From contig LADO01000043.1 in the NCBI GenBank assembly GCA_000961595.1, positions 1 to 40,501 of the forward strand: DNA of 40,501 bases, read 5' to 3'. Shown here one piece after another: positions 1 through 40,501 of this stretch. Below the pieces are notes generated by a model. That model was not told where the DNA came from, ran no database searches, and saw only the letters and a program-made list of their open reading frames with translations. Origin of the DNA: Peptococcaceae bacterium BRH_c4b. GTDB lineage: Bacteria; Bacillota; Desulfotomaculia; Desulfotomaculales; Desulfocucumaceae. The position numbers and the translations under genes were made by a program. Numbering within the stretch: the first letter of the stretch is position 1; every line of letters starts with the position of its first letter.

Positions 1-134
1 TTAGGGGGATGCTTTTTCCGATGGTAGTACGTAGCTTCATTTACGCCGACAATACGCAGCACGAAGGCTGCTGGGTATCCCCGGTCAATCCACTTATCGG
101 CTATTTCTATCCTGTCTGAAAGCCGGGGTTTTTC
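1..134 (-). CDS. IS3-family transposase OrfB, N-terminal part only
   Basis: Read in the -1 frame after the slippery site, the minus strand encodes an open stretch containing SDRIEIADKWIDRGYP followed by AAFVLRIVGVNEATYY. This matches the start of IS150/IS3-type OrfB, a short HTH-like region that precedes the DDE integrase core. The catalytic domain is outside the window, so intactness cannot be judged. It is probably made only as an OrfAB fusion, because no independent start with a ribosome site is visible. Confidence 0.75.
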
Positions 135-442
135 TTTTTTATTAGGTCCCTCATAATGGCGATTTCAAGGTCTTTTTCGCCAAGGAGTTTTTTAAGTTTA
201 TCGTTTTCCTTTTCTAACTGTTTAAACTCTTGATTTGAGGGTATATAAACAGCTGTTTTCTTTGCTTCGCCGTTTGTGTGCTGCCATGCTTTGTGTTTCG
301 ACTGGCTAATCCAGCCGTATAGGGTCTTTGGGCTTATTTCATGGCGCTTGGCCACTTGCAAGACGTTTCCGATTTCTTGAGCTTCTTGAATTAGTTGATC
401 TTTAAATTCTTTTGGGTATCTTTTACTTTTCATGTTTGTCAT
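107..442 (-). CDS. IS3-family transposase OrfA
   Basis: OrfA is the DNA-binding subunit of an IS3-type transposase and by itself binds the element ends. The 111-residue protein has an N-terminal helix-turn-helix of the transposase_8 type (about residues 8-50, with the EFKDQLIQEA and SPKTLYGWI patterns) and a C-terminal leucine-zipper-like coiled coil (about 72-100). A GGAGGG Shine-Dalgarno lies 11 bases before the ATG. The gene ends in AAA AAG followed a few codons later by TAG. The OrfB frame is -1 relative to it, which is the usual IS3 arrangement for making an OrfAB fusion. Confidence 0.9.
   Translation of the reverse strand: MTNMKSKRYPKEFKDQLIQEAQEIGNVLQVAKRHEISPKTLYGWISQSKHKAWQHTNGEAKKTAVYIPSNQEFKQLEKENDKLKKLLGEKDLEIAIMRDLIKKKNPGFQTG
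134..140 (-). promoter_or_regulatory. Programmed -1 frameshift heptamer (A AAA AAG)
   Basis: On the minus strand the orfA codons read ATA AAA AAG, so A-AAA-AAG sits in the correct phase for -1 slippage. After slipping, translation continues as GAA AAA CCC CGG into the OrfB frame with no stop before the window edge. This is the classic IS3 fusion signal. Confidence 0.85.
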
Positions 443-495
443 GACTTGCTTATCCCTCCTGTTTTTAAGTTTATATCATTTGGGGATAAGACTCA

Positions 496-805
496 AATTC
501 CTTAAAGGGGCTAAATAGCTGATAACCTATAGGAAGGAAAAAACCGTTTTATAGCAAATACCAGTTACAACAACCAAAAACATTTTATTTCACTTCAAAA
601 TAATTAAGATGTCTTCGCATATCCCCCTGGATGATAACAATTGGGACAATACGTTAAAAGCAGGGCCTCTAAGGAAAGGGGACACACCTTCTAGTGACAG
701 GAGTCAGAAGTCATCATGAGAGAACGGTTTATCGTCTCGAAATATTCTGAATTCTGACTACTGAATTCTGAATACCTGAATAGTAACAAATAATTATAAC
801 GGGGC
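496..805. other. Intergenic region with short repeats
   Basis: No gene is evident. There is a GGGGACACACCT motif (678-689) that recurs at about 2123 and 2143. The direct repeat CTGAATTCTGA occurs at 747-757 and 761-771. These resemble the dispersed repeat family found elsewhere in the window. No clear promoter for the following gene is seen. Confidence 0.5.
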
Positions 806-1654
806 GTGGAATTTATGGAAGCGCTATATGCAAAACATGAAAAACTGAAGAATATATTAAGGGAATACGCCAGCGTGCTGGTGGCCTTTTCCGGCGGAGT
901 GGATAGCACCCTGCTGCTGAAAGTAGCCCGGAATGTGTTGGAAGATAACGTTCTGGCGGTTACGGCCACCTCTGAAATATACCCTCCGGGAGAAGCGGAA
1001 GAAGCTATGGAAATAGCCCGCTCACTGGATGTGCAACATATCTTGCTTCAAACCCGGGGACTTAAAAGCAGCGCTTTTACCAACAACCCCCCCGACAGGT
1101 GCTATCACTGCAAAAAGGAACTATATACAGAATTGTCCCATATTGCAGCCGAAAAGGGCATAAAATATGTGGTGGACGGCGTCAACACCGATGACGCACT
1201 TGATTACCGCCCAGGCATCCGGGCCGGTGCCGAAGCCGGGGTTCATACCCCGCTGCAAGAGGCCGGGCTTACAAAACAGGATATATATGCGCTCTCCCGG
1301 GAACTGAACCTGCCCACTGCCGGCAAACCCGCCAACCCATGCCTCGCCTCAAGGTTCCCCTACGGCACGGCAATAACTCCGGCGGGACTGGAAATGGTCC
1401 ATAGATCCGAAAGTTTTCTAAAAGGGCTGGGCCTCGCTCCCCTCAGAGTCAGGCATCACGGCAACCTTGCCCGTATTGAGGTTTCAGGGAATCAACTGGA
1501 CAGTGTACTGGCCAACGCGGAGAAAATTGCGGCGGCCATAAAGGAAATAGGCTATACCTACGTCTCTCTGGACCTGATAGGCTACCGGACCGGAAGCATG
1601 AATGAAACGCTGGTCGGCGGAGCAAGTAGGGACGGTTCTTGCCTTGCCAGGTAA
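806..1654 (+). CDS. larE: LarE-type ATP-dependent sulfur transferase
   Basis: LarE-family PP-loop enzymes adenylate the pyridine dicarboxylate precursor and insert sulfur to make the nickel-pincer nucleotide cofactor of lactate racemase. The PP-loop motif SGGVDS is at residues 29-34, and the diagnostic NPCLASRFPYG segment puts a cysteine at 179. A further CxxC pair (C99, C102, RCYHCKKEL) gives three cysteines. This is the pattern of LarE proteins that carry a [4Fe-4S] cluster rather than sacrificing one cysteine (inferred). The GTG at 806 and the ATG at 815 are both possible starts, and neither has a strong ribosome site. LarA, LarB and LarC are not in the window. The last ten codons and the stop come from a dispersed repeat that begins at 1622, so the natural C-terminus may have been replaced. 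Confidence 0.88.
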   Translation: MEFMEALYAKHEKLKNILREYASVLVAFSGGVDSTLLLKVARNVLEDNVLAVTATSEIYPPGEAEEAMEIARSLDVQHILLQTRGLKSSAFTNNPPDRCYHCKKELYTELSHIAAEKGIKYVVDGVNTDDALDYRPGIRAGAEAGVHTPLQEAGLTKQDIYALSRELNLPTAGKPANPCLASRFPYGTAITPAGLEMVHRSESFLKGLGLAPLRVRHHGNLARIEVSGNQLDSVLANAEKIAAAIKEIGYTYVSLDLIGYRTGSMNETLVGGASRDGSCLAR

Positions 1655-1870
1655 ATATTGCAAAATAGAAACAGGTAGGGGCAGACCCCAACTTATTCTA
1701 GTAAGTTCGTGGAAAATTCTTATAGTATCTTGACTTCTACGGAAAAAGAATTCTCGACAGTCGATTTTTGATATAAGAGCATTGCTCAGGCAAGGTAGAG
1801 CCATCCCCAACTTGCTCCAAGCAATAAAATGCGGACAAGGACCATTCACCTTGTTCGGGATTTATTTCCC
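1622..1870. repeat. Dispersed ~250-bp repeat, copy 1
   Basis: This stretch matches 6395-6663 closely over most of its length, starting with GCAAGTAGGGACGGTTCTTG and ending around a hairpin containing GCGGACAAGG. It overlaps the 3' end of larE. A shorter relative is at 14159-14185. No open reading frame is shared, so it behaves like a non-coding dispersed element. Confidence 0.85.
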
Positions 1871-2068
1871 TACAATGTGATGGACATTACCTTTCACTAT
1901 GGTTTTATTTCCCATAAACAGTTTGCCCGGGACTTTCTAAAAATGTGAAAAAAATTCTGTTCCTTTAACGGGAAGGATGATATCATTTAACGGGACTTCA
2001 GAAATAAAAATAATGCTATTGTCGTTGACCAGTACTGCCGGAAACATAAAGAAATATAAGTGAGCCTT

Positions 2069-2101
2069 GGGTTCGGAAGGGGTTATTCCCCTACCGAACC
2101 C
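2069..2101. repeat. Strong inverted repeat (hairpin)
   Basis: GGGTTCGG (2069-2076) pairs with CCGAACCC (2094-2101), and AGGGG pairs with CCCCT inside it after one A:A mismatch. The loop is TTATT. No U tract follows, so it is not a clear terminator. Confidence 0.7.
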
Positions 2102-2176
2102 TTAGAGCGAACATAAAGGAATGGGGACACACCTCAAAAAAGGTCAGGGGACACACCTCTATTTAGGGCTTGGCTA

Positions 2177-2236
2177 TGGGGTCGGAGGAATGTCCCCAAT
2201 TAATGCCTGACTTTGGGGTCGGAGGAATGTCCCCAA
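2177..2236. repeat. Two direct copies of a 23-bp GGGGTCGGAGGAATGTCCCC-type repeat
   Basis: TGGGGTCGGAGGAATGTCCC begins at 2177 and again at 2214, each followed by CAA. Each copy has GGGG and CCCC ends that can pair, like REP-type palindromic units. Confidence 0.75.
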
Positions 2237-2249
2237 CTAAACGAGTTAT

Positions 2250-2319
2250 ACAGCCTGTTGATCCCCGACCTTCGAGGACGGGGTCTTACAGGCTGTTAGC
2301 GAGATAAAACTATTGGGGA
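2250..2319. repeat. Nested hairpin and short repeat shared with 5133-5170
   Basis: ACAGCCTGT (2250-2258) pairs with ACAGGCTGT (2288-2296) around an inner CCCCG/CGGGG stem. The right half, GACGGGGTCTTACAGGCTGT followed by TAGCGAGATAAAA, recurs with small changes at 5133-5170, upstream of the radical SAM gene. The role is unknown. Confidence 0.6.
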
Positions 2320-2600
2320 GGGAAGTCTTTCTTTATCCGGAGTGCTCATGCTAGATGGGAGATTTGATTTGCAAGGCCTTCGATTTTATGGAGGAATATA
2401 TTTACCGAATAGTGCCAGGCGGTTTTTTATCATCATGGGCAGTGACAGTAGCAACCCGTCCAGCACTTTTTGTTTTTACGCATAGCCGTAGAAGAGCTTT
2501 AGGAGACCGGTCCGGATTAGTGGAGAGAAGATTCCCGAATCCAAGTACGCTGTATTCAGGTACTCGGGTTCATGGGATTAATTTTTCGTACGGTAATTAA

Positions 2601-3010
2601 AGATTTGAATAAATGGCTCAGTGTGTCTGGACTTGAATTCACCAATAATGTCGGTTTTAATTTTTTTGTATTACGTAATGAGGATTCCTTGCAGCTGGGA
2701 AATTTTATTTATATATACCTTTGAATTGATTATGGCAAAAAACCTCAAGATTTTTTTCTCCATCTTCGTTTATCTTTAAGATAGTTAAGTTCTTTTTTAA
2801 AATTTATGCCAAAGTGCCCGGATAAAAACCGGAAAGCAAGAAATTTGGTTGACTGCCGGTTAGACGGGAGAATATAAGTTGGCAGGAAGGGGGTATGTGA
2901 TTCATTAATGTTCAGTGATACGATTTTTCATTTTTTTCCAGTTACGTAGTTACGATGGACAATCACACCAAGGAAAAAAAAGACAGAGAAAAAAAGGGAG
3001 AGAATAGTTA
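2601..3010. other. AT-rich intergenic region before the ThDP enzyme
   Basis: No gene is seen. The sequence is AT-rich with long T runs. It must hold the promoter of the gene at 3011, but no clear -35/-10 pair stands out. A purine-rich stretch with AAAAAGGGAGAGAATAGTTA just before 3011 supplies the ribosome site. Confidence 0.45.
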
Positions 3011-5059
3011 ATGACCAAGATTGATTTTGATTATGAAGCTCAGAAGAATCTGCCTGTTCCCTTGGGGAAAAGGGAACTCTATCCCAACGTCGGTACTTAC
3101 ATTGCTGAAATCCTTAAAGAACAAGGAGCAACTTTTGCTTTTGGCGTCCCCGGTGGCCACATTTGGCATTTTGTAGATGCCATTTCCAGAATTGGAGTAA
3201 AATTAGTCGTTTTTTGTCATGAACAAAATTCAGTATATGCCGCTGAAGCATACTCACAGGTTACCGGCAAGCCGGTTATCGCCTTCGGAACAGTTGGTCC
3301 CGGCGCCGGAAACGCATTTTCACCCATGCATCAAGCATATCTTTCCAATACACCTATAATTTATTTGGCCGGTGGTCACGAACTTGAACACGATGGTCTT
3401 TTTAATACTTTACAGGAAAGCTACGCCAGTGAGTTCTTCAAATCCATCACCAAATATTCTACCAGGCTGTTTTATCCTCACCAGATAAAGCAATTTATAA
3501 CCAGAGGATTCAAAATTGCTCAGCAAGCGCCATCTGGACCGGTTTGCTTTGAAATGGGTATCGACCTGCTTACTTCCACAGACGAATTAAGAAAGCATAT
3601 GTATGCCGGCGTGTTCCCGCAACACTCTGAATACATCCCGAATTGGAGAGGCGAACTAACTACTCAGCCGCTGAAAAACGCTGCTCATCAGGTAGAAATT
3701 GCCAAAGCAGCTAAACTTATCAGCGAAGCGAAGGGCGTTTACATGATCATTGGTGACCAGGCCACTTGGGATAAGGCAGGCGCTCCAATAGAAGAATTTA
3801 TTAACCTGACCAAGACGCCGTTCACTACCAGAAGGCTGGGCAGGGGGCTAGTTTCGGAAAAGCACCCATATTATTATAGAGGAATGCCTCCGGTTAAAAG
3901 AGAAATAGACTTGATCATCACCTGCGGAGTGAAAGTTGGTTTCTTTGACCACTATGGACATGGCTGGAAGAATACCATACAGATTTCCAACTGCCCGGAA
4001 CAGGTATGGCCTTACATTAAGACCGGAGCGACACTAATGGGAAGTTTGGATGTTGTCTTTGAACAACTAAACGACTACATTAAAGCTAATAATATAACCA
4101 TGGCTCCCGAGAAAGACGCCTGGATCAAGAAGATTCAGGAAGCCAGAACCAGCGCCGATCAAAGAAGAAAAGAAAAGTCCTACAAATACGGACCTGATCA
4201 TCCCAGATACAAAAACAATAATTTCATGCATCACGGTTACATGGCGCAAATCATTAGAGAAGTTATCGAAGAGAATTATGCTAACAAAGTAAGAGTTATG
4301 ATTGACGGTTTCACCATCTCAGATTATGCCATGCCGTATTTGCAGTTTACCAGGCCTTCCTCCTGTCTCACATCCAACGACTATGCCGGTGTGGGTCACG
4401 GTGTAGGTCAGGCGATAGGCGCCGCAATAGCCGATTTAGAAAATGACGATCTCGTGCCGGTACTGGCCTTAATGGGTGACTCCGGTATGATGAACAGCGG
4501 TTGGGATGCAGTAGTGGCTGTAGATTATAAGTTACCTATTGTATTTCTGGTAACATCCAACGGCGGCTGGATGCCGGCCATGAAATACGCATGGTATGGC
4601 CCTAACTGGGAAGCTATGGGCGATCAGGATGCCTTTGGAGCCAAATTTAAAAACGGCAAAGTGTTGAGGGGCCAGGAAAGAGCGAGAGACGCAGTTGATT
4701 TTGTGAAATTTGCAGAAACAATTGGCGCCAAAGGATTGAGATGCGACAGATCGGAAGATTTCAGAGATGCACTAACCAAAGCCTTCAAGATGTCCGAAAC
4801 TGAGGGCCCGGTAATTTTAGAATGCGTCATGGATTACCATCTGACAAACCGTTCGGTTACAACGATGGCTTACGCCCTGATGTACTCTCATATTCCCTGG
4901 GATGAACTGCCGCCCAGAGGTAAAGCAGCCAGAAGAACTCACCTGAATGGTATGTTCCCTGCTTTGAAAGAATTACCCGAAATGAAAATTGCCGATCCCT
5001 GGGATTACTATACGGAAGAAGAGCTTGGGTCTGTACCAAAAGACGATTCCTTTAAGTAA
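3011..5059 (+). CDS. ThDP-dependent enzyme, acetolactate synthase-like superfamily
   Basis: A 682-residue protein with the three-domain fold of the POX/acetolactate synthase group. The N-terminal PYR domain has GVPGGHIW and the catalytic glutamate in CHEQNSVYAAEAY (E71). A central domain follows. The C-terminal PP domain has the ThDP/metal motif GDSGMMNSGW (from 489) with the SN pair at 516-517. It is longer than typical family members (550-600 residues), with an extra linker around 365-405 and a tail after 630. The substrate cannot be read from sequence. The neighbours do not include an ilvN-type regulatory subunit or a branched-chain operon, which argues against simple acetolactate synthase. 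The ribosome site is GGGAGAG about 8 bases before the ATG. The gene is followed by a hairpin and then a radical SAM gene, suggesting a functional pair. Confidence 0.85.
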   Translation: MTKIDFDYEAQKNLPVPLGKRELYPNVGTYIAEILKEQGATFAFGVPGGHIWHFVDAISRIGVKLVVFCHEQNSVYAAEAYSQVTGKPVIAFGTVGPGAGNAFSPMHQAYLSNTPIIYLAGGHELEHDGLFNTLQESYASEFFKSITKYSTRLFYPHQIKQFITRGFKIAQQAPSGPVCFEMGIDLLTSTDELRKHMYAGVFPQHSEYIPNWRGELTTQPLKNAAHQVEIAKAAKLISEAKGVYMIIGDQATWDKAGAPIEEFINLTKTPFTTRRLGRGLVSEKHPYYYRGMPPVKREIDLIITCGVKVGFFDHYGHGWKNTIQISNCPEQVWPYIKTGATLMGSLDVVFEQLNDYIKANNITMAPEKDAWIKKIQEARTSADQRRKEKSYKYGPDHPRYKNNNFMHHGYMAQIIREVIEENYANKVRVMIDGFTISDYAMPYLQFTRPSSCLTSNDYAGVGHGVGQAIGAAIADLENDDLVPVLALMGDSGMMNSGWDAVVAVDYKLPIVFLVTSNGGWMPAMKYAWYGPNWEAMGDQDAFGAKFKNGKVLRGQERARDAVDFVKFAETIGAKGLRCDRSEDFRDALTKAFKMSETEGPVILECVMDYHLTNRSVTTMAYALMYSHIPWDELPPRGKAARRTHLNGMFPALKELPEMKIADPWDYYTEEELGSVPKDDSFK

Positions 5060-5089
5060 AAGTGAAAAAATAACTTTTTATAATTATAC

Positions 5090-5115
5090 TTTGGCCTCCC
5101 GCAAGGGAGGCCAAA
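5090..5115. repeat. Perfect GCAA-loop hairpin between the ThDP and radical SAM genes
   Basis: TTTGGCCTCCC pairs perfectly with GGGAGGCCAAA around a GCAA tetraloop. No U tract follows it, so it may be an mRNA processing or attenuation structure rather than a full terminator. Confidence 0.65.
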
Positions 5116-5132
5116 GGTGATATTAAGGGTGG

Positions 5133-5170
5133 ACGGGTCTTAAAGGCTGTTAGCGATATAAAAATAAGAA
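5133..5170. repeat. Short repeat shared with 2277-2319
   Basis: GACGGGTCTTAAAGGCTGTT followed by AGCGATATAAAAATA repeats the right arm of the structure at 2250-2319. Both copies are followed about 15-20 bases later by a GGGAG-type purine motif. Confidence 0.55.
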
Positions 5171-5187
5171 TGGGAGTAGTTTTAATC

Positions 5188-6381
5188 ATGCTTAAAGAGA
5201 TACAGCAAGGTATGGAATGTATTGATTGCAAATTTTGCAGTTTTTTTACTGACTGTCCAGCCAGCGGGGAATACTGTATAGGTTGCGGTATTTGCGTCAA
5301 AGGTTGCCCAACGGGAACACGCACGTTGCTTTCCTGTAAGGAAGAAAGGCCCGCGGTGAAAATTATTGTGGACGGGGAAAACTATTCTGTGCCGTCACGC
5401 ATAACTGTAGCTAAGGCGCTGGAGCTTTTGGACAAAACCAAACACATCCATTCGGAGTCACTATGCCACACCGGTGCCTGCTTTAACTGCACTGTCATAA
5501 TTAACGGCAAGCCTGCCCGGAGTTGCAGCACGGAAGTACTGGAAAGCATGGAAATCATCACCGATCCGAAATATATTGAGGATCATCCGCCAACGCGCCT
5601 GGTATCTTACATCCAAACCCCCATGCATAAAAACGCTATATCGATCTTTACGCACGGTTGTAATTTGGCCTGCGACTTTTGTCATAACTGGGATGTTACA
5701 TTTTCCAATACTGGAAACGCTTCAACTCCGGAAGAAGTTGCTTATGACCTGGCGCAAATGTTGATGTCAGGGAAATTTCCCCGGCTGGGGATATCGGGCG
5801 GCGAACCCACCTTAAACCGGAGATGGCTGGTTGAATTCATAAAAAACATAAATTCTAAATACAGAGATTTAAGGATTCAGGTGGATACCAACGCCTCTAT
5901 TCTTACACAGGATTATATTGACGAGCTTTATGAAGCCGGTATGACCGACATTTCACCGGATATAAAGGCTCTGGAACTTGATACCTACATGAAACTTACC
6001 GGAATTAACAATAAAGAGCTCGCCGAAAGTTATTTGCAGAACAACTGGCAAGCTATGGAATATATAATTGACAAATATGCAGGCAAGCTTTATTATATCG
6101 CCGCAATTCCCTACCACCCCGAATTCATGTCCAAGGAGGAGTTGTATGCCATTGGCAAAAAACTCCACGAGCTGGATAAAAATTTAGAAGTTAATTTAGT
6201 TGAATACCAGCCCGCCTTCAGGGCCAGGGAAGCTAAAGACCTTACAGCAGAGGAAATTATGGAGATGAAATCAATTTTAAACAAGGCCGGCCTGGAAAGG
6301 GTATGGTGCCAGTCGGGACAAATCGTCCCCAGAGCAATGGATCCGCTAGATCTCATGCTCTCGGAGGAATTCAAGGATTAG
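5188..6381 (+). CDS. Radical SAM protein with N-terminal 4Fe-4S and 2Fe-2S ferredoxin-like modules
   Basis: The 397-residue protein starts at the ATG at 5188, where GGGAG lies 11 bases upstream. The in-frame ATG at 5170 lacks a ribosome site. Residues 11-40 hold two cysteine sets, C11/C14/C17/C23 and CIGCGICVKGCP (30-40), as in dicluster ferredoxins. Residues 93-113 form C-x4-C-x2-C-x11-C, a plant/xanthine-oxidase-type [2Fe-2S] pattern. The radical SAM core follows with CNLACDFC (C158, C162, C165) and the SAM-binding ISGGEP. This core resembles PflA/AmmeMemoRadiSam-type activases. No glycyl radical enzyme is nearby, so the target is unknown. The adjacent ThDP enzyme is the obvious candidate partner (inferred). 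Confidence 0.85.
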   Translation: MLKEIQQGMECIDCKFCSFFTDCPASGEYCIGCGICVKGCPTGTRTLLSCKEERPAVKIIVDGENYSVPSRITVAKALELLDKTKHIHSESLCHTGACFNCTVIINGKPARSCSTEVLESMEIITDPKYIEDHPPTRLVSYIQTPMHKNAISIFTHGCNLACDFCHNWDVTFSNTGNASTPEEVAYDLAQMLMSGKFPRLGISGGEPTLNRRWLVEFIKNINSKYRDLRIQVDTNASILTQDYIDELYEAGMTDISPDIKALELDTYMKLTGINNKELAESYLQNNWQAMEYIIDKYAGKLYYIAAIPYHPEFMSKEELYAIGKKLHELDKNLEVNLVEYQPAFRAREAKDLTAEEIMEMKSILNKAGLERVWCQSGQIVPRAMDPLDLMLSEEFKD

Positions 6382-6401
6382 CAAGTAGCAAGTAGCAAGT
6401 A
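6381..6401. repeat. GCAAGTA tandem triplet
   Basis: Three perfect head-to-tail copies of GCAAGTA start at the last base of the radical SAM stop codon. The third merges into the dispersed repeat at 6395. Copy 1 at 1622 has only one unit. Confidence 0.85.
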
Positions 6402-6663
6402 GGGACGGTTCTTGCCTTGCCAGGTAAATATTGTTAAATAGAATCAGGTGGGGACTGACCCCAACTTATTCTAGTAAGTTCGTGGAAAATTCTTATATTA
6501 TCTTGACTTCTACGTAAAAAGAATCCTCTGCCTTGACAGTCGATTTTTGATACGGTAAGAGCCATACTCGGGCAAGACAGAACCGTCCCCAACTTGCCCA
6601 CCCAACTTGCTCCACGCAAAAAAATGCGGACAAGGACCATTCACCTTGTTCGCATTTATTTCC
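6395..6663. repeat. Dispersed ~250-bp repeat, copy 2
   Basis: Second copy of the element at 1622-1870. It includes a hairpin near the right end in which GCGGACAAGG pairs with CCTTGTTCGC in RNA (one G-U pair). The spacer between radical SAM and the next gene is almost entirely this repeat, and no gene is seen in it. Confidence 0.85.
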
Positions 6664-6704
6664 CACTATGGCTTGTTCACGAAAATGAAACTATTCGGCG
6701 AAAA

Positions 6705-7626
6705 CTAATCAGCGGGCATGTGCTGGGTTATACAGTGGATTCCGCCACCCCACAGGTTGACATTCTCGGCGTTAATGCGGCGCAGGTACGAATCCTGTGC
6801 AGTCCGGTTTGTATACCTGTCCCCCGGCAACACCTGCGCCAAGAGTATCGTATGCGAATTTGCAAAACGGGCTATTTCATTAATGTGCCCGCTTGTAATC
6901 CGGTCATCTTCGGCAAGTCCCTGTTTAAGCCATATAACTTTCCTCACGCCGAGAACCCTTTTATATTCATTTTCGATCTGAGTCCTGGTCAGCCCCGGGT
7001 TGCGATTAAGTGCAACCGATTCGGTAATCATCAGTGTACCTCTACCGTTTGATTCTATGGCACCGCCTTCAGAAATCAGGTTTGAACTGATAACCGGCAG
7101 CTTCAGCTGCTGGGCCGTGAGATTGTCTACCTGACCTTCCACGTTGATATAGTACGGATCGCCGCCTCTGCCGTAGTTGTTAAAACCAAAGTTTACCACG
7201 TTGAGCCTGTTTTGGCTGTCTTTGACGAAAATAGGCCCCACATCCCTGGCCCATATGGAAAAATGATTAACCACGTAGTAACGAACGTTGGCGCCGGTAT
7301 ATCCGTTTTTTTTGAGCAAATCTTTTATTTGTAAGATTTCTTCCTTACTCCGCCAGCAGGTTGACCCTTATGTACGGGTCAAGGGACTTTATAATATTTA
7401 TCATAACTGGATACACGGGGCGGCTGCCTGCGTTATACACCTCTGACGGCCACTGCAGCCAAATGGCCTGCTGTTTTTCGAACTCACCCGGGTATAAATT
7501 GGAAACCGGTGCTCTTCCGCCATGGCTTGGCGGTTTTTTATACGCCCTGTTATTAAAGGTCCTAACAGCCATTATTATTAGTATACAGAGAAAAGCGGCT
7601 ATAATGATATAATATGGTTTTTTCAT
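6705..7626 (-). pseudogene. Agmatine deiminase / peptidyl-arginine deiminase-family gene, split by a frameshift
   Basis: Two adjacent minus-strand frames make one protein. The N-part (7626 to 7345) begins with an uncleaved-signal-like hydrophobic segment (about residues 6-21) and has YPGEFEKQQAIWLQWPSE. The C-part (from about 7355 down to 6705) has the family motifs WARDVGPIFV, GFNNYGRGG, SEGGAIESNGRG and SGHINEIARF. It ends with the catalytic cysteine in GGGIHCITQ. Shifting one base near 7345-7355 joins NLLAE to the downstream frame, which reads SKEEILQIKDLLKKNG. The family hydrolyses guanidino groups of agmatine or peptidyl arginine. The exported N-terminus is unusual for a metabolic agmatine deiminase. 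All motifs are otherwise intact, so this is either a recent pseudogene or a sequencing error. Confidence 0.8.
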
Positions 7627-8198
7627 TTAATTCCTACCTTAAAGTTTTTCTAAGGTAGTATTTCCCATGGCCAAGTTATTATTATTACATTTCATTACCC
7701 TGCAAGCTTCTCTAGCGTATTCAGACCGGGCTTACTTGTCAATATATTCCATATCAGAAGTCCTAATGCCTTGCAGATTCCGCTTTTATAATGTTAGTGT
7801 ACAATCCAATTAAAATATAAATAATTACCTATTTGCGTTTATTTCAACTAAATTCCAGATACAAACTTTCATTTCAGCTAACTGTATTCCAGCGTAGACC
7901 GAAGCACCAGCAATAACTATTAAACATACTGATTTTATGAGTCTATAAGATGATTCACTCATTTTTTAACCACCAGTCTAATATCTAATAATTTACTTTA
8001 TTATTATGTTTCATTATTAAATTAACCTGCCCGATAGTGAAAGATGCTGAACATCATTAACAAAATGCTCCCATATCGCCTTACCGGATGTGATGCATTT
8101 CATTTATAAAATTGCACTATCCGAATACACGGCGACCACTTGTTTACTTAACCTGGCAAATAAAGACATAGCCCCAGGTTAAAGGTTGCGATCGAAAG
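7627..8198. other. AT-rich intergenic region
   Basis: Apart from the short ORF at 7825-7962, nothing gene-like is visible. AACCTGG (8150-8156) and CCAGGTT (8174-8180) form a hairpin just past the end of the following minus-strand gene, possibly a weak terminator. Confidence 0.45.
7825..7962 (-). CDS. Possible 45-residue membrane protein
   Basis: A minus-strand ATG at 7962, preceded by GGTGG about 8 bases upstream, opens a 45-codon frame. The hydrophobic stretch is about residues 9-30 (IKSVCLIVIAGASVYAGIQL) and the tail is short and polar. It would be a single-pass membrane peptide. I do not recognise the family. It stands alone in an AT-rich gap, and chance ORFs of this size are common. Confidence 0.35.
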   Translation of the reverse strand: MSESSYRLIKSVCLIVIAGASVYAGIQLAEMKVCIWNLVEINANR

Positions 8199-9164
8199 CT
8201 AGATCTCAGCCACAATCCTCCCTGTCTCGGACAAATCATAATCCCCCAGTCCCCGGAGTTCAGCTTTAAAATCATCAGACTGCAGTATTTCAATGACAGC
8301 CCGGAATTCCGGCCTGTCCAGATCTTCCTGTTTTATGACAAGTTCATATCGTTCTTTCTGCAAAGGAATAAACTCAATACCCCGGACCTGCATGGGGGCC
8401 TTTTCACTGCCCAGCCCCACATCGGCCTCCCCCCTGGCCACGGCGCTGGCAACGCCCAAATGAGAATATTCCTCCGTCTCATAGCCGTTAATTAATCTTC
8501 TGTCTATTCCCTGCAGGCGCAGGTGCTCATCAAGCAGAACCCGGGTGCCGCAGCCCTTTTCCCTGTTTATGAAACGCACGTCCGGCCGGATCAGATCACG
8601 CCAGACCTTTATATTTTTTGGATTGCCTCCCGCCACGTAGAAACCCTGCATCCGGCAGGCCAGGTGGATAATGACCGTGGGTATGCCGGGCAGCATGTGG
8701 CGTACGTAGGGTATATTGTATTTTCCCGCATCCCCGTCCCAGAGGTGGATTGCCGCCAGTTGGGCCTTGCCCTGGTACAGGGCCTGCAGCCCGGCGAAAC
8801 TGCCCACATGATGACGGAAGGCGTGGGTTCCCCGGGGATGGCGATCCAGGTGGCGGGTAAGTATGTCCAGCAAAACATCCTGCCCGCAGATTATCAGTTC
8901 CCCAGTATGGCGCAGGGTCTCCCCTGCCGGCGACGGTTTACCTTGCAGAGACAGATTCCTGCACGATCCGGCTTCCTCGATTGGAATTTCATATTTTTTG
9001 CCCTGTTTTTTATAGGCCTCCACATCTCCAAAATCAATGCGAATTTTTCTGCCCACCCGGTAAGCGGTAAGTTCCCCCCGCTTGATTAATTCGTAAACAG
9101 TATTTTTGGCGATTTTTAAAATGCCTGCCACTTCTTCAGGGGTCAGGGAAATATCTTCTTTCAC
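8199..9164 (-). CDS. HTH regulator with molybdate-binding-like (COG1910) domain
   Basis: The best start is the GTG at 9164, with GGAGGG six bases upstream, giving 321 residues. An ATG at 9203 lacks such a site. Residues 3-55 are an excisionase/MerR-like winged HTH (SLTPEEVAGILKIAKNTVYE, followed by YRVGRKIRID). The remainder is a periplasmic-binding-protein-like domain of the family fused to HTHs near molybdate genes, with HVGSFAGLQALYQGKAQLAA, REKGCGTRVLLDE and ARGEADVGLG. It likely senses molybdate, tungstate or the cofactor in the cytoplasm and controls the divergent modABC (inferred). A GTTAY pentamer array lies in the shared promoter region and could be its operator. Confidence 0.85.
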   Translation of the reverse strand: MKEDISLTPEEVAGILKIAKNTVYELIKRGELTAYRVGRKIRIDFGDVEAYKKQGKKYEIPIEEAGSCRNLSLQGKPSPAGETLRHTGELIICGQDVLLDILTRHLDRHPRGTHAFRHHVGSFAGLQALYQGKAQLAAIHLWDGDAGKYNIPYVRHMLPGIPTVIIHLACRMQGFYVAGGNPKNIKVWRDLIRPDVRFINREKGCGTRVLLDEHLRLQGIDRRLINGYETEEYSHLGVASAVARGEADVGLGSEKAPMQVRGIEFIPLQKERYELVIKQEDLDRPEFRAVIEILQSDDFKAELRGLGDYDLSETGRIVAEI

Positions 9165-9223
9165 AAAATTCCCTCCGAAATATATTGACATTAATTTTAA
9201 CATAATTTAATATAATTAGCATA

Positions 9224-9263
9224 GTTACGTTATGTTATGTTATGTCATGTTACGTTACGTTAC
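9224..9263. repeat. Tandem GTTAY pentamer array (candidate operator)
   Basis: Eight consecutive 5-bp units read GTTAC, GTTAT, GTTAT, GTTAT, GTCAT, GTTAC, GTTAC, GTTAC. The array lies between the regulator and the mod operon. Its GTTAT core recalls ModE half-sites, but the head-to-tail layout differs from the classical inverted ModE box. Confidence 0.6.
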
Positions 9264-9274
9264 AACACGTTTCA

Positions 9275-9363
9275 TTGTGCGGTCTCTCAATGAAGAGAGC
9301 CTGGACCACAATTAAATAAACCGGTCAACGATGCCCTGACTTCAAATACGTAAGTCCGGGCAT
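9275..9363 (+). promoter_or_regulatory. Structured leader of the mod operon (two hairpins)
   Basis: TTGTG-GGTC (9275-9284) pairs with GGACCACAA (9303-9311). A second stem pairs ATGCCC-GACTT (9331-9342) with AAGTC-GGGCAT (9352-9363) around one mismatch. It does not match the Moco riboswitch pattern seen twice elsewhere in this window. Confidence 0.4.
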
Positions 9364-9391
9364 TTATAGTATAAGCTGCAGCAGAGGAGGT

Positions 9392-9559
9392 GTGAACATT
9401 TTTACCTTGATCAGCGGCGCTTTGATAAACATTATTGCACTTGTCATAGTGTCCTTCATATTGTATTTCTTACTGGGAAAGCTGCCTTCCCAAAAAGGCA
9501 GCAGCAGTGACCCGCAATCAGAAAGAATTAATTCTGATTTTGAAAAAGCTTTGTTATGA
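9392..9559 (+). CDS. Small single-pass membrane protein upstream of modA
   Basis: A GTG start at 9392 follows an AGAGGAGG purine run at very short spacing and opens 55 codons. Residues 5-29 are strongly hydrophobic (ISGALINIIALVIVSFILYF), and the tail of about 25 residues is polar and rich in S, Q and E. It lies 33 bases before modA on the same strand, so it is likely the first gene of the mod operon. I do not recognise the family. Possible roles are an accessory to ModB or a leader peptide. Both are guesses. Confidence 0.5.
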   Translation: MNIFTLISGALINIIALVIVSFILYFLLGKLPSQKGSSSDPQSERINSDFEKALL

Positions 9560-9592
9560 ACTAATTTTCTGGTTTATCAGGAGGTTAAAGTT

Positions 9593-10369
9593 ATGAAAAA
9601 AATTTTTACCATTGCAGGAATAATGCTATTTATTATTACCATCATGGCCGGATGCGGAAGCAGCGAAACAAAAACGGAGCCGGTCAAACTGACCATCTCC
9701 ACAGCGGCAAGTCTCCAGGACGCGGCTGTGGAGCTAAAGGACATATACCGGAAACAACAACCAGGAGTAGAAATAACCTATAATTTCAACGCTTCCGGCC
9801 CTCTGCAAAAGCAGATTGAAGAAGGAGCGCCCGTGGATTTATTCATTTCCGCCGGTAAAAAACAAATGGACGCCCTGGCGGACAAAGGGCTGATTATAGA
9901 TACATCCCGGGTAAATCTACTGAGCAACGAACTGGTGCTGATAGCCGGCCAGGACAGCAAGCTTACAGGGTTTGACGGGTTAACCGGCGCTGACATAAAA
10001 AAAATAGGCATCGGCACTCCCGAGACTGTCCCTGCGGGAAGCTATGCCAAAGAAGCCCTGACCACCCTAAAGCTCTGGGACAAAATACAAACCAAGCTGG
10101 TTCAGGCCAAGGACGTACGTCAGGTGCTTACATACGTTGAAACAGGCAATGTTGACGCCGGGCTGGTGTACAAGTCCGATGCCATGGCCGGAAAAAATAT
10201 CAAAACAGTCGCCGCCGCCCCTGCAGATGCGCACAAACCCATAGTATACCCTATGGCCATCATTAAAAACACCAAGCACCAGAAGGAAACCGAAGCCTTT
10301 GCCTACTTCCTGCAAAGCTCTGAGGCGGCAGGAGTATACGAAAAATACGGCTTCATTGCCAAGAAATAG
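9593..10369 (+). CDS. modA: Molybdate/tungstate ABC transporter substrate-binding lipoprotein
   Basis: ModA captures molybdate or tungstate outside the membrane and delivers it to ModB. The 258-residue protein has a lipoprotein signal ending in MAGC (C21). The mature ModA fold follows, with TISTAASLQDA, NFNASGPLQKQIEEGAPVDLFISA and VETGNVDAGLVYKSDA. These are the regions that line the oxyanion pocket in ModA proteins. The ribosome site AGGAGG is 8 bases before the ATG. It is followed by modB and modC with short spacers, forming one operon. Molybdate versus tungstate preference cannot be decided from sequence. Confidence 0.95.
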   Translation: MKKIFTIAGIMLFIITIMAGCGSSETKTEPVKLTISTAASLQDAAVELKDIYRKQQPGVEITYNFNASGPLQKQIEEGAPVDLFISAGKKQMDALADKGLIIDTSRVNLLSNELVLIAGQDSKLTGFDGLTGADIKKIGIGTPETVPAGSYAKEALTTLKLWDKIQTKLVQAKDVRQVLTYVETGNVDAGLVYKSDAMAGKNIKTVAAAPADAHKPIVYPMAIIKNTKHQKETEAFAYFLQSSEAAGVYEKYGFIAKK

Positions 10370-10384
10370 TTCTAAAAAATAACC

Positions 10385-11056
10385 ATGTATTTTCATATCA
10401 ACGACTGGTTTCCGGTGCTGCTCTCGCTTCGGGTGGCTTTGATTGCACTGATTGCCGTAGCTTGCCTGGGCCTGCCGGTGGCCAGGCTCCTGGCCCGCCG
10501 GGAATTCCACGGCAAGGATGTGCTGGAGGCTGCCATAACCCTGCCTCTGGTACTGCCACCCTCGGTAATCGGCTACGGGCTGCTGGTGCTTATCGGCAAA
10601 AACGGACTGCTGGGCGAAGCCCTGGCGGATATAGGGACATCTATAATTTTTACCTGGTGGTCGGCAGTGCTGGCCTCCACAGTGGTGGCTTTTCCACTGA
10701 TGTACCAGAGCGCCAAGGCGGCTTTTAAAAGCGTGGACATAAATTATGAGAAGGCTGCCAGGACCCTGGGCGCCGGTGAAATCAGAATCTTCTTCACCAT
10801 CACCCTGCCCCTGGCCTGGCCGGGTATCATTGCCGGGCTGGTGCTTTCCTTTGCCAGGGCGCTGGGTGAATTTGGGGCAACTTTAATGGTGGCGGGGAAT
10901 ATACCCGGACAGACCCAGACCATTCCCCTGGCCATTTATTTCGCGGTGGACGCCGGCGACAATGTTACGGCCAGAACTCTGGTGGCAATTATCACGGTGT
11001 TCAGCTTCCTGGTTATTTTCTGGGTCAACAGGTGGGCCAAACGCCAAAACTATTAA
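10385..11056 (+). CDS. modB: Molybdate/tungstate ABC transporter permease
   Basis: ModB is the membrane subunit of the transporter. The 223-residue protein has about five hydrophobic helices. It carries the EAA-loop motif that docks on the ATPase, EKAARTLGAGEIRIFFTITL, followed by PLAWPGIIAG. The segment FARALGEFGATLMVAGNIPG is typical of ModB and CysT-type permeases. The gene starts 15 bases after modA and ends 15 bases before modC. The ribosome site before 10385 is weak, suggesting coupling to modA translation. Confidence 0.95.
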   Translation: MYFHINDWFPVLLSLRVALIALIAVACLGLPVARLLARREFHGKDVLEAAITLPLVLPPSVIGYGLLVLIGKNGLLGEALADIGTSIIFTWWSAVLASTVVAFPLMYQSAKAAFKSVDINYEKAARTLGAGEIRIFFTITLPLAWPGIIAGLVLSFARALGEFGATLMVAGNIPGQTQTIPLAIYFAVDAGDNVTARTLVAIITVFSFLVIFWVNRWAKRQNY

Positions 11057-11071
11057 ACAGCCGGTGATTTT

Positions 11072-11743
11072 ATGTTAGAAGCAAAGTTTACCAAAAAATT
11101 ATGGCACTTTACCCTGGACATACAGATTGACCTCGACACCGATATACTGGTGCTCTGGGGCCCCTCCGGGGCCGGCAAGACCACTATTCTGCACTGCCTG
11201 GCCGGCCTGTCAAATCCCACCGGGGGATTAATCAAACTGGGCGACACCGTTCTCTACTCCTCGGAGGATAGGATTAACGTAAACACGAGGTTCAGAAACG
11301 TGGGCTACCTGTTTCAGGACTATGCCCTCTTTCCCCACCTCACCGTACGAAAAAACGTGATGTACGGCCTAAAATGCAAAAAGAACAGCAACGGTAGCCT
11401 TACCGCAAAGAACCCCCTGGAATTGCTGGACTCCTTCGGGGTGGGACATCTGGTGGACAGGTATCCCCGCCAGCTCTCCGGCGGGGAGAAGCAGCGGGTG
11501 GCCCTGGTTAGAGCGCTGGCCGTGCAGCCTAAATTGCTGTTACTGGATGAACCCTTCAGCGCCCTGGACAAAAACATAAAGGATACCCTGAGACAAGAAA
11601 TAAAAAAGCTGCACCACCAGTGGCGGATACCGTTTGTGCTGGTCACCCACGACAAAGAGGACGCAGAATTTCTCGGCGACAAAATAATATCCCTGGAAAA
11701 AGGTCGCTCCAGAGATGTGACCATGCAGACCATATCCTGTTGA
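11072..11743 (+). CDS. modC: Molybdate/tungstate ABC transporter ATP-binding protein, short form
   Basis: ModC powers uptake by ATP hydrolysis on the cytoplasmic face. It has Walker A GPSGAGKTT (about 30-38), the Q-loop in LFQDYALFPHLTV, the signature LSGGEKQRVALVRAL, Walker B LLLLDEPFSALD and the H-loop VTHD. At 223 residues it ends soon after the nucleotide-binding domain and lacks the C-terminal TOBE/Mop domain of about 120 residues found in E. coli ModC. Feedback inhibition by molybdate through that domain is therefore not expected. A strong hairpin follows at 11764. Confidence 0.93.
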   Translation: MLEAKFTKKLWHFTLDIQIDLDTDILVLWGPSGAGKTTILHCLAGLSNPTGGLIKLGDTVLYSSEDRINVNTRFRNVGYLFQDYALFPHLTVRKNVMYGLKCKKNSNGSLTAKNPLELLDSFGVGHLVDRYPRQLSGGEKQRVALVRALAVQPKLLLLDEPFSALDKNIKDTLRQEIKKLHHQWRIPFVLVTHDKEDAEFLGDKIISLEKGRSRDVTMQTISC

Positions 11744-11763
11744 CATATTTATCCTACTGGATG

Positions 11764-11813
11764 TAATAGGAGGATGCTTCTCCAGCCTAGCCAGACGAAG
11801 CATCCTCCTATTA
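11764..11813. terminator. Bidirectional terminator between modC and the tusA gene
   Basis: TAATAGGAGGATGCTTC (11764-11780) pairs perfectly with GAAGCATCCTCCTATTA (11797-11813). AT-rich sequence flanks both sides. It separates two convergent operons. Confidence 0.75.
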
Positions 11814-11829
11814 TTTATATCGCCAGGAA

Positions 11830-12042
11830 TTATTTTCTCAGAGTGAGGACAAATTCATTGCCCTCCGCCGCAACCTCAACTCTCCATCCCTTATTCTCGG
11901 CCAGGCGGGTAACATTTTCCCTGGCCGCATTATTATCCACAACCACCCTGACAATACCGCTCTGCATACTATCTATTGCCTTTTTAGTCAACAGAACCGG
12001 CTCCGGGCAAAGCAGCCCCCGGGCATCAACCGTTTTGTCCAA
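11830..12042 (-). CDS. TusA/SirA-family sulfur carrier
   Basis: A 70-residue TusA-like protein with the hallmark CPEP motif (LCPEPVLLTKKAI), whose cysteine can carry persulfide (or selenium) sulfur. The start is TTG at 12042, set by GGGAGGTG six bases upstream. The ORF overlaps the end of the transporter gene by 17 bases, indicating translational coupling. YedE-TusA (YedF-like) pairs are widespread in selenium-using and sulfur-trafficking bacteria. The likely role is passing S or Se from the transporter to cytoplasmic enzymes (inferred). Confidence 0.88.
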   Translation of the reverse strand: MDKTVDARGLLCPEPVLLTKKAIDSMQSGIVRVVVDNNAARENVTRLAENKGWRVEVAAEGNEFVLTLRK

Positions 12043-13114
12043 GGTTTACACCTCCCGAAGCGGTGCTTGTTCGGTAAGCACCCACAAATCCAACTATAAG
12101 TACCAATACAATACCAATGATGGTAGCCGCCTGACCCGCCACAGAAACCCCCTTGGGACTGGCAGCCAAACCGAAATTATGGGCAAAGGCTGCACCGGCT
12201 ATAAAGCCAATAATTGTAATGGCGCAATCCGTGTTCCCCTCACTGGCGGCTATAATTTGCCTTAAGGGACACCCCCCCAGCATGGTTGCCGCCGTGCCTG
12301 CCAGCGCCATGCCGAGAAAATTCCAGACACCGTCTGTGTGAGCAATAGGCTGACCGGCAAAACCAAGTTTAAAAGCTCCCACGGCCAGATTTCCCGCCAA
12401 CGCGAATATTAAAAGAGCAAAGAAGCCTAGCAAAAGATGCGTATCCTTAAATAGAATAAAATCCCTTATGCCACCAATCATGCAAAAACGGGAGCGCTGG
12501 GCTAAAACTCCCACAACAAGTCCCGCTACTAACGAAATAATAACCGGGGCGTGCATGGAACCGGGTCCTGCTTTACTGGTAAAAAAGACGGCGGCACCCG
12601 AAAGAATGATAAACGAGAATATAATTGCTGTTAAAGGAAATATGTACCCGTTTACAACACTCTGGCTGGTTGCCCGCCCCAGGGAAAAACCCCTGTTTAA
12701 GAGCTGGATACCGATAAAAACGCCTGCGATTAAACCCAGTATTCCAACCCCTGCATTCAGGTCCCCGCCAGCCAGACGTAGCACCGCCCGGACAGGACAG
12801 CCCAGGAATACAAGCATGCCGATCATACCTGTGAACGCCAGGAAAAACCTTGTCAGCGGGCTTGATCCGCCCACGGACTTATGTTCCCTGGTCACCAGCG
12901 CCGCTACAAATGCGCCCGCGATAAGGCCGAATATCTCCGGACGCATGTATTGCACCACATCAGCCCTGTGGTAGCCCAGCCCTCCTGCTATGTCCCTTAA
13001 AAAACAGGCTATGCAATAGCCCATATTGGCCGGGTTTCCCACTTTGACAAGATATACGGACAGTAGCCCCAAAACACCTCCCGTTGCTATGACCATGATC
13101 TTTTTTTTATTCAT
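12026..13114 (-). CDS. yedE: YeeE/YedE-family transporter, selenium-type
   Basis: A 362-residue integral membrane protein with about ten hydrophobic helices in two pseudo-repeats. The repeats carry the conserved cysteine/glycine motifs of the YeeE/YedE family: IACFLRDIAGGLG, FLGCPVRAVLRL, RSRFCMIGGIRD and MLGGCPLRQIIAASEGNTD. The family moves thiosulfate-like or selenium species. The longer YedE form tracks with selenium use, which fits the Sec formate dehydrogenase in this window. The ribosome site AAGGAGG is 8 bases before the ATG. Its start codon lies only 22 bases after the 3' end of an unusual tRNA gene on the same strand, with no terminator between them. Confidence 0.85.
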   Translation of the reverse strand: MNKKKIMVIATGGVLGLLSVYLVKVGNPANMGYCIACFLRDIAGGLGYHRADVVQYMRPEIFGLIAGAFVAALVTREHKSVGGSSPLTRFFLAFTGMIGMLVFLGCPVRAVLRLAGGDLNAGVGILGLIAGVFIGIQLLNRGFSLGRATSQSVVNGYIFPLTAIIFSFIILSGAAVFFTSKAGPGSMHAPVIISLVAGLVVGVLAQRSRFCMIGGIRDFILFKDTHLLLGFFALLIFALAGNLAVGAFKLGFAGQPIAHTDGVWNFLGMALAGTAATMLGGCPLRQIIAASEGNTDCAITIIGFIAGAAFAHNFGLAASPKGVSVAGQAATIIGIVLVLIVGFVGAYRTSTASGGVNLGQNG

Positions 13115-13136
13115 TTACCAGGCCTCCTTCTGAATA

Positions 13137-13232
13137 TGGAAGGGAGAAGTCGGAATCGAACCGGACCCCCACCGGTATTTACGGCAGGCCAACGGGTTTG
13201 CAGCCCGTGGGAGGACCATCCCCTTTCTCCCC
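13137..13232 (-). tRNA. Sec-like class II tRNA with GCA (Cys) anticodon and encoded CCA
   Basis: The 96-nt RNA on the minus strand folds as follows. The acceptor stem is 8 bp (GGGGAGAA with UUCUCCCU, first pair G-U), followed by U73 and an encoded CCA. The D-stem is GGGG/UCCC with loop AUGGUCC. The anticodon stem is ACGGG/CCCGU with loop CUGCAAA, so the anticodon is GCA (13199-13201). The variable arm is long, with a 7-bp stem (CCUGCCG with CCGGUGG). The T-arm has loop UUCGAUU and stem GU(C)CGG/CCGAC with one bulged C. Position 8 is not U. The long variable arm and 8-bp acceptor recall tRNA-Sec, while the GCA anticodon and U73 are cysteine identity elements. It matches the described class of minor Cys tRNAs with a modified 8/4 structure and one bulge. 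It heads the yedE-tusA unit. Confidence 0.88.
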
Positions 13233-13442
13233 TGAAATATAATACAACAGATAGATACACATATAAATATCTTATTGGTTCTATTTAATAATTTTATTTA
13301 TACTGCGTTCAGAATAAGAAAAGTTGATTATTGATACATGATTAACAAAGGCCCGGCGCATACAGCACCGGGCCTCCAGACCTCAATAATTCTGCTTCAT
13401 ACAAACCTCCACGGAGCATAATTCATTGTTGCATCAAATCGT
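13233..13442. other. Intergenic region upstream of the tRNA
   Basis: AT-rich sequence that should hold the tRNA promoter on the minus strand. A TATTAT-like -10 lies near 13240, but I cannot fix a -35. GCCCGGCGCATACAGCACCGGGC (13351-13373) is an inverted repeat downstream of the next minus-strand gene, possibly part of its terminator. Confidence 0.35.
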
Positions 13443-13889
13443 TCAATATTTAGCGCATTGGCACAAATAATTAAACGCTTTTTTCTTTTTGCCGATTTCA
13501 CTGGCTTTAGTCAGGAAGTCGTTAATATCAGAGAATAAACCATTAAAATTTTGCCAATAGGAAATTTTGGCGCATTTAATTATTTCTTTTGGGGGCATAT
13601 TAAGTTTCCCCCTGGAAATTTCCAATATATCGAAGGCCTCTTCCATGCTTTTTATGCTCATGCCGGAGTAACTCTGAAACATCCTGAAAAAAGCGAGAAA
13701 AACCAGCTGTTCCCTGCGGCTGATAGGCGGGTCAAGATCTGCCATATGCCAGAGAAACATTGGCAGGGCTTCCACTTCGCTGCATTCTTCCACCAATAAT
13801 TTTAGTGTTATTCTATTAATTATACTTTGCCTTAATCTCTCACCGGACGTGTCCAGGCTCCGCTCAAAAAGGTTGCAAAGTGTTTCCAT
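13443..13889 (-). CDS. Unknown protein under Moco riboswitch control
   Basis: The start is ATG 13889, with AAGGA eight bases upstream, giving 148 residues. An upstream in-frame ATG at 13958 lacks a ribosome site. The protein is mostly helical, with no signal peptide. It has a central SRREQLVFLAFFRMFQSYSG segment and a cysteine-containing tail ending YLCQCAKY. I do not recognise a family. Its leader carries a Moco riboswitch (14049-14144) and an intrinsic terminator (13992-14029). A role in molybdenum or tungsten cofactor metabolism or in a cofactor-dependent enzyme is therefore likely (inferred). A chaperone of the TorD type is one possibility, but no motif proves it. Confidence 0.7.
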   Translation of the reverse strand: METLCNLFERSLDTSGERLRQSIINRITLKLLVEECSEVEALPMFLWHMADLDPPISRREQLVFLAFFRMFQSYSGMSIKSMEEAFDILEISRGKLNMPPKEIIKCAKISYWQNFNGLFSDINDFLTKASEIGKKKKAFNYLCQCAKY

Positions 13890-13976
13890 ACCTGTGATCC
13901 TTTCCTTTAAGAAGGCATGACCGTACCCCAGTGAACCGCGGTTTGAAACCCACAACATCTTTCAGGACGGCGTACC

Positions 13977-14029
13977 GGAAAATAAAATAAACCGGGGCAA
14001 TTTTGCGAAAAAGACAAAATTAACCCCGG
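13977..14029 (-). terminator. Intrinsic terminator downstream of the first Moco riboswitch
   Basis: On the minus strand CCGGGG (plus 14024-14029) pairs with CCCCGG (13992-13997), and AATTTTG/CAAAATT forms the upper stem. TTTATTTTATTTT follows. It lies between the riboswitch and the coding region, which fits control by attenuation. Confidence 0.8.
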
Positions 14030-14048
14030 CTAAAGCCAAAGTCACATT

Positions 14049-14144
14049 ATCTCCTTTCCGCAACGGGAGGCATGCCGGTTTCCCAGTATACCCTATCGGC
14101 CCGTATGCCGGTACTGTTCAGCTTAGGCAAACGGGCTCGGAGAT
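14049..14144 (-). promoter_or_regulatory. Moco riboswitch 1 (Moco_RNA_motif)
   Basis: Read on the minus strand, the element opens with ATCTCCGAGCC and closes with GGAAAGGAGAT, so ATCTCC and GGAGAT form P1. P2 is GCCCGT/ACGGGC with an inner TGCC/GGCA. A GAAA-capped hairpin (CTGGGAAACCGG) comes next, followed by the conserved GCCTCCCG. The same skeleton, with compensatory changes in P1 and P2, is found at 26439-26534. The motif senses molybdenum cofactor. A GAAA-loop hairpin favours the Moco over the Tuco form. Confidence 0.82.
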
Positions 14145-14158
14145 TTTATTCAGTTACA

Positions 14159-14185
14159 GGCAAGTGGGGACGGTTCTTGCTTGCC
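14159..14185. repeat. Short relative of the dispersed GGGACGG repeat
   Basis: GGCAAG (14159-14164) and CTTGCC (14180-14185) bracket TGGGGACGGTTCTTG, the same core that starts the repeats at 1622 and 6395. Confidence 0.65.
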
Positions 14186-14338
14186 CCATAATTATATCTC
14201 CCTCTGTAATCACTATTCTATCATAAAATCCCGTTACTGATAACATGATTCACCGTATCGTATAACGGTAAATTATTTGATTTTTTCGAAACATTATCTA
14301 TACGCCCATTAAATATCTAAACAAAGCTGAAAACCGTC

Positions 14339-14367
14339 TTGACAATAAATAGATGCTATCATATTAT
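14339..14367 (+). promoter_or_regulatory. Sigma-A promoter for the DUF2087 gene
   Basis: TTGACA (14339-14344), a 17-base spacer, then TATTAT (14362-14367). The start codon is about 40 bases downstream and is preceded by AAGAGG. Confidence 0.75.
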
Positions 14368-14409
14368 ATCTATGCATAAAGTAGATAAACTTTAAGAGGT
14401 GTTTATGAA

Positions 14410-15174
14410 ATGACCGATATATCTGATCTGTTTTGGCAGGCATCGCTGCAGGACATCAAGCAGGGCTATATTTACCAGCAGCATAGCGACGAATTCATTT
14501 GCCTCATATGCGGAAAAAGCTTCTCTAACGGAATCATCTACCCTGGCGATGGCCAGTTGTATGAAGCCCAGAAATATATTAAAGTCCACATTGCACAGTG
14601 CCATCGCTCAGCCTTCCATTTTCTGCTCAACCTGGATAAAAAATTAACCGGATTAACGGATCACCAGAAATCTATTCTCGAACTTTTCTATGAAGGTAAT
14701 AGTGACAATGAAGTGGCTAAAGCACTTGGCACAGGCAGTACATCAACCATCCGCAATCATCGCTTCACCCTGAGGGAGAAACAAAAACAAGCTAAAGTAT
14801 TTTTAGCCATTATGGAACTACTGGGGGAACAGGTACCAAAAAAACATACCTTTATCGAAATCCCACGCAGCTCCCAGAAAGTAGATGATCGTTTTGCCAT
14901 TACTGAACAGGAAAGCGAAAAAATCTTAGCTGCCTATTTCAAGCAAGGACCGGACGGCCCCCTTGACACGTTCCCTCTTAAAGAGAAAAAAAGAGTGACC
15001 ATCTTAAGGCATCTCGTGAAGTATTTTGATGCAAACAAAAACTATACTGAAAAAGAAGTAAACGATGTTTTAAAGCAATTCTATAATGATTATGTAGTCC
15101 TGCGCCGTAATCTAATCGACTACGGCTTTATGGACCGGACTCAGGATGGCAGTTCGTACTGGATTAAACTTTAG
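14410..15174 (+). CDS. DUF2087-domain transcriptional regulator with zinc-finger-like N-terminus
   Basis: A 254-residue protein in three parts. Residues 31-65 hold C31-x2-C34 and H60-x4-H65, a C2H2-like metal site. Residues about 80-130 form a LuxR-like HTH (LTDHQKSILELFYEGNSDNE, then VAKALG and STIRNHRFTLREK). The C-terminus from about 185 is a DUF2087 domain (FPLKEKKRVTILRHLVKYFD, ending DYGFMDRTQDGSSYWI). DUF2087 proteins are regarded as regulators, but the signal is unknown. It has its own TTGACA/TATTAT promoter and is followed 41 bases later by a GIY-YIG gene, then a terminator, so the two form a unit. Confidence 0.82.
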   Translation: MTDISDLFWQASLQDIKQGYIYQQHSDEFICLICGKSFSNGIIYPGDGQLYEAQKYIKVHIAQCHRSAFHFLLNLDKKLTGLTDHQKSILELFYEGNSDNEVAKALGTGSTSTIRNHRFTLREKQKQAKVFLAIMELLGEQVPKKHTFIEIPRSSQKVDDRFAITEQESEKILAAYFKQGPDGPLDTFPLKEKKRVTILRHLVKYFDANKNYTEKEVNDVLKQFYNDYVVLRRNLIDYGFMDRTQDGSSYWIKL

Positions 15175-15215
15175 TTGGAAGCAGTACTTTACCAATAAAG
15201 AATAGGAGTTGAACA

Positions 15216-15587
15216 ATGTTGGACAAGCGAAAAGAACTTAAGTTAGCATACAAACTAAATCCTCCCCCCAAGGGAGTGTACCAGATAAAAAATCGTATTA
15301 ATGGAAAAATTTTCATCGGCAGCAACATGAATTTACCCGGGAGCCGTAATAGCTATCGCTTTCAACTAAACTTAAAGTGCCACCGCAACAAGGCGTTACA
15401 AGAAGATTGGGATTTATACGGTGCTGATGCTTTTACTTTCGATATTCTTGAAACCCTCAAGACAGAAGAAATACCAAAAGATGATTGGCGCGATGCCCTT
15501 TCAGCACTGGAAGACAAGTGGCTAAATAATCTGCAGCCTTATGGTGAAAGGGGTTATAACAAAGAAAAGAAGAGCAAAGAAAAATGA
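15216..15587 (+). CDS. GIY-YIG nuclease-superfamily protein
   Basis: A 123-residue protein with the GIY-YIG core: KGVYQIKNRINGKIFIGS (GVY and FIG in place of GIY and YIG). A basic helix follows with KCHRNKALQEDW, then GADAFTFDILE and an alpha-helical end with a catalytic-type glutamate in ALEDKWLNNLQPYGERGYN. Such short stand-alone proteins may be nicking nucleases or non-catalytic relatives. AGGAGTTG precedes the ATG. Its pairing with a DUF2087 regulator is the main clue to function. DNA-damage or mobile-element response is a guess. Confidence 0.8.
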   Translation: MLDKRKELKLAYKLNPPPKGVYQIKNRINGKIFIGSNMNLPGSRNSYRFQLNLKCHRNKALQEDWDLYGADAFTFDILETLKTEEIPKDDWRDALSALEDKWLNNLQPYGERGYNKEKKSKEK

Positions 15588-15609
15588 TGGCATATGTCCC
15601 GGGAAATAC

Positions 15610-15651
15610 AAAAGGCCTGAATCCTTATCTCCAAAGGTTCAGGCCTTTTTT
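15610..15651. terminator. Bidirectional intrinsic terminator
   Basis: AAAAGGCCTGAA (15610-15621) pairs with TTCAGGCCTTTT (15638-15649), with T run-off to 15651. On the minus strand the leading A run also becomes a U run. It ends both the GIY-YIG unit and the convergent RuBisCO-like gene. Confidence 0.85.
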
Positions 15652-15697
15652 CGACGTTACTTATAATAAGATTCACCCTATCGGTCAAGGGGCGAAA

Positions 15698-16819
15698 TTA
15701 AAACTTGCTGACCATCTGACTGAAATAGCGGCAGTTCTCAATCAAATCAGTACCATGCTTGAACAAACCACCACCAACCAGAAAAACGACTTCTTTCCCG
15801 TACACTTCCAATAGTTCCTCAATACGGTCAAGGCTTATGCCTCCGCCGGGACTGGGAAAGATTTTCTTTATCCGGTCCATATCTACACTAGTTCCCCTGG
15901 CAATTGCTTCACATTCCACCCGGCTAAAGGAGAACCTCCCGCCGAAATTGGGATATATCACTGCGTCCGCGCCGGCTAAGCGGGTAATTTGCCCAAACAG
16001 GGCAAAATGCGAAATGCCGTTGTCTTGAGATGTTACGTAGCTTCCTTGAAAAGCTGGATGACTGAAGATCGGCAGGGCAAGTTGGTCATCATTAGCCAAA
16101 ATCCTCATTATATCCATCCCGGTAATGGCCGGCGATACTATCAGGCCTTTTGCTCCCAGTTCTTTGGCGGTTTTAGCGCGCATCAAAATCTTGTCCGCCG
16201 GTGCGGTTATATTAGGGATATAAATGCACCGCCGCCCCGTTTTACTGTTGGCTTTTTCTACTGCTTCTACACAACGGTATACTCTCTCATCAAAGGAAGC
16301 AAAGATTTGATCGGTAAGTCCGTGATCATCCTTGATCATATCGATGCCGCCTAATGCGCATTTATAGGCCATATCCGCCAACTGACCCGGATTAAGTCCC
16401 ATTGGCTTTAGTGCAGTGAATAAAAGCGGGCGGTTCTTGACGCCAAGAAACTCCCGGAGACCCTCACGGCCGAAGCGTGGCCCCCGGTATTGGCACAGCA
16501 GCGAATCGGGCATCTCCAGCCGCTCCACCCTGTATCCCGGCTTAATACTGATATTACCGAAAACAACATTTAGAAGTTGAGTAAATTCATTAGCTGTCGT
16601 CTCCACTGCATAACTAATGGTAGCTTCATAAGCGCATTCACTGACCGGCTTGAAATCCTCGATCCGCCCTACAATTTCATCCCGGATCATCCCGGCCGGG
16701 ACAAGCTCTTCTGGAAATTCCACTGTCTGCTCCAGACAAATATCCCATGCTTTACGATGCGCTTCCTTTTCATCTCCTAATAAGCGGTATACTACAGAAA
16801 AGCGTTCTCCTGAGATCAT
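15698..16819 (-). CDS. RuBisCO-like protein (form IV)
   Basis: A 373-residue protein of the RuBisCO large-subunit superfamily, with an N-terminal alpha/beta domain and a TIM barrel. K138 in FTALKPMGLNPG matches the catalytic K175, although the K177 position is M140. The metal-site segment is K163-D-D-H166, so the ligand E204 of true RuBisCO is histidine. Loop 6 reads YPNFGGRFSFS without the catalytic lysine. PSPGGGI and VGGGL keep the phosphate-binding loops. It is therefore not a carboxylase. RuBisCO-like proteins act as enolases, isomerases or decarboxylases on sugar phosphates. The ATG overlaps the stop of the transketolase C gene (TAATG), so the three genes are coupled and probably share a pathway. 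Confidence 0.9.
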   Translation of the reverse strand: MISGERFSVVYRLLGDEKEAHRKAWDICLEQTVEFPEELVPAGMIRDEIVGRIEDFKPVSECAYEATISYAVETTANEFTQLLNVVFGNISIKPGYRVERLEMPDSLLCQYRGPRFGREGLREFLGVKNRPLLFTALKPMGLNPGQLADMAYKCALGGIDMIKDDHGLTDQIFASFDERVYRCVEAVEKANSKTGRRCIYIPNITAPADKILMRAKTAKELGAKGLIVSPAITGMDIMRILANDDQLALPIFSHPAFQGSYVTSQDNGISHFALFGQITRLAGADAVIYPNFGGRFSFSRVECEAIARGTSVDMDRIKKIFPSPGGGISLDRIEELLEVYGKEVVFLVGGGLFKHGTDLIENCRYFSQMVSKF

Positions 16820-17826
16820 TATAACGCCTCCGCCTTGGCATCACTGTGTACTGGCGCAATATATACCTGTGCCAAATCATCTTCAGATATATCGAAATGA
16901 TGGTCTGTCAACTTGCTTACCTCTTCAATAAGCGCCATCGCATCCAACCGGTACTTGCGCATCAAATAGGAACGGCTGGCGCCATGCAGGAAGGTATCCT
17001 TCAGACCAATACGGACAAGCTTTTTGCCCAGGCCGGACTCTGCTATTTGTTCAGCGATAATAGTGCCTAATCCGCCGCTAACGGAATGGTTTTCCATGGT
17101 AATAGCACCATAACGTGAATTAGCGATGGACTCCAGCACCTCAGGATTATGAAAAGGTTTTAGTGTTGTGACATGCATATGTTGTATCGACAGTCCACGC
17201 CTGTGCAGCGCCTGTATAGCCCGCATCGCCTCTTCGGTGCATATGCCGGTCGTTAATACCGTAATATCGCTTCCCCTGCTGATCGTCCTCGCTTTATTGA
17301 AACGCATCGGGTCCTGGGGTGAAAACAAGCGCGGAATTTCTCCCCGCAGCATACGCACATAAACCGGTCCGTCAACCTGATGCGCTACATCCAGTACACT
17401 TTCCACATCCGTGGCATCGCCGCATTCCAGTATGGTCATGTTCGGCAAAGAACGCATCACGGAGATATCCTCGATGGCCTGATGTGTTGCACCTCCGGGG
17501 GTCGTTACGCCGGGAAGAAAACCAATCATGCGTACTGGTAAGTTTGGATAAGCCACAGAAATAGCAATTTGATCGTAAGCCCTTCGATAGATGAAAACAG
17601 CAAATGTATGAATGAATGGGTAGAGCCCCTCCCGGGCCATCCCACCGGCAAAACTAAGCATGTTTTGTTCTGCTATACCCATGGATAAAAACCGTTCAGG
17701 GTATGCGCTACGAAACAAATCCACTTCCGTTGAACTCGTCAGGTCAGCAGAGAGAACGAAGACCTCCGGCTTATCTTTGGCCCACTCAACTAAATTGCGT
17801 GCGTGAACTTTTGATAAAATTTCCAT
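16819..17826 (-). CDS. Transketolase C-terminal subunit (split type)
   Basis: A 335-residue protein corresponding to the PYR and C-terminal domains of transketolase. The catalytic glutamate is E53 in FLSMGIAEQNMLSFAGG. Other hallmarks are GVTTPGGATHQAIEDISVMR and VTTLKPF, with a C-terminal ENHSVSGGLG. It pairs with the adjacent N-terminal subunit to make a ThDP-dependent two-carbon transferase. A ribosome site AAGGG is 9 bases before the ATG. Split transketolases include the apulose-4-phosphate enzyme (AptAB) of apiose breakdown. The fused housekeeping form is not in this window. Coupling to the RuBisCO-like gene suggests a special sugar route (inferred). Confidence 0.9.
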   Translation of the reverse strand: MEILSKVHARNLVEWAKDKPEVFVLSADLTSSTEVDLFRSAYPERFLSMGIAEQNMLSFAGGMAREGLYPFIHTFAVFIYRRAYDQIAISVAYPNLPVRMIGFLPGVTTPGGATHQAIEDISVMRSLPNMTILECGDATDVESVLDVAHQVDGPVYVRMLRGEIPRLFSPQDPMRFNKARTISRGSDITVLTTGICTEEAMRAIQALHRRGLSIQHMHVTTLKPFHNPEVLESIANSRYGAITMENHSVSGGLGTIIAEQIAESGLGKKLVRIGLKDTFLHGASRSYLMRKYRLDAMALIEEVSKLTDHHFDISEDDLAQVYIAPVHSDAKAEAL

Positions 17827-17849
17827 TCGTATCGACCCTTCTTAAATAA

Positions 17850-18764
17850 CTACATATTTTTTAGAATCCCGGCATATCGTGCACGATCTTCCTCCGTAGC
17901 AAAACGTACGTAATGCAACTTCGGATAGCGCTCTTTTAAAATGTCGATCCCTTTCCAGGGAATGGTATCTGCTAAAACGATCCGTGGTTTCCCTTTAGCG
18001 GTAGACCCCAATGCGGGCTGAACCAGCATGTCCAAATCATGGCCATCCACTCTATCTACCTTGGCGCCAAAAGCTGTTAACCGATCCGCAAAAGGTTCTA
18101 TCTCCATGACATCACATACGGCTCCGTCACACTGCTGCCCGTTAACATCAACATAAATTCCTATATTATCCAGCTTATGATAGGAGATGGCCTGGAGGGC
18201 TTCCCAATTTTGGCCGGACTGCCACTCACCGTCTGACATGAAAACCCATACCTTGCCCAGGTCTCCATGCAACTTGCGGGCAAAAGCAATACCCGCCGCC
18301 TGGCTCAGACCCTGCCCCAGAGACCCTGTCATAACCTCCATACCTGGCGAGTGTTCCGCCCCGATCATTTCCACAGTATAGCCATCCACATTAAACTGCC
18401 GCAGACCTTCCGGATCCATCCTCCCCACTTCAATTAGCAGCGCGTACAATACCAGCGCATATTGGGACGGTGACAGTATGAACCGGTCATAGCCCGCCCC
18501 TTTTGGACCATTAAACCTGGCGCCCGTAAAAACGCTGGGATTATCCGGACCAGGCACACCAGCAAAGGGCTGGGGCAGAAGAGGATTTTCCGTTGCTCCC
18601 AGGTTCATAACGCGTATATACATTATGGCCAGGATCTCAGCTGAAGAACAAGCCTGGCTCAAATATCCACCATTGTTATTGACTGTATGCTCCAGTACAC
18701 GACGACGAACGCCATGGGCAACCCGCTGCACTTCTTCCTGCCACTTCGCTTGCAAATCTAACAT
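17850..18764 (-). CDS. Transketolase N-terminal subunit (split type)
   Basis: The start is ATG 18764, set by AAGGAGTT eight bases upstream. An ATG at 18800 lacks a ribosome site. The 304 residues form the ThDP-binding PP domain, with EHSPGMEVMTGSLGQGLSQA, the cofactor motif SDGEWQSGQNWEA and the asparagine in VDVNGQQCDG. AKGKPRIVLADTIPWKG near the end is typical of the N-subunit. The long loop at about residues 60-95 (PLLPQPFAGVPGPDNPSVFT) is not usual in housekeeping transketolases and may reflect substrate choice. It is the first gene of the three-gene minus-strand operon. Confidence 0.9.
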   Translation of the reverse strand: MLDLQAKWQEEVQRVAHGVRRRVLEHTVNNNGGYLSQACSSAEILAIMYIRVMNLGATENPLLPQPFAGVPGPDNPSVFTGARFNGPKGAGYDRFILSPSQYALVLYALLIEVGRMDPEGLRQFNVDGYTVEMIGAEHSPGMEVMTGSLGQGLSQAAGIAFARKLHGDLGKVWVFMSDGEWQSGQNWEALQAISYHKLDNIGIYVDVNGQQCDGAVCDVMEIEPFADRLTAFGAKVDRVDGHDLDMLVQPALGSTAKGKPRIVLADTIPWKGIDILKERYPKLHYVRFATEEDRARYAGILKNM

Positions 18765-19042
18765 ATTAGTCCAACTCCTTAAAGGTTTTACGCTCAACAA
18801 CCTCCTAGATTATTCTACTGTGAATGGATAATACCTTCACTTAATGCTAAAAAGCCAGGAACACCTTGCCGCGCTCGAACTGGGATATATTTCCATCATA
18901 CGGGCTTATTAAACAACCGTTGGAAATTTTGTTTATTCAGGAAAAATAATTCAATAAATAAAAAGATTTCTATTTATACGTGTCGAATTAAACTTAAAAA
19001 CAATTTCTATTCATTACCAACTTATTTAATTGGAGGGATTAC

Positions 19043-20185
19043 ATGAAAACAGTTAGAGGAAAATTGACTTTGTTAGTTTTCGGGGCAGGATTGCTAATGG
19101 CAACCTTGACGCTAGTCTGCTGGTATACCGCCGGTCATTCGTTAACCGGACTCTCCATCGGTATTGCTGCCGGTATTCTATTAATGACAGCATTAATATA
19201 CCACTTTAACTCTTCCTTAGGAATAACGTTGACAGAATACCTGGAATATTCGGCAGGTATGGCCGAAGGAAAATGTGATTATGATTTAAAGCATGAACGG
19301 AAAGAAGGCGACATGGCAAAATTATTTGAAAATGTCAAGAAAATGAATAAAGGTATAAGCAAATACACCATGGAAGTCCAAAGGCAGGCCCAAATCCTTG
19401 ACGATTCCGCGCAAAAAATATTTAGCAGCACCGAACAGATCAGTTCCGGAAACCAGGATCAGACACAGCAGGTCCAAAGCATACTACGGGCAATAGAAGA
19501 ACTTGCCTTCGCAGCGGGTGACTTGGCCCAGAAGGCAGAAAAAGCAGCCGGAGCGGCCCGGAATTCTATGGACACCTCTGACATGGGCGCGGAAGCTGTC
19601 CAAAAAGTTGCCGGGGGTATGGATTTATTAGACAAGAAAATAGAGGAATTACGTGACCTTTCCACAAAGATAGGGCAATTCGTAGAGGTAATTTACAGCA
19701 TCGCCGCACAGACCAACCTCCTTGCTTTAAATGCCGCTATTGAAGCAGCCAGGGCCGGGGAGCACGGGAGGGGCTTTGCGGTGGTTGCAGACGAAGTACG
19801 GCAGTTGGCTGAAACATCAGGCAATGCCACCAAAGAAATAACTGAGCTTATTTCAGGCATCGGCGAAGCCATCGGAGCCGCCGCTGGCGCGGTCAAGCAG
19901 GGGATTATGCTGTCAAATGAAGCAGGCAGGCAGTTTAATAAAACAAACTCCTTGATACAAAATACCCTGGATATAATGGACCGAATTACGGAAGAATCCC
20001 GCCGCGAGGCTGATTCCATCAAGTCTACGGTGAGTATAGCCGAGTCCATAGCCTCCGTTACCCAGGAGGCGGCAGCCAGCACGGAGGAATCCGCCGCTTC
20101 GGCCCATGAACTAGCCAAAATAGCAGACAGTCTAAAGCGGGACGCCGAACTGGTCAAGAAAACATTTCAATCCAGCCTGAATTAG
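19043..20185 (+). CDS. Methyl-accepting chemotaxis protein without a periplasmic sensor
   Basis: A 380-residue receptor with two adjacent hydrophobic helices (about 8-29 and 34-54) joined by a very short loop, so there is no external ligand domain. A linker follows at about 60-120. The long cytoplasmic signalling coiled coil has the hairpin tip [20 protein letters not shown] and [18 protein letters not shown]. It would signal to CheA/CheW from the membrane or cytoplasm. GGAGGG precedes the ATG. It is a tandem paralogue of the next gene, 10 bases downstream. It may sense an internal or membrane-associated cue such as redox state (inferred). Confidence 0.92.
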
Positions 20186-20195
20186 GAGGTATTAT

Positions 20196-21323
20196 ATGAC
20201 TTCAGTAAAAGCAAGGTTGAGTACCAATTGTTTTTTAGCTGGCCTGCTCATAGGAGCTGCGGGCCTGATAGGTTATTACCTCAACGGGGACAGCATTTAC
20301 ACAATGGCAGGATGTACCCTGACGGGCGTTATTTTGGCGACACTCCTCTTTTACATACTGTCCCAAAATCTTTCCAAGTCAATAAACGTGCTTATTGATT
20401 ACTCCAATAAAATTATAGGCGGAAACTTGACCCTTGCGTCAGACACCGGGGCGTTGGGTGAGTTCAGAAATCTTGGGATGAACCTGGAAAAGATCTGTAA
20501 TGGTCTGAGCGCATATTTTTCCCGGGCATTGGGATATATTAATATCCTGGAAAAGGCCGGGAGCCATATTAATGCCAGTACCGAGCAAATCAGCATGGGC
20601 GCTCAGAACCAGGCCATCCAGGTCCAGCAGTTGCTGAAGTCGGTGGAAGGGTTTGCCGCATCGGCAAGGCATTCCGCTAAAGAGGCGGAAAACGCCTCGG
20701 AAGTAGCTACCAGTACCAACCATGGCGTCGAATTAGGCGGTGCATCACTGGAAAAAGTAGTGGAAGGAATGAATCTGATTAATAGGAGAATTACCGAGCT
20801 GGGGGAAAAGTCCTCCAAAATAGGCAATATTGTCGGTGTGATCGACGATATTGCCGACCAGACCAACCTGCTTGCCTTAAACGCAGCCATTGAGGCGGCA
20901 CGAGCCGGTGAACACGGGCGGGGCTTCGCGGTGGTGGCCGAAGAGGTGCGACAACTGGCAGAAAACTCCGGCAGCGCCACCAAAGAAATAAGTCAACTGG
21001 TAACCACCATCCATCACGCTACTGAAGGGGCCGTCGAGTCGGTGGAACAATGCATAGGACTAACCAAAGAAGCAGCTAAATCTTTCCGCTCGATCCAGGA
21101 ATTAATCACGGAAACCCTGACCCATATCCAGGAACTGGCGGGTTCAGCCGTTAACCAGGCGGCTACCAGTGAGGGCCTTATTAGCGAAGCACAGGAAATT
21201 GCCGCAGTGACTGAGGAAGCAGCCGCCACCACAGAGGAGACGGCCGCTGTGGCACAGGAACTTCCCGCTCTATCTAAAAGTATCAAAAAAACGGTTTCAA
21301 TCTTCAAAATAAAGTCGGTTTAA
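20196..21323 (+). CDS. Methyl-accepting chemotaxis protein, tandem paralogue
   Basis: A 375-residue receptor with the same plan as its upstream neighbour: two membrane helices (about 13-31 and 36-55), no external domain and a signalling hairpin with [20 protein letters not shown] followed by [10 protein letters not shown]. The tip is almost identical to that of the first receptor, while the N-terminal 120 residues have diverged, which points to duplication followed by sensory divergence. The end, ending VSIFKIKSV, lacks the CheB/R-docking pentapeptide. AGGAGGT lies ahead of the ATG. A strong hairpin begins at the stop codon. Confidence 0.92.
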
Positions 21324-21356
21324 CTGCCCCCGGGGAACGAAACCCCGGGGGCAGTT
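21322..21356 (+). terminator. Very strong hairpin after the chemotaxis genes
   Basis: AACTGCCCCCGGGG pairs perfectly with CCCCGGGGGCAGTT around AACGAAA. The stem is GC-rich and overlaps the stop codon. A U tract is lacking, but the stem strength suggests transcription or RNA 3'-end definition. Confidence 0.65.
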
Positions 21357-21455
21357 AATAGGTGCCTAGAATTAGATAGATTTATTATGTTAAAAACCAC
21401 CCGCCGCTACTAGGATAGAGAAAGGATATCCTAGGTTTCTGTAGCGATTTTAATC

Positions 21456-22025
21456 CTACATCCAGTGGATTGTTTTGTGCTTGCGTGGTGGGACAGGAGG
21501 TGATTGGTCGGGGTAGCCGATGGGAATAGCGGCTACCAGACGGGCATCTTCCTGCCGGCCAAGGTGGGTAAGAACTTCGTCCTCCACCCAGAGGGGACCT
21601 GTCATCCAACAAGCACCCAATCCTTCCATATGAGCAGCCAGTAAAAGGTTTTGTACAGCGGCCGCACAACTCTGAATGGCTCCTTCCTGGTATTGAATAA
21701 CAGGCAATCGATGTGTTAGTGCCAGGACTATCACGGGAGCGCCTCCCATATTCTGAAAAAAGCCAAGGGTGAATTTCTGCATTTTTTCCTTAAAGAGTTC
21801 TTTAAGACGTGGCGTAATACCTTGCAAAGATTTGCTCAGAATTTTCACTATCTGATCTCTGGCTTCACCTGTAAAGACATAAAACTCCCATGGCTGGGTA
21901 TTCATAGCAGAAGGAGCCCACATTCCTACTTCGATAATTCTTTCTATCACTTCTTTAGAGATAGGGTCAGGCTTAAACTTACGAATGCTACGCCGTTCTT
22001 TTATGATTTTATAAAACTCGTTCAT
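21456..22025 (-). CDS. Nitroreductase-family FMN oxidoreductase
   Basis: From ATG 22025 (AGGAGG upstream, spacing about 7) the protein has 189 residues with the nitroreductase fold. FMN contacts are in ERRSIRKFKPDPI and MWAPSAMNTQPWEF, with the family ending AAIPIGYPDQSPPVPPRKH. An in-frame ATG at 22106 also has a good ribosome site (AGAAGG) and would add 27 basic residues, so both starts are possible. The enzyme uses NAD(P)H to reduce nitro or other electron-poor compounds; the substrate is unknown. A sigma-54-type promoter at 22214-22229 faces this gene, with the sigma-54 activator gene divergent from it. Confidence 0.88.
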   Translation of the reverse strand: MNEFYKIIKERRSIRKFKPDPISKEVIERIIEVGMWAPSAMNTQPWEFYVFTGEARDQIVKILSKSLQGITPRLKELFKEKMQKFTLGFFQNMGGAPVIVLALTHRLPVIQYQEGAIQSCAAAVQNLLLAAHMEGLGACWMTGPLWVEDEVLTHLGRQEDARLVAAIPIGYPDQSPPVPPRKHKTIHWM

Positions 22026-22213
22026 CTTACTCCTCCTCTTGCCATCAACGTGCAGCCTTTCCAACAATTCCTGCACATTTTTCAAGATCCGTTTGGGTAC
22101 CCGCATCTGTTTCCTTCTATTTTTTAATCATTCTGGCTCCCCCTTTCTAAATTGCAAGATATTACATACGAAAAAGATATCTTTATAAACCCTCTTTCTA
22201 GATCAATTTGTTA

Positions 22214-22229
22214 CGCAAGTTCTATACCA
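22214..22229 (-). promoter_or_regulatory. Sigma-54 (-24/-12) promoter for the nitroreductase
   Basis: The minus strand reads TGGTATAGAACTTGCG, matching TGGYAYR-N4-TTGC. The expected start of transcription is about 12 bases downstream, leaving a leader of roughly 100-180 bases depending on which ATG is used. Confidence 0.7.
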
Positions 22230-22431
22230 GGATAAAAAATTTTATTTTTTATTGATTTTTCAGGGAAATGAGAGTGTCAAAAAAAATTTTCAAGGTGCGA
22301 AAATATTGCACATAAATAAAGCTTTAAAAGTTGATTAAAAAACACGCACTCCCATATATTTAAAAAAGGGAATTTCCTCATGAAAAGCGAAATCTGGTGT
22401 AAAGCAATGGTTAGCAAGCATTAACCTTACT
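22230..22431. other. AT-rich divergent regulatory region
   Basis: Region between the sigma-54 promoter and the activator gene. It holds T runs and likely activator-binding sites upstream of the -24 element. I cannot define an inverted repeat with confidence. Confidence 0.35.
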
Positions 22432-22488
22432 GTGAATAAATTTCGCACCAACCGGTTAGATTTTTTAAAAAGAAAGGGAAGCAATAAA

Positions 22489-23898
22489 GTGCAAAAGACC
22501 AAGCTATTAATAATTGACAACGAAAAACAAACGGCTGAATTTTTTAAACAGGCTTTTTTTAGAGAATGCCTTGTTTCTAATGCTATCAATTTGATATCCG
22601 GATTGTCTTGCCTGGACAGGGAAGAGTTTGATTTGCTCTTGTTCAATTTATGCATGACGGAAGCAGAAGGACTGAAGGCACTAAAACTAATAAGGAACAA
22701 CCACCCCGATTTACCAGTTATCGTGCTGGTTGCCGGCCATGTTTCCGAGGCAGATGTTGAGGCTTTAAAACAGGATGCTTTAGAATATATAACCAAGCCG
22801 CTAAACATTGAACAGGTGAATAAAGTTTTTCAGACATTATTGATGAGTAATTTAACAAGAAAAAGCAACAAAAATCACTCATACCAGAAGACTGGTGAGA
22901 AGCAAAAAATAATTACAATAAATAGTGAAATGATAAACGAACTTGAAATTCTACATAAAGTAGCCAATACTGACGTCAGCGTTTTAATAGAGGGAGAAAG
23001 CGGAACCGGAAAAGAACTGGTAGCCCTTGCGCTTCATGACAAAAGCGAAAGAAAAGATAAATCGTTTTTAAGTATTAACTGTGCAGCCATACCGGAAAAT
23101 TTAATGGAGGCCGAGTTATTTGGATATGAAAAAGGAGCTTTTACCGGAGCATATGCCAAAAGAGAAGGTTTTTTTGAGCTCGCCAACCAGGGTACTTTTT
23201 TTCTGGATGAAATTGGGGAGCTGCCGTTTCACCTTCAAGGCAAGCTTTTAAGGGTTCTAGAAGAGAAAAAAATCACCAGGATAGGTGGAAGCAAAAAAAT
23301 ACCTGTCGATGTGCGTACTATCTTTGCAACCAATAAAAACTTATGGAAAGAAATAAAGAAAGGTAATTTCCGCGAAGATCTGTACTTTCGTTTAGCTGTT
23401 GTGTATATAACACTGCCACCTATGAGAAAACGTCCGGAGGACATAGATTTACTAGTCAAGTATTTTCTTAATTATTTCTCGATGAAATACAATAAGCCAA
23501 TAAAGAAGATTGAAGCGGAAGCCATGAATTGGTTGCTGAATTACCCATGGCCTGGAAATGTCAGAGAATTAAAGAATTACATTGAAAGAATCGTAATTTT
23601 GGAAAACGATGAGATTATTCATAAGAAACACCTGGTTAAATATTTTCCAAGTCAGATGAAGACCGCAAAAAAACCGAAACTTTCATATGGTTCTAATAAG
23701 GATGAATTAGTTACGAAGGAACCCGCAATGGTAAAATCATTAAAAGAAGAAGTGGCCAATCTTGAACGAGAAATGATTATCCAAGCATTAAAAAGATTTA
23801 ACGGTAATAAAACCAAAGCTGCCACCAACTTGAAAATATCCAGGCGATCCTTGCAAATCAAAATAAAAAACTTGGAATTAAATGGATTTTTATTATAA
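22489..23898 (+). CDS. Sigma-54-dependent activator with degenerate receiver domain
   Basis: GTG 22489 is preferred, with AAAGGGA upstream, giving 469 residues. A GTG at 22432 is in frame but lacks a site. Residues 4-115 are receiver-like with D10 and K103, but the phosphorylated aspartate position is N53 (LLLFNLCM), so normal phosphorylation is unlikely. The AAA+ domain has Walker A GESGTGKE (169-176), the sigma-54 contact GAFTGA and Walker B GTFFLDEIGELP. A Fis-type HTH ends the protein (NKTKAATNLKISRRSLQIKI). It drives open-complex formation at sigma-54 promoters. Such promoters flank it on both sides, facing the nitroreductase and the crotonase. Confidence 0.92.
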   Translation: MQKTKLLIIDNEKQTAEFFKQAFFRECLVSNAINLISGLSCLDREEFDLLLFNLCMTEAEGLKALKLIRNNHPDLPVIVLVAGHVSEADVEALKQDALEYITKPLNIEQVNKVFQTLLMSNLTRKSNKNHSYQKTGEKQKIITINSEMINELEILHKVANTDVSVLIEGESGTGKELVALALHDKSERKDKSFLSINCAAIPENLMEAELFGYEKGAFTGAYAKREGFFELANQGTFFLDEIGELPFHLQGKLLRVLEEKKITRIGGSKKIPVDVRTIFATNKNLWKEIKKGNFREDLYFRLAVVYITLPPMRKRPEDIDLLVKYFLNYFSMKYNKPIKKIEAEAMNWLLNYPWPGNVRELKNYIERIVILENDEIIHKKHLVKYFPSQMKTAKKPKLSYGSNKDELVTKEPAMVKSLKEEVANLEREMIIQALKRFNGNKTKAATNLKISRRSLQIKIKNLELNGFLL

Positions 23899-23927
23899 CG
23901 AAGGAACTAATGAATTAATTAAATACC

Positions 23928-23943
23928 TGCCATAGGATTTGCG
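23928..23943 (+). promoter_or_regulatory. Sigma-54-like promoter for the crotonase
   Basis: TGCCATAGGATTTGCG resembles TGGYAYR-N4-TTGCW, with one mismatch in the -24 GG, and closely parallels the opposite-strand element at 22214-22229. It lies 45 bases after the activator gene and about 64 bases before the crotonase ATG. Confidence 0.55.
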
Positions 23944-24006
23944 TGTTAACATTCACGGTATTTCACCATGCTTCTAAAGGTATAGATGCTTTTAAGGAGG
24001 AGGACA

Positions 24007-24789
24007 ATGATGTTTAAATCTATTATTTATGAAAAAACAGGAGATATTGCAACTGTTTATTTAAATCGCCCTGAAAAGCTTAATTCACTTAGCAGTTCGA
24101 TGTGCAAAGAACTGGTAGCGGCTATAAATATGGCATCTGACGATAAAACCAGGGTTATGATTATAAAAGCGAAAGGACGTGCGTTTTGCGCCGGGGCGGA
24201 TCTGGAAGAAATAAAATCAGTAGCAAATAAGCCTGACATGGCAAAAAATTTTTTCGATCAAATCAACCGTGTTTTTTTCTCTCTTGAAGAAGCACCTTAT
24301 CCTGTTATTGCGGCTGTAAATGGTTTGGCCCTGACGGGTGGTTTGGAACTGCTCATGGCCTGTGATATAATCGTCGCTGCCGAGGAAAGTCAACTGGGCG
24401 ACCATAGCTCAAACTATGGTTTGATACCCGGCGGGGGTGGCATCCAAAGATTACCGAGGATTATTGGCATGCACAGGGCAAAATACCTTATGCTTACAGG
24501 GGAATGGCTCTCGGCACAGGAAGCTCTGGAAATCGGACTTGTAAATATAGTTGTTCCCGAAAATGATCTAGAAAACGCCGTTCATGAATTAGCCATAAAT
24601 CTTACCAAGAAGAGCCCCCTGGTAAATAAAAAAGTCAAAAAACTTATGCACCAGGGGATAAATATGAATATTAAGGATGCAATAGAGCTGGAGATATTTA
24701 ATGCGGTTGAACATCTTAGAAGTGAAGACTGTATAAAAGGAATCGAAGCTTTCGAACAAAGAAAGAAACCTGTTTTTAAAGGAAGGTGA
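24007..24789 (+). CDS. Enoyl-CoA hydratase/isomerase (crotonase) family protein
   Basis: ATG 24007 is preferred because AAGGAGGAGG lies just upstream. A longer frame from 23986 would run through that ribosome site. The 260-residue crotonase has the oxyanion-hole motif AFCAGADLEEI and the second loop NGLALTGGLELLMACDIIVA. The active-site region reads GLIPGGGGIQRLPRIIGMHRAKYLM. It hydrates, isomerises or otherwise processes an acyl-CoA; the exact reaction is not fixed by sequence. It follows the sigma-54 activator and its own sigma-54-like promoter, which suggests inducible acyl-CoA metabolism. Confidence 0.88.
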   Translation: MMFKSIIYEKTGDIATVYLNRPEKLNSLSSSMCKELVAAINMASDDKTRVMIIKAKGRAFCAGADLEEIKSVANKPDMAKNFFDQINRVFFSLEEAPYPVIAAVNGLALTGGLELLMACDIIVAAEESQLGDHSSNYGLIPGGGGIQRLPRIIGMHRAKYLMLTGEWLSAQEALEIGLVNIVVPENDLENAVHELAINLTKKSPLVNKKVKKLMHQGINMNIKDAIELEIFNAVEHLRSEDCIKGIEAFEQRKKPVFKGR

Positions 24790-24800
24790 ACAGAAGAGAC

Positions 24801-24866
24801 GAACCTGCCTTTGTTATAGTGTTGTTGATCTAACGCAGGAGTTTTTACTGCAACTCCCGCAGGTTC
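24801..24866. repeat. Large inverted repeat downstream of the crotonase
   Basis: GAACCTGC (24801-24808) pairs with GCAGGTTC (24859-24866), with an inner GGAGTT/AACTCC stem. It may act as a terminator, though no U tract follows. Confidence 0.45.
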
Positions 24867-25034
24867 TGCTGTCCTGCATTCATTGATAATACGGACGTCA
24901 CTTATGGTACGATTCACGGCTTCTAATTGTCAAACACCTTGGGCTGTCGTAAAATTAACAAAAACCACAACGCTAAGGGATACCCACCCACCGCAAACAA
25001 TACGGGGCAGGGAGCAGGAAAGGAGCACGGCACC

Positions 25035-25826
25035 GTGGTCATGTCTTCGATATATACCAGGTACGATATAGTCATGTACGACCAGGGCGAAATGCGGAAT
25101 GTAAGCGCCATGATTGTAAATGAAGTGCCGCTCACGCTATACCTCAACGATATGGAACTGGCCACCCTGGTCTGTTCGCCGGCAGGCTACCGGGAACTGG
25201 GTGTGGGTTTTCTGGCCACCGAAGGTTTGATTACAAGTTCCTCCGATATAAGGGAAATATCCTGCCAGGAAGATGAGGGCCTGCTATGGATACAGACCAA
25301 CTCCCCGGTCCCCCAGGCGGAAAATTTTCTGCGCCGGCAGATTGCCAGCTGCTGCGGCAAGGGACGGGCACTGCTGTATTTCGTCAACGACGCCCGGCAG
25401 CTGCAGCTGGTGGAATCGGCTGCCCGGTTTGCCGCTGCCGGCATATCGAAACTGATGTCTGCTCTGGATGAAAAATCCGCCACTTTTCGCGCCACCGGCG
25501 GCGTGCACAGCGCCGGGCTGGGCAGCGGCAGGGATCTGGCGGTGATGTACGAAGATATCGGCAGGCATAATGCAGTGGACAAGGTACTGGGTTACACCCT
25601 TTTGAACCGGCTGGACACCAGTGATAAGTGCCTGCTGTTAACCGGGCGCGTTTCCTCGGAAATACTGATCAAGGCCGCCCGCCTGAGCATACCGCTGGTA
25701 GTGTCCCGGGCTGCGCCAACCATGCTGGCCGTGGAACTGGCCAGCGAACTGGGCATAACCCTGGTGGGCTTTGCCCGGGGTCAGAGCCTCAGTATATATA
25801 GCCATGGCGAAAGGATAACGTTGTAA
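25035..25826 (+). CDS. fdhD: Formate dehydrogenase sulfurtransferase FdhD
   Basis: FdhD carries persulfide sulfur from a cysteine desulfurase to the Mo/W atom of the bis-MGD cofactor, which activates formate dehydrogenase. GTG 25035 with GGAG nine bases upstream gives 263 residues. The longer frame from 24927 has no ribosome site and an atypical N-terminus. Family motifs are ELGVGFLATEGLI, ATGGVHSAGL, the diagnostic EDIGRHNAVDKVLGY and ASCCGKG, a cysteine pair at the position of the sulfur-carrying loop. It is followed by mobB and then by the formate dehydrogenase it serves. Confidence 0.92.
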   Translation: MVMSSIYTRYDIVMYDQGEMRNVSAMIVNEVPLTLYLNDMELATLVCSPAGYRELGVGFLATEGLITSSSDIREISCQEDEGLLWIQTNSPVPQAENFLRRQIASCCGKGRALLYFVNDARQLQLVESAARFAAAGISKLMSALDEKSATFRATGGVHSAGLGSGRDLAVMYEDIGRHNAVDKVLGYTLLNRLDTSDKCLLLTGRVSSEILIKAARLSIPLVVSRAAPTMLAVELASELGITLVGFARGQSLSIYSHGERITL

Positions 25827-25864
25827 ATCATAAAACTTCATTACAGGCTAGGGAGGACATACAA

Positions 25865-26365
25865 TTGATTCCCTTCGTTTTTATAGCAGGCTACTCTAAC
25901 TCCGGCAAAACTACTGTAGTCGAAAGACTGGTCAGGGCTTTAAAGAACCGCGGCCACAGTGTGGCTGCCATCAAACATGCCGCCCACGGTTATAACATCG
26001 ATCCGCCGGGAAAGGATTCCTGGCGCGTGTTCCAGGCCGGGGCGGACAGGATGGTTCTGGTTGGCCCGGATTCCTATACAGTACACCACCGCTGCCGCCG
26101 GCCCCCCGCTTTACAGGCACTGCTCCGGGAAATACAGGATGTTGATTTTATTTTGGTAGAAGGATTTAAATCGGAGCCCGGCCCCAAAGTAGAGGTCTAT
26201 AGAAAAGACCACTCCACCGGCAGGCTTCCCCAGGGCAGCCAGATTATAGCAGTGGTATCAGATGCTCCCATGGATGAGCAGGTTCCCTGCTTTTCCTTCG
26301 AGCAAACGGAGGAACTGGCAGATTTACTTGTTGCCAGATTCTTAACGCCCGGAAAAGTTACATAA
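25865..26365 (+). CDS. mobB: Molybdopterin-guanine dinucleotide adapter MobB
   Basis: MobB is a GTP-binding partner of MobA in attaching GMP to molybdopterin. The 166-residue protein starts at TTG 25865 with GGGAGG upstream. It has the P-loop GYSNSGKTTVVERLV (from residue 9), IKHAAHGYNID and the Walker-B-like FILVEGFKSEPGPKVEVYR. It sits 38 bases after fdhD, and an sigma-A promoter for the next operon begins two bases past its stop. The downstream fdhA enzyme needs the dinucleotide form of the cofactor. Confidence 0.93.
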   Translation: MIPFVFIAGYSNSGKTTVVERLVRALKNRGHSVAAIKHAAHGYNIDPPGKDSWRVFQAGADRMVLVGPDSYTVHHRCRRPPALQALLREIQDVDFILVEGFKSEPGPKVEVYRKDHSTGRLPQGSQIIAVVSDAPMDEQVPCFSFEQTEELADLLVARFLTPGKVT

Positions 26366-26367
26366 GC

Positions 26368-26396
26368 TTGACATATTATAATGACGGCTATAGAAT
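26368..26396 (+). promoter_or_regulatory. Sigma-A promoter of the formate dehydrogenase operon
   Basis: A perfect TTGACA (26368-26373), a 17-base spacer and TAGAAT (26391-26396). The Moco riboswitch begins about 43 bases after the -10. Confidence 0.8.
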
Positions 26397-26438
26397 TATC
26401 ACGATAGTATGCTTTTTCACAGCAACTGAATAATGTGA

Positions 26439-26534
26439 GCTCCGAGCTTTTCTGCCCTAAAACCGTTTGGTCATGGCAAAAAGCCGTTAGGGTAAATCTG
26501 GAAACGGATTTGCCTCCCGTGGTTGAAAAGGAGC
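26439..26534 (+). promoter_or_regulatory. Moco riboswitch 2 upstream of fdhA
   Basis: P1 is GCTCC/GGAGC, opening as GCTCCGAGC and closing as GAAAAGGAGC. P2 is GCTTTT/AAAAGC with inner TGCC/GGCA, then CGTTAGGGTA, a GAAA-type hairpin (TCTGGAAACGGA) and GCCTCCCG. Compared with the element at 14049-14144, the P1 and P2 base pairs change on both sides while the single-stranded boxes stay fixed. A terminator follows at 26610. Cofactor level probably decides whether the fdh operon is transcribed. Confidence 0.9.
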
Positions 26535-26609
26535 GCGGAACCAGCTTTTAACAAGGCCTGATAATTATAAGGTCCTGTTTTTGGTGTTTATTTCAGGTTC
26601 CCCGTATTT

Positions 26610-26638
26610 AAACCTCCAGCCCCGGGCTGGAGGTTTTT
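26610..26638 (+). terminator. Leader terminator of the formate dehydrogenase operon
   Basis: AAACCTCCAGCC (26610-26621) pairs with GGCTGGAGGTTT (26625-26636), followed by TT. It lies between the Moco riboswitch and fdhA and would attenuate transcription. Confidence 0.9.
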
Positions 26639-26753
26639 CATTCGACTTTCCGGCCGCAATGATTACCGGTAATGCAATTTTTTAGTTAATTACCTGATAA
26701 TTAAGATTCCCGTATAAGTTACTCTCATTATTACATTACAAGGAGTGAATGAA

Positions 26754-29429
26754 GTGGAAACGGTTAAACTCACCATTAACGGCATGGCTGTGGAAGTGCC
26801 GGCGGGAACCACCGTTCTCAATGCCGCGGAGCAGGCGGGGATAAACATCCCAAGGCTCTGCCACGAGCCGGACTTAAGCCCCTTGGGGGCCTGCCGGCTG
26901 TGCGTAGTGGAAATTGAAGGCATGCGCAACCTGCCCGCCTCCTGCGTCACCGCCGTATCACCGAACATGTTGGTACATACCCATTCCCCGGCGGTGGTGG
27001 AAGCCAGGCAGACCATACTGGAACTGCTGCTGGCCAATCACCCCCAGGACTGCCTCACCTGTGAAAAAATGGGCAACTGCAAACTGGCCTCATACTGCTA
27101 CGAATACGGTGTAAAGCAGAGCGCTTTCCCGGGGGACAGGCACAATTACCCGGTGGAAGACAGCAATCCATTTATCGTCCGGGACATGAACAAATGCATT
27201 CTGTGCGGTAAATGTGTGCGGGCCTGCGCCGAAATCACCGGCAAAAACAATCTGGACTACGCCTACCGCGGTTTCAACAGTAAAGTGACTACTTTCTACG
27301 ATGTGCCCTTTGTAGAGTCGGACTGTGTGTTCTGCGGCAACTGCGTTTCCGTCTGCCCCACCGGGGCGCTGACGGAAAAACGCATCCAGGGCAAGGCCCG
27401 CCACTTTGAGTTCACAAAAGTAAAAACCACCTGCCCGTTCTGCGGCACCGGCTGCAATTTCGACCTCAACGTCAAGGATGGGAAAGTGATGGCCGTTACT
27501 ACGGGGCCGGACAACGCCGTTAACGGGCGCGCCCTCTGCATCAAGGGCCGCTTCGGCTGGGATTTCATATACAGCGACCGGCGGCTGACCACTCCTCTTA
27601 TAAAAAGGGGCGATGGATTTGTCCAGGCCTCCTGGGACGAGGCCCTGGACCTGATCGCCACCCGCCTGCAGGGAATAAAGGATAAGTACGGCGGTGATTC
27701 CTTCGCTGCTTTGAGTTCGGCCAGGTGCACCAATGAGGAAAACTATCTACTGCAAAAATTTACAAAGGTGGTGATGGGCACAAACAACGTTGATCACTGT
27801 GCCCGTACCTGACACGCTCCCACAGTAGCCGGTCTGGCTACTTCCTTCGGGAGCGGCGCAATGACCAATTCCATAGGGGAAATCGACCATGCAGAATTGC
27901 TGCTTTTAGTCGGCACCAACACCACGGAGGCCCACCCTATTGTAGGCTATAAAATGAGACAAGCAGCACGCAAGGGGGCTAAATTGATTGTAGTGGACCC
28001 CAGGCGTATTGAGCTGGCGGAAGAAGCTGATTACTGGCTGCGCATCCAGCCCGGCACCGACATACCCCTGCTTAACGGCCTGATGCATATAATTATCAAA
28101 GAAAACCTGCAGAATAGCACATTTATAGAAGAAAGAACCGAAAATTATGCGGCTCTGAAAGAAACGGTGGAGAAATACACCCCGGACTACGTATCCCGCC
28201 TCACCGGGGTGCCGGAAGAAAATCTTTATGCAGTAGCCCGGCTTTACGCCACCACGGACAAAGCCATGACATTCTACACCCTGGGCATAACGGAACACGT
28301 ATGCGGGACTAATAACGTTATGAGCGTAGCCAACCTCGCCATGCTCACCGGGCACCTGGGACGCCCCGGCACCGGCGTAAACCCCATCCGGGGCCAGAAC
28401 AACGTGCAGGGAGCCTGCGACATGGGAGCACTGCCCAACGTCTTTCCCGGCTACCAAAGGGTCATTGACCCCACCGCCAGAGAAAAGTTTGAAAAGGCCT
28501 GGGGTGCTTCTCTTTCAGGGGATATGGGCCTGATGATACCTGAAATGTTTGACAAAGCACATGCAGGTGACCTTAAGGCCATGTACATCCTGGGCGAAAA
28601 CCCGGTGCTCACGGACCCCAACAGCAACCACATCCGCTCCGGACTGGACAAACTGGAGTTCTTAGTGGTCCAGGAACTATTCCTGACAGAAACGGCAGAA
28701 TACGCCGATGTGATACTCCCGGCGGCCAGCTTCGCGGAAACAGACGGCACCTTCACCAACACCGAACGCCGGGTACAGCGGGTGCGCAAGGCCATTGAGC
28801 CCCTGCCGGGACTGGCCAACTGGCAGGCCATCATGGACTTAAGCACAAAAATGGGTTATCCCATGAACTACCGGAATCCGGAAGAAATATTCGCGGAAAT
28901 GGCCTCCCTGACACCGTCCTACGCCGGCATCAGCTATGCCAGGCTGGAAAACAGCAGCATCCAGTGGCCCTGCCCCACCAGCAACCACCCGGGCACGCCA
29001 TTCCTGCACGCCCAGGCGTTCACCAGGGGCAAGGGACTGTTCCAGGCCATCGAGCACATACCCCCGGCGGAAATGCCGGATCAGGAATATCCTTTCCTGC
29101 TGTCCACCGGCAGGATACTATATCACTATAATGTCACCACACCGTATTCCGCCGCCATCCAGAGCATGTGGTCGGAAGAATACGCCGAGGTCAATCCCGA
29201 GGATGCCGCCCGGCTGGGCGTGGATTACGGGGACCAGGTGAAAGTATACTCGAGAAGAGGCGAACTGTTGACCAAAATTCAGGTCACAGACCGGGTGCCC
29301 CCGGGAGTTATATGGATGTCCTTCCACTACAAGGACAGCCCCACCAACGCCATAACCAGTGATGCCATTGATCCCATCACCAAAACCGGCGAATACAAGG
29401 TCTGCGCTGTAAAGGTTGAAAAAATATAG
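26754..29429 (+). CDS. fdhA: Selenocysteine-containing formate dehydrogenase, alpha subunit
   Basis: One gene is read through an in-frame UGA (27810-27812, codon 353) as selenocysteine, giving 891 residues. The start GTG 26754 has AAGGAG eight bases upstream, whereas GTG 26745 overlaps that site. In order the protein has an NuoG-like [2Fe-2S] domain (CHEPDLSPLGACRLC), a His-Cys cluster (HPQDCLTCEKMGNC) and two 4Fe-4S sites (CILCGKCVRAC, CVFCGNCVSVCP). The catalytic domain follows with CPFCGTGC and NVDHCART-U-HAPTVAG, then the molybdopterin dinucleotide-binding end. Length and layout match acetogen-type NAD(P)-linked FdhA (W/Se). It interconverts formate and CO2 in the cytoplasm. A beta subunit is not adjacent. 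Confidence 0.95.
27810..27854 (+). promoter_or_regulatory. Selenocysteine codon with SECIS element
   Basis: UGA at 27810-27812 is followed by a hairpin with outer stem GCTCCC/GGGAGC (27816-27821 and 27849-27854). The inner stem is GTAGCC/GGCTAC and the apical loop GGTCT, the loop sequence recognised by SelB in the E. coli fdhF SECIS. Confidence 0.93.
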
Positions 29430-29510
29430 GGCGATATATATCAACAATTATGCCGGGCTTCCCGAAGAAAAATAATTGGGTAGCGCCGGCAACGGCAAGG
29501 AGGCCGTGAC

Positions 29511-30542
29511 ATGCGCAAGGTGCCCGTGACAGAAGCGGTGGGCATGGTGCTGGGCCATGACATTACCAGAATTATTCCCGGCCGGGAGAAAGGCCGCGCT
29601 TTCCAGAGAGGACATCTCATCGGACCCGGGGACATTCCAAAACTGCTGGACCTGGGCAAGGAACACGTATATGTCTGGGAGCCGGAGGACGGCCTGGTGC
29701 ATGAAGACGAGGCAGCCCTGCGCCTGGCCCGGCGCGCCGCCGGGCAGGGCCTGGCCCTGGATATGCCAAGCCAGGGCAAAGTTTCCCTAAAGGCTACCCA
29801 TGATGGCCTGCTCAAAGTGGAGGTCAGCCGGCTCAATGCGGTGAACAGCGTAGAAGACATTTGTTTTTCCACCCTGCACAACAACCGGGTGACTGCCAAA
29901 AACCAGGTGGTGGCGGGAACCAGGGTGATACCCCTGGCCATCCGCCAAAACCTCCTGGAAGAAGCGGAAGAACTGTGCGGCAGCCCGGGTCCCCTCATTT
30001 ACGTAAAGCCCTTCCAACCTCTATGGGTGGGGCTGGTCACCACCGGCAGCGAGGTATACACCGGTCGCATTCAGGACGGCTCCTGCAGTTTAGTGCGCAG
30101 TAAAACCACTCCCTACGGGGGCAGAATGATTGGCCAGTCCATAGTTCCGGACGATCCGGACGTTATCGCGCAGGAAATCCGCCGCTTCATAGCGGAGGGT
30201 GCGGAACTGGTATTGATCAGCGGCGGCATGTCCGTGGACCCCGACGATGTAACGCCGCTGGGCATCAGGGCCGCCGGGGCCGAAACGGTTTTTTACGGGG
30301 CGCCGGTGCTGCCGGGCTCCATGTTTATGCTGGCCTATATCGGGCATGTGCCGGTCTGCGGGCTGCCCGGATGCATCATGTTCAACCGGACAACCATATT
30401 TGATTTGCTGCTGCCCCGTATTTTTGCCGGGGAGCGGATAAGCCGCAGTGAAGTAGTGGCCCTCGGCCACGGGGGCCTTTGCGAGGAATGCAGCGTATGC
30501 CGCTTCCCTGCCTGCTCATATGGAAAAGCCACATTACTATAA
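29511..30542 (+). CDS. Molybdopterin-binding protein (MoCF domain)
   Basis: A 343-residue protein related to the molybdopterin-binding domain of MoeA and MogA. An N-terminal region (VTEAVGMVLGHDITRIIPG) is MoeA-like. The MoCF core carries VGLVTTGSEVY, the diagnostic ELVLISGGMSVDPDDVTPLGIRA and VCGLPGCIMFNRTT. A cysteine-rich tail (CEECSVCRFPACSYG) is unusual and could bind metal or iron-sulfur. It sits between fdhA and moeA in the Moco-riboswitch operon. The likely job is metal insertion into, or transfer of, the cofactor for this formate dehydrogenase (inferred). AGGAGG lies upstream of the ATG. Confidence 0.85.
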   Translation: MRKVPVTEAVGMVLGHDITRIIPGREKGRAFQRGHLIGPGDIPKLLDLGKEHVYVWEPEDGLVHEDEAALRLARRAAGQGLALDMPSQGKVSLKATHDGLLKVEVSRLNAVNSVEDICFSTLHNNRVTAKNQVVAGTRVIPLAIRQNLLEEAEELCGSPGPLIYVKPFQPLWVGLVTTGSEVYTGRIQDGSCSLVRSKTTPYGGRMIGQSIVPDDPDVIAQEIRRFIAEGAELVLISGGMSVDPDDVTPLGIRAAGAETVFYGAPVLPGSMFMLAYIGHVPVCGLPGCIMFNRTTIFDLLLPRIFAGERISRSEVVALGHGGLCEECSVCRFPACSYGKATLL

Positions 30543-30560
30543 AACCGGGGGGCAAACTTT

Positions 30561-31766
30561 TTGTTAACCAACATCAATGTGGAAGAGGCCAGGGATCTAC
30601 TCCTTGAAGTGATAATGCCCCTGCCTGCCGAAACAGTCCCGCTGCTGCAGTCCCTCAGGCGGGTAACTGCCTTAGATTTAACGGCAGACAATGATTTACC
30701 CGACTGCCCCCGGTCAGCGGTGGACGGTTTTGCCGTTCATGAAGCTGATTTGATGGGTGGGACCAGCCTTACCATAATGGAGCGGCTCAAACCAGGTGAA
30801 GTCCCATCCGCAGCGCTTACCCCCGGCAAAACCATAGGGGTTGCAACGGGCGGGCCGCTGCCCCGGGACGCGGCGGCTGTGCTGCCCTGGGAAGCAACCA
30901 GCACTGAAAATAATAAGCTTTCCTTTGACAGGGAAATCAGGCCGGGAACAAACATCAAACCCCAGGGTGAGGACTTTAAAAAAGGGGATACGCTTATACG
31001 CCGGGGCGCCAGAATCAGCCCCGGAGGGGTAGGCCTCCTGGCAGCCTTCGGGCACAGCAGCATAGAGGTCTACCGCCGCCCCCGGGTGGCCATTATATGC
31101 CTGGGCTCTGAAATAATCCCCCACGATACGTCTCCCCAGGAAGGACAGGTGCGGGACAGCAACGGCCCGTTGCTGAAATCACTGGTGGAACAAGACGGCG
31201 GACAGGCCATCGGCCTGTCATACATTAACGGGTATCAAAACGATAGTATAAAAGAGTTTCTGCATGAGTCATTTAGGCGGGCGGATTTGGTGCTAACCGT
31301 GGGCGGGGCAGCTTCCGGAGAATATGATCAAGCCCTTGCGCTGCTGCGGGAAGCAGGAGCAAGGATGCTTTTCTGGGGAGTCCGGGCCAAGCCCGGCAGC
31401 CACAGCGGTGGGGGAATCCGCCGCTCAACGACGGTAATATCACTTTCAGGCAATCCATCCGCCTGCGTCACAGGCTATCACCTGCTGGCGGCACCGGTGC
31501 TCCGGGCTATGCAGGGATTAAGCCCCGGCCCCGTAGTCATCACTGCCACCTGCAGCAATTCCTTTGCCAGAGGAGGAGATACCCGGCGTTTTTTGCGGGG
31601 CTATCTGGAGTGCGGCACAGAGGGCCGGCAGGTAACTATTCTGCCCGGCCAGAAATCAAGCATGATAAAGTCGCTGGCCGGATGTAACGCGCTGATCGAA
31701 ATCCCGGCCGGACACCCGCCGGTACAGGAAGGGGATATGGTAACGGTTTACCCTGTCAACAGCTGA
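30561..31766 (+). CDS. moeA: Molybdopterin molybdenumtransferase MoeA
   Basis: MoeA inserts Mo (or W) into adenylated molybdopterin. The 401-residue protein starts at TTG 30561 after GGGGGG. It has the domain order of MoeA: DCPRSAVDGFAVHEAD, TIGVATGGPLPRDAAAVLPWE, RVAIICLGSEI with QVRDSNGPLL, ADLVLTVGGAASGEYD and the ISLSGNPSACVTGYHLL loop. The C-terminal domain IV ends EGDMVTVYPV. The usual GGVSVG..D segment reads GGAASGEYD, a mild variation. It is the last gene of the fdhA operon and is followed by a weak terminator. Confidence 0.93.
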   Translation: MLTNINVEEARDLLLEVIMPLPAETVPLLQSLRRVTALDLTADNDLPDCPRSAVDGFAVHEADLMGGTSLTIMERLKPGEVPSAALTPGKTIGVATGGPLPRDAAAVLPWEATSTENNKLSFDREIRPGTNIKPQGEDFKKGDTLIRRGARISPGGVGLLAAFGHSSIEVYRRPRVAIICLGSEIIPHDTSPQEGQVRDSNGPLLKSLVEQDGGQAIGLSYINGYQNDSIKEFLHESFRRADLVLTVGGAASGEYDQALALLREAGARMLFWGVRAKPGSHSGGGIRRSTTVISLSGNPSACVTGYHLLAAPVLRAMQGLSPGPVVITATCSNSFARGGDTRRFLRGYLECGTEGRQVTILPGQKSSMIKSLAGCNALIEIPAGHPPVQEGDMVTVYPVNS

Positions 31767-31781
31767 GTATACTATAACCGC

Positions 31782-31810
31782 AAAAACACCCTCTGGAAAG
31801 AGTGCTTTTT
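31782..31810 (+). terminator. Probable terminator after moeA
   Basis: AAAAACAC-TCT pairs with AGA-GTG-TTTTT across two small bulges, ending in five Ts. The stem is modest. Confidence 0.5.
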
Positions 31811-31822
31811 ATAGTGGCAGTC

Positions 31823-31854
31823 GATAAATTAATTAATCAATAAATTAATTTATC
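31823..31854. repeat. AT-only inverted repeat between convergent operons
   Basis: GATAAATTAATT (31823-31834) pairs perfectly with AATTAATTTATC (31843-31854). It touches the stop codon of the sigma factor gene and may help separate the fdh and defence operons. Confidence 0.6.
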
Positions 31855-32935
31855 AATAAAAGTCTTTTAGAACTGTACTTCGGCTTGGATGCCGCATTTT
31901 TTTTATAGCTTTTGCTTCGATTTGCCGAACACGTTCTCTCGTCAACCCATAAATATTACCAACTTGTTCAAGAGTCAGCGGCTCATTATCAAGCAACCCG
32001 AATCGATATTGTAACACTTCTTTTTCCCGAACCTTTAGCGTACCGATTACGTCTGCTATCAATGAACGCAACTCGCTATACGCTATATGATCAAACATCT
32101 CGCTCCCGAAAGCGCCATAATCGTAAAATACGGATTCATTTTCATCAGCCAATTGTTTAATACTTTCAAAAGGCTCAATATATTGGATGAGTTGCAAAGC
32201 TTCATCTTCCGGACAGTCTAACTTATCTGCTACCTCAGAAACAAGGGCGGTGCATATACGACCATCTTTACACTGATCACAGTAATGATTTATTTCAACT
32301 TTATACACAACTAATAAACTGTCGCATACATGCACAGGGAAGTACAGCATAGGATTGCCAACTGAAAGTTCCCGTGCTATGACTTGCCTGATCCACCAGG
32401 GTGCATATGTGAGAAATTTATCCTGACGGCCGGCTTCATATTTGTCGAGCGCTATCACAAGTCCCATACAACCTGCTTGTATCGTATCAGCAAGCGGAAA
32501 GCCATATTTTTTATGAAAGCTAAGAGCAATCCTAATTACAACCCGCAAATACATTTCAACCATGCGCTGCTTTGCGTACGGATTTCCATTTTTCGCTTTT
32601 GGTAATAAGTATTGCGCCTCCCGCCACTGCGGGGGTTGGATGTCCCTGATATAATCAATAAAAGAGATAAGGCTCTCATCTACGGTGACAACATCATCAA
32701 AGGTTTTGCTGTAATCTGATTGACTGTAATCCGTTCCGGTAGAATTCGCATCATCAACAGTATCATCGCGGATTATGACACCTTTGGATACGAGATACTC
32801 GCAGACACGGCTAATCTCGGTCAAAGGCAAGTCATATTCCCCGACTAAATCAAGGATGGAATCTTCCGTGACATATCCCTTTTCTACATACTCCGAAAAA
32901 ACCTTTTCAATTACAGCCTGCTTTAAAAAGTCCAT
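31853..32935 (-). CDS. Sigma-70 family factor, SigA-like, in the defence operon
   Basis: A 360-residue sigma factor. The N-terminal 60 residues resemble region 1.1 (AVIEKVFSEYVEKGYVTEDS). Region 2 is YLRVVIRIALSFHKKYGFPL, then IQAGCMGLVIALDKYEAG and FLTYAPWWIRQVIARE. Region 4 is LTLEQVGNIYGLTRERVRQIE, ending KKMRHP. It looks like a diverged primary-type sigma with an atypical cysteine-containing region 3 (CDQCKDGRIC). Its ATG is only four bases after the upstream gene's stop, and it is the last gene of a tightly overlapping operon. It therefore seems to belong to the system rather than to housekeeping transcription. It could direct polymerase to the operon itself or act during infection (inferred). 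Confidence 0.85.
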   Translation of the reverse strand: MDFLKQAVIEKVFSEYVEKGYVTEDSILDLVGEYDLPLTEISRVCEYLVSKGVIIRDDTVDDANSTGTDYSQSDYSKTFDDVVTVDESLISFIDYIRDIQPPQWREAQYLLPKAKNGNPYAKQRMVEMYLRVVIRIALSFHKKYGFPLADTIQAGCMGLVIALDKYEAGRQDKFLTYAPWWIRQVIARELSVGNPMLYFPVHVCDSLLVVYKVEINHYCDQCKDGRICTALVSEVADKLDCPEDEALQLIQYIEPFESIKQLADENESVFYDYGAFGSEMFDHIAYSELRSLIADVIGTLKVREKEVLQYRFGLLDNEPLTLEQVGNIYGLTRERVRQIEAKAIKKMRHPSRSTVLKDFY

Positions 32936-32939
32936 CGCT

Positions 32940-33467
32940 TCAGCTTCTTGCCAGATTGCATAGGTTTAAGATACTGTCTGTGGAAACATTACTGTTATAA
33001 CGTTCGTCAAATTCCTCCATAAAGTCAAAGAGATTTTTTAGGTAATCGTCGGAATTTTTCGCTCCTTCCATTATCTTCTCATACAGAACATCTACACCCC
33101 CACGAACATATGAATCATATCGCTCCTCATCCGGCTGCGCTTTTGGAGAGCCATAATACCGAAACGCTTTATTGATGCGTTCATCAAAATCTGGTTCATA
33201 CTCCTTATCAAGCAGCATAATAAGCCTGTAATTAAACATAAGGTCGTTTTTTTCCCGAATCAGTATATCAGGAAATATATCGGTTTTTTCATTGTTTTCT
33301 CTATCTAGCGGAGCATCCCGCCCGTACATAAAACCGACAATCGGTGCAAACAAATAAACGTCGAAGTTGCGTGCAAAAATTTTGTTATTCTTCTGATCGA
33401 ATGAAGCGGTCATTTTAATTACTTTAGCAGCATGGCTTCCCCTAAAGGAATACTCTTTGTCAAACAT
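32940..33467 (-). CDS. Small protein resembling Dnd-system-associated proteins
   Basis: From ATG 33467 (GAGGTG upstream) it has 175 residues. A GTG at 33476 overlapping the preceding stop is an alternative. The segment FDVYLFAPIVGFMYGRDAPLD resembles the short motif seen in accessory proteins of phosphorothioation (dnd) loci, where a helix of the type VFAAALGF..GR.PL occurs. That match is from memory and weak. The remainder is acidic and helical, with no known catalytic motif. It overlaps the DndD-like gene and is followed by the sigma factor, so it is part of the same coupled operon. Confidence 0.6.
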   Translation of the reverse strand: MFDKEYSFRGSHAAKVIKMTASFDQKNNKIFARNFDVYLFAPIVGFMYGRDAPLDRENNEKTDIFPDILIREKNDLMFNYRLIMLLDKEYEPDFDERINKAFRYYGSPKAQPDEERYDSYVRGGVDVLYEKIMEGAKNSDDYLKNLFDFMEEFDERYNSNVSTDSILNLCNLARS

Positions 33468-33472
33468 ATCCT

Positions 33473-35464
33473 TCACCTCGTTACTAGATAGGTTTCAAAC
33501 TCATTTTTCTTTTCAAACAGATAGCGAGCTCCGACCTGCTGCCCCATATAAGTTTCAGCAAGCTCGCCATCAGTATCCTTGATAAAAATGATGACCTGTT
33601 CCGCAACCTTCGGCAACGTATCGCAAACAGTCTGAATCCTAGTCTTATCGAAAGCAGAAAGCGGAGCATCCATCACAAGCGGATACGGTTCGGACACAAG
33701 CATTTCGTTTTCATCGTTTTGACTGTCTCTCGCCATTTTGATAACACCCGCAATAAAGGCAAAAATTACCGATATTCTCTGCGCTGTAGAGGTTTCAACG
33801 TCGGAGTTATATCCCTCAAAATCATTCACGATGATGTTCACATTATAGTTTTCATCTAAAGAGAGGGATAACCCGCCGTTATAAATATGCTTGAAAATCC
33901 CGTTGACCGTTTCTTGGAGCTGATTGCGGGTTTCTGCTTCCTTTTGTGTGTAGTCATCAAAAAGCACATCGTACATATATTGCGCGTAGGCCTTATAAAC
34001 CTCTATCTTGCGGTTGGTTTCGTCTTTTAGGGTCAATTCCTTGCGGTCTGCAACCTTATACTTTTTTTTATTTTCATAGCTGCCGTGTTCTTTGTTCAAA
34101 TTATCTCGCTCCGTTTTTAGACCCTTTAAACGGCTTTCGTAATTAATTAAATCTTTTTGTAGTTCGCCGACGTTTTCCATATTCACAAGCCGCTGTTCCA
34201 CAAGCTTAATATTCTTTTCCACCTCGGCATAATCTGTTTCAAAATCCCTTATGACCCTGTATTGTTCACTCACTTCTTCAAAAAGCGAACTGCCACCTTT
34301 GCTTTTCAACTCGCAATCCCGAACGAACTGACCAATCAGGCTGCCAAGCGATTGAGGCGGGATATAGTCCAATACTTTCATCAGCTCTTTATAAGCCTCA
34401 TTATTAAACACAATCTTATTCCCGCATATGCAAAAGCCACGGTCAATGAGAAACTTAATTGTTCTCTCATGTATATCAGGAATCCCCTTATCGAGTTTAT
34501 CCGCTTCCGACAGGCGTTGAAGCGCGTCTTTCATCATTTTCTTGGCAAAATATTGTTGCGCATTTTTGTTAAATGATCGCAACAGTGCAGTGGTTGAAGA
34601 TGCTTTTGAAGAAATCAGTCCGTTCAATTTATTGCGCAGCCTTTCGCGCTCCTTTGTTAAAACCTCACTATCCTTAAACTTACTGATTTTTTCTTCAAGT
34701 TCATCGCACTTATCCTGCGCGATGGCTTCTTCGTTTTCAATCTCAGCTAAACGCCTGGTAATGGCTTCGATTTCATCATCAAAATCATCAATCTCTTTGG
34801 TATATTGCGCGATTCTGGCATCGCTTCCGGCGTTATAACTGTTATCGTAGCTGCGGATAACCGAGGATGAGGAACGGCTTTTTAAGTGATCGAGTGCGGC
34901 GGTAAATGCGCTTAATCCGAGAAGGCTTTTAACCGCCTCGGCAAATTCTTTGCTCTTGCCACGCCGGATTTCTTTACTCATTTTCTCAATTCGCTCACCG
35001 TTAAAAAAGAAGTATTTCGACAACTCCCTTGGCAATATTTCTTTCATTCGCAAATCTGTTTCCAAATCAGGCACAAACTCACGTTGCCCGTCCGAACCCT
35101 TATAGGTAATCTTGAATATCGTTTGGCTCGGCCGGCGAAGGCTACCCGAAGAATCCTTGGAATATCTCTGCTCGCGGATAATCGTATATTCCATACCGTT
35201 ATGTACCAGATCCAGATCAACCCTTACATTCGCTTCCTCATTTGGCAGCATATTCTGTGCAACAGCCTTTGACAACATGGACTTGTCCTCAAAATCCGTG
35301 TCACCATATAAACACCAGGTAAACGCCTGTGCCAACGTCGTTTTACCTGAACCGTTTTCGCCCATGATAATCGTTACGTTGCGGTCCGGATTGGTCGAGA
35401 AGGAAATTGGTTGATCGCCCTTAAACTGACGAAAATTGGTCAGCCGGAGATTTCTTAATAACAT
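33473..35464 (-). CDS. DndD-like SMC/Rad50-type ATPase
   Basis: A 663-residue ATPase with an N-terminal AAA domain (LRNLRLTNFRQFKGDQPISF, Walker A GENGSGKTT at 35-43). Coiled coil spans about 220-290 and 380-500 around a central CIC motif (C345, C347) at the hook position. A C-terminal Walker B/signature region reads YPLVMDAPLSAFD. The protein matches the length and plan of DndD, the ATPase of DNA phosphorothioation, which is thought to couple ATP hydrolysis to DNA nicking or sulfur insertion. Unlike canonical loci, no dndC (PAPS-reductase-like) or dndB is adjacent. It overlaps its neighbours on both sides. Confidence 0.8.
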   Translation of the reverse strand: MLLRNLRLTNFRQFKGDQPISFSTNPDRNVTIIMGENGSGKTTLAQAFTWCLYGDTDFEDKSMLSKAVAQNMLPNEEANVRVDLDLVHNGMEYTIIREQRYSKDSSGSLRRPSQTIFKITYKGSDGQREFVPDLETDLRMKEILPRELSKYFFFNGERIEKMSKEIRRGKSKEFAEAVKSLLGLSAFTAALDHLKSRSSSSVIRSYDNSYNAGSDARIAQYTKEIDDFDDEIEAITRRLAEIENEEAIAQDKCDELEEKISKFKDSEVLTKERERLRNKLNGLISSKASSTTALLRSFNKNAQQYFAKKMMKDALQRLSEADKLDKGIPDIHERTIKFLIDRGFCICGNKIVFNNEAYKELMKVLDYIPPQSLGSLIGQFVRDCELKSKGGSSLFEEVSEQYRVIRDFETDYAEVEKNIKLVEQRLVNMENVGELQKDLINYESRLKGLKTERDNLNKEHGSYENKKKYKVADRKELTLKDETNRKIEVYKAYAQYMYDVLFDDYTQKEAETRNQLQETVNGIFKHIYNGGLSLSLDENYNVNIIVNDFEGYNSDVETSTAQRISVIFAFIAGVIKMARDSQNDENEMLVSEPYPLVMDAPLSAFDKTRIQTVCDTLPKVAEQVIIFIKDTDGELAETYMGQQVGARYLFEKKNEFETYLVTR

Positions 35465-35634
35465 ACCACTTCCTCCTCGATTATCTTTTTAATCTGTTTC
35501 GCCATTTCACCGTCATTATAGCGCTTAGTTTTGATATTCGCTGTTTCCTTAACAATTAACCTTTTTAACATCCGATTCGCCTTTTCAACGTCAATCTCAA
35601 CACTATTAATGGTTTTCGTTTCAGTATCCGCCAT
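35455..35634 (-). CDS. Small unknown protein of the defence operon
   Basis: ATG 35634 follows GGAGGAG at a spacing of seven, giving 59 residues that overlap the helicase end and the DndD-like start. It is charged and helical (ANRMLKRLIVKETANIKTKR, then EMAKQIKKIIEEE). Its place between helicase and ATPase is where small DndE-like partners could occur, but the DndE motif is not evident. I do not recognise it. Confidence 0.65.
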   Translation of the reverse strand: MADTETKTINSVEIDVEKANRMLKRLIVKETANIKTKRYNDGEMAKQIKKIIEEEVVCY

Positions 35635-37831
35635 GTTCAAACTCCTCCTCGAATGTAATGGTATTGTCATTGATTGCATAAGCATCTTTAATATCGTCTA
35701 ATACATCTTGCGCCTCTATCATATTCATGGCAAGCCGGGCAAATTCTTCCGCTCTAGACAATTCATTTCTCACAAGACTCAAGGTTTTTTTAAGCTGGCC
35801 CTCTGTCAAGGAGGGAACATCGTCCAGTTCATACGGTAGGGTGATAAAATCATAGATTTTTGCAAAATCCTTACCTTCAGCAAGCCTAAGAACACGCCCT
35901 CGACGCTGTATATACTCCTTTGGATTGGTGGTGCTTGCAAGGATGAAGGCCGTTCTAATCTTTGGAATATTAACGCCTTCATCAAGACATTTTATGGCAA
36001 TTAGAGCCTGTAATGTATCGCCCCTTGAAAATTCTCGCTTCAAGATAGCTCGTTCGGCAATATCTTCTTTAGATGTAAACTGCGACACCTTCATGTTAAG
36101 TTTATTACCTAACAAATCGGTTACAGCGTCAATTTGCCGGATGTCCTCATCATCTATGACGGTAGAATCTTGTCCCGATTGCAACAGTTTCGTCGCGCCG
36201 CAGTAGATAAGAATGTGATTGTTATTGATATACGGAGTGATTTCTTCCTCAAGCTTTGTGATTTTATCCTCAGCCCCAGCAATCAGCCGCGCTCGGGCCA
36301 ATGCAAGGATTTTTCCTTTTTCACTGAGCTTTTTCTTCCCGTGCTTATCGTTGATGATGCATTTCCCAATTTCATAGGTAAGCTCGTTATAACGTTGCAA
36401 CTCCGCTTCATTTAAGGTGCAGATTAGCGGATAATATTTGTATTTTGACAGTTTATTTTCCTCAATAGCACGTTCAAGCGTATACTCAATACACTTTTGG
36501 CCAAAATAGTCTCTGATGCGATGCGTACCTTCCGCATCGTTATGGCGGTCTATGGTCGCAGACAGAGCCAATCGGTAATTAAACTTATCCGTAAGCAGCC
36601 TGCTTAGATTTTCGGCACCGAAATTGTGCGCCTCATCCACCATCAGCAGAGCATGGCCACGGATCTTGCTGATCTGCGATTGCACATATGAGGATGCAAA
36701 GGTGGCATTTGTACAAATGAAGCAAAAAAACTGTCGGTTTTTCACCTTCAATTTCTGATCCCGGATGGCATTGTCAAGCCGGGCCTTCCAATCCTTTTGG
36801 CTTGAAGCGCTGTATCCGACAATAGGCTTCATGCCGTAAAGCTCAATATCCTCAACCCACTGTTCAACCAAGTGTTGATAAGGGCAAACAATGACAACTG
36901 CAAGATGATTGTCTATTTCCTCGCACAATCGCGCCACAGCTCCAAGTCCCGTAAAGGTTTTGCCCGTACCTGTCGCCATATCGAAAATCCCCTGATAGCC
37001 GTTTTGCGCCCAGGCTTCGATGGCCTCTTTCTGATAATCATGTAGCGTAACCGATTCAGGGATTACCGCACCCAAACGTTTTGGTTTGTCCTCGGATTTA
37101 CCTGAAAGCAGGCTTTCAAATTCATCCCTGTCGATATTGAAATTAGGCGGCGCGTTTTTATAGCGTTCAATGATCTCCTGTTTCAATTCCGGAAACTCAA
37201 TGATTCGTATATTCGGCTCGCTGTCGTTCCAGATTGCTGTGAAAGCGTTTTCTTTCACCTTAACACGCTCACATTCGTGATCGCTCTTCCACGAGCAGAA
37301 CACGTCAATCGTTTCATAATTCGCGTTTATGGCGGTGGCCGACTCGTTCATAGAGCCGGAGAATGCTACCCTGTTTCCCATTCCGTCGCTGATAATTCCC
37401 ATTTTTTCATGGTACATGCCCATTTTACTTTCATCCTCAGTGAAAGCGATTTTTATATCCAAAATGCCGTCTGCAATCAGGTTGGCCAACATGTTTAGCC
37501 GTTCTTTTTCAAATGGGGTTTGAGGGTCTTTAAGTTCTCGAAGTACCGACGATTTGATGATGCTATCCCGTAAAGCATACCCTGTACGGATCGCCTCAAT
37601 ATCTTCATCCGAAAGGTAGGGTGATGCCACAAGCTGAATAGAACCGCCGTTTTTCACAAGCGCGGAAATCCCTTTTGATATTTCTACAAGTATGGAAGAT
37701 GAAAAGAACCCAACCGCCCGTTTGTAGGATGTGGCGTGTTGCAATAATGGGATATAAAAATCCCGTGCCACTTTATCGAGCAGAGAGCGATATTCGTTTT
37801 TTATCTCAACATCTTTTAATCCCACCGCCAC
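35621..37831 (-). CDS. Helicase with N-terminal PLD-nuclease domain
   Basis: A 736-residue protein. Residues 1-200 form a phospholipase-D-type nuclease domain with one HxK motif (YHEKMGI, H141/K143) and FSGSMNES. A superfamily-2 helicase follows, with DYQ at about 265, Walker A MATGTGKT (286-292), DEAH in LMVDEAHNFG, SATIDRHND and motif VI YIQRRGRVLRLAEG. The combination is typical of restriction effectors in phosphorothioation-linked and similar defence loci. The GTG start (37831) nearly abuts the broken upstream gene. The expected role is unwinding and cutting unmodified or invading DNA (inferred). Confidence 0.85.
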   Translation of the reverse strand: MAVGLKDVEIKNEYRSLLDKVARDFYIPLLQHATSYKRAVGFFSSSILVEISKGISALVKNGGSIQLVASPYLSDEDIEAIRTGYALRDSIIKSSVLRELKDPQTPFEKERLNMLANLIADGILDIKIAFTEDESKMGMYHEKMGIISDGMGNRVAFSGSMNESATAINANYETIDVFCSWKSDHECERVKVKENAFTAIWNDSEPNIRIIEFPELKQEIIERYKNAPPNFNIDRDEFESLLSGKSEDKPKRLGAVIPESVTLHDYQKEAIEAWAQNGYQGIFDMATGTGKTFTGLGAVARLCEEIDNHLAVVIVCPYQHLVEQWVEDIELYGMKPIVGYSASSQKDWKARLDNAIRDQKLKVKNRQFFCFICTNATFASSYVQSQISKIRGHALLMVDEAHNFGAENLSRLLTDKFNYRLALSATIDRHNDAEGTHRIRDYFGQKCIEYTLERAIEENKLSKYKYYPLICTLNEAELQRYNELTYEIGKCIINDKHGKKKLSEKGKILALARARLIAGAEDKITKLEEEITPYINNNHILIYCGATKLLQSGQDSTVIDDEDIRQIDAVTDLLGNKLNMKVSQFTSKEDIAERAILKREFSRGDTLQALIAIKCLDEGVNIPKIRTAFILASTTNPKEYIQRRGRVLRLAEGKDFAKIYDFITLPYELDDVPSLTEGQLKKTLSLVRNELSRAEEFARLAMNMIEAQDVLDDIKDAYAINDNTITFEEEFEHGGY

Positions 37832-37837
37832 ACCTCG

Positions 37838-38120
37838 CTATCTCCGGTAATCGGACAATTTCGGAAACTTACGTCCGTTTGCGAAAAGGTAGTGCTTTCG
37901 TAGAGCGTTGGAAATCCGCGCCGTTGGTATCATTCAATTCTTTCTTTATATAGCAAAGAATATCAAACATCTTGTTATCATCGGCAACAACAAAATCAAG
38001 AGAAACATAAAATTATTGCTCAATCTTCTTCGCGTTGGTCATCCTCGACCGCACAGCCTTATCTTTGCTGGTTATATTGGCATCCGTATCCAGATATTTT
38101 TTAAACTCCGCTTCGCGCAT
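37838..38120 (-). pseudogene. Small defence-operon gene broken by a stop and a frameshift
   Basis: ATG 38120 follows GGAGGG and begins directly after the cysteine desulfurase stop. The frame reads MREAEFKKYLDTD and RSRMTNAKKIEQ, then a TAA. The same frame continues as FYVSLDFVVADDNKMFDILC and KKELNDTNGADFQ. Shifting frame once gives NALRKHYLFANGRKFPKLSD YRR before a TAG at 37838. The joined product of about 92 residues looks like one coherent small protein with an N-terminal helical segment of the kind found in front of restriction or integrase-like proteins. It is either decayed or mis-sequenced. Confidence 0.65.
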
Positions 38121-38123
38121 AAA

Positions 38124-39269
38124 CTATCCCTCCGCTATCAGGCTTAACGCATCGTCTAGCTTGGAAAAATCCTCGTCAGTATTAAAGTAACTCACACTAA
38201 ACCGGATGGTTCCGGCTGGAAATGTTCCCAAAAACCTATGGGCGAACGGAGCACAATGCAGGCCAGTCCTGACGGCGATATCGTGATTACTCAACACATG
38301 CCCTATATCATCACTGCCATACCCGTCAAACAAGCAAGACACAACGCCGATCATTTGATCCGCACGGTCATCACCTATGATCTTCACATTGGAGTATTGT
38401 TGCAGGGTTGAGAGCAGGGTTTCATGATTTTCTTTCTCACGCCGGAATACATTGTCGATGCCCGTTTCATTCAACCACTTCATCGCGGCGTTTAAACCCG
38501 CAATCGCCATAATATTCTGGCTTGCAACCTCATACTTTTCGGGGATCGTTTCCGGCAAGCTTTGGTTCGCAGAATCTACACCTGTGCCGCCGTAAAGAAA
38601 CGGTGCGGGAGTGATTCTACCATTCGCAAAAAAGCCTGCCACACCTAACGGGCCGTACATGGTCTTGTGGCTGGCGAACACGGCGAAATCAATGATATCG
38701 CAGCTTAAATCGGTATCCACAAGCCCTGCCGTTTGACACATGTCAATAACGGTAATCGCTTCATATCGCTTTGCCATGCCGCATATTTCCGAGATGGGGG
38801 CTAACAAGCCGCAAACGTTACTAGCGTGGCTGACAACAACAAGGCTCGGCTTATCCCTGGAAAACTGGCCTTTGATCTCGTCTAGATCGTACAAAAGCGT
38901 TTTTTTATCGACAGCTAACTGATGCAGCGATATATCGTAAATGCCCTGCAAATGCGCCAACACCCTTGTGACAGCGTTATGCTCAAACGGCGAAATATAG
39001 ACGTTCTGTTTGTCCGCCAGTGGAACGCCGCGCAAAATGATGTTTAGGGCTTCCGTTGCCGTGTGTGTGAATACAACCTTTTTATTGGGGCAATGGAACA
39101 TATTTAAGATAAGGCTTCGTGTTTCCTCAACCAAGGCGCTTGCCTTTGCAGCCAACTTATGCTGTCCACGCCCCACATTAACACCGCATTCGCGGTAAAA
39201 GCTGTCCATGAAAGTATATACCGCTTCCGGCTTCGGAAAAGTAGTCGCGGCGTTGTCAAAGTAAATCAT
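38124..39269 (-). CDS. Cysteine desulfurase (class V aminotransferase family)
   Basis: A 381-residue PLP enzyme that would release sulfur from cysteine as a bound persulfide. It begins MIYFDNAATTFPKPEAVY. The PLP lysine is K202 in FASHKTMYGPLGVAGFF, and the catalytic cysteine is C339 in VRTGLHCAPFAHRFLGT. The closest family by eye is the SufS-like group of Firmicute desulfurases often called TIGR01977. In dnd loci a desulfurase (DndA) supplies sulfur for the DNA backbone. Its placement at the head of an operon with a DndD-like ATPase suggests the same role here. The stop is two bases before the next (broken) gene. Confidence 0.88.
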   Translation of the reverse strand: MIYFDNAATTFPKPEAVYTFMDSFYRECGVNVGRGQHKLAAKASALVEETRSLILNMFHCPNKKVVFTHTATEALNIILRGVPLADKQNVYISPFEHNAVTRVLAHLQGIYDISLHQLAVDKKTLLYDLDEIKGQFSRDKPSLVVVSHASNVCGLLAPISEICGMAKRYEAITVIDMCQTAGLVDTDLSCDIIDFAVFASHKTMYGPLGVAGFFANGRITPAPFLYGGTGVDSANQSLPETIPEKYEVASQNIMAIAGLNAAMKWLNETGIDNVFRREKENHETLLSTLQQYSNVKIIGDDRADQMIGVVSCLFDGYGSDDIGHVLSNHDIAVRTGLHCAPFAHRFLGTFPAGTIRFSVSYFNTDEDFSKLDDALSLIAEG

Positions 39270-39287
39270 CTTTTTCTCTCCGGTCTA

Positions 39288-40295
39288 TTAATTACTCTTT
39301 GGTTTTCCAAATAATTTATATTTATTTATTAAAATGGGAAATTTCTGCAATCTTGCAGCAAATTCAATTTTACCCCAGTATACAACTTTATTGGTTCGGC
39401 GTTTATTTTGCTTTTCTAATCGGTCTATTGTCTGAGGTGTCAAATCATTAGAACATATTAGCAAATATTTTTCAGCATTGTTTTCCCTTAATAAAGTCTC
39501 AATTTCGAGCACGTTTTCCCTTGATAGACTGGTTGTTTTTCTATGTTTGCATTGAATAACGTAAGCACGTTTTTCAATACCTGCTAGACCAGTTATTATT
39601 TCCTCCGCAAGCAAATCCCTTCCACCATCAGAAGCATTAGAGTTACCAATAGGGTGTATGTTCTGAAATCCAGAAGCCTCCAAAAAGTCATAACACAGGT
39701 TTTCAAAAGATGCTGAGTCTAAATGGGAAAAATCTATTTTTATTAGCTCATCACATCTCCTGAAATCTGAAAATTTTTCAAATGAGTCAGCTATGTACAT
39801 ATACTCTAAATCAATATACTCTGACGTAAGATTGTTAGCTTGAATGAATATATGAATTAATTTGTTGGTTGCAAAAATATTGCCATCATAATCCACAAAA
39901 TAATCCAAATCGCAAAACCAATTAAGAAGATAACTGAACTCTTCAAGATCTGTAAAGAATTGATTATTAAATGCTACAATCTTAGAATTTTCTGTTTTGA
40001 ATAATCTATATTCTTTTCCGTAGTAAATTTGGGAGACATTATACTTAAGTTTTTGACATGACTTATACTTTTGCTGAATAAAAAGAATGTCATTAGTAAT
40101 TAACAAGTTGCTCATTGAACTAATAAACCCTTTGCTATCGACAGATTTATAATTTTTTGAACCTAAACAATCAGACAACATCTCAAAAATAGCATTTTTC
40201 AAGCTATTAACCTTATATTTTTTACAATTCTTATATAATTCGAGAAACTTTTCTACAACCACCGCTTCATTTTGAATTAATAAATAATAAATCAT
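39288..40295 (-). CDS. Mrr-like restriction endonuclease
   Basis: A 335-residue protein. Residues 1-190 are an unrecognised N-terminal region. Residues 195-335 form an Mrr-type PD-(D/E)xK nuclease (SFENLCYDFLEASGFQNIHP, then DGGRDLLAEE around D223-D227 and the QxK in YVIQCKH, Q248/K250). Mrr enzymes cut modified DNA. Coding composition is more AT-rich than the rest of the operon, which suggests a separate origin. The gap to the desulfurase is 18 bases, so co-transcription is likely. It starts near an IS1595-type element. Confidence 0.82.
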   Translation of the reverse strand: MIYYLLIQNEAVVVEKFLELYKNCKKYKVNSLKNAIFEMLSDCLGSKNYKSVDSKGFISSMSNLLITNDILFIQQKYKSCQKLKYNVSQIYYGKEYRLFKTENSKIVAFNNQFFTDLEEFSYLLNWFCDLDYFVDYDGNIFATNKLIHIFIQANNLTSEYIDLEYMYIADSFEKFSDFRRCDELIKIDFSHLDSASFENLCYDFLEASGFQNIHPIGNSNASDGGRDLLAEEIITGLAGIEKRAYVIQCKHRKTTSLSRENVLEIETLLRENNAEKYLLICSNDLTPQTIDRLEKQNKRRTNKVVYWGKIEFAARLQKFPILINKYKLFGKPKSN

Positions 40296-40323
40296 GATTA
40301 TGTCTTTTGCTCAGAAGCCCCTT

Positions 40324-40370
40324 CCCAAACAAACATGTGTTTGATATAATTATATAAACACTTGTTTGGG
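40324..40370. repeat. Imperfect palindrome ahead of the IS1595 transposase
   Basis: CCCAAACAA...GTGTTT (from 40324) is mirrored by AAACACTTGTTTGGG (ending 40370), with a TATAAT-containing centre. It may be the element's end with its promoter, or an operator. Confidence 0.55.
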
Positions 40371-40380
40371 GGGATCTGCA

Positions 40381-40501
40381 ATGGCAAAACAAGAAGCCAT
40401 TAATTTACTTCAATTCCAAGAAAAGTTTAATACAAAAGAAGCATGTCAGGAGCATCTTTTTAAATTAAAGTGGCCAAATGGATATAATTGTCCTAGATGC
40501 G
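40381..40501 (+). CDS. IS1595-family transposase, N-terminal part
   Basis: ATG 40381 follows GGGGGA at six bases. The 40 visible residues (MAKQEAINLLQFQEKFNTKE, then HLFKLKWPNGYNCPRC) match the start of IS1595-type transposases, including the first CPRC of their zinc ribbon. The DDE catalytic domain lies beyond the window edge. Confidence 0.85.
   Translation, partial: MAKQEAINLLQFQEKFNTKEACQEHLFKLKWPNGYNCPRC

Follow-up and report, generated by a model that had tools for sequence, protein, structure and literature searches.

The window, by which we mean the whole 40,501-nt stretch of DNA analysed here, contains a single tRNA called by ARAGORN, a tRNA-Cys(GCA) that precedes a yedE gene and a tusA-like gene on the minus strand (Table 1). 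No terminator was found in the 22 nt that separate the tRNA from the yedE start codon (ATG at 13114). In most relatives this spacing amounts to 19–92 nt, and relatives within the family carry an AT-rich −10-like element at the matching place before the tRNA. The short, terminator-free gap, the promoter-like site upstream and the short gaps in relatives together make it very probable that the tRNA leads a common transcript with yedE-tusA, in line with the co-transcription proposed in a preliminary description of the locus.

Table 1. Coordinates of the features discussed, numbered along the window.
Feature	Position	Strand	Details
selC*-type tRNA-Cys(GCA)	13137..13232	−	acceptor-T branch 8/5, with a C bulged out of the T-stem; extended variable arm; U73; CCA present in the gene
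Promoter-like TTTATA-17-TATTAT	13239..13267	−	ends 6 nt before the tRNA
Putative two-box LysR-type operator	13257..13298	−	ATAAAATTATTAAAT (13283-13297) and ATAAGATATTTATAT (13261-13275), each T-N11-A
yedE, putative selenium transporter	12026..13114	−	selenium-linked family TIGR04112, 485 bits
tusA-like sulfurtransferase, 70 aa	11830..12042	−	overlaps the end of yedE
Formate dehydrogenase alpha selenoprotein	26745..29429	+	in-frame TGA 27810-27812 (U356), possible target codon

The anatomy of the RNA was deduced from a covariance model of 24 homologues and from 81 fetched copies. The acceptor stem measures 8 bp in 77 distinct homologues, with covariation at the eighth pair (AU in 64, GC in 6, UA in 5), and the 7-bp variable arm covaries as well. 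In the window tRNA, which has an A in place of U8, the T-stem comprises 5 bp and a single bulged C, giving an 8/5 branch with a bulge. This bulge differs in base and place among families, and several copies of family f6 form a plain 8/5 branch without it. Single-sequence folding energy was no better than that of shuffled sequences (z −0.1) and thus uninformative, so that the support for the tRNA structure is comparative. U73 and a GCA anticodon are identity features of Cys tRNAs. The ARAGORN call, the covariation, the variable arm and the missing U8 bear out the tRNA-Sec-like architecture with GCA, U73 and one bulged T-stem nucleotide that had been read from the sequence beforehand. Its comparison with tRNA-Sec held in part: modelling confirmed the 8-bp acceptor stem and the variable arm, but the Rfam tRNA-Sec model (RF01852) assigned the RNA 42.1 bits (E 2e-7), below its gathering score of 47 bits. 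The RNA further departs from tRNA-Sec in carrying GCA instead of UCA and U73 instead of G73, and its bulge and D-arm are unlike those of the host tRNA-Sec.

With its 8-bp acceptor stem, U73 and GCA, one of the two anticodons (GCA or UCA) expected of the class, and with a canonical tRNA-Sec and SelB encoded in the same genome, the RNA is, by sequence, a tRNA-Sec-like tRNA-Cys that belongs to the published selC* tRNA-Cys class (Mukai et al. 2017, summarized in PMC7609411), the class from tRNA-Sec surveys to which the preliminary description had likened it. According to that description, the class shares with the window tRNA the 8-bp acceptor, the long variable arm, a bulged T-stem, U73 and GCA, as well as the occurrence in anaerobic Firmicutes alongside a true tRNA-Sec. 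In contrast to the 4 bp plus bulged A51a given there, the window T-stem forms five pairs and bulges out a C (8/5). Furthermore, the window locus is devoid of selB* and cysS*, the tRNA instead probably heading yedE-tusA under a yedE-type operator; unlike the delta-proteobacterial selC*-selB*-cysS* system, it has neither a second selB nor a truncated cysS next to it. While the tRNA class itself has been published, its context appears to be new, namely the yedE linkage and the putative operator common to selC* and yedE. No mention of a yedE link was found in the literature searched, which left out the two original selC* papers.

A search of 120 relatives with our model R1 at a threshold of 58 bits returned 83 copies, distributed over 75 genomes; matches at 44–56 bits were left out as probable tRNA-Sec. 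Relatives with a matching tRNA 3′ half include Desulforamulus, Desulfoscipio, Desulfotruncus and Desulfallas. As read from the alignment, the anticodon is GCA in 72 of the 81 fetched copies, UCA in seven and ACA in two. As at the window locus, 23 copies from 22 genomes are immediately followed by yedE in the same orientation, these genomes representing six families (f1, f2, f4, f6, f14 and f16), but most copies are found elsewhere, so that yedE linkage as a general rule was rejected. Some copies occur in ordinary tRNA surroundings, some adjoin tRNA-Lys(CUU) and others a double-cubane reductase and its activase. Family f7 copies reside inside the SAO operon, one genome has its copy after selD (SelD being named from sequence, with no profile), and at one locus outside the order (L165, genome G388) the tRNA is placed between yedE and tusA.

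Several related loci stood out. Seven f7 loci (L134, L136, L138, L141, L145, L155 and L139) harbor second tRNA-Sec-like genes with UCA, A73 or G73 and no conserved CCA. Most are flanked by saoC and saoX in the SAO (selenoprotein) operon, and these genomes also encode a canonical tRNA-Sec. Genome G013 carries a GCA/U73 copy at the equivalent position. Two yedE-linked f16 copies (L112:5001-5096 and L119:5001-5097) have ACA anticodons, and the yedE-linked second copies of this family score below their unlinked counterparts in these genomes, a pattern reminiscent of selection that is relaxed or of another kind. At three f14 loci (L124, L132 and L152), the tRNA follows a pair of HdrA-like and MvhD-like genes, which is itself preceded by an operator-like site.

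The upstream regions of tRNA-yedE loci and of yedE genes lacking the tRNA have a motif in common (log-likelihood 222, versus 72–82 in eight shuffles), the full element consisting of two T-N11-A boxes ~22 nt apart. We trained an operator matrix with blind seeding on 30 tRNA-less yedE upstream regions only and counted scores of at least 8 as matches. The window site scored 20.3, the best value in the 40.5-kb window (next separate site, 7.5). Matches preceded 22 of 23 yedE-linked selC* copies (0.14 in dinucleotide shuffles), 27 of 51 unlinked ones (0.48) and 7 of 11 outside the order (0.18), although related copies are not independent and these counts thus overstate the number of events. Upstream of canonical tRNA-Sec genes there were none in 30 (0.03 in shuffles), and only two matches fell upstream of other tRNAs, both where the test stretch extends into a selC* upstream region. 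The shuffles and both sets of control tRNAs led us to reject the idea that the element is a mere AT-rich promoter. In seven f8 genomes, selC* and yedE occupy separate loci (7–18 kb apart in the six with known distances), both equipped with the operator. Matches also precede the SAO, reductase-activase, HdrA-MvhD (both named from sequence) and selD-tRNA gene groups. About half of the unlinked copies show no clear match to the operator model. Conversely, yedE frequently has the operator without the tRNA. The preliminary description had tied the tRNA to selenium and sulfur trafficking through its neighbors, a tie that homologues in other surroundings might loosen. Most copies are indeed not beside yedE, but many retain the operator or sit in other selenium-gene operons, and the occurrence of the yedE operator at unlinked copies makes the selenium link stronger than first stated.

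As to the regulator, a gene for the selenium-linked LysR-type protein LysR_Sec immediately precedes tRNA-yedE in families f2 and f6, and this proximity points to LysR_Sec as probably acting on the putative operator. LysR_Sec is missing from five of 87 near-complete relatives, and these five are devoid of the selC* tRNA as well. The host has one LysR_Sec_metab gene, on another contig, whose stretch yielded a weak operator score of 6.3 only; the upstream regions of host selB, tRNA-Sec and selD contained no site at the threshold used.

Nearly all genomes of the order have SelB, rendering co-occurrence within it uninformative, and we therefore turned to a phylum sample of 398 genomes. SelB was present in all 28 selC* genomes as compared to 263 of 398 overall (hypergeometric 5e-6; by genus, 4e-4), carriers being defined by a copy above 58 bits that was called Cys or clustered with Cys-called copies (one, G159, is without an ARAGORN call). 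Elsewhere, genome G025 (C8:78813-82044) encodes a second full selB adjoining yedE. In addition to the window tRNA, the host possesses a true tRNA-Sec(UCA), a canonical tRNA-Cys, one SelB above the family cut-off on another contig and one full CysRS gene, located elsewhere; a genome search found no dedicated CysRS* or selB*. In-frame TGA codons occur in the host selD gene and in two formate dehydrogenase alpha genes, one of them within the window.

Taken together, we consider it fairly probable that the window tRNA serves as a Cys-for-Sec backup induced along with selenium uptake when selenium is short. The host CysRS would charge it with Cys and SelB, given the tRNA-Sec-like body, would carry it to SECIS-marked UGA codons, at which Cys would be inserted instead of Sec. 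An argument against such reading of UGA is the anticodon, since GCA pairs with UGA only via a third-position mismatch. Expression would be driven from the yedE promoter under the LysR-type operator, probably via LysR_Sec, such that selenium shortage would boost the Cys-substituting tRNA along with uptake (YedE, TusA).

Two precedents with opposite directions are reported in a review (PMC11415595): a Desulfotomaculum nigrificans tRNA-Cys(GCA) of tRNA-Sec-like shape has SelB rather than EF-Tu as its carrier and inserts Cys at Sec UGA codons (ref. 197 therein), while an Aeromonas salmonicida tRNA-Sec with GCA places Sec at Cys codons. By this published description, the window tRNA resembles that of D. 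nigrificans in GCA and in its tRNA-Sec-like structure, and the order is the same, judging by name. The reported UGA reading makes Cys at Sec codons the likely direction and turns against the placement of Sec at Cys codons considered in the preliminary description; nothing points to the sensor role also raised there. In Methanococcus maripaludis, yedE is up by 5.3 log2 on selenium starvation; its deletion had no clear effect, leaving selenium transport by YedE unproven. According to PMC5322559, HrsM of this species, named there as the LysR_Se orthologue, keeps Cys-encoding isogenes repressed under adequate selenium. The parallels comprise a selenium-linked LysR-type regulator, a yedE response to starvation and the replacement of Sec by Cys. 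However, M. maripaludis switches Cys/Sec isogenes, whereas here a recoding tRNA would be the target of a regulation that is predicted only. The selC* class, the D. nigrificans report and the M. maripaludis selenium response jointly support the notion of a Cys-for-Sec backup tRNA induced with uptake.

Three alternatives deserve consideration. That the tRNA is an extra Cys isoacceptor for ordinary UGC/UGU codons, its tRNA-Sec-like shape being a relic, would fit the near-universal retention of GCA and U73, the copies adjoining tRNA-Lys(CUU) and the help from which a single-copy canonical tRNA-Cys might gain; we regard it as unlikely in view of the lack of EF-Tu interaction stated for the D. nigrificans homologue in the review (PMC11415595), the presence of SelB in every carrier of the phylum sample and the operator common to tRNA and yedE. 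Quite improbable is a role of the tRNA in the processing or the leader of the yedE mRNA, with folding, charging or cleavage of the tRNA tuning yedE: the tRNA-yedE spacing is short and conserved, and the yedE-linked second copies of f16 score lower than unlinked ones, two of them with ACA, yet many copies away from yedE retain CCA, GCA, U73 and often the operator, and yedE often has the operator without a tRNA. Most improbable of all is Sec at Cys codons—through SerRS charging and SelA conversion, or CysRS charging with Sec—for which the long variable arm, the 8/5 branch and the Aeromonas precedent speak, but against which stand the Cys identity features U73 and GCA, a bulge and D-arm different from those of the host tRNA-Sec and the existence of a true UCA tRNA-Sec in the host.

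The purpose of tRNA-Sec-like cysteine tRNAs has been described as unsettled. With Cys-for-Sec backup as the preferred reading, an operator common to selC* and yedE, even where the two are far apart, offers a concrete and testable answer, namely a tRNA-level switch between Cys and Sec governed by selenium supply, and it supplies a bacterial selenium regulon with an operator and a candidate for its regulator. More tentatively, and with the odds slightly against it, a selenium-responsive regulon of anaerobic Firmicutes may set how UGA is read: a single LysR-type regulator would turn on yedE-tusA together with a Cys-charged, SelB-borne tRNA, permitting Cys versions of selenoproteins in shortage, and the recoding tRNA would be regulated across many families.

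Elsewhere in the window, Moco riboswitches are found upstream of the formate dehydrogenase selenoprotein (26428-26549, plus strand) and upstream of an unknown 171-aa open reading frame (14035-14154, minus strand), and a RuBisCO-like protein is encoded beside a transketolase split into two genes (15698-18800, minus strand).
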